Below are positions 1 to 64,000 of a stretch of DNA of 64,000 nucleotides, piece by piece. The DNA is from Neobacillus dielmonensis (GTDB lineage: Bacteria > Bacillota > Bacilli > Bacillales > Cytobacillaceae): positions 1-64,000 of the forward strand of contig NZ_HG942046.1 of NCBI RefSeq assembly GCF_000612665.1, in the 5' to 3' direction. The first letter of the stretch is position 1, and each line of letters begins with the position of its first letter. Both the position numbers and the translations under genes were made by a program. The notes beneath the pieces were generated by a model. The model was not told the origin of the DNA and did no database searches. It saw only the letters and a list, made by a program, of their open reading frames with translations.

Positions 1-123
1 GTTCATGATAACTCGGCGCATAGCGCCTGCGGGGTCTCCCCAGCCCCGTACTCCCGCAGGAGTCGAGCGCCTTCCGCTTCAATCAACAGAGTTAAAAAAT
101 CAACATTATCGTTTAACAGAGCC
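1..123 (-). repeat. Dispersed intergenic repeat, copy A (cut by window edge)
   Basis: Non-coding, GC-rich in the middle and AT-rich at the right end. Read on the minus strand it starts GGCTCTGTTAAAC, passes through TGTTGATTTTTTAACTCTG and TTGATTGAAGCGGAAGGCGC, then a GC-rich self-complementary core (CTCCTGCGGGAG and nearby palindromes). The same modules recur in this window at about 4561, 15824, 27770 and 47618. The distal half lies upstream of the window, so its second terminus and any target duplication cannot be checked. Similar repeats are common between genes in Bacillaceae, from general knowledge. Confidence 0.8.
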
Positions 124-221
124 AAAATAAAAAGAAAGACAGCGGCATATTTGTCACTTTTTCAAAACTTATGGTAGGATGGATAAAGAAAATGAATACA
201 TAAAAATGTGGTGATAACTTC

Positions 222-782
222 GTGCGTGTGGTATCAGGCATTTGTAAAGGGAGACCCCTCAAAGCAGTACCGGGTAATACGACAAGGCCAACGACAGATA
301 AAGTAAAAGAAGCAATCTTTAATATGATTGGACCGTACTTTGATGGTGGAATTGGATTAGACCTTTTTGCAGGCAGTGGGGGATTAGGGATAGAAGCCCT
401 CAGCAGAGGTTTAGAGCATCTCATTTTCATCGACCGAGATGCGAAAGCTATTTCGGTCATTCACGAAAATATTAAAAATTGCCGATTTGAGGAAAAATCT
501 GAAGTTTTTCGTAATGATGCGGATCGAGCCATTAAAGCTTTAATCAAACGAGATATCCAGTTTAATTATGTTTTTTTAGATCCGCCTTATAAAAAGCAGC
601 AGTTGGTTCAATTAATGGAGAAAATGGACGAGCAGAATATACTAGCTCCAAGTGGTGTTATTGTTTGTGAGCATAGTACTGACGTTGTATTACCCAAAAT
701 GGTGGGAGCCTTTACAGAAATAAAACATGAGTTATATGGAATTACAGCAGTAACCATTTTTTTAAACTCTAAAGGGAATTAA
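222..782 (+). CDS. rsmD: 16S rRNA (guanine966-N2)-methyltransferase RsmD
   Basis: SAM-dependent methyltransferase that modifies G966 of 16S rRNA in the assembling 30S subunit. The 186-residue length is normal for the family. Visible motifs are the N-terminal RVVSG...GRPL, the SAM-binding DLFAGSGGLGIEALSRG (about residues 47-63) and the catalytic DPPY (about 125). The start is GTG with a weak GGTGAT ribosome site about 7 nt upstream. It sits 12 nt before coaD, the usual Bacillus rsmD-coaD pair, so the two are probably co-transcribed. Confidence 0.95.
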   Translation: MRVVSGICKGRPLKAVPGNTTRPTTDKVKEAIFNMIGPYFDGGIGLDLFAGSGGLGIEALSRGLEHLIFIDRDAKAISVIHENIKNCRFEEKSEVFRNDADRAIKALIKRDIQFNYVFLDPPYKKQQLVQLMEKMDEQNILAPSGVIVCEHSTDVVLPKMVGAFTEIKHELYGITAVTIFLNSKGN

Positions 783-1301
<519 letters not shown>

Positions 1302-1313
<12 letters not shown>

Positions 1314-2522
1314 CATATTTTGGTTCTTGATTTGGATGAACAAAAAGAGAACATAAATACATAATGATAAAATGGTTATTAACGGACCTATCTCAACTAG
1401 TCGATGATAAATATCTTGGGTCAGCTTCCCGTCTCCAAATACAGGAAGAGCTTGAGAGGGCTGCTCATGACTGCTGAATTTTACATATACTGGGTTCCAG
1501 AAAATTACTGTAAACAGTCCAGCAAATATACCTTGCAAAATTCTTGCAATAAAAAAAGGTTTAAACCGGATGTCTGTTTGGGCTAGTATACTTCCCACTT
1601 GAGCTTGAACACTAAACCCTCCAAAGGCCAAAATAAAGCTTGTCAAAATTGCTTGCTGAAGTAAAGTGGCCTCTTCGACTTCGCTGGTTAACTGACTTCC
1701 TAAGGTGATTTCAAATAATCCTGATATAAACGGAATGCTCAGCATATCGGGAAACGATAAGGCACTTAATATTACCTCTACTATTTTTGCCAGGGCTGCA
1801 GTTATATGTAAGTGATAGAGCAATTTATTGATCACTGAAAACAATATAATGAATCCCCCAACCATTAATAGGGTTTGGAACGAGGATTGCACTGCATCAC
1901 CAAGAAGCTTTCCAATCGGCCTGTTATCTTTCATTCTCGTTTGGTGAAGGGCTGAAAGGGCAGTCCGAAAACTAAACCGGTTGCCACGGTTACTTTCGTC
2001 AGGTGTCTCTTTCCCATAAAACCTCATGATCAAACCAACAGCAATATTGCCTAAATAGTGAGCCAAGGCCAAAAGGATGCCTAGCTTTGGATTATTGAAG
2101 AATCCGACCGCTACAGCCCCGAAAATAAATAAGGGATTGGAGGAATTCGTAAAGGAAGCAAGCCGTTCCGCCTCAATTTGTGTTAACTGGCCTTCCTGAC
2201 GCAACCGTGCTGAAAATTTTGCCCCTGCAGGATTTCCGGAAGCCCACCCCATTGCTAAAACGAATCCACCCACCCCTGGGACTTTAAATAACGGTCTCAT
2301 CAGCGGCTCCAGTAACACCCCAATAAATTTAACAACCCCAAAACCGATTAATAATTCGGAAACAATAAAGAAAGGCAGTAAGGATGGGAAGACGATTTCC
2401 CACCACATCTTGAGGCCGCGGATCGAAGCGTCAAGAGCTTGCTGTGGATAAGCAATCAGTGAAATGGCCATTAAAGTAACTGTGACAGCTAGAAAGATAG
2501 TTTTTAGTTTTGACCGAAACAA
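1302..2522 (-). CDS. ylbJ: Sporulation integral membrane protein YlbJ
   Basis: A 406-residue polytopic membrane protein with many hydrophobic segments, matching YlbJ by length, position between coaD and ylbK, and features such as the conserved GxxSGNPxGAKFSARLRQEG segment near residue 95. Members resemble nucleoside or ion transporter 'gate' domains and are needed for spore quality in B. subtilis; the substrate is not established. The start is TTG behind AAAGGAGG on the minus strand. It is divergent from ylbK and convergent with coaD. Confidence 0.9.
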
Positions 2523-2711
2523 ACTAGAGGCCTCCTTTGTAGAGGGTTATCTATGCAATAAGGTATAATGAGTGTTAAAATAGCGATATTCCTTCCAAGA
2601 TGTCTTGTCCTCATATAACATAAATATACTCATAGGACGTTATTTTAGACCATAAGAATGAACCAAGTTAACTTAAAAAAGTATCAAATCCTGCGTCAGG
2701 AGGTAGAAACG

Positions 2712-3491
2712 ATGGAGCAGCCTAAAATTGGTTTAGCACTTGGTTCCGGTGGTGCACGCGGGTTTGCTCATTTGGGGATAATCAAGGTCTTAAAGGATGA
2801 AGGAATTCCTATCGACTTAATAGCCGGCAGCAGTATGGGTGCGCTAGTAGCCAGTTTTTACGGTAGTGGTATTGATTTGGACCGCTTATATAAAATTTCG
2901 ACCGCGTTTAAAAGGAAGTATTTTTTGGATTTCACTGTTCCTAGAATGGGTTTTATTTCTGGAAAGAAACTGAAGGATTTTATTAGGATGTTTACACATG
3001 GGAAAAACATTGAAGATTTATCAATTCCGATTGGAATCGTGGCAACCGATTTATTGTCAGGAGAAAAGGTGGTCTTTAAGGAAGGACCAGTAGCTGAAGC
3101 TGTAAGAGCAAGTGTATCGATACCGGGAATATTCGTACCGGAAAAATACCAGGGACGGATTCTTGTAGATGGTGGAGTTTCTGATCGTGTCCCAATATCA
3201 GTTGCTAAGGAAATGGGGGCAGATATTGTCATTGCCGTAGATGTATCTAGAGTGAAAAGAAATGCTGAAATTACATCTATTTATGATGTTATTATGCAAA
3301 GCATTGACATCATGCAAACAGAAGTGGTCTATTATAGAGAAATAACCGCAGATATCATGATCCGGCCGCCTGTCGAAAATTTTAGTTCCAAAGCCTTTAC
3401 AAATATAGAGGAAATCATTAAAACAGGTGAGGAAGAAGCAAAAAAACATTTAAACCAAATTAACAAAGTAATTAATGAATGGAAGCGGTGA
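2712..3491 (+). CDS. ylbK: Patatin-like phospholipase YlbK
   Basis: Predicted cytoplasmic serine hydrolase (patatin/RssA-like). Motifs in order are the oxyanion hole GSGGARGFAHLG (about residues 11-22), the nucleophile elbow GSSMG (about 40) and the catalytic DGG (about 155), forming a Ser-Asp dyad. The ATG at 2712 is chosen because AGGAGGT lies 7 nt before it; this gives 259 residues, the usual length, and drops an 18-codon extension. It ends 8 nt before ylbL. The physiological lipid substrate is unknown. Confidence 0.93.
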   Translation: MEQPKIGLALGSGGARGFAHLGIIKVLKDEGIPIDLIAGSSMGALVASFYGSGIDLDRLYKISTAFKRKYFLDFTVPRMGFISGKKLKDFIRMFTHGKNIEDLSIPIGIVATDLLSGEKVVFKEGPVAEAVRASVSIPGIFVPEKYQGRILVDGGVSDRVPISVAKEMGADIVIAVDVSRVKRNAEITSIYDVIMQSIDIMQTEVVYYREITADIMIRPPVENFSSKAFTNIEEIIKTGEEEAKKHLNQINKVINEWKR

Positions 3492-3499
3492 CATAAAGC

Positions 3500-4528
3500 T
3501 TGCGTAAAAAACTGTTTATAGGATCCTTTTTTTTAATCGCATTAATTTTAATAGGGGGAATGTACATTTCCTTACCGTATTATATTTCAAAGCCTGGAAT
3601 GGCCAAAGAGTTGGCTCCGATTATTAAAGTGGAGAATGGCTATAAAGAAAAAGGAAATTTTATGTTAACGACCGTACGTATGGGAAGGGCAAACATTTAC
3701 TCATATTTAGAAGCCAAAGTAAAAGACTATGAAGAAATTTACCCAGCCGAGGAAATTTTAAATCCCCATGAAACAGAGGAGGAGTATAATCTTAGACAAT
3801 TGCACTTAATGGATTCCTCTAAACTGAATGCTATTGAAACAGCATATCGGAAAGCAGGCCTTGAGGTGAATTATAAATATAAAGGTATCTACGTGATGCA
3901 GGTCATCCCAGATATGCCAGCGGCAGGAAAGCTTAAAGCAGGAGACCGAATCTTTGAAGTAGATGGGGTTAAGTTCACATCCTCGAAGGAATTTATTGAT
4001 TATGTTGGAAAAAAACAAGCAGGAGACAAAGTGAATTTAACCTATTTAAGAAAAGATAAGGAAAAGACTGAGGAATTGTCTATAGAACCCTTTAAAGAGG
4101 AACCTAAACGAGCTGGGATCGGCATTTCCCTAGTAGATGATAAAGAAATCGATGTTGACCCAGAGGTGAAGGTTAATACCGCAGAAATTGGTGGTCCGTC
4201 TGCTGGGTTAATGTTTAGTTTGGAGATATACAATCAGTTAACCAAAAAGGACTTTACAAAAGGGTATCAAATAGCAGGAACAGGTACGATTGATTCAGAA
4301 GGGACAGTTGGACCGATTGGTGGGATTGAACAAAAAATTGTCGCTGCCGATAAGGCAGGCGCAGAAATCTTCTTTGCCCCCAACGAACAAGGAGCAAAGG
4401 ATTCAAATTATCGGGCGGCATTAAAGACAGCTCGCGATATTAAAACAAATATGAAAATTGTTCCAATCGATACTTTTGATGATGCGATTACCTATTTAGA
4501 GAAAATGCCTGGTAAGAAAGAAAGCTGA
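3500..4528 (+). CDS. ylbL: PDZ and Lon-type protease YlbL
   Basis: Membrane-anchored Ser-Lys protease. It has an N-terminal transmembrane helix (about residues 4-26), a PDZ domain (about 115-195, IPDMPAAGKLKAGDRI) and a C-terminal Lon S16-like domain. The catalytic Ser is in GGPSAG (residue 234) and the Lys in GGIEQK (residue 279). In B. subtilis YlbL helps remove the division inhibitor YneA after DNA damage. The start is TTG with GGTGA just upstream. It probably forms an operon with ylbK and is followed by a terminator. Confidence 0.95.
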   Translation: MRKKLFIGSFFLIALILIGGMYISLPYYISKPGMAKELAPIIKVENGYKEKGNFMLTTVRMGRANIYSYLEAKVKDYEEIYPAEEILNPHETEEEYNLRQLHLMDSSKLNAIETAYRKAGLEVNYKYKGIYVMQVIPDMPAAGKLKAGDRIFEVDGVKFTSSKEFIDYVGKKQAGDKVNLTYLRKDKEKTEELSIEPFKEEPKRAGIGISLVDDKEIDVDPEVKVNTAEIGGPSAGLMFSLEIYNQLTKKDFTKGYQIAGTGTIDSEGTVGPIGGIEQKIVAADKAGAEIFFAPNEQGAKDSNYRAALKTARDIKTNMKIVPIDTFDDAITYLEKMPGKKES

Positions 4529-4557
4529 TGCAAGGAGTACTTGCTCAGCTTTTTTTA
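4521..4557 (+). terminator. Terminator after ylbL
   Basis: Stem GCTGA-t-GCAAG / CTTGC-TCAGC (one bulged base) followed by TTTTTTT. The ylbL stop codon lies in the 5' arm. Confidence 0.9.
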
Positions 4558-4560
4558 TTT

Positions 4561-4705
4561 GCTCAGTGAGATGTTGATGGTTTTAGCTCTGTTGATTGGA
4601 TTGGAGCAGAAATCGCCCGACTCCTGCAGGCACTTTCATCACCGATGTGGTTCCCTTGCACTCAAATGGGTTCGCTGAACGACTGGAGTAAAATCAACAG
4701 TCAAA
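4561..4705 (+). repeat. Dispersed intergenic repeat, copy B (degenerate)
   Basis: Same family as copy A, plus orientation: it carries ATGTTGATGGTTTTAGCTCTG, TTGATTGGATTGGAGCAGAAA, then CGACTCCTGCAGGCA, and ends in ACTGGAGTAAAATCAACAG. The centre has diverged from the GC-rich core. It lies between the ylbL terminator and the convergent 3' end of tmcAL. Boundaries are approximate. Confidence 0.7.
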
Positions 4706-4718
4706 GTTTACCGAACCT

Positions 4719-5930
4719 TTAAACTAAAATCGGCGGTTGCTCAAACTCTTGTTTTAACAGTTCCGTTTTTTTTCGGGTTGAGACCCCAAGTGTGTAAATT
4801 CTGGCTGCTCGTATATCAAGTTCGATTTCACTTCCATTAAAAGAGGAGAGCTTTGAAACTAGCGGCAGATCAAAATGTTTTTTCTGCTTGTTCAAATAGT
4901 CTCTTCCAGCAGGGGTCATACCAAGTAAGCGAAGATAAGAGGCAGTGTCCGACAGTCCCCATACCTCCGCTTTTTTAGTGTTGGTTAAGATATGAACGCA
5001 CAAACGCTGCAATCTTGTCCATGTATACCGCTTGGTTTTAATTTTTTGCATAAATTCTTGGAAACTATCAGAAACTAATGCTGTTGCCTTTAATCGGTTT
5101 TCGAGGCCCTCTTCAGCTTCATATATTTCATTTAGTTCAAGCTGACTGGAATGGACTAAGCGATACTGCAAATAAGGCCAGTAGGTTTCCCAGTGATGAA
5201 GCAGCCCATAATTGACATAATATTCGTCTAGGAGCTGCAAGGTAGCTGTTGGCATATATTGCTTTATTCGAGAACTGTCGTATTGATTTTCAAAGATTGC
5301 TTTGCGAATACTAGTTGCACTAGCAATGTTGGCAGAAGAAAAGTCGATATCATGATATCCGGCATTTTTTCTTGGAATTGTCAGCGGCTTGACCTGGCTG
5401 TTTTGCTCTCTAATTGCCTTAATATAATGAAATCCTAGGATATTATTGGGCAATGATAAATCAATATATGTATCTGAATCAGCTAATTGATGAAAAGCTA
5501 GGGAAGCTGCTTTCGGATAACTAACCCCTGTATTGATTGCCTGTTTGATATAACGATTAAAATGCTCTTGGTGACCATTTAAGTAATCAATAGTTCGATA
5601 GAAGCTGGAGAGGTCCCCGCTTTCGCTGCCAAAGCACAAATAGTCACAGCCTGCTGCACCTATCAGGGACACAGCACCACAGGCAAAGGTTTCCGCTTTT
5701 TGTACAGCAAAACGATAAGGGAGTTCAAAAACTAAATCAGCCCCATTCAGAAGGGCCATTCTAGTACGTTGCCATTTTGACACTAAGGCAGGTTCTCCCC
5801 TTTGTAAAAAGTTTCCACTCATGACAGCAATGACAATATCAGCATTGGCAGCCTGTTTAGAAGCCTGCAAATGATATGCATGTCCGTTGTGGAATGGATT
5901 ATATTCAACTATAACTCCTACAGCCTTCAT
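4719..5930 (-). CDS. tmcAL: tRNA-Met cytidine acetate ligase TmcAL (YlbM)
   Basis: ATP-dependent ligase that uses acetate to form N4-acetylcytidine at C34 of elongator tRNA-Met. The 403-residue protein shows the nucleotidyltransferase-like N-terminus GVIVEYNPFHNGHAYHL (HxGH-type motif) and the AVMSGNFLQRGEPALVSKW segment typical of the family. The ATG at 5930 is preferred over an in-frame upstream TTG because AAGGAG sits 6 nt before it. It is transcribed opposite to its neighbours. Confidence 0.94.
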   Translation of the reverse strand: MKAVGVIVEYNPFHNGHAYHLQASKQAANADIVIAVMSGNFLQRGEPALVSKWQRTRMALLNGADLVFELPYRFAVQKAETFACGAVSLIGAAGCDYLCFGSESGDLSSFYRTIDYLNGHQEHFNRYIKQAINTGVSYPKAASLAFHQLADSDTYIDLSLPNNILGFHYIKAIREQNSQVKPLTIPRKNAGYHDIDFSSANIASATSIRKAIFENQYDSSRIKQYMPTATLQLLDEYYVNYGLLHHWETYWPYLQYRLVHSSQLELNEIYEAEEGLENRLKATALVSDSFQEFMQKIKTKRYTWTRLQRLCVHILTNTKKAEVWGLSDTASYLRLLGMTPAGRDYLNKQKKHFDLPLVSKLSSFNGSEIELDIRAARIYTLGVSTRKKTELLKQEFEQPPILV

Positions 5931-6165
5931 TTTTTTCTCCTTATTCAACTTCTGTTTTTAATCATTATAGCAAATTTTATACATATTCAATCATAATGGG
6001 ATAGAAAGGAGGATGTTTGCATAGGTCTTGAGTTGGACAGACTAAAAAGGAATTTTCTTTTATAAATGGCTGTATCGTGTAGGTTTATAACCCATTTGAT
6101 TAGGGAAGAAATTAATAACCTAGTTTTTAAAGAAAACACTCTCGAATTGGTGTAAAGAAAAAACA

Positions 6166-6194
6166 TTGACAAAAATATTATCGAAGGCTATAAT
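6166..6194 (+). promoter_or_regulatory. Consensus sigma-A promoter for ylbN-rpmF
   Basis: TTGACA (6166-6171), a 17-bp spacer, then TATAAT (6189-6194). Both hexamers are perfect. Transcription would start near 6201, some 20 nt before the ylbN start, so the leader is very short. Confidence 0.92.
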
Positions 6195-6221
6195 TACCTT
6201 TGTTGCCTTGGGGTGATTCAT

Positions 6222-6749
6222 TTGAAATGGACATTAAATCAGTTACAAAAATACCGAAACAAGGAATTTCCGATTGATGAAATTGTTCGGATTGATGACA
6301 TCAAAAAAGACGATCCAACCATTCGGGAAGTTTCTCCTATGCATATAACAGGCCATGGAGATATTGACTCAAGCAAGGTCACCTTTCACCTTAAAATTGA
6401 AGGGTATCTAATCCTTCCTTGTTCTCGTACTTTAGTAGATGTAAAATATCCAATTAATGTCGAAACAACTGAAACATTCCTCCTGCAAGATTCTGTTGTT
6501 CAATCAGAAGAGGAAACACATCGGGTTAAGGGTGAAGTAATTGATATAACCCCAATTATTCGTGAAATCCTACTACTCGAGGTTCCAATGCAAGTCTTTT
6601 GTGATGATGTGGAATCGGAGGATGCTGCACCACAATCCGGTAAGGACTGGGAGGTTATCTCCGAAGAATCAGAGTCCAATAAGATTGATCCCAGACTAGC
6701 AGGACTTGCAAAGTTTTTTGACGAAGACAAATCTTCTTCCGAATCATAG
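6222..6749 (+). CDS. ylbN: DUF177 protein YlbN (YceD family)
   Basis: A 175-residue acidic protein of the DUF177/YceD family, nearly always encoded directly upstream of rpmF and associated with 23S rRNA or large-subunit metabolism in several bacteria and plastids. The family feature visible is a central segment ending in LPCSRTLVDV. The TTG at 6222 is chosen because GGGGTGA lies 5 nt upstream and the product then begins MKWTLNQL as in homologues; a GTG at 6213 is the alternative. The molecular role is not certain. Confidence 0.9.
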   Translation: MKWTLNQLQKYRNKEFPIDEIVRIDDIKKDDPTIREVSPMHITGHGDIDSSKVTFHLKIEGYLILPCSRTLVDVKYPINVETTETFLLQDSVVQSEEETHRVKGEVIDITPIIREILLLEVPMQVFCDDVESEDAAPQSGKDWEVISEESESNKIDPRLAGLAKFFDEDKSSSES

Positions 6750-6765
6750 TCGGAAATTCAAGAAG

Positions 6766-6801
6766 TAAAGTGAAGGACCTTTTTTCCTGGCCTTCATTAC
6801 T
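6766..6801 (+). other. Hairpin in the ylbN-rpmF spacer
   Basis: Imperfect inverted repeat with TGAAGGaCC pairing with GGCCTTCA, extended outward by AGTAA/TTACT across a 2-nt bulge. No clean T-tract follows and the rpmF ribosome site comes shortly after. It may stabilise or moderate the rpmF message; function is inferred only. Confidence 0.45.
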
Positions 6802-6831
6802 TTCTTTATATTCTTTAAGGAGGTGGGAAAA

Positions 6832-7005
6832 ATGGCTGTACCTTTTAGAAGAACTTCTAAAACTGCAAAAAGAAAGCGTCGTACTCATTTTAAATTAAAT
6901 GTTCCTGGTATGGTAGAATGCCCAAACTGTGGTGAAATGAAACTAGCTCACCGTGTATGTAAAGCTTGCGGAACATACAAAGGAAAAGAAGTAGTTAACG
7001 ACTAA
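6832..7005 (+). CDS. rpmF: 50S ribosomal protein L32 (zinc-binding form)
   Basis: 57-residue basic ribosomal protein. The N-terminus [16 protein letters not shown] is diagnostic, and the C-terminal half has the four-cysteine zinc ribbon CPNCGE...CKACG. The start at 6832 is preceded by AAGGAGGTG; an in-frame GTG three codons upstream is ignored. Co-transcribed with ylbN. Confidence 0.97.
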
Positions 7006-7020
7006 TTTCAACTAGACTTA

Positions 7021-7057
7021 AAAAGCACAAGGAGCTTATTTGCCCTTGTGCTTTTGT
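7021..7057 (+). terminator. Terminator after rpmF
   Basis: 12-bp stem AAAAGCACAAGG / CCTTGTGCTTTT with an 11-nt loop; the T-tract forms the end of the stem. Confidence 0.9.
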
Positions 7058-7103
7058 CATTTTATATACATATATCCAAATTCGAGCAAGGGGGAAGAGG
7101 CGC

Positions 7104-7862
7104 TTGTCCTATCAAATTGAAAAACGAGAGAAGGGTTATATATTATTTACTATCACACGTAACGAAAAAAGAAATGCTATTAATTATGAAGTAATGCATG
7201 GATTAGCGGAAGCGATTAGACTAGCAGGAAAAGAAGCTAGTAAGGCGCTGGTTATTACCGGTGAGGGAGAAAAAGCATTTTGTTCTGGAGGAGATCTGTC
7301 TATTTTCCAGTTGTTGCATACAAAAGAAGAAGCGTACCCAATGCTGGCTAAGATGGCAGATATTCTTTACTCTATTATGACATTGCCTGTGCCAACAATC
7401 GCCCTAATCAATGGAACGGTGTTAGGTGGCGGAATGGAACTTGCCAGTGCCTGCGATTTCCGGCTTGCCAAAAAAGGAATAAAGGCTGGGTTTGTCCAAG
7501 GTAAGCAAGCGATTACAACCGGTTGGGGCGGGGGCTCTATCCTTGCTGAAAAGCTTCCCCATTCTGTTGCTATGAAAATTCTAATGGAAGCCGAACTACA
7601 GACAGCCGAATTTTTTTACGATATAGGTTTTTTCAATGCACTATATGAAGGGAGCCCAATTTTTTCCTGCGAAAGTTTTTTAGGAAAACTACTTTTAACT
7701 GATCAAGCTGTGCTGGAGGCCTATAAGAAAATTTGGGTGCGTAAATGGACAGAATCCAACCTGCGCGACAGAATAGAAGCGGAAGTAAAAAACTGTGCAT
7801 GGCTTTGGGAAAGTGACGCCCATCATAGCTATGTTACTGCTTTTATCAATAAAAATCGATAG
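7104..7862 (+). CDS. Crotonase-superfamily protein (enoyl-CoA hydratase/decarboxylase-like)
   Basis: 252-residue crotonase fold. Visible are the N-terminal NEKRNAINYEVM, the first oxyanion segment FCSGGDLS (about residue 62) and the second, GTVLGGGMELASACDFRLA (about 106-124). The first catalytic Glu position is kept (GGGMELA). The second Glu of classical hydratases (as in FGQPE) appears to be Lys in FVQGKQAITTGWGGG. A WGG motif at this place is reminiscent of ethylmalonyl/methylmalonyl-CoA decarboxylase-type members, so simple hydratase activity is doubtful. TTG start behind AAGGGGGAAGAGG. It stands alone after the rpmF terminator; specificity is not assignable. Confidence 0.75.
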   Translation: MSYQIEKREKGYILFTITRNEKRNAINYEVMHGLAEAIRLAGKEASKALVITGEGEKAFCSGGDLSIFQLLHTKEEAYPMLAKMADILYSIMTLPVPTIALINGTVLGGGMELASACDFRLAKKGIKAGFVQGKQAITTGWGGGSILAEKLPHSVAMKILMEAELQTAEFFYDIGFFNALYEGSPIFSCESFLGKLLLTDQAVLEAYKKIWVRKWTESNLRDRIEAEVKNCAWLWESDAHHSYVTAFINKNR

Positions 7863-7939
7863 GACTTAACGGACATTCAAGGAGGCGAAACCATTTCTGT
7901 TTGTCCAGTTAGAACAAATAGTTTTTTTAAAGAAATAAA

Positions 7940-8008
7940 GATAAAAACACTACTTTTGTTTAAGTCTATCTTTTCTAGTAGATGCATATGTATGATAAAA
8001 ACACTACT
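7940..8008 (+). repeat. 15-bp direct repeat upstream of the RsfA-type gene
   Basis: GATAAAAACACTACT occurs exactly at 7940-7954 and at 7994-8008, 54 bp apart. The second copy touches the ribosome-binding site (AGGAGGG) of the downstream gene. It could be a paired operator or a small duplication; no function is shown by the sequence itself. Confidence 0.7.
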
Positions 8009-8023
8009 AGGAGGGAATATCTT

Positions 8024-8656
8024 ATGTCGCCAACTCGACAGGATGCTTGGTCACAAGACGAGGATTTATTGCTCGCAGAGGTAGTATTAAGACATATACG
8101 TGAAGGCGGAACCCAGCTGCAAGCATTTGAGGAAGTGGGCAAACAGCTTTCAAGAACAGCTGCGGCCTGCGGATTTCGTTGGAATTCATTTGTCAGGAAA
8201 CAATATAAATCTGGAATTGAACTAGCAAAAAAACAACGAAAAGAATTGAAAAAACAAGCTGTTTCAAGCACCGCTCATCAAACTTCCACAACGGCTGAGA
8301 CTCCGACTGAAGTTCAGAGTCAGCCCGCCAATCAGGCCGGGGATTCGATTAATTATTCCGCTGTAATTCATTTTTTAAATGATCTTCAAAAGAAAGCAGA
8401 AGAAACAGTGAAAGCAGAAGATGAGAAAAAACAGGCCTTTGAAAAAATAAAAGAATTAGAAAAGAAGACATACTATTTAGCTGCTGAGAATGAAAGATTG
8501 ACCAAAAATTTAAGGGCTATTGAAGAGGACTACCGATCACTAATGGAAATCATGGAACGGGCAAGAAAAATGGTGGTGCTGCAGGATGAGGACCGACAAA
8601 AGAAAGTGAAATTTCAGATGGACAAAAATGGTAACCTTGAAAGAGTAGAAAAATAG
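8024..8656 (+). CDS. RsfA-family (YlbO-like) prespore transcriptional regulator
   Basis: 210-residue protein with an N-terminal SANT/Myb-like helix-turn-helix (residues 5-55: [19 protein letters not shown] ... [13 protein letters not shown]) and a C-terminal coiled coil (about 125-195). This architecture, and its position after rpmF, match YlbO/RsfA, which modulates sigma-F-dependent genes in the B. subtilis forespore. The ATG at 8024 is chosen because of AGGAGGG 8 nt upstream; 14 upstream codons are discarded. It is followed by a strong terminator. Confidence 0.87.
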
Positions 8657-8739
8657 CCAGGTAGTATAGTATTTAAAATTGTTACCATTTAGAAATAGTG
8701 AGGTATAGGCAGATTTTTTAGTCTGCATAATAGACGAGA

Positions 8740-8773
8740 ACGCCCGGCATCAATGAATGCCGGGCGCTTTTTC
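8740..8773 (+). terminator. Terminator after the RsfA-type gene
   Basis: 10-bp GC-rich stem CGCCCGGCAT / ATGCCGGGCG, loop CAATGA, followed by CTTTTTC. It ends just before the convergent ylbP stop. Confidence 0.92.
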
Positions 8774-8779
8774 TAGAGT

Positions 8780-9256
8780 TTATTGACTCTGTTGTGCTGC
8801 AACACCTTCAGGGTACCAGACAAGTGGATTTTCGCCGCGGTCCCGTTCCATGTCATAGTCAACACTAGAAAACCCCATTTTCTCCCAAAAATCCCGTGAT
8901 TGCATTCTAGGGTTCGTCTTGATCGGAAGACCAAAGCTTTTAGCAAATTCAACTAACTGTTTTCCAAATCCTTTGCCTTGATATTCAGGCAATACTTCAA
9001 GCTTCCATAATTCCAAGTAATTTTGTGCGGGATAAAAATAGCGGTCGAATTTGGCATCAATTTGATATAAGCTCATACGGCCAACTAATTTATCCCCAAA
9101 ATAAACGCCATAAAAAGGTGACTCACTATCATTATCCACGATATTTGCTTCGAGATCTTCAAGCATAGAAAGTTCCTGAAGTCCATATTCTTTAAATTTT
9201 TTAAACTCTTCAAGAGTTTTAAAATTTACTTTGAGTTTCTCCACCTTTGTCCCCAT
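8780..9256 (-). CDS. ylbP: GNAT N-acetyltransferase YlbP
   Basis: 158-residue Gcn5-related acetyltransferase. The acetyl-CoA binding motif is visible as LEVLPEYQGKGFGKQLVEFAK (V/I-x-x-x-Q/RxxGxG, about residues 86-106), followed by a FWEKMGF segment typical of the fold's last strand. Length and position next to the RsfA-type gene match YlbP. AGGAGG lies 7 nt before the ATG. The acceptor substrate is unknown. Confidence 0.88.
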   Translation of the reverse strand: MGTKVEKLKVNFKTLEEFKKFKEYGLQELSMLEDLEANIVDNDSESPFYGVYFGDKLVGRMSLYQIDAKFDRYFYPAQNYLELWKLEVLPEYQGKGFGKQLVEFAKSFGLPIKTNPRMQSRDFWEKMGFSSVDYDMERDRGENPLVWYPEGVAAQQSQ

Positions 9257-9398
9257 CAGCCATCCTCCTGGTATTATGTTGAAATCTGTATAGATTCAAA
9301 TAATGCTGAATAACATGGAAGTAGTAGTTTTTAGATTGTTAACATTAATACTAAATTCATTATATAACAAATTAACGAAAAATTCTTCAAATAAACAC

Positions 9399-9412
9399 AG
9401 GAAGCGTTTACA
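9399..9412 (+). promoter_or_regulatory. Candidate cre (CcpA) site upstream of the carboxylase operon
   Basis: AGGAAGCGTTTACA matches the catabolite-responsive consensus TGWAANCGNTNWCA at 12 of 14 positions, with the central CG intact. It lies about 80 nt upstream of the biotin carboxylase start. Its relation to the promoter is unclear, so activation or repression cannot be inferred. Confidence 0.55.
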
Positions 9413-9490
9413 AAGGCAGCAGGAGTTCATAATCAGGATGTAGAAACATAATATTTGGGAGGAATATGCTGGTGTGAAAGGGGTAATGTT

Positions 9491-10828
9491 ATGCAAAGAA
9501 TTCTAATTGCAAATCGGGGAGAAATTGCCCTGAGGATTATACGAACCTGCCAGGATATGGGGATTGAAACAGTCGCCATTTACTCAGACGCTGATCAAGA
9601 GATGCCATTTGTTAAACAAGCAGATAAGGCTGTTTACGTTGGCGAGTCACCGGTTCATAGTTCCTATTTGCAGGCTGAAAGGATCATCACGATTGCAAAA
9701 CAAGAAAACGTGGACGCAATTCATCCTGGTTATGGATTCTTATCTGAAAATGCCCATTTCGCCAAACTGGTGATTAACTCAGGAATGACGTTTATAGGAC
9801 CAAGGCCGGAAACCATTGAGTTAATGGGAAGTAAAATTGCCTCACGTCAAACGATGGAGAATGCCGGTGTTCCTGTTGTTCCTGGTAGTAATGGGGGCTT
9901 AAAGACAGTAGAGGAAGCATGTAAATTAGCTGGAGAGATCGGATACCCGGTGATGCTTAAAGCAAGCGGCGGCGGTGGGGGCATTGGAATGGTCTTATGC
10001 GAGAATGAGCAAGCGCTCGTTAAATCTTACTCATCGACTAAAGCAAGAGCTATGAACTACTTTGGGTCCGAGGAGGTATTTATCGAAAAGTATATCGGTA
10101 ATGCCAGACATATAGAGGTGCAAATCTTTGGTGACAGTCAGGGCAATGTTCTTCATTTATTTGAAAGAGATTGCTCTATCCAGAGAAGACATCAAAAAGT
10201 AATTGAAGAGTCTCCTTCACCGTTTTTGTCGACACAGGTGAGGCAAAAAATGTTTGAGACAGCCTTAACAGCAGCAAGGGCGGTCAACTACTCAAATGCC
10301 GGGACCATTGAATTTATTGTGGATGAACAGGAAAATTTTTATTTTTTGGAAATGAATACGAGACTTCAGGTTGAACATCCGGTAACTGAAATGATAACGG
10401 GGCTGGATTTAGTAAAGTGGCAAATTCTCATTGCCCAAGGTCAGCCGCTGCCGCTGCATCAATCAGAAATTATCTCTGTTGGGCATGCGATTGAGTTTCG
10501 GCTATATGCAGAAGACCCAGTTCGGTTTTTACCATCACCAGGAAAGATTACGAAACTTAGTTGGAACGCACAAGAAGGGGCCCGAATCGATTATGGATAT
10601 GAGGAAGGCGGAATGGTTACCCCTTTTTATGACCCGATGCTTGCTAAATGCATTTTTTATGGAGAAACACGAAACAAAGCATTGGCAAGAGCACGACATT
10701 TCTTTAAAACGCTTCAAATTGAGGGGATTAAGACGAATCAGCTGCTTTTTGAATCTATTCTCTCAAACCATGACTTTCAAAATGGAAATTACACAACCAA
10801 CTTTCTCACAAAAAAATTAGTGAATTAG
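9491..10828 (+). CDS. Biotin carboxylase subunit of an acyl-CoA carboxylase
   Basis: 445-residue AccC-type enzyme that carboxylates biotin using ATP and bicarbonate. N-terminal RILIANRGEIALRIIRTC, ATP-grasp glycine loop KASGGGGGIGM (about 157), HIEVQIFGD, the catalytic ERDCSIQRRHQK (about 230) and EMNTRLQVEHPVTE (about 285) are all present. The start at 9491 follows AAAGGGG. It is the first gene of a three-gene operon with a carrier domain and a carboxyltransferase. Housekeeping accC normally sits beside accB, so this is probably a catabolic acyl-CoA carboxylase (propionyl-, methylcrotonyl- or similar). Confidence 0.9.
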   Translation: MQRILIANRGEIALRIIRTCQDMGIETVAIYSDADQEMPFVKQADKAVYVGESPVHSSYLQAERIITIAKQENVDAIHPGYGFLSENAHFAKLVINSGMTFIGPRPETIELMGSKIASRQTMENAGVPVVPGSNGGLKTVEEACKLAGEIGYPVMLKASGGGGGIGMVLCENEQALVKSYSSTKARAMNYFGSEEVFIEKYIGNARHIEVQIFGDSQGNVLHLFERDCSIQRRHQKVIEESPSPFLSTQVRQKMFETALTAARAVNYSNAGTIEFIVDEQENFYFLEMNTRLQVEHPVTEMITGLDLVKWQILIAQGQPLPLHQSEIISVGHAIEFRLYAEDPVRFLPSPGKITKLSWNAQEGARIDYGYEEGGMVTPFYDPMLAKCIFYGETRNKALARARHFFKTLQIEGIKTNQLLFESILSNHDFQNGNYTTNFLTKKLVN

Positions 10829-10840
10829 GAGTGAAGAAAT

Positions 10841-11053
10841 ATGAAAGAAATTACTGCAAGTATGGCAGGTACTGTATTAAATATCCTTGTTGCAGTCGGG
10901 GATCAAATTACTCCTGGCCAAGAAGTAATCACGCTTGAGTCAATGAAAATGGAAATTCCGATTGAAAGTGAGACTGAGGGAACAGTGAAAGAATTGAGGG
11001 TGAACATTGGGGATTTTGTAAACGAAGGCGATGTATTGCTCGTGTTAGTTTAA
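10841..11053 (+). CDS. Stand-alone biotinyl carrier domain (BCCP-like)
   Basis: 70-residue protein consisting only of a biotin/lipoyl attachment domain. The biotinylated lysine lies in ESMKMEI (residue about 35; the usual AMKM has become SMKM). Two hammerhead half-motifs, AGTVLNILVAVGD and EGTVKELRVNIGD, flank it. Such mini-carriers accompany acyl-CoA carboxylases in Bacillus (YngHB-like). It begins 12 nt after the biotin carboxylase. Confidence 0.92.
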   Translation: MKEITASMAGTVLNILVAVGDQITPGQEVITLESMKMEIPIESETEGTVKELRVNIGDFVNEGDVLLVLV

Positions 11054-11075
11054 TATTTTTAAAGGAGGAACTTCC

Positions 11076-12617
11076 TTGACTGAAGATAGGACTTTAACTA
11101 GCCAACTAAACAAAAATAGAAGGATAATTGAAGATGGCGGCCATCCTAAATACCATGAGAAAGCGAGGGAGCAAAATAAACTGTTTGTCCGGGATCGTCT
11201 CGCTTTATTATTTGATGATGGTAAATATGAGGAAGATGGAAAGTTTGCTAACTTTACTGCCGGCGATCTCCCTGCAGATGGCGTAGTAACGGCTATTGGA
11301 AAGGTAAATGGACAGACCATTTGTGTAATGGCCAATGATTCGACAATTAAGGCTGGATCTTGGGGGGCAAGAACGGTAGAAAAGATTATTCGAATTCAAG
11401 AAACGGCTGAAAAATTAAAAGTTCCCCTTTTTTACCTGGTTGACTCGGCTGGCGCAAGAATAACCGACCAGTTAGATATGTTTCCAAACCGGCGCGGAGC
11501 TGGAAGGATATTCTATAACCAAGTCAAGCTTTCTGGAATGATTCCGCAAGTGTGCCTGTTGTTCGGACCTTCGGCAGCCGGAGGCGCGTACATACCAGCC
11601 TTCTGTGATATCGTCATTATGGTGGACAAAAATGCTTCCATGTATTTAGGGTCACCTCGCATGGCTGAAAAAGTAATCGGTGAAAAGGTTACTCTTGAGG
11701 AAATGGGCGGTGCCAGGATGCATTGTTCCGTCAGTGGCTGCGGGGATGTCCTTACTTTTAGTGAACAAGAAGCGATTGAATCGGCCAAAAAATATATCAG
11801 TTATTTTCCACCAAGTTTTAAGGAGAAACCAAGAATAATAGCAGGGAAAGCTGCCCTGGCCAACAGAAGTTTAGAGGCCATTATACCTGAAAATCAAAAT
11901 GCACCTTTTGATATGTATGAATGCATTGACAATCTGGTTGATCAAAATAGCTTCTATGAAATCAAAAAACTTTTTGCCCCAGAAATTATTACAGGTCTGG
12001 CAAGGATAAATGGAAGGGCAATCGGATTAATTGCGAACCAGCCAAAGGTAAAAGGCGGGGTCCTATTTGTCGATTCCTCCGATAAAGCAGCAAAATTTAT
12101 ACAGCTTTGCGATGCTTTCCATATTCCATTACTTTTCTTGGCAGATGTGCCTGGATTTATGATCGGGACTAAGGTTGAGCGGGCGGGGATTATTCGACAT
12201 GGAGCCAAACTGATTGCTGCCATGAGTTCAGCAACGGTCCCGAAAATTTCTGTAATTGTTCGGAAAGCATATGGTGCAGGCCTTTATGCGATGGCGGGTC
12301 CAGCATTTGAGCCTGACTGTTGTATCGCCCTACCCACTGCCCAAATAGCGGTGATGGGTCCGGAAGCAGCCGTAAATGCTGTCTTCTCAAATAAAATTAA
12401 CGAAATAACTGACCCTAAAGAAAGAATTGCGTATGTTCAGGCCAGGCAAAAAGAATATAAAGAGCACATCGATATCTATAAGCTGGCTTCAGAATTAATC
12501 GTAGATGAAATAGCAGCTCCTTCGGAATTGCGAGAAATACTTATTCGGCGTTTTGCTTTGTATGAAACGAAAGAGTTGCAATTTAGTGTAAGAAAACATC
12601 CTGTATACCCCGTTTAG
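11076..12617 (+). CDS. Acyl-CoA carboxylase carboxyltransferase (beta) subunit
   Basis: 513-residue fused carboxyltransferase with two crotonase-like halves. The N-terminal half contains VDSAGARITDQ and a GPSAAGGAYIPA oxyanion segment (about residue 165-176). The C-terminal half contains DVPGFMIGTKVERAGIIRHGAK and KAYGAGLYAMAGPAFEPD. The length and the pattern are those of YngE-like propionyl/methylcrotonyl-type enzymes rather than split AccA/AccD. TTG start behind AAAGGAGG. The substrate (propionyl-, methylcrotonyl- or another acyl-CoA) cannot be fixed by inspection. Confidence 0.88.
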   Translation: MTEDRTLTSQLNKNRRIIEDGGHPKYHEKAREQNKLFVRDRLALLFDDGKYEEDGKFANFTAGDLPADGVVTAIGKVNGQTICVMANDSTIKAGSWGARTVEKIIRIQETAEKLKVPLFYLVDSAGARITDQLDMFPNRRGAGRIFYNQVKLSGMIPQVCLLFGPSAAGGAYIPAFCDIVIMVDKNASMYLGSPRMAEKVIGEKVTLEEMGGARMHCSVSGCGDVLTFSEQEAIESAKKYISYFPPSFKEKPRIIAGKAALANRSLEAIIPENQNAPFDMYECIDNLVDQNSFYEIKKLFAPEIITGLARINGRAIGLIANQPKVKGGVLFVDSSDKAAKFIQLCDAFHIPLLFLADVPGFMIGTKVERAGIIRHGAKLIAAMSSATVPKISVIVRKAYGAGLYAMAGPAFEPDCCIALPTAQIAVMGPEAAVNAVFSNKINEITDPKERIAYVQARQKEYKEHIDIYKLASELIVDEIAAPSELREILIRRFALYETKELQFSVRKHPVYPV

Positions 12618-12625
12618 CACAATAC

Positions 12626-12658
12626 TCCCTTATCGTATGGCTGATAAGGGAATTTTTT
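12626..12658 (+). terminator. Terminator of the carboxylase operon
   Basis: TCCCTTATC / GATAAGGGA stem, 8-nt loop, then ATTTTTTAT. Confidence 0.9.
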
Positions 12659-12774
12659 ATTTTAGAAATGAAAATAAACACTCAGTTTAACTAACATGCC
12701 ACAAAAAATCGTTATAACGGGAGCAAGTCTTTTTTGATAAAATAGGGATAACAAACTAAAAGAAGGAGTTATCA

Positions 12775-13677
12775 ATGAAGGTTGGAATTATCGGTGCAGG
12801 TTCCATTGGACTATTATTTGCCTCCTATCTTAGCAAGGATTTTGAGGTAACCCTTTATACAAGGACACAAGAACAAGCAGCTGAGATTAACCAAAATGGG
12901 CTATGGGTAAAAAAAGGCTGTAATCAAACCTGTTTCCCCCCTCAAGCCAAGACGTTTGACGATTGGGAAGGGACAGAGCAACTAACTATTATAACAGTAA
13001 AACAGTATCAACTTCAGCCAATTATAGAAAAAGTCCGTATGTTTACTGGTCCATTAAGCAATTTGTTATTTTTGCAAAATGGTATGGGACACCTAGAACA
13101 GCTAGAATCGATTCAGGGCTATAATCTTTTTGTCGGAACGGTAGAACATGGGGCAGTGAGAGAGAGCATGAATACAGTCTGCCATAACGGGGAAGGAGTA
13201 ACAAATGTGGCAGTTTTTAAAGGAAAGCCAGATCTGTTACTGGAGTTTACATCAGCTGTCTCAGAAAACTTTCCAGTTATTTTTCAGGAGAATTATAAAG
13301 AGTTACTGGTAAATAAATTAATTGTAAATGCTGTTATCAATCCGTTAACGGCTGTCCTTCAAGTAACAAATGGCAAGTTGATTACCAATCCTTACTATCT
13401 GAAAACTGCTCAAGAATTGACTTCAGAAGTTTGTTTTATATTAAACATAGTAAATGGAGATGAACAACTAAAGAGAGTTCTTAGCATATGTCAAAATACT
13501 GCCAATAACCAATCATCGATGTTGAAAGACTTAGAGGCTGGACGAAAAACAGAGGTTGAGGCAATTCTTGGTTATTTACAGAAAGAGGCTGTTAGTAAGA
13601 AGAAGCCCGCTCCAATTTTAGAAGCCTTATATTGGATGATTCAAGGAAAAGAATTGGATGGAAGGGGGAGAGTGTAA
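12775..13677 (+). CDS. panE: 2-dehydropantoate 2-reductase (YlbQ/PanE type)
   Basis: NADPH-dependent reduction of ketopantoate to pantoate in pantothenate/CoA synthesis. The 300-residue protein has the Rossmann motif GIIGAGSIGLLFA (residues 3-15), a TVKQYQ segment with the conserved Lys, the QNGMGHLE motif (about 98) and NKLIVNAVINPLTA (catalytic Lys and Asn). AGAAGGAG precedes the ATG. The next reading frame starts directly at its stop, so the two are probably co-transcribed. Bacillaceae often have a second ketopantoate reductase. Confidence 0.9.
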   Translation: MKVGIIGAGSIGLLFASYLSKDFEVTLYTRTQEQAAEINQNGLWVKKGCNQTCFPPQAKTFDDWEGTEQLTIITVKQYQLQPIIEKVRMFTGPLSNLLFLQNGMGHLEQLESIQGYNLFVGTVEHGAVRESMNTVCHNGEGVTNVAVFKGKPDLLLEFTSAVSENFPVIFQENYKELLVNKLIVNAVINPLTAVLQVTNGKLITNPYYLKTAQELTSEVCFILNIVNGDEQLKRVLSICQNTANNQSSMLKDLEAGRKTEVEAILGYLQKEAVSKKKPAPILEALYWMIQGKELDGRGRV

Positions 13678-14067
13678 ATGAGTGTCCTCCTTTCAATGGT
13701 ATTATCCGTCTTATTTGCAATGCCTTTTTTGGGATTCTTTCTAGTATTGCTCATTTTTAAAATGGCTACGAAAAATACCCGGAAGTCGTTTCATAAGGCT
13801 CTTGACTACTCAACGGTTCTATTTATAATTGCCGTCTATTTTTTAATGGAGACTATTTGGCAACGCTCATTTACTTGGTTAATTTTTCTAGTTATGATTG
13901 TAACAGCCATGGTTTTGGTGATACTGAATTGGAAGATAAAGCAGGAAATTGATTTAAAAAGAGTAGTAAAGGGTTTTTGGCGTTTTAATTTTATATTATT
14001 TTTTACTGCCTATATCGCTTTAACACTATATGGAATAGTGTATCGTGCACTTGTATTTACATTGTGA
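13678..14067 (+). CDS. DUF3397 family small membrane protein
   Basis: 129 residues with four predicted transmembrane segments (about residues 5-30, 42-60, 65-85, 100-125). By length, topology and position between panE and bshC it fits the uncharacterised DUF3397 family. The ATG follows the panE stop without a gap, so translation is probably coupled. No catalytic motif is seen and no function is claimed. Confidence 0.75.
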   Translation: MSVLLSMVLSVLFAMPFLGFFLVLLIFKMATKNTRKSFHKALDYSTVLFIIAVYFLMETIWQRSFTWLIFLVMIVTAMVLVILNWKIKQEIDLKRVVKGFWRFNFILFFTAYIALTLYGIVYRALVFTL

Positions 14068-14158
14068 TGAAAAATTTGAAGCAAAAATTTTTTTTGAATG
14101 GGGCAGGAGATGGTATACTCTTTAAAAGAATGAATTTGGGTAGAAAGGGAGTACATAA

Positions 14159-15793
14159 ATGGAGATTTTAAATCTCTCGGTACCGGCAGCCAATCGGTTT
14201 GCTTCGAAATATATTGAACAATCAGATGTAATCATGCCTTTTTTTCATTATCGTACAAACGATATTAATGAAGATTTCAAGCGTTTGGATGAACTAAAGA
14301 CTAGAACGTTCCTTCGGAAAGAAGTTGCGGACTATATTCAAAAATTTATGGATGGGCTGCCATCTTCTATGGCTGTCAGGAAGTCTTTAGATAAACTTAA
14401 GACAGAAAATAGTGTTGTCGTTATTGGGGGACAACAGGCAGGAATATTAACAGGTCCGCTATACTCAATACATAAAGTAATTTCGATTATTAAATTGGCG
14501 GAACAAAAGGAAAGGCAGCTTGGGGTCCCTGTCGTTCCCGTATTCTGGATTGCCGGTGAGGATCACGACTTTCAGGAAGTGAATCACGTATTTGTACCGG
14601 TAGAGGAAAAAGTGGATAAATGGACCTATCCTGAAAGGGTACTGCAGAAGAAGATGGTTTCCGATATTCCTTTAAATAAGGAGGTCTGTCTGGAGTGGGT
14701 CGAAAATTTAATAGGGAATTTTGGTGAAACCAGCCATACGAATCAACTAATTGATTTCGCTAAGAAACTGATTCATCAGTCGACTACTTTTGTAGAATTT
14801 TTTGCGCATATCATTATGGAATTGTTTAAGGATTATGGACTCTTACTTGTAGACTCCGGTGACAAAAGTTTTCGGCAACTGCAGAAACAATTTCTTGCGG
14901 AACAGATTAAAGACCATGAGCAGATCACTTCCTCATTATTGGATCAGCAAAAGCAAATCGAAGAAAAAGGATTTGTACTAACCATTGAGGCAAACGAACG
15001 TGCAGCAAATTTATTTTACTATGACCACACCAAAGGTGATCGGATTTTATTAGAATATGACCATGAATCAAGCCGATTTGTGGGGAAAAGTGGGAAGATC
15101 TCTTTAACCAAAGAACAATTGCTGGAGCTAGCTGAGGAAAAACCCGAATTTCTAAGCAATAATGTGGTAACCAGGCCCTTAATGCAGGAGTGGCTGTTTC
15201 CAACGCTTGCGTTTATAGCAGGCCCTGGTGAAATTGCCTATTGGGCGGAATTAAAGCTCGTTTTTGAACATTTTTGTATAAAACTGCCGCCTATTGTTCC
15301 ACGGTTAAATATTACGTTTTTAGATCGTGCCATTGAAACCGACATAAAAGAGTTAAATTTGGACCTGTCTACGGTACTGCAAAGTGGCGCTCAGATGGGA
15401 AAGGAAGAATTTCTGGATACGATTAAAGACAAAGACTTAGAGGGAATATTTACAGACATTAAAGACCAATTGGTAAACCAATATCAACGTATAGAAGCAA
15501 AAACGCTTGAAATCGACAAAGGCCTTTTAGGGCTGGTAGACAAGAATCAAAAATATTTACTGAAAGAAATTAGCTTTATGCAAACGAAGCTGGAAGATTC
15601 GGTGAAACATAGACACAATATTATTCTGAATAAGTATACCCGGGTAGATTTGGCATTGAGGCCAGACGGCAGTCCTCAGGAAAGAATGTGGAATCTGTTT
15701 TATTACTTAAACCAGTACGGACTAAATTTTATAGAAGAACTTATGATGCAGCCATTTGAATTTGACGGTTATCATAAAGTCGTGAAAATCTAG
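14159..15793 (+). CDS. bshC: Bacillithiol biosynthesis cysteine-adding enzyme BshC
   Basis: Adds cysteine to GlcN-malate in the last step of bacillithiol synthesis, the main low-molecular-weight thiol of Bacilli. At 544 residues it has the expected length. Recognisable are VIGGQQAGILTGPLYS IHK (about 88-106, split here), VPVFWIAGEDHDFQEVNHV (about 126-144) and a C-terminal coiled coil followed by the final MEPFEFD-like end (MQPFEFD). A GGGAG ribosome site lies about 7 nt upstream. It is followed by its own terminator. Confidence 0.95.
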   Translation: MEILNLSVPAANRFASKYIEQSDVIMPFFHYRTNDINEDFKRLDELKTRTFLRKEVADYIQKFMDGLPSSMAVRKSLDKLKTENSVVVIGGQQAGILTGPLYSIHKVISIIKLAEQKERQLGVPVVPVFWIAGEDHDFQEVNHVFVPVEEKVDKWTYPERVLQKKMVSDIPLNKEVCLEWVENLIGNFGETSHTNQLIDFAKKLIHQSTTFVEFFAHIIMELFKDYGLLLVDSGDKSFRQLQKQFLAEQIKDHEQITSSLLDQQKQIEEKGFVLTIEANERAANLFYYDHTKGDRILLEYDHESSRFVGKSGKISLTKEQLLELAEEKPEFLSNNVVTRPLMQEWLFPTLAFIAGPGEIAYWAELKLVFEHFCIKLPPIVPRLNITFLDRAIETDIKELNLDLSTVLQSGAQMGKEEFLDTIKDKDLEGIFTDIKDQLVNQYQRIEAKTLEIDKGLLGLVDKNQKYLLKEISFMQTKLEDSVKHRHNIILNKYTRVDLALRPDGSPQERMWNLFYYLNQYGLNFIEELMMQPFEFDGYHKVVKI

Positions 15794-15822
15794 AAGATGA
15801 CTATTATGTCATCTTTTTTTAT
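15794..15822 (+). terminator. Terminator after bshC
   Basis: AAGATGAC / GTCATCTT stem with a 6-nt loop, then TTTTT. Confidence 0.9.
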
Positions 15823-15823
15823 T

Positions 15824-15909
15824 GCCTGCGTTAAGTAGTAAATGTTGATCTTTGTAGACCAGTTGATTGGAGCGGAAGGCGAAGCACCTAAAGCTGAAAT
15901 TAACAATCC
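15824..15909 (+). repeat. Dispersed intergenic repeat, copy C (short, decayed)
   Basis: Carries GCCTGCGTTAA (compare GGCTCTGTTAA in other copies), AATGTTGAT and then TTGATTGGAGCGGAAGGCG in the family's plus orientation; the GC-rich core is deleted and the element ends near TTAACAATCC. It lies between bshC and mraZ. Confidence 0.65.
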
Positions 15910-15950
15910 TTTTTATTAAATTTCATTGAAAAAAAGGATTTTCTAATTTT
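15905..15950 (+). other. Inverted repeat upstream of mraZ (possible terminator)
   Basis: AATCCTTTTT (15905-15914) and AAAAAGGATT (15931-15940) form a 10-bp stem with a 16-nt loop, followed by TTCTAATTTTT. It may be a second terminator insulating the dcw cluster from bshC. The loop is large, so confidence is moderate. Confidence 0.5.
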
Positions 15951-15973
15951 TAGGGCGAATAGATAAAAAATAA

Positions 15974-16029
15974 GTGGTGGAAAGTGGGGGAATGTGGTAC
16001 ATTTTTAATAGAAAGTGGGGGTAGTGGGT
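15974..16029 (+). promoter_or_regulatory. MraZ operator: phased GTGG repeats
   Basis: GTGGTG at 15974, GTGGGG at 15984 and GTGGTA at 15994 are spaced exactly 10 bp, one helical turn. Two more GTGGG boxes lie at 16015 and 16024, next to the mraZ start. MraZ is known to bind tandem TGGG-type repeats upstream of its own gene and to control the dcw operon, so this is very likely its autoregulatory site. The two last boxes double as the ribosome-binding region. Confidence 0.85.
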
Positions 16030-16461
16030 ATGTTCATGGGTGAGTACCATCACAGCATTGATATTAAAGGCCGAATTATTGTGCCCTCCAAATTCCGTGA
16101 AAACTTAGGGGAAACCTTTGTTATAACCAGGGGTCTGGACCAATGTTTGTTTGGTTACCCATTATCAGAGTGGAAAGAAATTGAACAGAAGTTAAAGGCT
16201 TTACCTCTGACTAAGAAAGATGCCCGTGCCTTTACCCGATTCTTCTTTTCCGGTGCAACAGAGAGTGAACTTGATAAACAAGGAAGAGTGAATATCCCAG
16301 CGCCACTAATGCAATATGCAAAGCTAGAAAAGGAATGTGTTGTATTAGGTGTTTCTAATCGTATTGAAATCTGGAGTAAGCAAATATGGGAAGACTATTT
16401 TTCACAATCTGAGGATTCCTTTGCAGAAATTGCAGAAAATATGATTGGCTTTGATATTTAA
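16030..16461 (+). CDS. mraZ: Transcriptional regulator MraZ
   Basis: 143-residue DNA-binding protein with two AbrB-like double-psi beta-barrel repeats (residues 5-47 and 76-119); the DxxGR motifs are DIKGR and DKQGR. It controls the division/cell-wall cluster that begins here. ATG at 16030 is chosen because homologues start MFMGEY and because GTGGGGGTAGTGGG directly precedes it; an upstream in-frame GTG is part of the operator. Confidence 0.97.
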
Positions 16462-16544
16462 TGGTTAAATTATGTTAATATATTTTCTGCGATACAAAAA
16501 TTAGCATCCCGATATTCGTTGCGATTGGAAAAGGTGGTAAGTTA

Positions 16545-17480
16545 ATGTTTGAACATAAAACTGTGCTATTAGAGGAAGCCGTAGATGGATTAGCCATAAA
16601 ACCTGATGGGATTTATGTAGATTGCACCCTAGGTGGAGCGGGACACAGCTCACTCATCCTCTCAAAGCTGGGTGACGGAGGTCGATTATATGCATTCGAT
16701 CAGGACGAAACAGCTATAGCACACGCAAAAGAAAAACTATCTCAGTACAAAGATCGTTTAATCATCATTAAGAGCAACTTTCTCAATCTAACAGAGGAGC
16801 TTAACATGAGAGGCATAACCCAAGTGGATGGTATTCTTTATGACCTTGGTGTATCTTCGCCTCAGTTAGATACCCCTGAACGAGGTTTTAGCTATCATCA
16901 TGATGCCCCGTTGGATATGCGAATGGATAAGGAAGCATCCCTATCTGCTTATGAGGTTATTAACGAGTGGTCATATGAACAGTTAGTTCGTATCTTTTTT
17001 AGGTATGGTGAAGAAAAATTCTCCAAACAAATTGCCAGGAGAATTGAAGCTCTTCGACAGGTGAAACCGATTGAAACAACCGGACAGCTGGTGGATGTTA
17101 TTAAGGAAGCAATACCAGCACCTGCGAGAAGGAAAGGCGGACATCCCGCAAAACGGATTTTCCAGGCGGTAAGAATTGCCGTAAATGATGAATTGGCTGT
17201 TTTTGAAAAATCATTAGATCAAGCGATTCAATTGTTGAAACCAGGCGGGAGAATTAGTGTCATAACCTTTCACTCTCTAGAGGACAGAATATGCAAAGCT
17301 ACTTTTAAAAGCGCTAGTGAAGCAGCGGCTAATCTGCCTCCTGGGCTGCCAATGATTCCAGATGAATATAAACCAATTATAAAACTAGTTACCCGAAAAC
17401 CAATTGTTCCTACGGAAGAGGAACTGGAACACAATAATCGTGCCCGTTCTGCAAAGTTGAGAATTGCAGAGAAAATATAA
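16545..17480 (+). CDS. rsmH: 16S rRNA (cytosine1402-N4)-methyltransferase RsmH
   Basis: 311-residue SAM-dependent enzyme that makes m4C1402 in 16S rRNA (with RsmI making the 2'-O-methyl). [13 protein letters not shown] at the N-terminus, [10 protein letters not shown] (SAM loop, about 27-36), [10 protein letters not shown] (about 104) and the C-terminal RARSAKLR are diagnostic. GGTGG precedes the ATG. Second gene of the dcw cluster. Confidence 0.97.
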
Positions 17481-17544
17481 GTGAGCGCCTGATTGGCGCT
17501 GCCGCAAGGTCTTTATTAGTAAAATATAAGATGGAGGGGAAATG

Positions 17545-17901
17545 ATGAGTAATCTTGCCAGGGAATTGCAACAGCAGAAAGTTACACAGAAAGTTGAAAA
17601 ACAGCATCAAATCAAAATAAGAAAATCCTGGCTTACTCCGGGGGAAAAGATTATTGGAGTAGCCTTTGCCGGTCTGGTATGTTTTGGAGGAATCACACTC
17701 ATTTCCACTCAAGCTAAAATCTATGAGTTAAATAAAGATATCCAAACAGTGGAAGCCAAGGTAAAGGAACAACAAAAGGTCAATGGGGATTTAGAAGTGC
17801 AGGTAAGCGAATTGAGCACTTATGAGCGAATCTACCAAAAAGCAAAAGACATGGGTCTTGTCTTAAATGAAAATAACGTCAAGGTTGTGCAGGAGAAATG
17901 A
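17545..17901 (+). CDS. ftsL: Cell division protein FtsL
   Basis: 118-residue bitopic protein: basic cytoplasmic tail (1-35), one transmembrane helix (about 36-58) and an extracellular leucine-zipper-like coiled coil (about 60-100). It bridges DivIC/DivIB with PBP 2B in the divisome. ATG at 17545 has the better spacing to GGAGGGG than the ATG at 17542. Its stop overlaps the pbpB start (ATGA). Confidence 0.93.
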   Translation: MSNLARELQQQKVTQKVEKQHQIKIRKSWLTPGEKIIGVAFAGLVCFGGITLISTQAKIYELNKDIQTVEAKVKEQQKVNGDLEVQVSELSTYERIYQKAKDMGLVLNENNVKVVQEK

Positions 17902-20129
17902 ACAAGAAACAGCCCTATATGAATGCAGGAGCAGCCATATTATTTGTGATATTCGGCCTGCTCTTTTTTGTATTACTCATCAGATATTTTTCAATTCAAA
18001 TATCAGGGGAAGTTAAAGGGCAGCCACTGGCGGCTAAAGCAGAACAGAAATATATCCGAAAAGATGTTTTGCCGGCTGCAAGAGGGGTAATTTATGACAA
18101 AAATGGTGAAGTAATTGCCGAAGATACTGCCTCCTACAAATTGGTTGCTATTTTGGATAAGAAGATGACGACGGATCCTAAAAATCCAAAACACGTGACA
18201 GACCCAAGCAAAACGGCTAAGGAATTAGCAAAATACATTGATATGGATGAATCTGAAATCTATGGTATTTTAACGAAAAAAGGTAAATTTCAAGTCGAGT
18301 TTGGAAAATCGGGACGAGATATCACCCAGGAGACAAAATCAAAGATTGAAGAGGAAAAACTGCCGGGGATTACTTTTATCCGAGATTCGAAGCGATTTTA
18401 TCCAAATGGCGTATTCGCCTCCCACGTAGTGGGATATGCCGATAAAGTGGAGCAAAAAGACGGAAACTATAAAACAATTGGGAAAATGGGAATCGAACAA
18501 TCCCTGAATGATCAATTGACAGGGAAAAATGGAAAGATTAACTATGAAAGTGACTTCTGGGGGTATATTCTTCCTGACGGCAAAGAAAAAGTGACGCCAG
18601 CGCAAAATGGGGACGATGTATATTTAACTATCGACCAAAAGATTCAAACCTTCTTAGAAGATGCGATGACCAAAGTGGAAAAAGAATATAAACCGAAGAA
18701 AATCATTGCCATTGTTGCTGATCCAAAGACAGGTGATATATTGGCAATGGGACAACGCCCGTCTTTCGATCCAAAAACAAAAGATGGTATTAGTCAAAGC
18801 TGGCATAATGAGGCCATAGAAACTTCCTATGAACCAGGCTCCACAATGAAAATTTTCACTTTGGCTGCTGCGGTACAAGAGAATGTTTTTAATCCTAATG
18901 AATATTATCAATCAGGCTCTTACCGAGTAACGGACAAGGATAAACCAATTCATGACCATAATGGGTCTGGATGGGGTTCTATTACCTACCTTGAGGGAGT
19001 GCAGCGTTCTTCCAACGTTGCGTTTGCTAAGATTGCCAATGAAAAATTAGGATTTGATAGATTCAGAGAGTATTTAACGAAATTTGGTTTTGATAAACCT
19101 ACTGGAATTGAATTACCAAATGAAACATCGGGGAAAATTCAGTATACCTATCCAAGTGAGAAAATTACAACTGCTTATGGACAGGGTACAGCCATAACAG
19201 CAATACAACAAATTCAGGCTGCCACCGCTATTGCGAATGATGGTAAGATGTTAAAGCCACATATCATCAAGAGTATTGTAAATCATGATACGAAGGAAAC
19301 TGTTGAGGAGACTTCTCCAGAAGTAGTTGGGACTCCCATTTCTGCAGAAACGGCAGCTAAAGTACGAGATTACTTGGAAACGGTTGTAACCTCTCCGAAC
19401 GGAACAGGAGGCAGATATAAACTAGATGGTTATAGTGTGGCAGGAAAAACCGGTACAGCAAACATACCGGGACCTGGAGGATATTTAAAAGGGGTTAATA
19501 GTTATATGTTCTCCTTTTTGGGAATGGCCCCTAAAGACGACCCGAAATTAATAGTCTACGTTGCTGTCCAGCAGCCTGACTTGCAAGGAGAAGAAGCAGG
19601 ACAAGGTGCTATACCAGTATCAGCGATTTTTAACCCGGTTATGCAAAACAGTCTGCACTATTTAAATATTCAGCCTTCCGAAGTTGAAAAAGCATCCGTG
19701 AATAAAGTCCCTGATTTAGCGGGGAAATCCGTTGCTGATGCAGAAAAACAGTTGAAGGATCAAGAGTATGATGTCATTTTACTTGGAAATGGGACAAAGG
19801 TTACTAAACAATTGCCTGAGGCTGGAACCACTATTTTAGAAGGGGAAAAAGTGATCTTACAGACGGATGGAGATTTGACTGCTCCTGATATGACAGGCTG
19901 GTCACTAAGGGATGTCATGAAAGTAACTAATCTTTCCAATTTGAAATTAAATTCGAAAGGCAAAGGTTATGTGGTTCAGCAGAGCATTAAACCAAAAGAG
20001 CCACTAATAGATGGAGATTACCTAATTGTGGAATTAAAGACACCTGAAGAACAGTGGAACAATCAGCAAACCATGGCCGAAAATGAAAGCAAAACAACTG
20101 AGGAAACTGAAGAAAAGGTTAAGGATTAG
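17898..20129 (+). CDS. pbpB: Penicillin-binding protein 2B (division transpeptidase)
   Basis: 743-residue class B PBP (FtsI type) that crosslinks septal peptidoglycan. N-terminal membrane anchor (residues 12-33), PBP dimerisation domain, then the transpeptidase motifs STMK (SxxK, about 314), SSN (SxN, about 369) and KTGT (about 518). Two C-terminal PASTA domains span about 597-715. The tail is Glu/Lys/Thr-rich. The start overlaps the ftsL stop by 4 nt, so translation is probably coupled. Confidence 0.96.
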   Translation: MNKKQPYMNAGAAILFVIFGLLFFVLLIRYFSIQISGEVKGQPLAAKAEQKYIRKDVLPAARGVIYDKNGEVIAEDTASYKLVAILDKKMTTDPKNPKHVTDPSKTAKELAKYIDMDESEIYGILTKKGKFQVEFGKSGRDITQETKSKIEEEKLPGITFIRDSKRFYPNGVFASHVVGYADKVEQKDGNYKTIGKMGIEQSLNDQLTGKNGKINYESDFWGYILPDGKEKVTPAQNGDDVYLTIDQKIQTFLEDAMTKVEKEYKPKKIIAIVADPKTGDILAMGQRPSFDPKTKDGISQSWHNEAIETSYEPGSTMKIFTLAAAVQENVFNPNEYYQSGSYRVTDKDKPIHDHNGSGWGSITYLEGVQRSSNVAFAKIANEKLGFDRFREYLTKFGFDKPTGIELPNETSGKIQYTYPSEKITTAYGQGTAITAIQQIQAATAIANDGKMLKPHIIKSIVNHDTKETVEETSPEVVGTPISAETAAKVRDYLETVVTSPNGTGGRYKLDGYSVAGKTGTANIPGPGGYLKGVNSYMFSFLGMAPKDDPKLIVYVAVQQPDLQGEEAGQGAIPVSAIFNPVMQNSLHYLNIQPSEVEKASVNKVPDLAGKSVADAEKQLKDQEYDVILLGNGTKVTKQLPEAGTTILEGEKVILQTDGDLTAPDMTGWSLRDVMKVTNLSNLKLNSKGKGYVVQQSIKPKEPLIDGDYLIVELKTPEEQWNNQQTMAENESKTTEETEEKVKD

Positions 20130-20131
20130 GT

Positions 20132-20169
20132 AAAACAAGGCTGACCTGTATGGTCAGCCTTGTTTTTTT
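20132..20169 (+). terminator. Terminator between pbpB and spoVD
   Basis: Long stem ACAAGGCTGACC / GGTCAGCCTTGT with a 5-nt loop, then TTTTTTT. It separates the vegetative division genes from the sporulation gene that follows. Confidence 0.93.
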
Positions 20170-20257
20170 GGGTACTCCATTTGTCATTCGTATCGTTCTA
20201 AACCTCTGATGTACAAGCATATAAATAAACGATACTGTATGAGGAGGCTAAAGTGCC

Positions 20258-22177
20258 ATGCGTGTTTCAAATGTTACTGTCCGTAAACGGTTACTGATTG
20301 CACTTTTCGTTGGAATACTTATTTTCTTGATCATCGATGTTCGGCTTGGGTATGTACAATTTTACCTCGGAGATATGCTGACAGAACGCGCTAAAGACTC
20401 ATGGAGCCGAAATATACCATTTGAACCTGAACGGGGAGAAATTGTCGACCGGAATGGAGTACCGCTTGCGACGAACGTCAGTGCCCCCACAGTATGGGTT
20501 GTTCCTAGACAAATAAAAGACCCTGCAACAACTGCTGAAAAGTTGGCGGGAGTTTTGAATATCACAAAGGAAAAGGCTTACCGAGAGATTACCCAAAAGG
20601 AAAGGATTGTCAGAATTAAAGAAGGGCGGAAAATTTCCCATGAAAAGGCTAAGGAAATCCGAGCACTTGGTCTTGATGGGGTTTATATCGGTGAAGATTC
20701 TAAAAGACATTATCCTTTTGGCAGCTATTTATCCCATGTACTAGGTTTTGCCGGAGTGGACAACCAAGGTTTAATGGGGTTGGAAAAGTATTATGATAAA
20801 GAGTTAAATGGCGAACGGGGATCGGTTAAATTTTATGCCAATGCCAAAGGGGAAAGAATGAACGATATGGCCGATGACTATGAGCGACCTGTAAATGGAT
20901 TGGATTTAAAGTTGACCATTGATAGCAAAATCCAAACGATTGTTGAAAGAGAATTGGATATTGCCGAAGCAAAATATAATCCCGATGGCATTATTGCGAT
21001 TGCGATGAATCCCAATAATGGGGAAATATTGGCTATGTCGAGCCGGCCTACTTTTGATCCTGCAAACTTCCAGAATGTTTCCCAGGAGGTATATAATCGA
21101 AATTTACCTGTTTGGATGACTTATGAGCCTGGTTCTACCTTTAAAATTATCACTCTTGCTGCAGCGTTGGAGGAAGGGAAAGTAGACTTGGAGGACGAGC
21201 ATTTTCATGATTCTGGATCCGTCCAAGTAGCTGGAGCGCGGTTAAAATGCTGGAAAAGAGGTGGACATGGTGACCAGACGTTTTTGGAGGTCGTACAAAA
21301 CTCTTGTAACCCAGGATTTGTGGAGTTGGGGCAGCGCGTCGGGAAAGAAAAGTTGTTCCAATACATTAAAGACTTCGGATTTGGCCAGAAAACCGGAATT
21401 GACTTACAAGGGGAAGGTACGGGGATTTTATTTAATTTAAACCGGGTGGGTCCTGTTGAATTGGCAACCACTGCATTCGGGCAAGGGGTTTCAGTTACAC
21501 CGATTCAGCAGGTGGCAGCTGTTTCGGCAGCCGTCAACGGCGGAACTTTGTATAAACCCTACATTGCCAAAGAGTTGATTGATCCCGTCACAAATGAAGT
21601 AGTGATGAGAAATACTCCGGTTGCAAAAAGAAAAGTCGTTTCTGAAGAAACATCCAAAGAAATTCGTCAAGCACTTGAAAGCGTTGTTGCCCAAGGAACC
21701 GGGGGAAAAGCGTTTGTCGATTCTTACCGGGTAGGTGGAAAAACGGGTACAGCACAAAAGGCACAAGGCGGCCGATATTTAGAGAACAATTACATTGTAT
21801 CGTTTATCGGATTTGCCCCAGCTGATGATCCGCAGTTGGTTGTTTATGTCGCAGTGGACAATCCAAAAGGAGTCACCGCATTCGGGGGGACCGTAAGTGC
21901 GCCAATAGTTGGTAATATTATGAAAGACGGACTAAGTGCTATGGGAGTTGAGCCGAGAAAAGATCAAATCGAAAAGAAAATTAAATGGCCTGAAACGGCA
22001 CCAATTACATTGCCTGATTTTGTTGGAATGTCAAAACTTGAACTGAATGAACAGCTTTATAATCTGCAGGTTGACGCCAGTGGAGATGGAGATATCGTGG
22101 TCAGACAGTCCCCAGCACCTGGGACAAAGGTAAAGGAAGGTTCTAAAATCCGGCTATATTTTGGAAAGGGCGACTAA
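20258..22177 (+). CDS. spoVD: Stage V sporulation protein D (cortex transpeptidase)
   Basis: 639-residue class B PBP needed for spore cortex peptidoglycan, partnering the SEDS protein SpoVE encoded downstream. Membrane anchor at 13-35, SxxK as STFK (about residue 293), SxN as SCN (about 348), KTGT (about 496) and a single C-terminal PASTA domain (about 583-638). GAGGAGG lies just upstream of the ATG. In B. subtilis the gene is sigma-E dependent; no convincing sigma-E promoter could be fixed here by eye. Confidence 0.95.
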   Translation: MRVSNVTVRKRLLIALFVGILIFLIIDVRLGYVQFYLGDMLTERAKDSWSRNIPFEPERGEIVDRNGVPLATNVSAPTVWVVPRQIKDPATTAEKLAGVLNITKEKAYREITQKERIVRIKEGRKISHEKAKEIRALGLDGVYIGEDSKRHYPFGSYLSHVLGFAGVDNQGLMGLEKYYDKELNGERGSVKFYANAKGERMNDMADDYERPVNGLDLKLTIDSKIQTIVERELDIAEAKYNPDGIIAIAMNPNNGEILAMSSRPTFDPANFQNVSQEVYNRNLPVWMTYEPGSTFKIITLAAALEEGKVDLEDEHFHDSGSVQVAGARLKCWKRGGHGDQTFLEVVQNSCNPGFVELGQRVGKEKLFQYIKDFGFGQKTGIDLQGEGTGILFNLNRVGPVELATTAFGQGVSVTPIQQVAAVSAAVNGGTLYKPYIAKELIDPVTNEVVMRNTPVAKRKVVSEETSKEIRQALESVVAQGTGGKAFVDSYRVGGKTGTAQKAQGGRYLENNYIVSFIGFAPADDPQLVVYVAVDNPKGVTAFGGTVSAPIVGNIMKDGLSAMGVEPRKDQIEKKIKWPETAPITLPDFVGMSKLELNEQLYNLQVDASGDGDIVVRQSPAPGTKVKEGSKIRLYFGKGD

Positions 22178-22342
22178 AGCAGGGAAGCTAAAGAACCAGT
22201 CTTTTTTATAAATCAACAAATATGTCAATAGCAATAGCAAAAATATTTATTTTCATGTAAAATAAGATGAACATTCGTCAGGTTACTGACAAAGAAAGAT
22301 TTGCAAATTAGATGTATGGTCATGAGAGGATTTGAGATTAAC

Positions 22343-23803
22343 ATGAAGCTAACACAGCTGCTAGAGACATTACATCCGTTAACTCCATATTCGGGTTCAG
22401 ACCCTGAGATTACGTCAATTGAAAATGATAACCGGAAAGTAATCCCTGGAAGCCTATTTATTTGTATAAATGGCTATACAGTAGACGGTCACGATTTTGC
22501 TGAATCAGCTGTTCAAAAAGGGGCAGCAGCCATTCTAGCCGAACGGCAATTACCGCTTGATATTCCGGTCGTAATCGTAAATGATACGCAAAGAGCAATG
22601 GCGGTACTGGCTGATGCGTTTTATGGACAGCCTACAAAAAAACTGAAATTAATCGGCATAACAGGAACAAATGGGAAAACCACCACCAGTCATATGATTG
22701 AAAAAGTATTTTTTGACCACGGACATAAGACTGGGTTAATAGGCACGATGTATACCAAAATTGCCGGAAAGGTCTTGGAGACTAAAAATACAACACCAGA
22801 AAGCTTAACCCTCCAAAAAACATTTCATCAAATGGTGGAGGAGGGGGTGCAAACTGCCGTGATGGAGGTATCTTCACATGCTCTTGATTTGGGGAGAGTC
22901 CATGGCTGTGATTATGATGTTGCTGTTTTTACTAACTTGACACAGGATCATCTTGATTACCATAAAACAATGGATGAATACCGGCATGCAAAAAGCCTTC
23001 TATTTGCGCAGCTTGGCAATACCTTTGACCACAGCAGTCCCAAATTTGCGGTGTTAAATGCGGATGATCCAGCCTCTATTATGTTTTCAAAGGCTACATC
23101 AGCACATGTGGTTACCTATGGTATTGATTCCATAGCTGACATTCGTGCCGAAAATATCGATATGACTCCTTCTGGCACAAAGTTTGATATTATCGTTGGC
23201 GGTAAAGCCTATCCCATTAAAATAAAACTTATCGGGAAATTCAGTATATATAACGTTTTGGCCAGTATTTCGACCGCCATTGTTTCAGGAATTTCAATTG
23301 AAGAAATTATTATGTCACTCGAAGGTTTGGAAGGAGTCGCTGGCCGGTTTGAGCTTATACAAGCGGGACAGGACTTTACTGTCATCGTTGACTATGCCCA
23401 TACACCTGACAGTCTAGAGAATGTCCTAAACACGATAAAGCAATTTGCTAAGAAAAGAATTTTTGTTGTCGTTGGCTGCGGAGGGGATAGGGACCGGACA
23501 AAGCGCCCGCTTATGGCACAAATCGCCTGTAGTCTGGCTACTGATCCGATTTTTACGTCTGATAATCCGAGAAGTGAGGACCCGCTGGGGATTTTAAATG
23601 AGATGGAAGCAGGTGTTCAAGGAAAGAACTATCAAGTTATACCAGACCGTAAAGAAGCGATCACCTATGCAGTTAATCATGCATCAGCAGGGGATGTCAT
23701 TTTAATTGCTGGAAAAGGGCACGAAACCTACCAAATAATTGGCACTGAAGTACATGATTTTGATGACCGGCTTGTTGCCCGTAAGGCAATTGAGGAGAGA
23801 TAA
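22343..23803 (+). CDS. murE: UDP-MurNAc-tripeptide synthetase MurE
   Basis: Adds meso-diaminopimelate to UDP-MurNAc-L-Ala-D-Glu. The 486-residue protein has [15 protein letters not shown] (ATP loop, about 109-123), [10 protein letters not shown], the carbamylated-Lys region KSLLFAQLG, and DNPRSED (about 405-411), the diaminopimelate specificity motif. ATG at 22343 matches the MKLT start of homologues; several in-frame upstream starts (22301 TTG, 22316, 22322) exist and the ribosome site is not obvious. Confidence 0.94.
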
Positions 23804-23805
23804 AA

Positions 23806-24255
23806 ATGCTGTTATCTGTGAAACAATTAGGGGAAATATTTCTTGATAGGCAAGGCGTCAAAGACGAAATATGGATTCATACAGTATGTGACCAGGCTTC
23901 TGTACTGCAAAGCCGAGGCTTATTTATCCCGCTTAGTGAGGCGTCTGGTGAACTCTCTGAGGCAATTGCAAACGGGGCCGTGGCGGTTATCTGGGATAAA
24001 AATAAACCACTTCCCCCATATACGCCTAATCATTTTCCAGTATTTTATACAAGTCATCTGGACATCGCGGTATCAGAAATTCTGAAACATTATATTGAAA
24101 AATTAAATGGAGACATCGACAAAAACATGAGTATCACGAATTTTAAAATATCTGAGAAAAAACTTCTTAAAAAAAATAAACAAACATATGATATTGCTGT
24201 AATGCTTAATGTCATTTCAAGTAAACAGGAAAATAATGGAGAAAGGAGGGGATAA
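23806..24255 (+). CDS. Orphan MurF N-terminal domain (truncated MurF-like)
   Basis: 149 residues. Positions about 25-105 align by eye with the UDP-binding N-terminal domain of MurF: SRGLFIPL, then [19 protein letters not shown] and a final [10 protein letters not shown] helix. The chain then leaves the family just where the ATP-binding GTNGKT loop should begin, and ends in a Lys/Asn-rich 45-residue tail. There is no ATPase or C-terminal ligase domain, so it cannot be a ligase. It starts 2 nt after the murE stop with GAGGAGAGA as ribosome site and its stop lies in the mraY ribosome-binding region. It is either a relic of a murF once here or a co-opted binding domain. Confidence 0.7.
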
Positions 24256-24256
24256 T

Positions 24257-25231
24257 ATGTTGGAGCAAGTTATATTTTTCACAATTATAATGGCGTTTTT
24301 AATATCAGTATTACTTTCTCCTATCTTTATCCCCTTCTTACGAAGGTTGAAATTTGGACAAAGCATCCGGGAGGAAGGTCCTAAATCGCACCAAAAAAAA
24401 TCTGGAACTCCTACAATGGGCGGAATCATGATTTTATTTTCCATTATTATTACAACCATCGTAATGACAGGGAAATTTTCAGAACCGACAGTTAAAACCT
24501 ATTTGCTCCTGCTTGTAACCATTGGGTTCGGTTTGCTCGGCTTTTTAGATGATTTTATTAAAGTGGCCCTGAAGCGAAATCTTGGATTAACATCAAAGCA
24601 AAAGCTATTAGGGCAAATTATCATATCGGTTATTTTCTATCTTGTATATAGACAAAGTGGTTTCTCAACCGAAATCAGTATCCCGTTTACCAATACCACC
24701 ATCGAACTAGGATGGTTTTTCGTCTTGTTCATTATTTTCTGGCTTGTTGGCTTTTCTAATGCGGTTAATTTGACTGATGGATTAGATGGCCTGGTATCTG
24801 GTACGGCGGCGATTGCCTTTGGTGCATTTGCTGTACTTGCTTGGAATCAATCACAAATGGAAATTGCAATCTTCTCTGTGGCCATTGTTGGAGCAGTATT
24901 AGGTTTCTTAGTGTTCAATGCCCATCCTGCGAAAGTATTTATGGGGGATACAGGCTCACTGGCACTTGGAGGAGCCATCGCGGCTATTTCCATTTTGACT
25001 AAGCTGGAAATTTTGCTTATTATTATCGGCGGAGTTTTTGTTATTGAAACATTGTCTGTTATTCTACAAGTGGCATCGTTTAAAACCACTGGCAAACGGA
25101 TTTTCCGCATGAGTCCGCTGCACCATCACTATGAGTTAGCCGGATGGTCAGAATGGCGCGTGGTTGTAACGTTTTGGAGTGTTGGTTTAATTTTTGCTAT
25201 TTTAGGAATCTATATCGAGGTGTGGTTGTAA
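24257..25231 (+). CDS. mraY: Phospho-MurNAc-pentapeptide transferase MraY
   Basis: Transfers phospho-MurNAc-pentapeptide to undecaprenyl phosphate to make lipid I. The 324-residue membrane protein has about ten hydrophobic helices; [16 protein letters not shown] (about 37-52), FLDDFIK (catalytic DD, about 97), NLTDGLDGL (about 172), [12 protein letters not shown] (about 230) and the HHH-containing SPLHHHYE (about 289) are all present. ATG at 24257 follows AAAGGAGGGG. Confidence 0.97.
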
Positions 25232-26584
25232 TTGAAGCAGATTGAAACGTATCGTCATAAAAAAATTCTAGTGCTGGGTTTAGCCAAAAGTGGGGTTACT
25301 GCTGCAGCACTTCTTCATAAGCTGGGTGCTTTTGTCACCGTAAATGACAGGAAGCCTTTTTCGGAAAATCCCGAAGCTCAGGGGCTGCTTGAACAAGGTA
25401 TTAAGGTAATTTGCGGGGAGCACCCAGTGGAACTTCTAGATGAGGGTTTTGAGTTGATCGTTAAAAATCCTGGTATTCCCTATAACAATCCAATGATTGA
25501 AGGAGCTATTGAACGGGATATTCCTGTTATTACAGAAGTGGAGCTTGCTTATGAAATATCTGAGGCTCCTTTTATTGGCATTACAGGAACAAATGGAAAA
25601 ACAACCACAACAACCCTTGTGTATGAGATGCTAAACGCAGGAAATAAAGCCCCGTTAATCGCTGGGAATATTGGAACCGTTGCTTCGGGGGTTGCCCAAA
25701 CGGCGACGGCGGACAACACGATTGTAATAGAGTTATCATCCTTCCAATTGATGGGGATTACTCTATTTAATCCAAAGATTGCTATTATCACAAATATCTA
25801 TGATGCTCATTTAGATTATCATGGAACGAAGGAAGAATATATTAAAGCAAAAGCTAATATTACTAAAAATCAAACGGAATTAGAATATTTAATTGTCAAT
25901 GCAGACCAGGAAGAAACACTTCAAATAGCCAATTCTTCCAGAGCTACTATCATTCCTTTCTCGACGAAAAAGGTACTTACTGAGGGTGCGTATATTTCGG
26001 ATGGATGGATATGGTTTAAACAAGAAAAGATTATACAGATTGAAAAGATTGCCTTACCGGGTGTACATAACTTGGAAAATATTTTATCATCCATGGCTGC
26101 TGCTAAACTTTCTGGCGTAGACAATCATGCCATTCAAAAGGTACTTGAGTCTTTCACTGGAGTGAAACATCGGCTTCAATATGTAACAGAGATTGATGGC
26201 CGTAAATTCTATAACGACTCTAAAGCTACCAATATCTTGGCGGCAGCGAATGCCCTCAAGGCATTTGATGCTCCAGTGATTTTACTTGCCGGAGGGCTCG
26301 ATCGTGGGAATGAGTTTGATGAGCTCCTCCCTTATTTAGAACATGTAAAAGTGTTAATTACCTTTGGGCAGACGGCTGAAAAGCTTGAACGGATTGGCGA
26401 AGAAGCGGGAATAAATGTAATTCAGCGTGTCGATAATGTTGAAAAGGCCGTGCCGGCTGCCTATGGTTTTTCTAACCCAGGTGACGTTATCCTGTTATCT
26501 CCAGCGTGCGCAAGTTGGGATCAGTATAAAAGTTTTGAAGTCAGGGGAGACATTTTTATCGAAGCCGTGCATAAGCTTAAGTAA
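25232..26584 (+). CDS. murD: UDP-MurNAc-L-Ala:D-Glu ligase MurD
   Basis: 450-residue Mur ligase that adds D-glutamate. N-terminal Rossmann segment [18 protein letters not shown] loop [15 protein letters not shown] (about 115-129), HLDYHG (about 193) and the C-terminal FYNDSKATN (about 325) are visible. Starts with TTG one base after the mraY stop codon; a weak GAGGTG lies upstream. Confidence 0.96.
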
Positions 26585-26606
26585 GGGCCTGTCCAAGGAC
26601 AGCCTT
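26583..26606 (+). other. Hairpin between murD and spoVE
   Basis: AAGG-gc-CTGTCC / GGACAG-CCTT with a 2-base loop and a bulged GC, overlapping the murD stop. No T-tract follows, so it is not a standard terminator. It may define a processing point between the murein and sporulation cistrons (inference). Confidence 0.5.
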
Positions 26607-26631
26607 AAAACTTGCAGTTGAGGTGTTTACG

Positions 26632-27732
26632 GTGCCGACAAAGAGAACGACTCCTGATTTTATTTTAATGATTGTAACATTTACACTTTTGGCAGTAGGC
26701 CTTATTATGGTTTATAGTGCAAGTGCAATTTGGGCTGAATATAAATTTCAGGATTCCTTTTTCTTTGCTAAAAGGCAAACCTTGTTTGCTGGTGTTGGGA
26801 TACTGGCCATGTTTTTTATTATGAATATTAATTATTGGACATGGAGAACGTGGTCGAAGACGATTTTAATTGTTTGTTTTGTTTTATTAGTTTTGGTGCT
26901 AATACCAGGTATTGGAAATGTCCGGAATGGTTCAAGAAGTTGGATTGGGGTGGGTGCCTTTTCTATTCAGCCATCTGAGTTTATGAAACTGGCCATGATT
27001 GCTTTCTTGGCGAAGTTTTTATCTGAACAGCAAAAGCACATAACTTCCTTTAAGAAGGGGTTGGTTCCTTCCTTAGGGCTCGCTTTTGTTGCATTTGCTA
27101 TGATTATGCTTCAGCCGGATTTAGGGACAGGAACCGTCATGATGGGGACCTGCGTCGTGATGATTTTTATTGCTGGAGCAAGGGTTAGCCATTTTGTTTT
27201 CTTAGGATTATTAGGATTGGCTGGTTTTGTAGGTTTGATTATATCTGCCCCTTACCGGATTAAAAGGATTACTTCATTCTTAGATCCTTGGTCTGATCCA
27301 TTGGGAAGTGGATTCCAAATCATTCAATCGCTTTACGCAATTGGACCGGGTGGACTGTTTGGACTAGGACTAGGTGAAAGCAGACAAAAGTTTTTTTATC
27401 TGCCGGAGCCGCAAACAGACTTTATTTTTGCGATTCTGTCTGAAGAATTAGGTTTTATTGGTGGCTCGTTTATTCTCCTGTTGTTTGCATTACTGTTATG
27501 GAGGGGAATTCGGATTGCGTTAGGTGCCCCAGATTTGTATGGCAGCTTTCTTGCTGTTGGAATTATTGCTATGGTAGCGATACAAGTAATGATCAATATT
27601 GGTGTTGTCACGGGGTTAATGCCTGTTACAGGGATTACATTGCCGTTTCTAAGCTATGGAGGTTCATCGCTGACACTAATGTTAATGGCCATAGGTGTTC
27701 TACTTAATATCAGCCGTTATTCTAGATTTTAA
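26632..27732 (+). CDS. spoVE: Stage V sporulation protein E (SEDS glycosyltransferase)
   Basis: 366-residue polytopic SEDS protein (FtsW/RodA family), with about ten transmembrane helices, that polymerises cortex peptidoglycan with SpoVD. Conserved VYSAS, RNGSRSWI, QPSEFMKLA and the C-terminal LPFLSYGGSS are present. GTG at 26632 is chosen because TGAGGTG lies 5 nt upstream; this gives the same length as in B. subtilis. An in-frame GTG at 26623 overlaps that ribosome site. Confidence 0.95.
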   Translation: MPTKRTTPDFILMIVTFTLLAVGLIMVYSASAIWAEYKFQDSFFFAKRQTLFAGVGILAMFFIMNINYWTWRTWSKTILIVCFVLLVLVLIPGIGNVRNGSRSWIGVGAFSIQPSEFMKLAMIAFLAKFLSEQQKHITSFKKGLVPSLGLAFVAFAMIMLQPDLGTGTVMMGTCVVMIFIAGARVSHFVFLGLLGLAGFVGLIISAPYRIKRITSFLDPWSDPLGSGFQIIQSLYAIGPGGLFGLGLGESRQKFFYLPEPQTDFIFAILSEELGFIGGSFILLLFALLLWRGIRIALGAPDLYGSFLAVGIIAMVAIQVMINIGVVTGLMPVTGITLPFLSYGGSSLTLMLMAIGVLLNISRYSRF

Positions 27733-27766
27733 AGACCCTGTACGTTAACAGGGTTCTTTTTTGTTG
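27731..27766 (+). terminator. Terminator after spoVE
   Basis: GACCCTGT / ACAGGGTTC stem with loop ACGTTA-type, followed by TTTTTT. It ends at the left flank of repeat copy D. Confidence 0.85.
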
Positions 27767-27769
27767 AAA

Positions 27770-27872
27770 GGCTCTATTAATTTTGGCGGTTGATTTCCGC
27801 ACCAGTCGCTCAGCGAACCCGCGGACTCCAATCAACAGAGTTAAAAAATCAACATGATTGTTTAACAGAGCC
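27770..27872 (-). mobile_element. 103-bp MITE-like element (dispersed repeat copy D) with 8-bp target duplication
   Basis: Left end GGCTCTATTAA, right end TTAACAGAGCC: an inverted repeat with one mismatch. The element is flanked on both sides by TGTTGAAA (27762-27769 and 27873-27880), a perfect 8-bp direct repeat that looks like a target-site duplication. Its right arm is nearly identical to copy A (AATCAACAGAGTTAAAAAAT shared). It has no coding capacity. Termini and 8-bp duplication resemble those of IS6-family elements, so such a transposase might have moved it (inference). Confidence 0.8.
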
Positions 27873-27982
27873 TGTTGAAAAGATAGGGGTTTCATTACAT
27901 TTCAATAACATTATTTTATCATTGGGTTTATTTCATAAACTTTTATAGTAGAATGTGTTTAGAACTTTTCTGAGGTGAGAAG

Positions 27983-29086
27983 ATGAAGATAGCAGTCAGC
28001 GGTGGGGGTACTGGGGGACATATTTACCCTGCACTTGCGCTTATAAGGGAAATTCAAAAAGGCAATAAAGACGCCGAGTTTTTATACATAGGTACAAAGA
28101 ACGGCTTAGAGAGCAAAATTGTCCCAAGGGAAGACATTCCGTTTAAATCAATTTATATTACTGGATTTAAACGAAAGCTTTCTTTTGAAAATGTCAAAAC
28201 TGTAATGCGTTTCGTTAAAGGAGTTCGGGACAGCAAGCGCATCCTAAAAGAGTTTCAGCCGGATGTCGTCATTGGAACAGGTGGATATGTATGTGGGCCA
28301 GTTGTATATGCTGCAGCAAAGCTTAAAATTCCGACAATCATTCACGAACAAAACAGTGTCCCAGGTCTGACCAATAAATTCTTAAGCAGATATGTGAACA
28401 AAGTGGCAATTTGTTTTGAGGAAGCGAAGGAATATTTTCCAGAACATAAGATTGCTTTTACAGGCAACCCAAGGGCTTCTGAAGTACTTGGCAAGGACGG
28501 TGTAAAGGGACGTCTATCCGCAGGGTTAAGCACGACCATGCCTGCTGTGCTGATTTTTGGTGGCAGCAGAGGTGCCAGACCAATCAATGAGGCTGTTGTA
28601 AAAGCATTGCCTGAATTGGCCGGCAAACCGTATCAAGTGTTGTATGTTACAGGGGATGTTCACTTTGAAGCTGTCAAAAAAGAAGTAGACTTAGTTGGAA
28701 ATCCAAAAAATGTGGTCATCAAACCATTTATTCATAATATGCCTGAAGTCCTTGCAGGCATTGATTTGGTTGTTTCTAGGGCAGGAGCAACCACACTCGC
28801 GGAGATCACTTCATTGGGGATTCCCAGCATTCTAATCCCCAGCCCTTATGTAACCAATAACCATCAGGAGAAAAATGCTCGGTCACTTGGGGATCAAGGC
28901 GCAGCCGTGGTATTATTAGAAAAAGATTTAACAAGCAGTAGTTTGATTAGTCAGATGGACCTCATTTTATTGGATAAAGAAACTCTTAAAGAAATGAAAC
29001 ATAAGTCAAAAACAATGGGTGTTCCTGACTCAGCTGACAGACTATATAAGCTAATTGAAGAGGTTTTGAGGGAAAAACAGAGGTAG
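27983..29086 (+). CDS. murG: UDP-GlcNAc:lipid I GlcNAc transferase MurG
   Basis: GT-B glycosyltransferase at the inner membrane face that converts lipid I to lipid II. In the 367-residue protein the glycine-rich loops [15 protein letters not shown] (about 6-20) and GTGGYVCGP (about 97), HEQNSVPG (about 122), GGSRGA (about 193) and [10 protein letters not shown] (about 266) are conserved. GAGGTGAGA precedes the ATG. It follows the element insertion and is separated from spoVE by a terminator, so it needs its own promoter; a weak TATAGT (27944) is the best candidate. Confidence 0.97.
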
Positions 29087-29149
29087 CCCAACCCGAGCTA
29101 TTAGCATAAACTAAAGAGTATATACAGGATTGGAAAGTTGGGTGGTAAA

Positions 29150-30058
29150 ATGGATAGAATCCTGAAAGAATTGCAGGAATTAAATATTGGGAAAGTAAAG
29201 CAAAATGAACCGTTGAGTTCTCATACAACCATTAAAATAGGCGGTCCTGCCGACATTTTTGTTGAACCATCATCCATTGAAAATTTAAAAAAGGTCATGA
29301 ATGTGATCAATAGGAACCAAGTAGATTGGCGGGCAATTGGCCGGGGTTCAAATCTTTTAGTATCCGATAAGGGAATTGATGGGGTTGTAATTAAACTTGG
29401 TTCGGGTATCAATCATCTGGATATATCAGAAACGAAAATTACTGTGGGTGGAGGCCATTCATTGGTCAGTTTATCTACACAGATTAGCAAGAAGGGGCTC
29501 TCGGGTCTGGAATTCGCCAGTGGTATTCCCGGTTCTGTAGGCGGCGCTGTCTATATGAACGCTGGAGCTCATGGTTCAGATATCAGCAAAATTTTAGCCA
29601 AGGCTCACATTTTGTTTAAAGATGGTACCATGGCATGGCTTACGAATGAGGAAATGGAGTTTTCCTACAGAACATCCATCTTGCAGAAAAAACGGCCGGG
29701 AATTGTGCTGGAAGCTGTGTTTGAGCTTACACAGGGAAACAGAGAAAGCATTGTTGAACAAATGCAGAAAAATAAAGACTATCGAAAAGAAACCCAGCCC
29801 TGGAATTATCCATGTGCAGGAAGTATATTTCGTAATCCACTTCCTAATTATGCAGGTAGACTGATTGAACAAGCTGGATTAAAAGGCTTCAGTATTGGCG
29901 GAGCAAAGATTTCCGAAATGCATGGCAATTTCATCGTGAATGCTGGAAATGCCACCGCTGATGATGTTCTTGCTTTAATCAATCATGTAAAAGAAACGAT
30001 TTATAACCTGTACCATGTAACCATGGAAACAGAAGTGGAGATTATCGGCAGAAAATAA
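29150..30058 (+). CDS. murB: UDP-N-acetylenolpyruvoylglucosamine reductase MurB
   Basis: FAD-dependent enzyme completing UDP-MurNAc. The 302-residue type IIa-like form shows [11 protein letters not shown] (about 24), [10 protein letters not shown] (about 65), the FAD-binding [18 protein letters not shown] (about 127-144), CAGSIFRNP (catalytic Ser region, about 222) and the final METEVEIIG. The ATG at 29150 is preceded by GGGTGG; an in-frame TTG lies four codons upstream. Confidence 0.96.
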
Positions 30059-30121
30059 TTGATCATGACTTGATTTTTCTCAGGAATTGGGAAAGAAATT
30101 TCTTACGAATGACAAATATTG

Positions 30122-30130
30122 TGTTATAAT
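30122..30130 (+). promoter_or_regulatory. Extended -10 promoter upstream of divIB
   Basis: TGTTATAAT, an exact TGnTATAAT extended -10 element. A -35 is poor (TTACGA, 16 bp upstream), as is usual when the -10 is extended. A transcript would start near 30137 and carry about 140 nt of structured leader before divIB. Confidence 0.6.
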
Positions 30131-30160
30131 AATCGATAATATTATAGGTTGAAATTTAGT

Positions 30161-30225
30161 AGAAAATGAAAGACGGCATGATTTTTCATGCCGTTGTTTT
30201 CTCTTCTTGGGCCGGAAAACAACGG
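30161..30225 (+). promoter_or_regulatory. Alternative-hairpin leader of divIB (candidate attenuator)
   Basis: Segment 1 (30161-30181) pairs with segment 2 (30186-30202): inner stem ACGGCATGA/TCATGCCGT with loop TTTT, outer stem AGAAAA/TTTTCT, followed by CTTCTT, a terminator-like fold. Segment 2 also pairs perfectly over 11 bp with segment 3 (30215-30225): CCGTTGTTTTC/GAAAACAACGG. The two folds share bases 30191-30201 and exclude each other. A further small stem TTAGG/CCTAA (30226-30241) follows. This 1:2 versus 2:3 layout is that of an attenuator; the ligand or trigger is unknown. Confidence 0.6.
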
Positions 30226-30278
30226 TTAGGGACAAGCCTAAGCAAATGAGCAGCTGCTTTTTATTTGGGGGAATAAGA

Positions 30279-31070
30279 ATGGAGAAAAGTAAAATCGTTG
30301 CTCTTGAAGACCGTATACCAAAATTAAAGGAGCAGAGACGAAAGAAAGCAAACAAGCGGCTTATCATTTTGTTGTTTTTATTTTTTGTGATGATTGCAGT
30401 CATTGCCTATACTCAATCACCATTAAGTCATATAAAAAAAATTGCTGTTACTGGAAATCATGTATATTCCCAAGAGGAGATTATTAGCAAGTCTGGACTT
30501 TTAAAGGACACGAATATTTGGGAAGTAAAAAAAGCGGATATTAAAGCCAAAGTAAAAAAATTATCCGAAATAAAAAGTGCTGATGTCAAGATACAGTTGC
30601 CGAATAAGGTTCTCATAAAGGTTAATGAATACAATAGAATTGCTTATATGAAGCAGGATCGTTTTTATTTTCCTGTGATGGAGAATGGCAAAATTTTAAC
30701 GGCGAAAAAACTTGAACAGGCTCCAGATAATGCTCCGATTTTATTTGGCTTTGAGGAAGGGGATATCCTTAATGAAATGGTACATGAATTGGAAAGCCTT
30801 CCGACTGCTATTCTGAATTCCATCTCAGAAATACACCATACTCCTAAAAAGACTGACCAGTATCATGTGTCGTTGTATATGAATGATGGATTTGAAGTAA
30901 GTGCGACAATCAGGAGTTTCTCAGAAAAAATGGTCCATTACCCTTCCATTATTAGCCAATTGGACCCCAATAAAAAGGGGATCATTGATTTGGAAGTAGG
31001 ATCTTATTTTAAGGCCTTTGAAACGGAAGTGGAGGAAAAAGAGGTTGAAAATGATGAAGGTGAAGGGTAA
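30279..31070 (+). CDS. divIB: Cell division protein DivIB (FtsQ family)
   Basis: 263-residue bitopic divisome protein: basic cytoplasmic tail (1-25, EQRRKKANKR), transmembrane helix (about 26-46), POTRA domain (about 50-118, beginning SHIKKIAVTGNHVYSQEEI) and beta domain, with an acidic C-terminal tail. It forms the DivIB-DivIC-FtsL complex. The ATG at 30279 follows TTGGGGG and gives the B. subtilis length; 24 upstream codons are rejected. Overlaps ylxW by 20 nt. Confidence 0.94.
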   Translation: MEKSKIVALEDRIPKLKEQRRKKANKRLIILLFLFFVMIAVIAYTQSPLSHIKKIAVTGNHVYSQEEIISKSGLLKDTNIWEVKKADIKAKVKKLSEIKSADVKIQLPNKVLIKVNEYNRIAYMKQDRFYFPVMENGKILTAKKLEQAPDNAPILFGFEEGDILNEMVHELESLPTAILNSISEIHHTPKKTDQYHVSLYMNDGFEVSATIRSFSEKMVHYPSIISQLDPNKKGIIDLEVGSYFKAFETEVEEKEVENDEGEG

Positions 31071-31755
31071 ACATGTGATTTTATCCATGGTCTGCCTTGT
31101 CCTTGGCTTCATTTTAGCTATTTCCTACCACCTTACGCAAATAGAAAATCAGCAGACAAAACAGGATATGACAGATAGCCAGTATAAAAAAACGCTATCC
31201 TTAAGAAATGAATTGATTGCTCAAGAGGAAACGAATCGAAAACTGCAGAAGGAATTAAGCCAAAGACAAAACGAAGTTCAAAAAAAAGAAAAAGAATTAG
31301 CCAAAGAGGCTGAGAATTTTACTAGTCTTGCTAAAGATACGGAAAAATATCGTATGTACTTAGGAAAAGTGAAGGTAAAAGGGAAAGGGGTTAAAATTAC
31401 CCTTGCAGATGGTGCATATGATCCGCAAGAAGATAATGTGAACAACTATCTTGTTCACGAACACCATGTCTTTAATGTGGTGAATGAACTCTACATATCA
31501 GGAGCAGCCGCTGTAGCGATTAATGGACAACGGTTGACGAGCAGCTCGTATATAGTTTGTAATGGGCCCGTGATAACCGTTGACGGAGTGCCTCATCCTG
31601 CTCCATTTGTCATATCCGCCATTGGGGATCCTGATGTTTTGTCCTCTGCCATTAACCTTTCAGGAGGGGTAAAGGACCAGCTCGTCAATGACAATATTGT
31701 TTTTACCCTTGAAAAAGAGAATGAAATTGTCTTAAATCCCGTTTTAGGAAGTTAA
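31051..31755 (+). CDS. ylxW: DUF881 family membrane protein YlxW
   Basis: 234 residues: an N-terminal transmembrane helix (about 6-25), a coiled coil (about 40-100) and the DUF881 domain with GVKITLADGAYDP..., NELYISGAAAVAINGQRLT and DGVPHPAPFVISAIGDPDVL. Role unknown; always near division genes in Bacilli. The start overlaps the divIB end; GAGGT 5 nt upstream supports ATG 31051 (an ATG directly follows as alternative). Confidence 0.88.
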   Translation: MMKVKGKHVILSMVCLVLGFILAISYHLTQIENQQTKQDMTDSQYKKTLSLRNELIAQEETNRKLQKELSQRQNEVQKKEKELAKEAENFTSLAKDTEKYRMYLGKVKVKGKGVKITLADGAYDPQEDNVNNYLVHEHHVFNVVNELYISGAAAVAINGQRLTSSSYIVCNGPVITVDGVPHPAPFVISAIGDPDVLSSAINLSGGVKDQLVNDNIVFTLEKENEIVLNPVLGS

Positions 31756-31792
31756 TGTCCACGGTAAAAATAGAAAAGGTTAGGTGAAAATA

Positions 31793-32524
31793 GTGGACAG
31801 ACAAAAGGTAACGTTACGTTTTACATTGATTTCGGCGCTTATTGGATTTATGATTGCCGTTCAGTTTCAAACCGTTACAGAACCGAAAGTTAGGGATACA
31901 AGAGATATCTGGCAGCTCCGGGAGGCTTTACTAAAAGAAAAGGAAATGCAATATCAGTTACTCACGGAAATCCGTTCTTATGAGGAAAAACTATCAGCCT
32001 ATGAATCTAAGCGAAAGCAAAGCAAGGAGCAGGCATTAAAAGATACCTATTTAGAATTAAAGCAGGAAACAGGATTAACGGAAGTAAAAGGGCCAGGGGT
32101 TACTCTGGAAATTGAACCTGTAATTGAAGATATAAAGCTTGGTTATACTCCCACATCTACTGTTCCACCTGAGCTATTAAAAAGGTTAGTAAATGAATTA
32201 AACATGTACCAAGCGGAGTCAATTTCTATTGATGGGCAGCGAATTATTAATACAACCGTTATCCGGGATATTAATACAGAAACCAAAATTGATGGTCATA
32301 CAATTAAGGATCTTCCCATTGAGATTAAAGTTATAGTGAAGGATTTTGCTACTGCTGAAAAGTTATACAATCGAATGAACGTTTCGAAAGCGAAAGACGA
32401 ATTTTTTACGGAAAGCCTGAGGCTTTCTGTTACCAAACCATCTACAGAGATCACAGTTCCTGCTTATGAGAATCCAATCCGGATCCGCTATATGGAGTCG
32501 GTTAAGGAAGGAGGCGGTTCCTAA
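31793..32524 (+). CDS. ylxX: DUF881 family membrane protein YlxX
   Basis: A second DUF881 protein, paralogous to the preceding gene: one N-terminal helix (about 8-25), coiled coil (about 40-90) and the domain with TEVKGPGVTLEIEP, LLKRLVNELNMYQAESISIDGQRI and a terminal AYENPIRIRYMESVKEGG. GTG at 31793 has AGGTGA 5 nt upstream; GTG at 31784 is an alternative. Its stop overlaps the sbp start (TAATG). Confidence 0.87.
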   Translation: MDRQKVTLRFTLISALIGFMIAVQFQTVTEPKVRDTRDIWQLREALLKEKEMQYQLLTEIRSYEEKLSAYESKRKQSKEQALKDTYLELKQETGLTEVKGPGVTLEIEPVIEDIKLGYTPTSTVPPELLKRLVNELNMYQAESISIDGQRIINTTVIRDINTETKIDGHTIKDLPIEIKVIVKDFATAEKLYNRMNVSKAKDEFFTESLRLSVTKPSTEITVPAYENPIRIRYMESVKEGGGS

Positions 32525-32886
32525 TGTGGCTTCCTGTTGTAGGGCTGATTGCAGGAATCGTACTTGGGCTGCTAACAGAAATAAGAATCCCTGATGAATA
32601 TTCCAATTATTTGTCGATTGCTGTATTAGCTGCTTTCGATACATTATTCGGAGGAATTCGGGCCTATTTACAAAATATATATGACGAAAAGGTATTTGTA
32701 TCAGGTTTCTTTTTTAATATCATTTTAGCTGCAAGTTTAGCTTTTCTCGGTGTCCATCTTGGTGTAGACTTGTATTTAGCAGCAGTTTTTGCGTTTGGTG
32801 TCAGATTGTTTCAGAATATTGCTGTAATTCGTCGAATTTTATTGACAAAATGGTCAACGAACAAAGAAAAATTAGAAAAAAGTTAA
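32524..32886 (+). CDS. sbp: Small basic protein Sbp (DUF1290)
   Basis: 120 residues, three to four hydrophobic helices and a basic C-terminus. The conserved IPDEYSNYLSIAVLAAFDT segment identifies the DUF1290 small basic protein found upstream of ftsA. Function unknown. Overlaps the ylxX stop by one base and is probably translationally coupled. Confidence 0.9.
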   Translation: MWLPVVGLIAGIVLGLLTEIRIPDEYSNYLSIAVLAAFDTLFGGIRAYLQNIYDEKVFVSGFFFNIILAASLAFLGVHLGVDLYLAAVFAFGVRLFQNIAVIRRILLTKWSTNKEKLEKS

Positions 32887-33004
32887 ATTTTTTAAAGGGA
32901 ATCATTCAGTTGTGACGAATAATTTTATAATATATTACTTAGGAATTGAACCTGAAAGAATGGATTGTTGTTCGACTGAAGAATATTAAAGGAGGTGCCA
33001 GAGA

Positions 33005-34300
33005 ATGAACAGCAATGATATATATGTTAGCCTTGACATCGGTACATCCAGTGTAAAAGTTATCATTGGGGAAATGGTCAATGATTCAGGAAAAGGCTCG
33101 TTAAATATAATTGGCGTAGGAAATGTAGAATCCGAGGGTCTGCGCAAAGGGTCAATTGTTGATATGGACGATACCGTTCATTCTATTAGAAGGGCAATTG
33201 AGCAGGCGGAACGAATGGTAGGCTTAGAGATTAATGAGGTAGTTGTCGGGATTCCCGGCCACAATATTAGCCTGCAGCCATGTCATGGAATTGTTGCTGT
33301 TTCCGGCCAAAACCGCGAGATTACAAACGATGATGTCATTCGTGTAATTGAAGCTTCATATGCTGGGTCCATTCCCCCTGAAAGAGTCAATATGGGAGTC
33401 ATTCAAAAGCAATTTATTTTAGATGGTAAAGATGAAATAAATGATCCACGCGGAATGATAGGTGTCCGTTTGGAAATGGAAGGCACCCTGGTAACAGGGT
33501 CCAATGCAATTCTTGCTAATATTATCCGCTGTGTGGAGAGAGCCGGTCTCAATTTCTCCGATATTATCCTCCAGCCGCTAGCTGCAGGAGATTATGCATT
33601 ATCTAAGGATGAAAAAAATCTCGGGTCCGCTCTTCTTGATATCGGTGGAGGATCAACTACTATTGCCGTTTTTGAGGATGGATATTTAAAAGCAACAAGT
33701 GTAATTCCAGTTGGTGGGGACCTTATCACCAACGATCTTTCAAAAGTGTTGCACACTTCAACAGAGGATGCGGAAAATATAAAAATCAAATATGGACATG
33801 CCTTTTATGACCACGCATCAGAAGATGAATTTTTTAGTGTACCCGTTATTGGAAGCGACCAACACCAACAATTTAACCAGCTTTATGTTTCTGAAATTAT
33901 TGAAGCTAGAATGGAAGAAATTTTTGAATTAATTGCCAAGGAATTAAAACGCCTAGGCGTGACCGACTTGCCAGGTGGCTTTGTGTTAACGGGCGGTACT
34001 GCTAAAATGCAAGGAATGTTGGAATTAGCACAGGATATCTTTGAAAATCCAGTCCGTATCGCTCAGCCTGATTATATTGGCGTTAGGGAACCGCTTTATA
34101 CAACTGCAGTTGGTTTAATCAAATATGCTTACAAAAATTCTAGATTACCAGGAAGCATTTCTAGTTCACAAGTTTCGGTTTCAGAACCAGTTGAAAAACG
34201 GGTGCAAAAGCAGCAACAGCCTAAAGCGAAGCCAGAGAAGCATTCGGAAGAAAAGATGTCATCAAAAGTCAAAAAGTTCCTGGGGTACTTTTTCGAATAA
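33005..34300 (+). CDS. ftsA: Cell division protein FtsA
   Basis: Actin-like ATPase that tethers FtsZ to the membrane. The 431-residue protein has SLDIGTSSVKVIIGE (phosphate 1, about 8-22), LLDIGGGSTTIAVF (phosphate 2, about 212), GGFVLTGGTAKMQG (adenosine loop, about 324) and a C-terminal amphipathic helix VKKFLGYFFE that binds the membrane after a Gln/Lys-rich linker. AAAGGAGGTG precedes the ATG. The 118-nt upstream spacer contains a TATAAT (32926) but no good -35. Confidence 0.97.
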   Translation: MNSNDIYVSLDIGTSSVKVIIGEMVNDSGKGSLNIIGVGNVESEGLRKGSIVDMDDTVHSIRRAIEQAERMVGLEINEVVVGIPGHNISLQPCHGIVAVSGQNREITNDDVIRVIEASYAGSIPPERVNMGVIQKQFILDGKDEINDPRGMIGVRLEMEGTLVTGSNAILANIIRCVERAGLNFSDIILQPLAAGDYALSKDEKNLGSALLDIGGGSTTIAVFEDGYLKATSVIPVGGDLITNDLSKVLHTSTEDAENIKIKYGHAFYDHASEDEFFSVPVIGSDQHQQFNQLYVSEIIEARMEEIFELIAKELKRLGVTDLPGGFVLTGGTAKMQGMLELAQDIFENPVRIAQPDYIGVREPLYTTAVGLIKYAYKNSRLPGSISSSQVSVSEPVEKRVQKQQQPKAKPEKHSEEKMSSKVKKFLGYFFE

Positions 34301-34345
34301 AGGATGATTCGAAAAGGGATAAGTGACGAATTAGGAGGATTTTTC

Positions 34346-35488
34346 ATGTTAGAATTTGATACAAATTTAGATTCCCTCGCAACTATAAAAGTCATTGGTG
34401 TTGGCGGCGGCGGCAATAATGCTGTTAACAGAATGATTGAACATGGGGTTCAAGGTGTAGAGTTTATTGCTGTAAACACAGATGCTCAAGCACTTAACCT
34501 GTCTAAAGCAGAAGTAAAAATGCAAATCGGCGCTAAATTAACTCGCGGTCTTGGAGCAGGAGCAAATCCAGAAGTAGGCAAGAAAGCGGCAGAGGAAAGC
34601 AAGGAGCAAATTGAGGAAGCATTACGCGGGGCTGATATGGTATTCGTTACCGCAGGTATGGGCGGTGGTACGGGGACTGGTGCTGCACCGGTTATTGCTC
34701 AAATTGCCCGCAATTTAGGTGCTTTGACAGTTGGAGTTGTGACTCGTCCATTTACTTTTGAAGGAAAGAAACGTTCTACACAGGCTCAAGGTGGGATTGG
34801 TTCCATGAAAGAGGCTGTGGATACTTTAATCGTCATTCCAAATGATAGATTGCTTGAAATTGTCGACAAGAGCACCCCGATGCTTGAAGCATTCCGTGAA
34901 GCGGACAACGTCCTTCGCCAAGGGGTTCAAGGGATTTCTGACTTGATTGCTACACCTGGATTAATCAACTTAGACTTTGCTGATGTTAAGACAATTATGT
35001 CTAACAAAGGTTCTGCCCTAATGGGGATTGGTGTAGCATCTGGTGAAAACCGAGCTGCAGAGGCTGCTAAAAAGGCAATCAATTCACCACTTCTAGAAAC
35101 TTCTATTGATGGTGCACAAGGGGTATTGATGAATATTACAGGCGGTTCAAACTTAAGCCTGTATGAGGTCCAAGAAGCCGCAGATATCGTTGCTACTGCA
35201 ACTGACCAAGAAGTCAACATGATCTTTGGCTCTGTTATTAATGAAAGTTTAAAAGATGAAATCATTGTAACAGTAATCGCAACGGGCTTTAATGAAGAAG
35301 CTATTCAGCCGAAACCGACCCGTCCAACATTTGGACAGCCAAAATCACAACCTGCTCCGGTAAAACGCGAGCCAAAGCGCGAAGAAGTCCAGCCGGAACC
35401 AGTCCGCAATAACAATAACAACACTCCGTATCCGGAGGAAACATTAGATATTCCTACATTCTTACGTAATAGAAATCGTAGAAGATAA
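34346..35488 (+). CDS. ftsZ: Cell division GTPase FtsZ
   Basis: Tubulin-like GTPase forming the Z ring. In the 380-residue protein the GTP-binding signature GGGTGTG (about 105-111), [14 protein letters not shown] (about 17), and the C-terminal peptide [13 protein letters not shown], which binds FtsA, SepF and others, are intact, joined by a Pro/Asn-rich linker (about 317-362). ATG at 34346 follows TAGGAGG; 14 upstream codons are rejected. Co-transcribed with ftsA. Confidence 0.98.
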
Positions 35489-35492
35489 TACA

Positions 35493-35530
35493 AGACAAAA
35501 GCATGATCCAAAAGGGTCATGCTTTTGTTA
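35493..35530 (+). terminator. Terminator after ftsZ
   Basis: CAAAAGCATGATCC / GGGTCATGCTTTTG stem with an AAAA-rich loop, then TTATTATTA. Confidence 0.85.
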
Positions 35531-35617
35531 TTATTAGCCTCAAAATCACCTTCCCAAGTTTTCTGTGACAAATTACGTTTAGAATAGGGAAAATTTCTGT
35601 TTTTTTGATTCCACAAA

Positions 35618-35651
35618 GTGACACACTTCAAGCCTTCAAGTAGGATATACT
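35618..35651 (+). promoter_or_regulatory. Candidate spoIIG promoter with 22-bp spacer
   Basis: GTGACA (35618-35623) and TATACT (35646-35651) are separated by 22 bp. The B. subtilis spoIIG promoter is known for this over-long spacer on sigma-A-type hexamers, overcome by Spo0A. A second GTGACA lies at 35565. Both are TGTCAC on the other strand, a partial match (5 of 7) to the Spo0A box TGTCGAA. Confidence 0.6.
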
Positions 35652-35708
35652 TTTCCATAAACAGAATACAAATGTTAAATCTCCTTCATAGGTAAAGGAG
35701 GAAGCTTT

Positions 35709-36647
35709 GTGACAGTTTATTTGGATGTGATATGGTCTCTTAATCTATTATTTGACAGCCTGCTCCTTTATTTAACAGCCATTATTCTAAAACGAAAGGT
35801 TCATTTTTGGAGGGTTTTGGGTGGTGGATTAATTGGATCCATCATTATTTTATTAAATTTTACCTCCTTACATTTGTACTCTAGCCACCCCATTTCCAAA
35901 CTGTTATTTTCAGTCATCATGGTGTTAATGGTTTTTGGTTATAAGCGACTTTCTTTTTTTATTAAGGCGCTAATGACCTTTTACGTTGCCACCTTTTTAA
36001 TTGGCGGGGCATTAATCGGTGTCCATTTCTTTATTCAATATGATTCAAGGTTGACAGCGGAAGTTCTGCGGTCTAGTGTGGAAGGTTTTGGTGACCCGAT
36101 TAGTTGGGGGTTTGTACTTATTGGATTCCCAATAGCCTGGCACTTCTCGAAGAAAAATATAGAAGCCATAGAGATGACGAAAATACGCTATGACCAAATT
36201 GTATCAGTCAGCCTAATGATGGATGGCCAAACATTTCATTATAAAGGATTAGTTGATAGCGGAAATCAATTATATGACCCCGTTTCAAAGATGCCGGTAA
36301 TGTTTGTTTCTGTAAAAAAGCAATGGGAGGATGTTCCGGAACCAATTAAGATTTTAGCTGAGAACCCTGACCCTCTAGAAATGAAAGAGAGCACGTTGCC
36401 TGAAGAATGGCAAAACAGGCTGAGAATCGTTCCATGCCGGGTGGTAGGACAAGAACATCAACTTATTTTCACTATAAAACCTGACCATATCTTGATTGAG
36501 CAAAATGGAACTCAATATTTGTGGGAAAAAGGATTGGTGTCCTTTACCATGCAAGAACTGTCAGCGGAGGATGCCTTTCAGTGCATTGTCCATCCCAAAA
36601 TGCTAACAGGTCAACAGCACCAAGGAGATAACGAGAAAGTAAGTTAA
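35709..36647 (+). CDS. spoIIGA: Pro-sigma-E processing protease SpoIIGA
   Basis: 312-residue membrane aspartic protease that cleaves the pro-sequence of sigma-E in the mother cell after a forespore signal (SpoIIR). Five hydrophobic helices fill the N-terminal half; the C-terminal protease domain carries the catalytic Asp183 in [11 protein letters not shown]. The GTG start follows AAAGGAGGAAG. It lies 44 nt before its substrate gene sigE. Confidence 0.95.
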
Positions 36648-36691
36648 TAATACTATACTCAGAAAAACATAAATTAGAAGGAGGAAAACAT

Positions 36692-37411
36692 ATGAAAAAT
36701 TGGAGACTTCGCTTATCCTACTACTGGAATAAATTATTAATAAAATTAGGTTTTAAAACAGATGAAGTCTTTTATATTGGTGGAAGCGAAGCCCTGCCGC
36801 CTCCTTTGAGTAAGGACGAGGAGGAAATGCTGTTAAAAAAACTACCTGGAGGCGATAAAGCAGCACGTTCTATATTAATTGAACGTAATCTCCGATTAGT
36901 CGTGTATATAGCCCGAAAATTTGAAAATACAGGTATTAATATTGAGGACTTGATTAGTATTGGAACCATTGGTTTAATCAAAGCGGTAAATACCTTTAAT
37001 CCTGAGAAGAAAATTAAACTGGCTACATATGCATCAAGATGTATTGAAAATGAAATTCTTATGTACTTAAGGAGAAATAATAAAATTAGGTCCGAGGTGT
37101 CGTTTGATGAACCGTTAAATATCGATTGGGACGGAAATGAATTGTTATTATCGGATGTGTTGGGAACAGATGATGATATTATTACCAAAGACCTGGAAGC
37201 AAATGTCGATCGCAAATTGCTAACTAAAGCTTTGCACCAGCTTTCAGATCGAGAGAAGCAAATCATGGAGCTTCGATTTGGTCTGACCAACGGAGAAGAA
37301 AAAACACAAAAAGATGTAGCTGATATGCTAGGGATTTCCCAATCCTATATTTCTCGTTTAGAAAAACGAATCATTAAACGGTTAAGAAAAGAGTTCAATA
37401 AAATGGTTTAG
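36692..37411 (+). CDS. sigE: RNA polymerase sigma factor sigma-E (pro-form)
   Basis: 239-residue mother-cell sigma factor. The amphipathic pro-sequence (about 1-29, ending near [15 protein letters not shown]) is removed by SpoIIGA. Region 2 contains [26 protein letters not shown], with the -10 recognition helix following, and region 4 ends in [19 protein letters not shown]. Length equals that of B. subtilis. AGAAGGAGG precedes the ATG. Confidence 0.97.
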
Positions 37412-37475
37412 GTGGAAAAAATTTACCGTAATAAAACCCTTATGACTCCGAAGGTTTAACTGGTTTTTCGAACGT

Positions 37476-37513
37476 ATGCACCTGTCTTAAGCACATGACA
37501 GGTGCATATTTTT
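37476..37513 (+). terminator. Hairpin terminator between sigE and sigG
   Basis: ATGCACCTGTC / GACAGGTGCAT, 11 bp perfect, followed by ATTTTTCC. It should limit readthrough from spoIIGA-sigE into sigG, keeping sigG for its later promoter. Confidence 0.85.
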
Positions 37514-37566
37514 CCTCCTCAAGGAGATACTGTTTTTTGTACAGCAGCTCTCTCGAGGAGGGAAAA
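37504..37566 (+). promoter_or_regulatory. sigG leader: anti-Shine-Dalgarno hairpin and weak sigma-F-like promoter
   Basis: CCTCCTC (37514-37520) can pair with GAGGAGG (37555-37561), extended by TTTT/AAAA across one bulged G, which would bury the sigG ribosome site. Within the same interval GCATA (37504-37508) and GGAGATACT (37523-37531) resemble the sigma-F -35/-10 elements, but with a 14-bp spacer that is somewhat short. A transcript from that promoter would start downstream of the anti-SD and so be free of the hairpin; a readthrough transcript would contain it. Confidence 0.55.
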
Positions 37567-37569
37567 GAT

Positions 37570-38349
37570 TTGACTCGAAATAAAGTAGAAATTTGCGGTG
37601 TAGACACTTCAAAACTTCCTGTATTAAAAAACGAAGAAATGAGAATACTCTTCAAACAAATGCAAGAAGGCGATTTATCTGCCAGAGAAAAACTCGTAAA
37701 CGGAAACTTACGTCTTGTTTTAAGTGTAATCCAGCGGTTTAATAACCGTGGCGAGTTTGTTGATGACCTGTTTCAGGTTGGCTGTATTGGACTCATGAAA
37801 TCAATTGATAATTTTGATTTGGGACAAAATGTAAAGTTTTCAACCTATGCTGTGCCAATGATTATTGGTGAAATCAGGCGTTATTTGCGCGATAATAACC
37901 CGATTCGGGTATCGCGCTCCTTAAGAGATATTGCCTATAAGGCACTTCAGGTGAGGGAGCGCTTAATGAGTGAAACCTCTCGTGAACCGACTGCAGAGGA
38001 AATTGCCAAGGTATTGGAAGTTCCTCATGAGGAAATAGTGTTCGCACTTGATGCAATACAAGATCCAGTGTCACTGTTTGAACCGATCTATAATGATGGC
38101 GGCGACCCCATATATGTGATGGACCAATTAAGTGACGAGAAAAATAAAGATATCAACTGGATTGAAGAAATTGCTTTAAAAGAAGGAATGCGCCGATTAA
38201 ATGAGCGGGAAAAATTAATTTTACGAAAGCGCTTCTTTCAAGGAAAGACTCAAATGGAAGTTGCAGAGGAAATTGGAATTTCCCAGGCACAAGTCTCTCG
38301 TTTAGAGAAAGCCGCTATCCGGCAAATGAATAAAAATATCCAGAGTTAA
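37570..38349 (+). CDS. sigG: RNA polymerase sigma factor sigma-G
   Basis: 259-residue late forespore sigma factor. The N-terminus (RNKVEICGVDTSKLPVL) is characteristic and holds residues that matter for anti-sigma control. Region 2 has NLRLVLSVIQRFNNRGEFVDDLFQVG, region 3 PIRVSRSLRDIAYKAL and region 4 ends EEIGISQAQVSRLEK. The start is TTG at 37570, preceded by GAGGAGGG with 7-nt spacing; 25 upstream codons lie in the leader. A TTG start together with a sequestered ribosome site suggests deliberately weak translation. Confidence 0.96.
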   Translation: MTRNKVEICGVDTSKLPVLKNEEMRILFKQMQEGDLSAREKLVNGNLRLVLSVIQRFNNRGEFVDDLFQVGCIGLMKSIDNFDLGQNVKFSTYAVPMIIGEIRRYLRDNNPIRVSRSLRDIAYKALQVRERLMSETSREPTAEEIAKVLEVPHEEIVFALDAIQDPVSLFEPIYNDGGDPIYVMDQLSDEKNKDINWIEEIALKEGMRRLNEREKLILRKRFFQGKTQMEVAEEIGISQAQVSRLEKAAIRQMNKNIQS

Positions 38350-38376
38350 GCTGTCCGGCAGGGCAGCTTATTTTTA
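38347..38376 (+). terminator. Terminator after sigG
   Basis: TAAGCTGTCC / GGGCAGCTTA stem with loop GGCA, then TTTTT. The sigG stop lies in the 5' arm. Confidence 0.9.
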
Positions 38377-38441
38377 TATTTAATAAAACAGCCAATATCA
38401 TCATATATTTTGATATAGTACGGAAATTGGGAGTGGTGAAA

Positions 38442-38705
38442 ATGGTCAGGATTTCCGAATTTCAGATAAAGGATGTCGTAAATGTATCAGATGGCAAAAG
38501 GTTAGGGAATATTGGGGATATTGAAATTAACGTTTCGACTGGGAAGATTGAAGCAGTTGTGATTTCTGGAAACGGCAGGGTTCTTGGATTCTTTGGAAAG
38601 GATGAGGATGTTGTGATCCCATGGAAAAATATCATTAAAATTGGGCAAGATGTCATTTTGGTGCGACATCGGCCAAATGATGACCCTGTAGCAGACGAAG
38701 CTTGA
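38442..38705 (+). CDS. ylmC: PRC-barrel protein YlmC (YmxH family)
   Basis: 87-residue single PRC-barrel domain (RISEFQIKDVVNVSDGKRLG ... IPWKNIIKIGQDVILV). Family members are enriched in sporulating Firmicutes; the molecular role is unknown. ATG at 38442 follows GGGAGTGGTGA. It stands between the sigG terminator and ylmD. Confidence 0.87.
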   Translation: MVRISEFQIKDVVNVSDGKRLGNIGDIEINVSTGKIEAVVISGNGRVLGFFGKDEDVVIPWKNIIKIGQDVILVRHRPNDDPVADEA

Positions 38706-38780
38706 CCCTGAAAACTGTATTTTGTTGTGACCATTCTTCGTTTTCATGGTAAACTATAGAAAAACATAAGAGGTAGTATT

Positions 38781-39596
38781 ATGGAGCCTTTTGCTTTACA
38801 CAATCCATCCTATTTATCAATTGAAAACTGGTTAGACCAATATCCTGATTTGGTAGTCGGAATGACAACCAAACATGGCGGTTCGAGTAAGGGGTACTTT
38901 GAATCCTTTAATATGGGCTTTCACGTGGGAGATTCTATTGATGATGTGCTCAAAAATAGACTTACCTTGTCAGCTAAGCTTAAATTTCCTTTAAACTGCT
39001 GGGTAGGCGCCGAGCAAACCCATGATATAAAAATAAAAAAAGTAACAAGGCAGGACCGTGGATTAGGTGCCGATTCATATCAGGATGCTTTTAGAGATAC
39101 AGATGGTTTTTATACCAATGAGGCTGGCATCCTGTTGACTCTCTGCTTCGCCGACTGTGTCCCATTGTATTTTATCGCGCCAAAGTTCAACATGGTTGGC
39201 TTGGCGCATGCAGGTTGGAAAGGAACCGTCCATGAAATTGGAAAACATATGGTTCAAGCATGGGGAACTGAAGGAATAGGTCCTGAAGAAATTCATGCCG
39301 TCATTGGACCTTGCATTTGCGAAGAATGTTATATTGTGGATAATCGTGTCGTTAACTTAGTGGAAAATATACTAGAAGATGTCGATGATAAACCCTATAA
39401 TTTAATTAGTGATGGGCAATACTCATTAAATTTACGTCAATTAAATAGGCAGATTCTCCTGAAGGCTGGAGTTCTTGAAGAGAATATTTTAACGACAGGA
39501 TATTGTACCAGCTGTGATAACCTATTTTTTTCCCATCGAAAAGATTTAGGTAAGACTGGGAGAATGTTAAGCTTTATTGGCAGGAAGGAGATTTAG
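38781..39596 (+). CDS. ylmD: YlmD/PgeF multicopper-like (DUF152) enzyme
   Basis: 271-residue 'laccase domain' protein of the YfiH/PgeF family, which acts as a peptidoglycan amino-acid editing factor or purine nucleoside-active enzyme in different reports. The metal/catalytic motifs MTTKHGGSS (about 31), GAEQTHD (about 75), [10 protein letters not shown] (about 122) and AHAGWKG (about 140) with the C-terminal [12 protein letters not shown] are intact. AGAGGT lies before the ATG. Confidence 0.9.
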
Positions 39597-39604
39597 ATTT
39601 ATCT

Positions 39605-40282
39605 ATGAATGTAGCAGCAAAGCTTGAACAAATTAGACAGCAGATAAATGAAGCATGCCGTAAAGCAGAACGGAACCCTGATGAGGTTACGATCATTGCA
39701 GTGACAAAGTATGTCAGTGTCCAGAGAGCAAAAGAGGCGTTAGAAGCAGGAATACAACATCTTGGAGAAAACCGGGATGAGGGATTACTAGAAAAATGGA
39801 ACATCCTGCAGGACAAGCCGGTTTGGCATTATATTGGCACGCTCCAGTCACGGAAGGTAAAAAATATTATTGATAAAGTGGATTATATTCATTCTCTAGA
39901 CCGATTGTCTCTAGCAGAAGAAATTAATAAACGAGCAAACGGCCCAATTAACTGTTTAGTACAAGTTAACGTCTCTCAGGAAGAATCCAAGCATGGTCTG
40001 CATCCCGAAGAGGTCGTAGACTTTGTTCGATCACTTCGCCCGTTTGAAAAAATCCGGGTTCAGGGGCTGATGACAATGGCTCCTTTAACAAATGATGAGC
40101 AAGTTATTCGTGATTGTTTCCGTAGATTAAGAGAACTTCGTGACCAAATCCAAGACTGTCATCTAGACTTTGCCCCTTGTACTGAACTTTCAATGGGAAT
40201 GTCCAACGATTTTGTCATTGCTATCGAGGAAGGGGCAACCATGGTGAGAATAGGGACAGCACTTGTTGGTGAAGATGGTTAG
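39605..40282 (+). CDS. ylmE: PLP-binding protein YlmE (YggS/PLPBP family)
   Basis: 225-residue TIM-barrel protein homologous to the N-terminal domain of alanine racemase. The PLP lysine is in AVTKYV (about residue 36); [30 protein letters not shown] and SMGMSNDF are conserved. It acts in vitamin B6 homeostasis. It starts 8 nt after ylmD and precedes sepF, the usual order in Gram-positives. Confidence 0.94.
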
Positions 40283-40293
40283 GAGAGAAGAAA

Positions 40294-40746
40294 ATGACGA
40301 TAAAATCAAAAATTAAAACATTTTTCTTTTTAGAAGATGATTTTGATGAAACGATCGGTGACCAAGTGGAACAGGTTGAACCAATTAAACCGAGGAAGCA
40401 GCCCATTAAAGGACAGAATGTTGTCAGCATCCAAAGTGTGCAACAATCGGTAAAACAGGGAAAGTCATCGAAGGTAATTTTAGTCGAACCGCATTCTAAT
40501 TCTGAGGCTCCAGAAATTGTCGAACACTTAAAAAACCGCCGTGCTGTTGTGGTGAATTTGCAGAGAATTGACAAGGAACAGGGCAGACAAATAGTTGACT
40601 TTTTAAGTGGTGCCGTCTTTGCACTTGGCGGGGACATCCAGAAAATTGGATTAAGTATTTTTTTATGTACCCCTGACAATGTTGAGGTATCGGGAAATAT
40701 CTCAGATCTGATTCCGGAACCGGAGAATCCAAATACAAGGTGGTAA
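40294..40746 (+). CDS. sepF: Cell division protein SepF
   Basis: 150-residue FtsZ-binding membrane anchor. N-terminal amphipathic helix ([16 protein letters not shown]), a linker, then the globular DUF552 domain (about 60-140: [32 protein letters not shown]). It polymerises into rings and tethers FtsZ. AGGAGAG precedes the ATG. Confidence 0.95.
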
Positions 40747-40752
40747 TCATTC

Positions 40753-41016
40753 ATGGCTTTTATATTTAGTCTGTTACAGCAGTTGATCTCCTTATACTCT
40801 TGGGCGTTAATTATTTATATATTAATGTCTTGGTTTCCCAATGCTAGGGAAACATCCATTGGACGATTTCTAGCCAATATTTGTGAACCTTATTTAGAGC
40901 CGTTTCGAAAAATCATACCGCCAATTGGAATGATCGATATCTCGCCAATTGTGGCGTTCCTAATCTTAAATTTTGCCAGAAGCGGGTTGCATAGCGTGTA
41001 CCTATGGCTTGTATAA
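40753..41016 (+). CDS. ylmG: YggT family membrane protein YlmG
   Basis: 87 residues, two transmembrane helices (about 5-25 and 60-82) with the conserved SWFPNARET and [18 protein letters not shown] between. YggT/YlmG proteins lie between sepF and ylmH and are linked to division or membrane organisation. Starts 6 nt after sepF. Confidence 0.92.
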
Positions 41017-41045
41017 GAATTCGATTTTAGGTTGTGTGTAGAGAA

Positions 41046-41819
41046 ATGAATATATATCAGCATTTTCGCCCTGAAGAACGCGAATATATCGACCAGGTAC
41101 TACAATGGAAGAGCTATGTTGAAGGGCAATACAGCCCTAAACTTACCGATTTTCTTGACCCCAGAGAGCAGCATATCTTAAAAAAAATCATTGGTGAAAA
41201 TGCTGATGTAAAATATAAATTCTTTGGAGGAAGAGAAGAAACAGAACGGAACAGGGCGCTGCTTTTCCCAGACTACTTTCAAGTGGAATCTGAAGACTTT
41301 CAGATTAGTTTATTTGAGATTGACTACCCCAAAAAATTTGTTACCATTGAGCACCGACAGGTTTTAGGCACACTAATGTCTCTTGGACTAAAGCGTAGTA
41401 AGTTTGGTGACATATTAATGGATGAAGGGCGCATCCAATTCTTTGCTGCAAAAGAGATCAGTGATTATGTTAAACTAAACGTCGATTCGATTGGCAGAGC
41501 AGGTGTCAAATTAGTTGAAGTACAAGTCGAAGAAGCTATTCAGTCTCAAGAAAAGTGGGAACAGCATGAGTTAACCGTATCATCCCTGCGACTAGATACC
41601 ATTTTATCAGGCGCATCTCATCTTTCTAGGCAAAAATCACTGACTTTGATTCAGCAAGGACTTGTAAAAGTAAATTGGACTAAGCAAGAAAATCCTTCTT
41701 TTCAATGTGCTGAAGGAGATTTAATATCTGCCCGTGGTTATGGTCGAACCAAACTAATGGAAATTGAAGGAAAAACAAAAAAAGATAAGTGGAAAATAAA
41801 CATTGGAGTCCAAAAATAA
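41046..41819 (+). CDS. ylmH: S4-domain RNA-binding protein YlmH
   Basis: 257 residues with a C-terminal S4 domain (about 180-240: SSLRLDTILSGASHLSRQKSL..., then LISARGYGR). In B. subtilis YlmH binds 50S subunits and can act in ribosome-associated quality control alongside RqcH, whose gene also lies in this window. ATG at 41046 matches the family's length; an in-frame upstream start is ignored. A ribosome site is not obvious. Confidence 0.9.
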   Translation: MNIYQHFRPEEREYIDQVLQWKSYVEGQYSPKLTDFLDPREQHILKKIIGENADVKYKFFGGREETERNRALLFPDYFQVESEDFQISLFEIDYPKKFVTIEHRQVLGTLMSLGLKRSKFGDILMDEGRIQFFAAKEISDYVKLNVDSIGRAGVKLVEVQVEEAIQSQEKWEQHELTVSSLRLDTILSGASHLSRQKSLTLIQQGLVKVNWTKQENPSFQCAEGDLISARGYGRTKLMEIEGKTKKDKWKINIGVQK

Positions 41820-41849
41820 TTTGTGATTTTTGGAGGATTTTATAAGAAC

Positions 41850-41877
41850 TTGTCGAATAGTTGTAAATACATATAGT
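41850..41877 (+). promoter_or_regulatory. divIVA promoter overlapping a Spo0A-like box
   Basis: TTGTCG (41850-41855), 16-bp spacer, TATAGT (41872-41877). The -35 is embedded in TTGTCGAA, a perfect match to the Spo0A box TGTCGAA, so bound Spo0A would overlie the -35 region. Confidence 0.6.
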
Positions 41878-41902
41878 GTAGAGATTGCATGGAGGTGGCA
41901 TT

Positions 41903-42418
41903 ATGCCGTTAACGCCGTTGGATATTCACAACAAAGAATTTAATAAAGGGTTCAGGGGCTATGATGAAGATGAAGTAAACGAGTTTTTAGACCAAGTCAT
42001 TAAGGACTATGAATTAGTGCTTCGTGAAAAGAAAGAGCTGGAAGAGCGACTGAATGAAATGCAGGAAAGGTTAGGCCATTTTACCAGTATCGAAGAAACA
42101 CTAAATAAATCTATTGTCATTGCTCAAGAAGCCGGTGAGGAAGTCAAGCGCAATGCACAAAAGGAAGCAAAACTAATTATTAAAGAAGCTGAAAAAAACG
42201 CTGATCGAATTGTTAATGAATCTCTTTCTAAGGCCAGGAAAGTTGCAATGGAGATTGAGGATTTAAAGAAACAATCAAAAGTTTTCCGTACCCGGTTTAA
42301 GATGCTGATCGAAGCACAGCTGGATATGCTTAATACGGATGATTGGGATCACCTATTGGAGTATGAAGTGGATGCAACAGAGTTGCAACTTCATGAAGAA
42401 GAAGATTCCTTAGCTTGA
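41903..42418 (+). CDS. divIVA: Cell-pole and septum organiser DivIVA
   Basis: 171-residue coiled-coil protein recruited to negatively curved membrane. N-terminal lipid-binding domain PLTPLDIHNKEFNKGFRGYD (residues 2-21, with the Phe-Arg membrane tip), first coiled coil (about 25-60) and a second, C-terminal one (about 70-140). ATG at 41903 has GGAGGTGG upstream. It directs MinJ/MinCD and, in sporulation, RacA. Confidence 0.96.
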   Translation: MPLTPLDIHNKEFNKGFRGYDEDEVNEFLDQVIKDYELVLREKKELEERLNEMQERLGHFTSIEETLNKSIVIAQEAGEEVKRNAQKEAKLIIKEAEKNADRIVNESLSKARKVAMEIEDLKKQSKVFRTRFKMLIEAQLDMLNTDDWDHLLEYEVDATELQLHEEEDSLA

Positions 42419-42444
42419 CGAATGAGGAATTTGTAGCATATAAT
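42415..42444 (+). promoter_or_regulatory. Promoter of the ileS leader
   Basis: TTGACG (42415-42420), 18-bp spacer, TATAAT (42439-42444). The -35 overlaps the divIVA stop codon. Predicted start near 42451, giving a leader of about 330 nt. Confidence 0.8.
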
Positions 42445-42450
42445 TTGTTA

Positions 42451-42726
42451 ACAAGTATTAATGAATAGTTTTTGACGATGACAGGGACAGTACGATCCTT
42501 TTAAGCTTTTAAGAAGCGATCCGGAGAGGGTGAAAGTCCGGAAAAGCTGTAGGATCAGAAAATCACCCTCGAGTTCTAAGGACGAACTTCTTTTAGGATA
42601 GTAGACTTTAGCGTCTTTTTCACGTTACGAAGCATGAGCGGATAGAACGGTGAGTTCTGTCTATCAGGGTGGTACCGCGGGAATAAACCTTCTCGTCCCT
42701 TTTGGGGATGGGAGGGTTTTTTTATT
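42451..42726 (+). promoter_or_regulatory. T-box riboswitch for isoleucine (ileS leader)
   Basis: Contains the T-box sequence AGGGTGGTACCGCGG (42666-42680) that pairs with uncharged tRNA's CCA end. Stem I has the GGAGAGGGTGAAAG distal element and a specifier loop in which ATC (42562-42564) is followed by ACC, so the decoded tRNA is tRNA-Ile. The terminator AACCTTCTCGTCCC / GGGATGGGAGGGTT with a T-tract ends at 42723. Uncharged tRNA-Ile should stabilise the antiterminator and switch on ileS. Confidence 0.95.
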
Positions 42727-42777
42727 TGTCTTTTGGCTATTCTGTTTTTATGAATGTGTTACAGGAGGAAGAGAAAA

Positions 42778-45549
42778 ATGGATTACAAAGATACGTTATT
42801 AATGCCGCAGACGGAATTTCCAATGCGTGGCAATCTTCCAAAACGTGAGCCTGAAATTCAGGCAAAATGGGAAGAAATGAATATTTATCAAAAGGTGCAG
42901 GAGCGGACAAAAGGCCGTCCGATGTTCGTCCTTCATGATGGTCCTCCATATGCCAATGGAGATATTCATATGGGCCATGCTTTAAATAAAATCTTAAAGG
43001 ACTTCATCGTCCGTTATAAGTCAATGAGCGGCTTTCATGCCCCTTATGTGCCAGGATGGGATACTCACGGCCTACCAATTGAGCAGGCTTTGACTAATAA
43101 AGGGGTAAAACGCAAAGAAATGTCAATTGCGGAATTCCGTGAGCTTTGCACTAAATATGCGTATGAACAAATTAATAATCAAAGAACACAATTTAAGCGC
43201 TTGGGTGTTCGGGGTGATTGGGAGAATCCATATATTACCTTAAAACCAGAGTATGAAGCACAGCAAATAAAGGTTTTTGGTGAAATGGCGAAGAAGGGCT
43301 ACATTTATAAAGGCAAAAAGCCGGTTTATTGGTCCCCATCCAGCGAATCAGCGTTGGCTGAAGCAGAAATTGAATACAAAGATAAGCGATCACCGTCCAT
43401 TTATGTCGCTTTTAAAGTAAAAGACGGCAAGCAAGTCCTTGATACAGATACAGAAATTGTCATCTGGACAACAACTCCTTGGACTATTCCTGCAAATCTT
43501 GGCATTTCCGTTCATCCGGATTTGACATATGTTGTCGTTGCTGTTAACGGACATAAATATCTTCTTGCAGAAAGCCTGTTAGAAGCAGCTTCAAAGGAAA
43601 TCGGCTGGGAAAATCCATCTGTCGTTCAGAAGGTGAAAGGAACGGATTTAGAGAATATTATCTGTTCACATCCATTATATGGTCGAGATTCTTTAGTCAT
43701 GCTTGGCGAGCATGTGACAACGGATGCCGGTACCGGCTGTGTTCACACCGCACCTGGGCACGGGGAAGACGACTTCATCGTTGGTCAAAAATATGGTTTA
43801 GACGTCCTTTGTCCTGTAGATGATAAAGGCTATATGACAGAAGAGGCACCTGGATTTGAAGGTCAATTCTATGAAGACGCCAATAAATCAATTGGTCAGG
43901 CATTGGAAGAAGCAGGGGCTTTATTAAAGCTATCCTTTATTACACACTCTTATCCACACGATTGGAGAACAAAGAAACCGGTTATGTTCCGTGCTACAGC
44001 ACAATGGTTTGCATCTATTAAAGATTTCCGCGAGCAATTGCTTGAAGCTGTAAAGGAAACGAAGTGGGTGCCAGCATGGGGTGAAACCCGGCTTCATAAT
44101 ATGGTTCGTGACCGCGGTGATTGGTGTATTTCCCGTCAGCGCGTTTGGGGTGTTCCTATTCCTGTTTTCTATGCTGAAGATGGCCAAGAAATTATAACTG
44201 ACGAAACGATCAACCATATTTCTGAATTATTCCGCCAGCATGGATCAAACATTTGGTTTGAGCGGGAAGCAAAAGACCTGCTCCCTGAAGGATTTACCCA
44301 TCCTGGAAGCCCGAACGGTATTTTTACAAAGGAGACAGATATCATGGATGTCTGGTTTGATTCCGGTTCTTCCCACCAAGCTGTCCTGTTGGAGCGCGAA
44401 GACTTAGTCCGGCCAGCAGACCTTTATCTGGAAGGCTCAGACCAATACCGCGGCTGGTTTAACTCTTCTTTATCGACCGCAGTTGCAGTTACCGGTAAAG
44501 CACCATATAAAGGGGTGTTGAGCCACGGGTTTGCTCTTGATGGCGAAGGAAGAAAAATGAGTAAGTCGATAGGGAATGTAGTGGTGCCAGCGAAAGTGAT
44601 GAATCAATTAGGTGCAGATATTTTGCGTCTATGGGTTGCCTCTGTGGATTACCAGGCGGATGTACGTGTATCTGACGCCATCTTAAAGCAGGTTGCGGAA
44701 GTTTACCGCAAAATTCGTAATACATTCCGTTTCTTGCTCGGCAACTTGGCTGATTTCAATCCGAACCAAGATAAAGTAGCCTACGAAAATCTGCGTGAAG
44801 TAGATCAGTTTATCTTGGTTAAATTAAATAAATTAATTAAATATGTTCATAATGCGTATGAAAATTATGAGTTCTCGGGTATTTACCACGCAGTCAATAA
44901 TTTCTGTACTCTTGATTTAAGTGCATTTTATTTAGATTTTGCAAAAGATGTTCTTTACATTGAAGCAAAATCTAATCCGGAGCGACGGGCTATTCAAACT
45001 GTTTTATATGAATCATTAGTTGCTTTGTCCAAATTAGTATCACCAATTCTTTCTCATACCGCTGATGAGGTATGGCAGTTCATTCCTGGTGTGGAGGAAG
45101 AAAGTGTTCAATTAACCGATATGCCTGAATATCAGGAACTTCCAGGTGCAAAAGAGATTGAAGCAAAATGGAATTCCTTCATGAAACTACGTGATGATGT
45201 ATTAAAAGCACTTGAAGAAGCCAGAAATGAAAAGGTTATTGGAAAGTCGTTAACGGCTAAAGTAACACTTTATGTAAACGAGAAGACAAAACATCTGTTA
45301 GACTCTATTAAAGAAAATTTACAACAGCTGTTTATTGTTTCTGGTTTTGAAGTGGCGGGTTCTTACGAGGATGCCCCTGAAAATGCAGTGAAATTGGATA
45401 CAGCAGCAATTGTTGTAACCAAGGCTGAAGGTGAAACCTGTGATCGCTGCTGGACAGTGACTCCTGAGGTTGGGCAGGACCCCGAACATCCGACACTTTG
45501 CCATCGTTGTGCCCATGTAGTAGAAGAGAACTACGCAAACTTAAATTAA
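42778..45549 (+). CDS. ileS: Isoleucyl-tRNA synthetase
   Basis: Class Ia synthetase, 923 residues, charging tRNA-Ile and editing valine. HIGH-type motif HMGHALNK (about 65), a CP1 editing domain with TTPWTIPAN and the [15 protein letters not shown] region (about 320-335), KMSKS at about 595 and a C-terminal zinc site CDRCW...CHRC. This is the bacterial mupirocin-sensitive-like form by general features. ATG at 42778 follows AGGAGGAAGAG; eight upstream codons are dropped. Controlled by the T-box upstream. Confidence 0.97.
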
Positions 45550-45559
45550 ATTAGTGAAG

Positions 45560-45586
45560 AAGTCCCGTAAAATCGGGACTTTTTCC
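45560..45586 (+). terminator. Terminator after ileS
   Basis: AAGTCCCG / CGGGACTT stem, loop TAAAAT, then TTTTCC. Confidence 0.9.
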
Positions 45587-45707
45587 ATTTTGTTCACATA
45601 TTTACCACCTCCGTTAATTGTTGTTGCAGTTGTCAAATGTTTTAGTGTGTCACTTTAAAGCTGGCGCCAAATAATAAAACAAATGACGAAACGGAGGTAA
45701 CAACACT

Positions 45708-46001
45708 ATGAATGCATTGCAGGAAAAGCTGTTATTGGAACTCCGTCAAACCAAATTTGAAATTCAGCAGTCATTAACAAATAAACACAGTAATGATTGG
45801 ATGACACCTCTGCTCGAAGAAGAGCTTAAAGATGTTGAACTCGCTCTTCAAAAACTAACCGACGGTACATATGGTCAGTGTGAGCTATCTGGAGAATTAC
45901 TTCCGGTGGATCTTATGAAAATGATCCCTACCATTAGGTCATCCAAAGATACTGAGGATATTATTAGCTATTTCAAAAAACCAATTTTATCCTCATTTTA
46001 A
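45708..46001 (+). CDS. ylyA: DksA/TraR-like protein YlyA (zinc finger degenerate)
   Basis: 97 residues: coiled coil (about 1-50) followed by a [19 protein letters not shown] segment typical of DksA/TraR proteins. Only one cysteine is present in the whole chain, so the four-Cys zinc finger is lost. It matches B. subtilis YlyA in position between ileS and lspA; that protein contacts RNA polymerase and affects sigma-G-dependent genes. The family's C-terminal part appears shortened. GGAGGTAACAAC precedes the ATG. Confidence 0.8.
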
Positions 46002-46080
46002 TAAGTTACATTGTGATAATGCGATTAAGTATGCTAAAATTCAAAAGAATGAGTTTAGGCTATTCTTTGGGGGTATAATC

Positions 46081-46572
46081 ATGCTTTATTACTTAATCGC
46101 AGTATTCATAATTTTATTAGACCAATTTACTAAATGGTTGATACTTTCCAAAATGTATTTAGGAGAGAGTATTCCTATCGTTGACAATGTTTTGTACATT
46201 ACATCCCATCGTAACCGCGGTGCAGCCTGGGGAATCTTGCAAGGACAAATGTGGCTATTTTATCTGATTACGATCATTGTCATTGCAGCCATTGTTTTTT
46301 ACATGCAGAAACATGCTAAGGGTAAAAGGCTATTAGGAGTTTCTCTTGCATTTATGCTTGGAGGAGCAATTGGCAATTTTATTGATCGAGTATTCCGGAA
46401 AGAAGTGGTGGACTTTATTCACTCTTATATTTTTGGTTATAACTTTCCTGTCTTCAATATTGCTGATTCCGCTCTGGTCATCGGAGTAGGTTTACTTATT
46501 ATTCAAATGCTGTTGGAAGAGAAGTCGTCAAAGGAGAAATCGTATGGAGAAAATGGATCACACCATTCCTGA
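46081..46572 (+). CDS. lspA: Lipoprotein signal peptidase LspA
   Basis: Membrane aspartic protease (signal peptidase II) that removes signal peptides from diacylglyceryl-prolipoproteins. 163 residues, four transmembrane helices, with conserved [21 protein letters not shown] (catalytic Asp) and [11 protein letters not shown] (second Asp). Overlaps the next gene by 29 nt. Confidence 0.97.
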
Positions 46573-47455
46573 AGACCAGGTGGGAGACCGCATTGATAAA
46601 GTGGTTGCCAGTCTTAATGAGGAATGGTCAAGAACACAGGTCCAGGAATGGATAAAAGAAGGAAATGTCGTAGTAAATGGAAAGAAAGTCAAAACAAATT
46701 ATAAGTGCAGCCTTAATGACCAACTAGAAATAAACATACCAGAACCAGAGGAATTAGATGTTGTACCTGAGGAAATGGATTTGGATATTTATTATGAAGA
46801 TCGGGATGTACTGGTTGTTAATAAACCAAAGGGAATGGTGGTTCATCCCGCACCAGGCCATTTGACAGGGACATTAGTTAACGGCCTTATGGCCCACTGT
46901 AAAGATTTATCAGGTATAAACGGTGTCCTAAGGCCAGGAATCGTCCATCGGATTGATAAAGATACATCAGGACTCTTAATGGTTGCCAAAAATGATATGG
47001 CCCATGAAGGCCTAGTGAATCAATTAGTAAATAAAACTGTTACCAGGAAATACAAAGCATTAGTCCATGGAATCATCCCCCATGATTTCGGGACAATAGA
47101 TGCTCCACTAGGGAGGGATCCAAAGGAACGGCAAAGTATGACGGTGGTGGATAATGGGAAACACGCTGTTACACATTTTCATGTCCTCGAACGTTTTAAG
47201 GATTTTACTTTTATTGAATGCCAATTGGAGACCGGTAGGACTCACCAAATTCGGGTTCATATGAAATACATCGGCTATCCACTTGCGGGTGATCCAAAGT
47301 ATGGTCCGAAAAAGACGTTAGATATTGGTGGACAAGCGTTGCATGCTGGCATCCTTGGGTTTACACACCCGAGAACAAATGAGTATTTAGAATTTTCAGC
47401 ACCGCTGCCGGAATATATGGAACAATTACTGGATTCATTGAGAAATAATCGTTGA
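46544..47455 (+). CDS. ylyB: RluD-type 23S rRNA pseudouridine synthase (YlyB)
   Basis: 303-residue pseudouridine synthase: N-terminal S4 domain (about 12-72, [23 protein letters not shown]) and the catalytic domain with the Asp motif [18 protein letters not shown] (about 131-148), then [12 protein letters not shown] (about 227) . It probably modifies helix 69 or a nearby site of 23S rRNA. ATG at 46544 is preceded by AAAGGAG; the start lies inside lspA, so they are co-translated. The pyr promoter overlaps its stop codon. Confidence 0.93.
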
Positions 47456-47480
47456 CAGGGGTTCAAAATTACAGTAAGAT
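47452..47480 (+). promoter_or_regulatory. Promoter of the pyr operon
   Basis: TTGACA (47452-47457), 17-bp spacer, TAAGAT (47475-47480). The perfect -35 overlaps the preceding gene's stop codon. Confidence 0.88.
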
Positions 47481-47498
47481 AACAATAGTTTAATAAGC

Positions 47499-47608
47499 CT
47501 TTAAATCAGTCCCGTGAGGCTGAGAAGGAACGGATAACAGGTGTTTATCATGCCTGTAATTTAAAATTACCTATTCCCTCTCACCCATATCGGATGAGAG
47601 GTTTTTTA
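47499..47608 (+). promoter_or_regulatory. PyrR attenuator 1 (pyrR leader)
   Basis: PyrR binding loop CAGTCCCGTGAGGCTGAGAAGG (about 47507-47528) in the anti-antiterminator, then an antiterminator region and the terminator CCTCTCA / TGAGAGG with TTTTTTA (47577-47607). With UMP or UTP, PyrR holds the first stem and termination follows. The loop reads GTCCCGTGAGGCT, a variant of the usual GTCCAGAGAGGCT. Confidence 0.9.
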
Positions 47609-47617
47609 TTTTATCTG

Positions 47618-48236
<619 letters not shown>

Positions 48237-48243
48237 ATAATCG

Positions 48244-48343
48244 CCCTTTTAATTCAGTCCTGAGAGTCTGACAAAGGGGGAATTGCTATTAGGCATTCTC
48301 TAACCCTCTTTGTATCTCTATGGACAAAGAGGGTTATTTTTTT
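48244..48343 (+). promoter_or_regulatory. PyrR attenuator 2 (pyrR-pyrP spacer)
   Basis: CCCTTTT...CAGTCCTGAGAGTCTG...AAAGGGGG (48244-48280) forms the PyrR-binding stem-loop. The terminator has a perfect 13-bp stem TAACCCTCTTTGT / ACAAAGAGGGTTA followed by TTTTTTT (48301-48343). The loop GTCCTGAGAGTCT differs from both other copies. Confidence 0.92.
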
Positions 48344-48395
48344 AAGGAAAGCAAATCCTAAATAGAGACTATAAAAAAAACTGGGGAGAATGAAG

Positions 48396-49706
48396 ATGAA
48401 TAACAAGAATATAATCTTAGATGTTAAAGATAGACCAAAAACGTCGCAGTGGTTGACATTAAGCCTGCAGCACCTGTTTGCGATGTTTGGCTCAACCATT
48501 CTCGTTCCGTATCTTGTCGGATTAAGTCCAGCAATCGCTCTAATATCGAGCGGACTAGGAACCTTAGCTTTCATATTGATTACCAAAATGCAAGTTCCGG
48601 CCTATCTAGGATCATCGTTTGCGTTTATTGCACCAGTTATTGCTGCGAAGGCTGCAGGCGGTCCAGGAGCAGCGATGGTCGGTACATTCTTAGCAGGTTT
48701 GGTATATGGCATAGTTGCTTTGGTCATCAGTAGAGCAGGACACAGATGGATTATGAATCTGCTTCCTCCGATTGTTGTTGGTCCTGTCATTATTGTCATT
48801 GGCCTAGCGCTTTCCGGTACAGCTGTAAGTATGGCGATGAATAATCCCGCCGGAAAATACAGCATGCTCCATTTCTCGGCAGCCTTGGTAACCTTGGCGG
48901 CAACCATTATCTTTACCATTTACGCCAAGAAAATGTTAAGCATTATCCCGATTTTAGCAGGTATTATCGTTGGATATGTATACTCCTTACTAATTGGGAT
49001 AGTGGATTTTTCACCAGTATTAAAAGCACATTGGTTTGAAATGCCAGATTTTCTAATTCCTTTTGTCAGCTACAAAGTGAAGTTCTCGTGGGATTTAGTT
49101 GCCTTAATGGTGCCAGTTGCCGTAGTAACATTATCTGAACACATCGGCCATCAGCTTGTTCTAAGCAAGGTCGTTGGAAGAGATTATATTAAAGAACCAG
49201 GCTTACACAGATCGATACTTGGTGATGGTACTGCCACTCTAATCTCAGCCATAATCGGAGGGCCGCCAAAAACTACTTATGGAGAAAATATTGGAGTCTT
49301 GGCCATTACAAGAGTTTATAGTGTCTACGTCATTGCAGGAGCCGCAATATTTGCAATTATCTTTGGGTTTATTGGTAAAATGACTGCTCTAATTGGTACT
49401 ATTCCGACACCTGTCATGGGTGGTGTGTCTATTCTGTTGTTTGGGATCATCGCTTCATCAGGCTTAAGGATGTTAGTGGATAGTAAGATAGACTTTGCGA
49501 ATAATCGAAACCTTGTGATCTCCTCTGTTATTTTAGTTATTGGAATCGGAGGGGCAGTTGTAAAGCTTCCATTTAATATCGAAGTTCAGGGTATGGCTCT
49601 TGCAGCCATTATTGGGGTATTGTTAAATCTAATACTTCCAGGAAGACCAGTTGCGAGTGAAAATATGTTTGAAACGGAAGGTAACAATGATCAGAAAACT
49701 GCATAA
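48396..49706 (+). CDS. pyrP: Uracil permease PyrP
   Basis: 436-residue NCS2-family proton-coupled uracil transporter with about 12-14 hydrophobic segments. The signature around SEHIGHQLVLSKVVG (about 245-259) and the following GDGTATLISAIIGGPPKTTYGENIG carry the substrate-binding Glu residues. ATG at 48396 is preferred to 48390 because GGGGAGA then has 6-nt spacing. Confidence 0.95.
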   Translation: MNNKNIILDVKDRPKTSQWLTLSLQHLFAMFGSTILVPYLVGLSPAIALISSGLGTLAFILITKMQVPAYLGSSFAFIAPVIAAKAAGGPGAAMVGTFLAGLVYGIVALVISRAGHRWIMNLLPPIVVGPVIIVIGLALSGTAVSMAMNNPAGKYSMLHFSAALVTLAATIIFTIYAKKMLSIIPILAGIIVGYVYSLLIGIVDFSPVLKAHWFEMPDFLIPFVSYKVKFSWDLVALMVPVAVVTLSEHIGHQLVLSKVVGRDYIKEPGLHRSILGDGTATLISAIIGGPPKTTYGENIGVLAITRVYSVYVIAGAAIFAIIFGFIGKMTALIGTIPTPVMGGVSILLFGIIASSGLRMLVDSKIDFANNRNLVISSVILVIGIGGAVVKLPFNIEVQGMALAAIIGVLLNLILPGRPVASENMFETEGNNDQKTA

Positions 49707-49712
49707 CCAGCA

Positions 49713-49840
49713 AAACCTTTTAAATGAAGTCCAGAGAGGCTTATAAGGGTGTTAGCTTAGAACGGGATGAAAATTCACTATTTTTTCTCCAGTTAAGCAG
49801 ATGTTAAAGCACCCTGACAAAGCGTTAGGGTGCTTTTTTT
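49713..49840 (+). promoter_or_regulatory. PyrR attenuator 3 (pyrP-pyrB spacer)
   Basis: ACCTTTTAAATGAAGTCCAG continues into AGAGGCTTATAAGGGT (49715-49750), with the textbook loop GTCCAGAGAGGCT. The terminator is AAAGCACCCT / AGGGTGCTTT plus TTTT (49806-49840). Confidence 0.94.
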
Positions 49841-49867
49841 AGCCAAATTAAGAAGGGTGGAATTCAC

Positions 49868-50812
49868 ATGTTGCATCATTTATTAACCACAAATGAATTA
49901 ACTGTTGAGGAAATTTATCAAATATTGAATGATGCTGGACAATTTAAACGAGGTATGAAATGGTGTCCGGAAGAAAAGATATTTGCCGCAAACTTATTTT
50001 TTGAGGCAAGTACGAGAACGAAAAGCAGCTTTGAAATGGCCGAAAGGAAATTAGGCTTAGAGATCATCCCGTTTGAAGTGCAGACATCGAGTGTCAAAAA
50101 AGGGGAAACCCTCTACGATACGGTGAAAACATTGGAAGCCATAGGGGTAAAAGCGATAGTGATCCGTCATGATCAGGACCGCTACTTCGATGGGCTGACA
50201 GGAAAAGTGAATATCCCAATCATAAATGGCGGCGACGGCTGTGGACACCATCCAACCCAATCCCTTCTTGATTTAATGACGATTTACCAAGAATTTGGCC
50301 GCTTTGCCGGGCTGAAAATTGCGATTATCGGTGACATCCGGCATAGCCGGGTAGCTCGATCCAATGCTGACGTCCTGACAAGACTGGGTGCCGAAGTTAT
50401 TTTCTCAGGACCTGAGCAATGGTTTGACACAAGGGGCTTTAATTTTTCGAAATATCGCCCCATTGACGAAGCGATTACGCAAGCGGATGTTGTGATGCTG
50501 CTCCGTGTTCAGCATGAACGGCATCAAAAGGGAGAAAGTTTTTCAGCAGGTGAATATCATCAGCAATTTGGTTTAACGACAGCAAGAGAAAAGAGGATGC
50601 AACCGCATAGCATTATTATGCATCCGGCCCCCGTTAACCGTAATGTTGAAATAGCTGACAGCCTGGTTGAATGCAGCCGTTCAAGAATCTTTAAACAGAT
50701 GGAAAACGGCGTGTTTGTCAGGATGGCGGTCCTAAAACGCGCAATCGAAAGTTTAAAAGGAGGAAAACAATATGAAACTACTTATTCAGAACGCATGTTA
50801 CATAGCATCTAA
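49868..50812 (+). CDS. pyrB: Aspartate carbamoyltransferase catalytic chain
   Basis: Forms carbamoyl aspartate from carbamoyl phosphate and aspartate. The 314-residue chain has the carbamoyl phosphate motif [15 protein letters not shown] (about 46-60), HPTQSLLDL (about 137), and [11 protein letters not shown] (about 257). No pyrI is present, as usual in Bacilli. The C-terminus is a few residues longer than in B. subtilis and its coding end runs 41 nt into pyrC. AGAAGGGTGG precedes the ATG. Confidence 0.96.
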
Positions 50813-52058
50813 TGGAGAAAAGAAACAAAACGATATTTTAATAGAAAACGGGATTATTACTAAAATACAAGAAAAAGTTTCTGAGAGTGCAGACAGGTCT
50901 ATCAATGCTGAAGGGCTGTTGGTCTCTGCAGGATTTGTTGATCTTCACGTCCACCTTCGGGAGCCAGGGGGAGAGAAAAAGGAGACGATCGCGACTGGCA
51001 CTAAGGCAGCAGCACGCGGCGGTTTTACTACCGTAGCAGCGATGCCAAATACAAGACCGGTACCAGATACAAAGGAACAAATGGAGAACCTGCAGAAACG
51101 GATTAAGGAAACTGCAAATGTCCGGGTCCTGCCGTATGCATCGATTACCACCAGGCAACTAGGGCAGGATTTGACAGATTTTGAGGCCTTAAAAGCAGCG
51201 GGAGCATTTGCATTTACCGATGACGGGGTTGGAGTTCAATCGGCCGCAAAAATGCTCGAGGCCATGAAAAAAGCAAAAGAAGTAAATATGGCGATTGTAG
51301 CGCACTGTGAGGAAAATACCTTAATCAATAAAGGCAGTGTACATGAAGGGGCATTCTCCAAGCTGCATGGCTTAAATGGAATTCCGTCCGTTTGTGAGTC
51401 GGTGCAAATTGCTAGGGACGTCCTGTTGGCTGAAGCTTCAGGCTGCCATTATCATGTCTGCCATATCAGCACAAAGGAATCTGTCCGGACGGTGCGTGAC
51501 GCGAAACGGGCGGGTATTCATGTCACTGCGGAAGTAACACCACACCATTTATTATTAAGTCAAGATGACATTCCAGGACTTGACCCTAATTTTAAAATGA
51601 ACCCTCCGCTACGCGATGACGCTGATAAGCAGGCGTTAATCGAGGGCCTTTTAGACGGAACGATTGATTTTATTGCGACGGATCATGCCCCGCATACGAC
51701 CGAAGAGAAGAATGAAGGAATGCTCTTGGCACCATTTGGCATTGTTGGCCTAGAAACAGTCTTTTCATTGCTCTATACGAATTTTGTATTAAAAAACATC
51801 ATTACATTAAAGCAGCTGATTGACTGGATGACAATAAAACCTGCTCGAAGCTTCGGACTTCCATATGGAAAATTAGAAGTGGGCTCTCCGGCTGATTTAG
51901 TACTACTAGATTTGGATGAAGAGCGAATGATTAACCCGGATGAATTTTTATCAAAAGGTAAAAACACACCATTTTCTGGCTGGAATTGTAAAGGCTGGCC
52001 TGTGTTAACAATCGCTGAAGGAAACATCGTTTGGGAAAAGGGAGCTGTTACGGTATGA
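50772..52058 (+). CDS. pyrC: Dihydroorotase PyrC
   Basis: Zinc amidohydrolase closing carbamoyl aspartate to dihydroorotate. The 428-residue type I enzyme has [17 protein letters not shown] (metal HxH, about 57-73), the zinc histidines in HCEEN (about 178) and HVCHIST (about 232), and [11 protein letters not shown] (about 301). AAAAGGAGG lies within the pyrB coding end. Its stop overlaps the carA start (ATGA). Confidence 0.96.
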
Positions 52059-53146
52059 AGAAACAATTAATTCTTGAAGACGGTACAATTTTTGTAGGCG
52101 AAGGTTTTGGCAGTGACACAGAAACAATTGGAGAAGTTGTATTCAATACTGGTATGACAGGTTACCAAGAAATTCTTTCTGACCCTTCGTATTGCGGCCA
52201 ATTAGTAACCCTTACTTATCCTTTGGTCGGAAACTATGGAATTAACCGGGATGATTTTGAATCCATACATCCGGCCGTAAAAGGCTTTATCGTAAAAGAA
52301 GCGGCTGAGTTTCCTTCTAATTGGAGAAGTGAATTTACCTTAAATGAATACTTTGAAATGAAAAAGATACCAGGCATTGCTGGGATTGATACACGAAAAT
52401 TAACAAGAATCATTCGTCAGTATGGCACTTTAAAAGGGGCCATCTGCAGTATCGAAGCCGATGCACAGGAAGTGATGAAAAAACTGCGTTCAACAAAACT
52501 TCCTATCGATCAAGTGCGGCAAGTATCAACCAAAAATGCGTACCCAAGTCCGGGACGAGGAAAAAGAGTAGTCCTTGTGGATTTTGGCATGAAACATGGA
52601 ATATTGCGTGAACTAAATGAACGGGGCTGCGATGTTGTGGTGGTTCCTTACTATACAACAGCCGAAGAAATCCTAAACTTAAGTCCGGACGGAATCATGC
52701 TTTCCAATGGACCAGGGGACCCCAAGGATGTTCCAGAAGCAGTCGATATGCTGAGAGGAGTTCTGGGAAAAGTTCCGTTGTTTGGAATTTGCTTGGGGCA
52801 TCAATTATTTGCGCTTGCATGCGGTGCCGATACAGTCAAAATGAAGTTCGGACATCGCGGCTCCAATCACCCTGTAAGGGATTTAGAAACTGGAAAAGTG
52901 GCGATTACTTCACAAAACCATGGATATACAGTTGAGATGGAGTCCGTAAAAAATACTAGATTAGCGGTTACACATATTGCGGTCAATGATGAATCAATAG
53001 AAGGCTTAAAGCATTTGGATTTCCCTGCCTTTACGGTTCAATACCATCCGGAGGCTTCACCAGGACCGGAAGATGCCAATGGCTTATTTGATCAATTTCT
53101 CGCATTAATTGAATCACAAAAACAGGAGGTTACATCCCATGCCTAA
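52055..53146 (+). CDS. carA: Carbamoyl phosphate synthase small subunit (pyrimidine-specific, PyrAA)
   Basis: Glutaminase subunit, 363 residues. N-terminal CarA domain ([27 protein letters not shown]), then a class I glutamine amidotransferase with the nucleophile [11 protein letters not shown] (Cys about 247) and the catalytic YHPEASPGP (His about 331). ATG at 52055 overlaps the pyrC stop. Context places it under pyrimidine control; a separate arginine-linked enzyme may exist elsewhere. Confidence 0.96.
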
Positions 53147-56100
53147 ACGTAAAGATATTCACTCCATTTTAGTAATCGGATCAGGACCCATCATTATCGG
53201 CCAAGCAGCGGAATTTGATTATGCCGGAGCCCAGGCATGTATTGCGCTGAGAGAAGAAGGCTACCGTGTGATTCTTGTAAACTCTAACCCTGCCACCATT
53301 ATGACCGATACAGAGATGGCGGATGTCGTCTATATTGAACCATTGACAGTCGATTTTGTCAGCCGAATCATTCGCAAAGAACGGCCGGATGCTCTGTTGG
53401 CCACTCTAGGAGGCCAAACCGGGCTCAATTTGGCTGTGGAATTGTCAAAATCGGGAGTCCTAGACGAGTGTAGCGTTGAGATTCTAGGTACCAAGTTGTC
53501 AGCCATCAATCAGGCTGAGGACCGTGAATTATTTCGCGAGCTAATGAACGAGCTAGAACAGCCGGTCCCTGAAAGTGAAATCGTTCATCAGTTAGACGAA
53601 GCGATTGCTTTTGCTGACAAAATTGGCTTTCCAGTAATTGTCCGTCCTGCCTTCACATTAGGCGGCACTGGCGGCGGTATTTGCAACAATCGAGAAGAAC
53701 TTGAGGAAATTGTCACAAGCGGATTGAAAAACAGCCCGGTTCATCAATGCCTGCTCGAAAAGAGCATTGCAGGTTTTAAAGAAATTGAATACGAAGTCAT
53801 GCGTGACAGTGCAGATAATGCGATTGTCGTTTGTAATATGGAAAATATTGATCCTGTCGGCATACATACAGGGGATTCCATTGTCGTCGCACCAAGCCAA
53901 ACTCTTGCAGATAGAGAATATCAGCTGCTTCGTAATGTTTCATTGAAGATTATTCGCGCGCTCGGTATTGAGGGTGGCTGTAATGTGCAGCTCGCACTGG
54001 ACCCAAACAGTTATAACTACTATGTGATTGAGGTAAATCCAAGGGTAAGCAGGTCTTCTGCCCTCGCATCAAAGGCAACCGGTTATCCAATTGCCAAGCT
54101 TGCAGCTAAAATTGCCGTGGGTTTAACGTTAGATGAAATGCTGAACCCGGTAACGGGGAAAACCTATGCCAGCTTCGAACCGGCACTTGATTACATCGTA
54201 ACGAAAATTCCAAGATGGCCGTTTGATAAGTTTGAATCAGGAAACAGAAGATTAGGAACACAAATGAAGGCCACCGGCGAGGTTATGGCCATTGGCAGGA
54301 CATTTGAAGAATCCTTATTAAAAGCAATTCGCTCGCTTGAATCTGGTGTATATCATTTTGAATTAAACGGGGCGGCTGAAATTAATGATTCCATTATCGA
54401 AAAGCGCATCCGCAAAGCAGGAGATGAGCGGTTGTTTTACATAGCTGAGGCCCTAAAGCGTGGAGTAACGATTGAAACGATCCATGACTGGAGCGAAATT
54501 GATTTATTTTTCCTAAAGAAGTTTGAAAGAATCATTGAGCTTGAAACAAAGTTAACCGCAAATCCGTTTCATGGGGACCTGCTTAAAGAGGCAAAGCAAA
54601 AGGGATTTTCGGACAAGAAGATTGCCGGGCTGTGGGAAGCAAACGAAAAAGATATCTACGAATTCTGTAAGAATCTGAATATTATTCCAGTGTATAAAAT
54701 GGTAGATACCTGTGCAGCCGAGTTTGAGTCGGAAACTCCATATTTCTACGGTACCTATGAAGAAGAAAATGAGTCTTTGGTGACAAAAAAGCAAAGTGTG
54801 ATTGTTCTCGGTTCCGGCCCGATCCGGATTGGTCAAGGGATTGAATTTGATTATGCAACAGTCCATTCTGTTAAAGCCATTAAAGAAGCAGGCTATGAAG
54901 CAATAATAATCAATAACAATCCTGAAACGGTTTCAACCGACTTTAGTATCTCTGACAAGCTTTATTTTGAACCGCTGACCATAGAAGATGTGATGCACAT
55001 CGTCGATTTAGAGAAACCAATGGGCGTTGTCGTTCAGTTTGGCGGCCAAACCGCTATTAATCTAGCGGCAAAGCTCTCTGAAAATGGAGTGCAAATTCTA
55101 GGTACCAGCTTGGAAGCATTAGATCGTGCGGAAGACCGTGATAAGTTTGAACAGGCACTGGAAGAACTCGATATACCACAGCCGCTTGGAAAAACAGCAT
55201 TATCGGTGGAAGAAGCAGTCGTTATTGCAGAGCAAATTGGCTACCCTGTTTTAGTCCGGCCATCCTATGTACTTGGCGGTCGGGCAATGGAAATTGTCTA
55301 CAACCAAGAAGAACTGCTCCATTATATGAAAAATGCAGTAAAAATCAATCCTGAGCATCCAGTGTTAATTGACCGTTATATCACTGGGAAAGAAATTGAA
55401 GTGGATGCGATTTGTGATGGGAAACAAGTAATCATTCCAGGTATCATGGAGCATATTGAGCGGGCAGGGGTCCACTCGGGTGATTCCATTGCCGTATACC
55501 CGCCACAGACGTTATCGGAAGAGATAAAACAAACTTTGGTGAACTATACGGAAAAATTAGCCTTAGGACTTGGAATTGTCGGGCTGTTGAATATTCAATA
55601 TGTGGTAGCGGACAACTCAGTATATGTTATTGAGGTAAACCCAAGATCAAGCAGGACGGTCCCATTCTTAAGCAAAATTACCAATGTCCCAATGGCTAAA
55701 ATTGCGACCAAGGCAATTTTAGGGTTCTCTTTAGCCGACCAAGGGTACGATCCAGGTTTGGTTCCCGAGAAGAAAGGGGTTTTTGTCAAGGTTCCTGTCT
55801 TCTCATTCGCAAAGTTAAAAGATGTGGATATCACTCTTGGACCGGAGATGAAGTCGACCGGGGAAGTAATGGGCAAGGATTCCACTCTAGAAAAAGCTTT
55901 ATATAAAGGCTTAGTAGCATCAGGGATTTCCATTCAGAAGTTCGGGACAGTCTTGTTCACAGTCTCCGATAAGGATAAACAAGAAGCCCTAAAGCTTGCC
56001 GCAAGGTTTGCCGCAAACGGCTACAGACTGATGGCCACCAGCGGAACCGCAGCCTTGTTTACTCAAGCAGGACTTCCTGTTAAGGTAGTGGAGAAAATTG

Positions 56101-56341
56101 GCGCAGACGGCCAAACCGTGCTGGATGTCATTCATCAGGGTGAAGCCCAGTTTATCATCAATACCCTGACCAAAGGCAAACAGCCAGAGAGAGATGGATT
56201 CCGAATCCGCCGTGAGGCAGTCGAGAACGGAGTTCCATGTTTAACATCTCTTGATACAGCCGAGGCCATCCTAAAGGTAATTGAGTCGATGAATTTCTCT
56301 ACGGAAGCCATGAATACTCCTGACCGGGAGGCTGTGTTTGC

Positions 56342-56345
<4 letters not shown>
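53139..56345 (+). CDS. carB: Carbamoyl phosphate synthase large subunit (PyrAB)
   Basis: 1068-residue synthase with two homologous ATP-grasp halves (about 1-400 for carboxyphosphate, 550-935 for carbamate) and a C-terminal MGS-like allosteric domain. [17 protein letters not shown] and its repeat [16 protein letters not shown] mark the two halves; [20 protein letters not shown] and [16 protein letters not shown] the ATP-binding cores. ATG at 53139 follows AGGAGGT and overlaps carA by 8 nt; ten upstream codons are rejected. Confidence 0.97.
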
Positions 56346-58734
<2,389 letters not shown>

Positions 58735-58738
<4 letters not shown>

Positions 58739-59385
58739 AAAAATTGATTGCGGAAAAGTTATTATCCATTGAGGCTGTAGCATTAAAACCTAATGATCCA
58801 TTTACTTGGACTTCTGGACTCCGGTCCCCGATTTATTGTGATAATCGTCTTACGTTATCGTATCCAACTATCAGAAGAGAAATTGCTCAAGGCCTTAGTG
58901 AACTAATACGTGAAAACTTCCCTGAGGCGGAAGTGATTGCCGGCACGGCAACGGCCGGAATCCCTCATGCTGCATGGGTGAGTGAAGTCCTCGACTTATC
59001 AATGTGTTATGTTCGTTCTAAGGCGAAAGGACATGGCAAAGGAAATCAAATTGAAGGCAAGGTGGTAAAGGGACAAAAGGCCGTTGTAGTGGAAGACTTA
59101 ATTTCCACAGGCGGCAGTGTGATTACGGCCGTTCAGGCACTAAGGGAAGCCGGCTGTGAAGTACTGGGGGTTGTATCCATTTTTACCTACGGGCTGCAAA
59201 AAGGAAAACAAGCCTTTGAAGAAGCGGGGATTATTAGCAAATCCCTAACTGATTTTCCAGCATTAGTAGAAATTGCAATTGAAAAGGACTATATAAGTGA
59301 AGCTGACAAAAAAAGCCTGCTCGAGTGGAGCCGTAATCCTGCTGAATGGAGCAAGCTTATCGAGCGGCGAAGTGTAACAATATAA
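58735..59385 (+). CDS. pyrE: Orotate phosphoribosyltransferase PyrE
   Basis: Transfers phosphoribose from PRPP to orotate, giving OMP. 216 residues; [16 protein letters not shown] (about 23-38), [14 protein letters not shown] and the PRPP loop [13 protein letters not shown] (about 118-130) are present. ATG at 58735 overlaps the pyrF stop and has GGGGAGGAG upstream. Last gene of the operon. Confidence 0.97.
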
Positions 59386-59391
59386 TTGCAG

Positions 59392-59424
59392 TAAAAAAGC
59401 CCCGGAATTTCCGGGGCTACTTTC
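59392..59424. terminator. Bidirectional terminator between pyrE and rqcH
   Basis: AGCCCCGG / CCGGGGCT stem with loop AATT (palindromic core). On the minus strand it is followed by TTTTTTAC, a good T-tract for rqcH; on the plus strand the tract is ACTTTC, weaker for the pyr operon. Confidence 0.88.
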
Positions 59425-59430
59425 ATGGAG

Positions 59431-61143
59431 CTAATTGTTTTTAAGACAAAGTACCAATTCTTCATCCGGCGTAACATAAATGGTCTGCTGGTTTTCATAA
59501 ATAACAAACCCAGGCTTGGCACCACTTGGTTTCTTTACGAAACGTACCTTTGTATAATCAACAGGAACAGAGCTGGAATTCCTTGCTTTGCTAAAATATG
59601 CGGCAAGCATTGCCGCTTCTTTAAGCGTACCCTCGCTAGGCTCTTTACTGCGAATCACTACGTGTGAACCTGGAATATCTTTGGTGTGCAGCCAAATTTC
59701 ATCACGTGCTGCCAGCTTATTCGTTAAATAATCATTTTGTTTATTGTTTTTACCAACAATGATTTCTGTACCATCGGATGCTTGAAAATAATCTAGCACA
59801 GGCTTTGCATTATGGGCCTTTTTAACCTGCTTTTTCTGGCGTTCCCGTATATAACCACCTTCGACCAATTCTTCACGAATTTCTTGAATGTCTTTGGGGG
59901 AAGCTGTTTGAACTTGTTGGTACAGGTTCTCGAAGTAGGCGGCCTCTTCCTGTGCCTTTTCGATTTGATCCATCACAACGGAGACTGCATTTTTTGCTTT
60001 TTGGTATTTTGAGAAGTACTTTTGGGCATTTTCCGATGGTGTCCTACGCGGGTCGAGTGGAATCGTGACGGTTCCACCTGCCTCATCGTAGTAATTTAAT
60101 ACTTCAATTTCCTTCATCCCTTTTTTGGCCGCATAAAGATTGGCGGTTAACAGTTCACCGTACCGCTGATACTCATCTGCCTGCTCCGCTTGCTTTAACG
60201 TGGCTTCTAACTTGACAATTTTTTTCTCGTTTTTTTCTTTCTCATTCAGGATAAACCGTTCAATATCATGTGCCTGCTGTTTTACTCTGTCCCGTTCCGC
60301 CTTGCCAAAATAATATCGGTCCAGCATTTCGCTTAAGGAAGAATACTGGCTGACCTCCCCTTTTAAATGCTCTAGCGGGAAAAGATAGAAGTTTTCTTTT
60401 CCCTCAGCCAGCATAATAGAGGGGGATAGGCTGCCAGTTGCAATTTGGTTCATTAACCGGACAAACGTTTCTGGGACTGTGGAGCGATTAGCCAATCCGC
60501 TTTGGAAAATGACTTCCTTGGCAAACAGTGGGGAAATGCCCGCAAATTGGTCAACCAGCTGGCGGTCCAGTTTGCCCTGATTAAAATCCAAAAGACGTAA
60601 AACGTCTTCCGTACTAGATTGAAAAGGGTTTAATTTGTGCTGCTCCGGAGGGGAAACATACGATTGTCCGGGTAAAATAGCTCTATGGCTATTAACAGCA
60701 AATGATATGTGTTTAATTGAATCAAGGATGAGATTGCGCTCTTTATCCACTAAAATGATATTGCTGTGTCGGCCCATAATTTCAACAATTAACTGCTTAT
60801 AGCTAATATCGCCAATTTCGTTGCGCCCTTTAATCTCGAATATAAGAATCCGGTCATTCTCTATCTGATAAATATCTTCGACAATATGTCCTTCAATATG
60901 TTTGCGCAACAGCATACAGAACATAGGCGGTTCGCTTGGATTATCGTATCCCTCCCGTGTAAGCTGGACTCTAGCGTAACTAGGGTGGGCTGACAATAAC
61001 AGCTTATGATTTACTCCATTCGCCCGGATCGTCAAAATAACCTCATTTTTATAGGGCTGGTGAACTTTATTAATACGGCCACCTGTAAGTGAATGCGATA
61101 ATTCATTGCACATTGCTTTTGTAAATAAACCATCAAATGACAT
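59431..61143 (-). CDS. rqcH: Ribosome quality control protein RqcH (NFACT; formerly FbpA/YloA)
   Basis: 570-residue NEMF-family protein that binds stalled 50S-peptidyl-tRNA and recruits tRNA-Ala to add C-terminal alanine tails. N-terminal NFACT-N (about 1-180: [14 protein letters not shown]), long central coiled coil (about 280-430) and NFACT-R domain with [16 protein letters not shown] (about 455-470). ATG at 61143 (MSFDG) has AAAGGA at better spacing than the in-frame ATG at 61152. It lies convergent to pyrE. Confidence 0.94.
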
Positions 61144-61324
61144 GGAAAACATCCTTTGCTTGGAACTATTGATTTTATAAGTATATCCTAGACATGAACT
61201 TGTTGTCCTATTTTTAATTTTGCCCGAGAGATTCTACCTGTCTCTATAATCATAGCATTTTTTTGGACGACCCTGAATAAGCTTTCTTTAGATTAGCATT
61301 ATAAGGGGGATGTGAGATGGTCGG

Positions 61325-64000
61325 ATGAAGTTCCATGAGATGGAGTTAAATCAGGTAGAAAAGGCTTTAGAAACCGACTTTACTTCTGGGTTATCACAAG
61401 AAGAATCAGCAAAAAGGATCAAGCGTTACGGCTATAACGAACTGGAGGAAGGCGAGAAGCAATCAGCACTGCTGCTATTTTTCAGTCAATTTAAAGATTT
61501 TATGGTGCTGGTATTACTTGCTGCGACCCTAATTTCCGGATTGCTTGGTGAATATATTGATGCAATTGCGATTATTGCCATTGTGATTATAAACGGTTTT
61601 TTGGGATTTTTCCAAGAGCGGCGGGCAGAAAAGTCGTTACAGGCATTAAAGGAGCTCTCTGCTCCCCAGGTTTCCGTATTAAGAGATGGCTCATGGCAAA
61701 AGCTCCCTTCAAAGGAAATTGTTTTGGGAGATGTAATTAAATTCTCCAGTGGTGACCGTATTGGTGCAGATATACGAATCATTCAATCAAATAGTCTAGA
61801 AATTGAAGAATCAGCGCTTACTGGTGAATCAGTGCCAGTATCGAAGTATATAGAACCGTTAAACAATCCCAATCCAGGGATAGGTGATATGGAAAACACA
61901 GGCTTTATGGGCACCATGATTACGAGGGGAAGCGGGGTAGGTGTTGTTATAGCTACGGGAATGGATACAGCAATGGGGCAAATCGCTGGTTTGCTTCAAA
62001 GTGCCGAATCCCAAGAAACTCCATTGCAACGCCGTCTCGAACAGTTAGGCAAAATCCTCATTACGGTGGCATTGCTGTTAACCGTGTTAGTAGTAGTGGT
62101 CGGAGTTATTCAAGGGCATGAGTTGTATACGATGTTTTTAGCCGGAGTATCCCTTGCAGTTGCGGCTATTCCTGAAGGGCTGCCAGCCATCGTGACCGTA
62201 GCATTATCCCTTGGTGTTCAAAAAATGATTAAGCAAAATGCAATTGTCCGAAAACTTCCTGCAGTCGAAACGTTAGGTTGTGCATCGGTGATTTGTTCTG
62301 ATAAAACGGGAACCATGACACAGAATAAGATGACCGTCACCCATTTGTGGAGCGGGGGAAATACCTGGACAGTTGATGGTGTGGGCTATCAGCCACAAGG
62401 GAATTTTTATCGTGGAGAACAGCAAGTTTCTCCAAGTGAGGAAAAAGCCCTTCAGCAAATGCTGATTTTTGGTATGCTGTGCAATCAAGCTGATATTATT
62501 CAAAACGACGATGATTATGTTCTAGATGGCGACCCAACAGAAGGAGCATTGCTTGTCAGCGCCATGAAAGCAGGGTTTAGCAGGACAAAGCTTCTCGAGG
62601 AATTTTCTATTATCAAAGAATTTCCTTTTGATTCATCAAGAAAAATGATGAGCGTCCAAGTAAAGGACAAACAAGGCCGTCATTTTATTGTAACCAAAGG
62701 AGCACCTGATGTTGTATTAGGTGTTTGTGAATCAATTCTTTGGGACGGAAGAACACAATACCTAAATAAAAGTAGTCAAGAAACAGTGCAGGGGGCTATC
62801 TCCGATTTAGCGTCAAATGCGCTGAGGACAATTGCGATTGCCTATAAACCTGTTTCTGCTAGTACAGTGCTGTTAAGTGAGCAAGAAGCGGAGAAAAAGT
62901 TAACCTTTATTGGCATTCAAGGGATGATTGATCCGCCTCGACCTGAAGTGAAGGAGGCTGTAAAGGAGTGTAAAGAGGCAGGAATCAAGACGGTGATGAT
63001 TACGGGTGACCATGTGATTACGGCTAAGGCAATTGCCAAAGAACTGGGGATTTTAACAAATAAAAGCAAGGTATTGGATGGAAACGCACTTGCTGCGATG
63101 TCAGTTGAAGAACTGGAAGCTATTGTAGATGATGTTTCAGTCTTTGCTCGGGTTTCACCGGAACATAAACTGAAAATTGTTAATGCGCTTCAAAATCGTG
63201 GTCATATTGTCGCCATGACCGGTGACGGAGTAAACGATGCGCCGGCCATCAAAGCGGCAGATATTGGAGTCGCGATGGGAATTACCGGAACGGATGTTGC
63301 AAAAGAAGCTTCAGCATTGGTGTTATTGGATGATAATTTTGCAACCATCAAGGCAGCAATCAAAGAGGGAAGGAATATTTACGAAAATATTCGAAAGTTC
63401 GTTCGTTATTTGCTGGCCTCCAATGTGGGAGAAATTTTAGTGATGTTGTTTGCCATGATCTTAGCTTTGCCGCTGCCGCTCGTTCCGATACAAATCTTAT
63501 GGGTAAACCTTGTAACCGATGGACTGCCGGCAATGGCCCTTGGTCTGGATCGACCAGAAGAAAATGTAATGAAACGTGGTCCTAGAAGTCCAAATGAAGG
63601 CGTCTTTTCCCGCGGTTTAGGATGGAAGGTTGTGTCACGCGGATTTTTAATTGGGCTAGTCACACTATTAGCTTTTATAATAGTGTATCATAATGACCCA
63701 AACAGGTTAGCTTATGCCCAGACAGTTGCCTTTGCCACGCTGGTAATGGCTCAGCTTATCCATGTATTTGATTGCCGCAGTGAAAAGTCAGTTTTGACAC
63801 GAAACCCGTTTGGAAATCAATATTTAGTCTGGGCTGTTGTATCATCCCTATTGTTGGTCTTAGTTGTTATTTATTACCCGCCGCTGCAGCCTATTTTCCA
63901 TACACTTCCAATTGCAGCAAAGGACTGGTTGCTAATTCTAGGTTTATCGGCGATACCAACTTTTTTACTAGCCGGAACATTTTTATTAAGAAAAACGAAA
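61325..64000 (+). CDS. yloB: P-type Ca2+-transporting ATPase (YloB-like), 3' end cut by the window
   Basis: 892 codons to the window edge without a stop; homologues are about 890-900 residues, so only the last few residues are missing. SERCA-type IIA motifs: TGES in the actuator domain (about 166), PEGLP in M4 (about 284), phosphorylated Asp in SDKTGTMTQ (about 325), KGAPD, TGDGVNDAPAIKAADIG (about 634), and VNLVTDGLPAMALGLD in M6. It exports Ca2+ and in B. subtilis the homologue is linked to sporulation. ATG at 61325 is the first possible start (stops upstream in frame); the next is 61340. It diverges from rqcH. Confidence 0.93.
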   Translation, partial: MKFHEMELNQVEKALETDFTSGLSQEESAKRIKRYGYNELEEGEKQSALLLFFSQFKDFMVLVLLAATLISGLLGEYIDAIAIIAIVIINGFLGFFQERRAEKSLQALKELSAPQVSVLRDGSWQKLPSKEIVLGDVIKFSSGDRIGADIRIIQSNSLEIEESALTGESVPVSKYIEPLNNPNPGIGDMENTGFMGTMITRGSGVGVVIATGMDTAMGQIAGLLQSAESQETPLQRRLEQLGKILITVALLLTVLVVVVGVIQGHELYTMFLAGVSLAVAAIPEGLPAIVTVALSLGVQKMIKQNAIVRKLPAVETLGCASVICSDKTGTMTQNKMTVTHLWSGGNTWTVDGVGYQPQGNFYRGEQQVSPSEEKALQQMLIFGMLCNQADIIQNDDDYVLDGDPTEGALLVSAMKAGFSRTKLLEEFSIIKEFPFDSSRKMMSVQVKDKQGRHFIVTKGAPDVVLGVCESILWDGRTQYLNKSSQETVQGAISDLASNALRTIAIAYKPVSASTVLLSEQEAEKKLTFIGIQGMIDPPRPEVKEAVKECKEAGIKTVMITGDHVITAKAIAKELGILTNKSKVLDGNALAAMSVEELEAIVDDVSVFARVSPEHKLKIVNALQNRGHIVAMTGDGVNDAPAIKAADIGVAMGITGTDVAKEASALVLLDDNFATIKAAIKEGRNIYENIRKFVRYLLASNVGEILVMLFAMILALPLPLVPIQILWVNLVTDGLPAMALGLDRPEENVMKRGPRSPNEGVFSRGLGWKVVSRGFLIGLVTLLAFIIVYHNDPNRLAYAQTVAFATLVMAQLIHVFDCRSEKSVLTRNPFGNQYLVWAVVSSLLLVLVVIYYPPLQPIFHTLPIAAKDWLLILGLSAIPTFLLAGTFLLRKTK

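Follow-up and report, generated by a model that had tools for sequence, protein, structure and literature searches.

The spacer between murB and divIB in the DNA analysed here raises the question of whether the leader of a cell-division gene carries an RNA switch and, if it does not, which of its elements are likely to matter. DivIB is a core protein of the divisome, and little was found in the literature on the control of its transcription. A sequence-only reading of this leader had described an extended -10 promoter followed by three RNA segments, of which the second would pair either with the first, as a terminator-like hairpin, or with the third. The outcome is divided: a promoter and a terminator-like hairpin ahead of divIB are conserved, while the three-segment switch is not borne out.

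Promoter and hairpin in the window

The window is the whole stretch of 64,000 nucleotides that was analysed, and murB, divIB and the leader features between them lie on its forward (+) strand. The upstream gene murB (29150-30058) was delimited as an open reading frame from an internal ATG and carries the Pfam domains MurB_C (1.5e-35) and FAD_binding_4; divIB, also called ftsQ (30279-31070), was likewise read from an internal ATG and carries POTRA_1 (4.1e-19) and FtsQ_DivIB_C (6.9e-13). Promoter, hairpin and segment 3 are all located in the spacer between the murB stop at 30058 and the divIB ATG at 30279, and a ribosome-binding site, TGGGGGA, was recognised by eye at 30266-30272. Directly 5' of this site stands a GCARCTGCTTTTTATTTGG-like stretch (30250-30267) that, by eye and among the leaders listed, recurs in part of the genus. 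The genus of the window (g1) comprises 61 genomes, of which the closest by MurB (G015) is 86% identical; a second MurB-like gene, 41% identical, is situated elsewhere in four genomes of the genus (G010, G015, G027 and G048).

The extended -10 motif is present as TGTTATAAT at 30122-30130 and would place a transcript start near 30137, an approximate position derived from the -10 only. A consensus promoter scan of the window did not list this divIB-leader promoter because its -35 is poor, and the promoter claim therefore rests on the extended -10.

The first two segments do form the terminator-like hairpin that had been described. Terminator scan and folding both point to a core GACGGCATGA-TTTT-TCATGCCGTT at 30172-30195, with a stem of 10 pairs (30172-30181/30186-30195) and a UUUU loop, and the probability of this pairing in the window is 1.000 at seven transcript lengths. 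The region 30155-30230 folds with a z-score of -3.98 and none of 200 dinucleotide shuffles folded as well, so that the fold is not a product of chance. In the lower stem, the A-rich 5' flank (30162-30171) is predicted by folding to pair partly with the U-tract.

The arrangement is that of an intrinsic terminator, a G+C-containing hairpin followed by a U-rich tract, and it resembles the NusG-dependent terminators of B. subtilis, whose marks according to the main text of PMC8060035 are TTNTTT, terminal A-U/G-U pairs and interruptions of the distal U-tract. In the window, the tract TTGTTTT (30194-30200) holds TTNTTT at 30194-30199 with its first two T inside the stem base, that base consists of an A-U followed by a G-U pair, and the distal tail TTGTTTTCTCTTC is interrupted. 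Unlike the terminators as described in that text, which names neither divIB nor murB, the divIB hairpin lies about 41 nt below a promoter motif within a leader and is conserved in many families.

No Rfam family reached its gathering score in the divIB leader, where six weak matches at E <= 10 were returned, and a known Rfam leader RNA was rejected on that basis. The best sub-threshold match was L20_leader (RF00558), which scored 20.7 bits (E 0.06) where 58.7 is the gathering score, and it is the terminator part that aligns. Elsewhere in the window, a T-box leader and three PyrR binding sites at gathering scores (42469-42703; 47494-47610; 48242-48342; 49712-49842) are ordinary. A perfect 11-nt inverted repeat (37475-37508) marks the junction of the open reading frames 36692-37411 and 37495-38349, both sigma-factor-like; in the B. 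cereus group, a terminator between sigE and sigG is among the predictions given in the text of PMC3762067.

Conservation across the family, the order and beyond

The family sample consisted of the murB-divIB spacers of 60 other genomes of the genus and of 60 genomes chosen among the 132 remaining in the family. Within it, TGNTATAAT occurs in 120 of 121 spacers with the window counted (the exception being L120), and the looser TGNTA[TC]A[AC]T in 119 of 120 with the window excluded, compared with 3.5 in shuffles. The hairpin core was recovered by one regular expression in 109 of the 120 spacers. Among the 11 that it missed, inspection by eye revealed clear variants in L048, L103 and L152, another hairpin instead in L106 and L124, and no hairpin in L136, L148 and L151.

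For the order, a MurB search of 150 genomes yielded a match at E <= 1e-100 in 99. The family itself accounted for 5 of them, and 80 of the other 94 regions were taken. The 14 omitted were mostly the weakest matches, and the sample does not extend to the 51 genomes without a match at this threshold. As the query was MurB only, this other-family sample is unbiased by selection for the hairpin. A divIB gene lies downstream in 79 of the 80 regions. TGNTANAAT was present in 64 of the 80, and TGNTA[TC]A[AC]T in 66 of 79 spacers, drawn from 31 families, against 1.8 in shuffles. The core hairpin CGGCA..TGCCG was found in 38 of the 80 regions and in 17 of 31 families; with the window's own family included, the core letters are kept in 18 families while loop and flanks vary. 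In f44, which we take from its DivIB start to be the family of B. subtilis, all four spacers of the sample have the core hairpin.

The -10 motif precedes the hairpin by a median of 41 nt (5-95% range 27-47; 129 leaders). Two families were seen to be arranged otherwise: in f29 the spacers L381, L382 and L384 carry the core hairpin after murB and the extended -10 motif is absent from the spacer, so that in this family the terminator may precede the promoter, and in f21 (L361, L370 and L371) a strong terminator, judged by eye, stands right behind murB with the extended -10 several hundred bases further on.

A terminator-like score was also computed irrespective of the core letters, from a stem and T-rich tail within 160 nt of the -10, and each spacer was compared with 60 shuffles of itself (P <= 0.05). 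It was significant in 107 of 119 family spacers. Among other-family spacers, it was significant in 30 of the 36 that contain GGCATG or CGGCA, the core word, and in 10 of 30 leaders that have the promoter but lack this word, where 1.5 would be expected by chance; the remaining 12, 6 and 20, respectively, had no significant score. Among the coreless hairpins, those of L310, L316 and L340 look unrelated to the core, and those of L319, L321, L373 and L374 may be diverged forms. Judged from these comparisons of sequence, the promoter is conserved best, the terminator second and the letters of the terminator last.

The U-tract is itself a conserved feature. TTNTTT follows immediately upon TGCCG in 93 of the 109 family hairpins, the other 16 differing, and the column entropies of the tract (columns 35-39: 0.00, 0.78, 0.60, 0.55 and 0.35) are lower than those of its 5' partners (1.00, 1.40, 0.90, 1.19 and 1.83). 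The U-tract is thus better conserved than the A-rich bases with which it pairs, as is expected if the tract acts during transcription, and we regard this as more telling than covariation. Near the loop the 3' arm is more variable (columns 27-28), mostly by G-U/A-U exchange.

Covariation was assessed on an alignment of 74 rows, preselected by GGC...TGCC, from which 16 of 90 references had been dropped to limit redundancy. Of its cells, 88.7% pair. Two-sided change was seen at 8 of the 15 pairs of the extended stem (shuffled mean 4.3; slid versions 4-7), and the covariation score was 0.171 against 0.148 +/- 0.007 in shuffled and 0.070-0.108 in slid versions. Cells with two-sided change numbered 17 compared with 8.3 in shuffles, which is no excess over the 17-39 of slid versions. 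Four core pairs are invariant and a fifth departs once, so that they are uninformative on covariation either way, and the lower stem pairs less regularly among relatives. RNAalifold alone gave 9 pairs, 2 of them with two-sided change. Covariation of the stem would accordingly be called modest, given that the rows were preselected and that kinship alone can exceed shuffles without any structure.

Wider searches were less specific. A pattern scan for the core plus TTGTTT over 84,980 species genomes returned 102 loci, of which 80 have a divIB homologue in the same stretch; the other 22 (16 in other phyla and 5 in Bacillota, one of these Caenibacillus) are read as chance matches. The covariance model R1 matched 42 of 150 genomes of the order at E <= 0.01, and among 30 of these loci (L255-L284) a divIB homologue adjoins 13, the window's own included, and is not found beside 17. 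At the level of the class it matched 24 of 200 genomes at E <= 0.003, with a divIB homologue at 2 of 20 new loci. Since R1 is unspecific outside the family, the claims on range rest on the MurB-based sample.

Probable partial termination and competing explanations

The NusG-type marks, together with a promoter motif a median of 41 nt upstream, are most simply read as a partial terminator. We consider it reasonably probable that the leader holds a promoter-proximal, partial and probably NusG/NusA-stimulated intrinsic terminator that limits transcription of divIB, where we infer the activity, the termination, its partial character and the role of NusG/NusA. RNA polymerase would start near 30137, make about 65 nt and pause on the TTGTTT tract, whereupon the CGGCAT/ATGCCG hairpin would close through its weak A-U/G-U base and the polymerase would be released at 30202-30204, some 7-9 nt below the stem. 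Polymerases that read past this point would go on to transcribe divIB and the genes after it. Polymerases arriving from murB would meet the same hairpin, so that read-through from the mur genes may also be throttled, and it would probably be NusG and NusA, not a competing RNA fold, that tune the set point. Any such termination cannot be complete, because PMC1925097 assigns murB and divIB of B. subtilis to a single operon, and PMC6827917 describes a SigM promoter within murG that helps to drive murB-divIB-...-ftsZ. In B. anthracis, RNA-seq showed unbroken coverage and no start between murB and ftsQ, as related in the text of PMC3762067. These findings count against the terminator reading, as do a stem core more invariant than a plain terminator requires, the leaders with no significant terminator score, the modest covariation and the greater variability of the 3' arm near the loop.

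A bare terminator at this boundary is not new, since it can be gathered from the text of PMC3762067 that one had been predicted between murB and ftsQ (divIB) for the Bacillus cereus group; for B. mycoides, that paper also reports cDNA ends within the ftsQ leader. It concerns the same gene boundary and is used there as a mark between mur and fts genes, in the passages concerned without comparison between families; the 11-nt inverted repeat described there lies near -27 to -53 of ftsQ and hence need not be the same hairpin. Beyond that paper, a promoter-terminator module of likely NusG type was not found in the main texts of the open-licence literature, among the matches listed.

The hairpin could instead be an insulator of the mur operon, ending transcripts derived from the mur genes, with its position after the promoter incidental or the promoter weak. 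We hold this to be possible but unlikely. The predicted B. mycoides terminators, which in the text of PMC3762067 fall between mur and fts genes and inside neither group, would suit it, as would the three f29 spacers with a hairpin and no extended -10. The spacing argues the other way: in 138 leaders with both elements the -10 keeps a distance of close to 41 nt from the hairpin that follows (CV 0.32, with four outliers beyond 60), compared with a longer-tailed distance from the murB stop to the -10 (CV 0.68), an argument that is weak since the MAD is 2.0 for both distances.

That the constant letters are themselves recognised is a further proposal, in which a putative protein would bind RNA or DNA at the CGGCAT/ATGCCG core and would be required for termination or blocking; we judge it distinctly unlikely. 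The constancy of the core in 18 families amid changing loop and flanks speaks for it, as does a second conserved word downstream, GGACARGC. Several observations weigh on the other side: 10 of the 30 coreless other-family leaders have another significant terminator-like hairpin, the loop varies in length, as DNA operators do not usually do, the alignment of 74 rows had been preselected for the core, and R1 finds a single place in the window genome at E <= 0.01.

The downstream word is a conserved directional motif, which in the window stands as GGACAAGC at 30230-30237. Counting by groups (genera within the family, families outside it) and dropping 3 spacers with fewer than 30 nt remaining, no 8-mer in the part of the leader below the hairpin is as widespread as GGACAAGC, which is present in 11 of 51 groups compared with 9 for ribosome-binding 8-mers; in 20 mononucleotide shuffles it appeared in 0-1 groups and the best 8-mer in 6-8. 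It occurs in sense orientation in 47 of 196 spacers and in antisense in 0, the figures becoming 88 and 7 when one mismatch is allowed. Several genera carry GGACARGC in the divIB leader, as do some other families, and among 23 listed contexts from outside the genus there are 16 in which 29-56 nt separate it from the preceding hairpin. Two structural roles were rejected for it: as the loop of a stem, it had 39 flanking pairs against 33.7 +/- 7.1 (P 0.25; 53 sites), and as the partner of TTGTTT, it is kept, by eye, where the tract is TTCTCTT (L099 and L100).

A protein-read control of the divisome in at least 18 families, where a putative factor would read the hairpin, and the same factor or a partner would also bind GGACARGC, is quite unlikely in our estimate; if true, it would tie the supply of DivIB to the state of the cell wall or of growth, since transcripts would be terminated after about 65 nt. 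We regard as very improbable a small RNA gene, some 65 nt long with its end at the hairpin and its action elsewhere. The suitable spacing of the promoter-like and terminator-like ends would fit it; against it, the stretch between -10 and hairpin looks, by eye, unconserved outside close relatives.

The alternative fold and the sense of the leader

The complementarity on which the switch was founded is real: CCGTTGTTTTC (30191-30201) is the exact reverse complement of segment 3, GAAAACAACGG (30215-30225), over 11 bp, and when the downstream stretch was shuffled 20000 times a run of this length came up in 5. Over its full length, the window contains 8 perfect inverted repeats with arms of at least 11 and loops of 3-30, compared with 0-2 in 10 block shuffles. 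As a conserved device, however, the switch is rejected by a run test over 104 spacers with a recognisable 3' arm, the window included, and by the fold probabilities. The longest downstream Watson-Crick run averages 4.62 against 4.66 when shuffled, P <= 0.05 is reached in the window only, the nearest relative (L003) has 4 bp, and none of the 103 relatives has a run comparable to the 11 bp of the window. Duplex energies give a mean z of +0.22 and fall below -2 in 3 of 104 spacers, the window (-3.05), L008 (-2.49) and L112 (-2.27), the latter two having runs of only 5 and 4 bp and z values at about chance level for 104 tests. Covariation in both stems, which had been named as a check, yields modest compensatory change in one of them and no counterpart of segment 3 in relatives.

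The probability of the alternative fold is at most 0.015 over the seven transcript lengths and 0.002 in the full leader. Segment 3 is moreover transcribed after the U-tract (30194-30208) and cannot prevent termination there, and no U-tract follows the hairpin of segments 2 and 3. With two-fold attenuators and riboswitch expression platforms the divIB leader shares a terminator-like hairpin in a 5' leader; a conserved competing fold was not found in it. The competing segment is not made before the terminator is complete, and no conserved mutually exclusive pairing was detected upstream or downstream, an upstream antiterminator giving no general signal in 129 leaders (5' arm, mean z -0.04 with 6 below -2; 3' arm, mean z +0.12 with 4 below -2). 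A switch of segments 1/2 against 2/3 is consequently the least credible explanation, exceedingly improbable in our view. The alternative fold, observed in a single species, is probably incidental, and the most plausible origin of segment 3 is a recent inverted duplication within one lineage, perhaps by template switching.

That many families have retained, ahead of the first division gene after murB, a promoter followed at about 40 nt by a terminator suggests that transcription into the division genes is limited at this point, and hairpin, U-tract and NusG, whose role we infer, would offer a simple regulatory knob for it.
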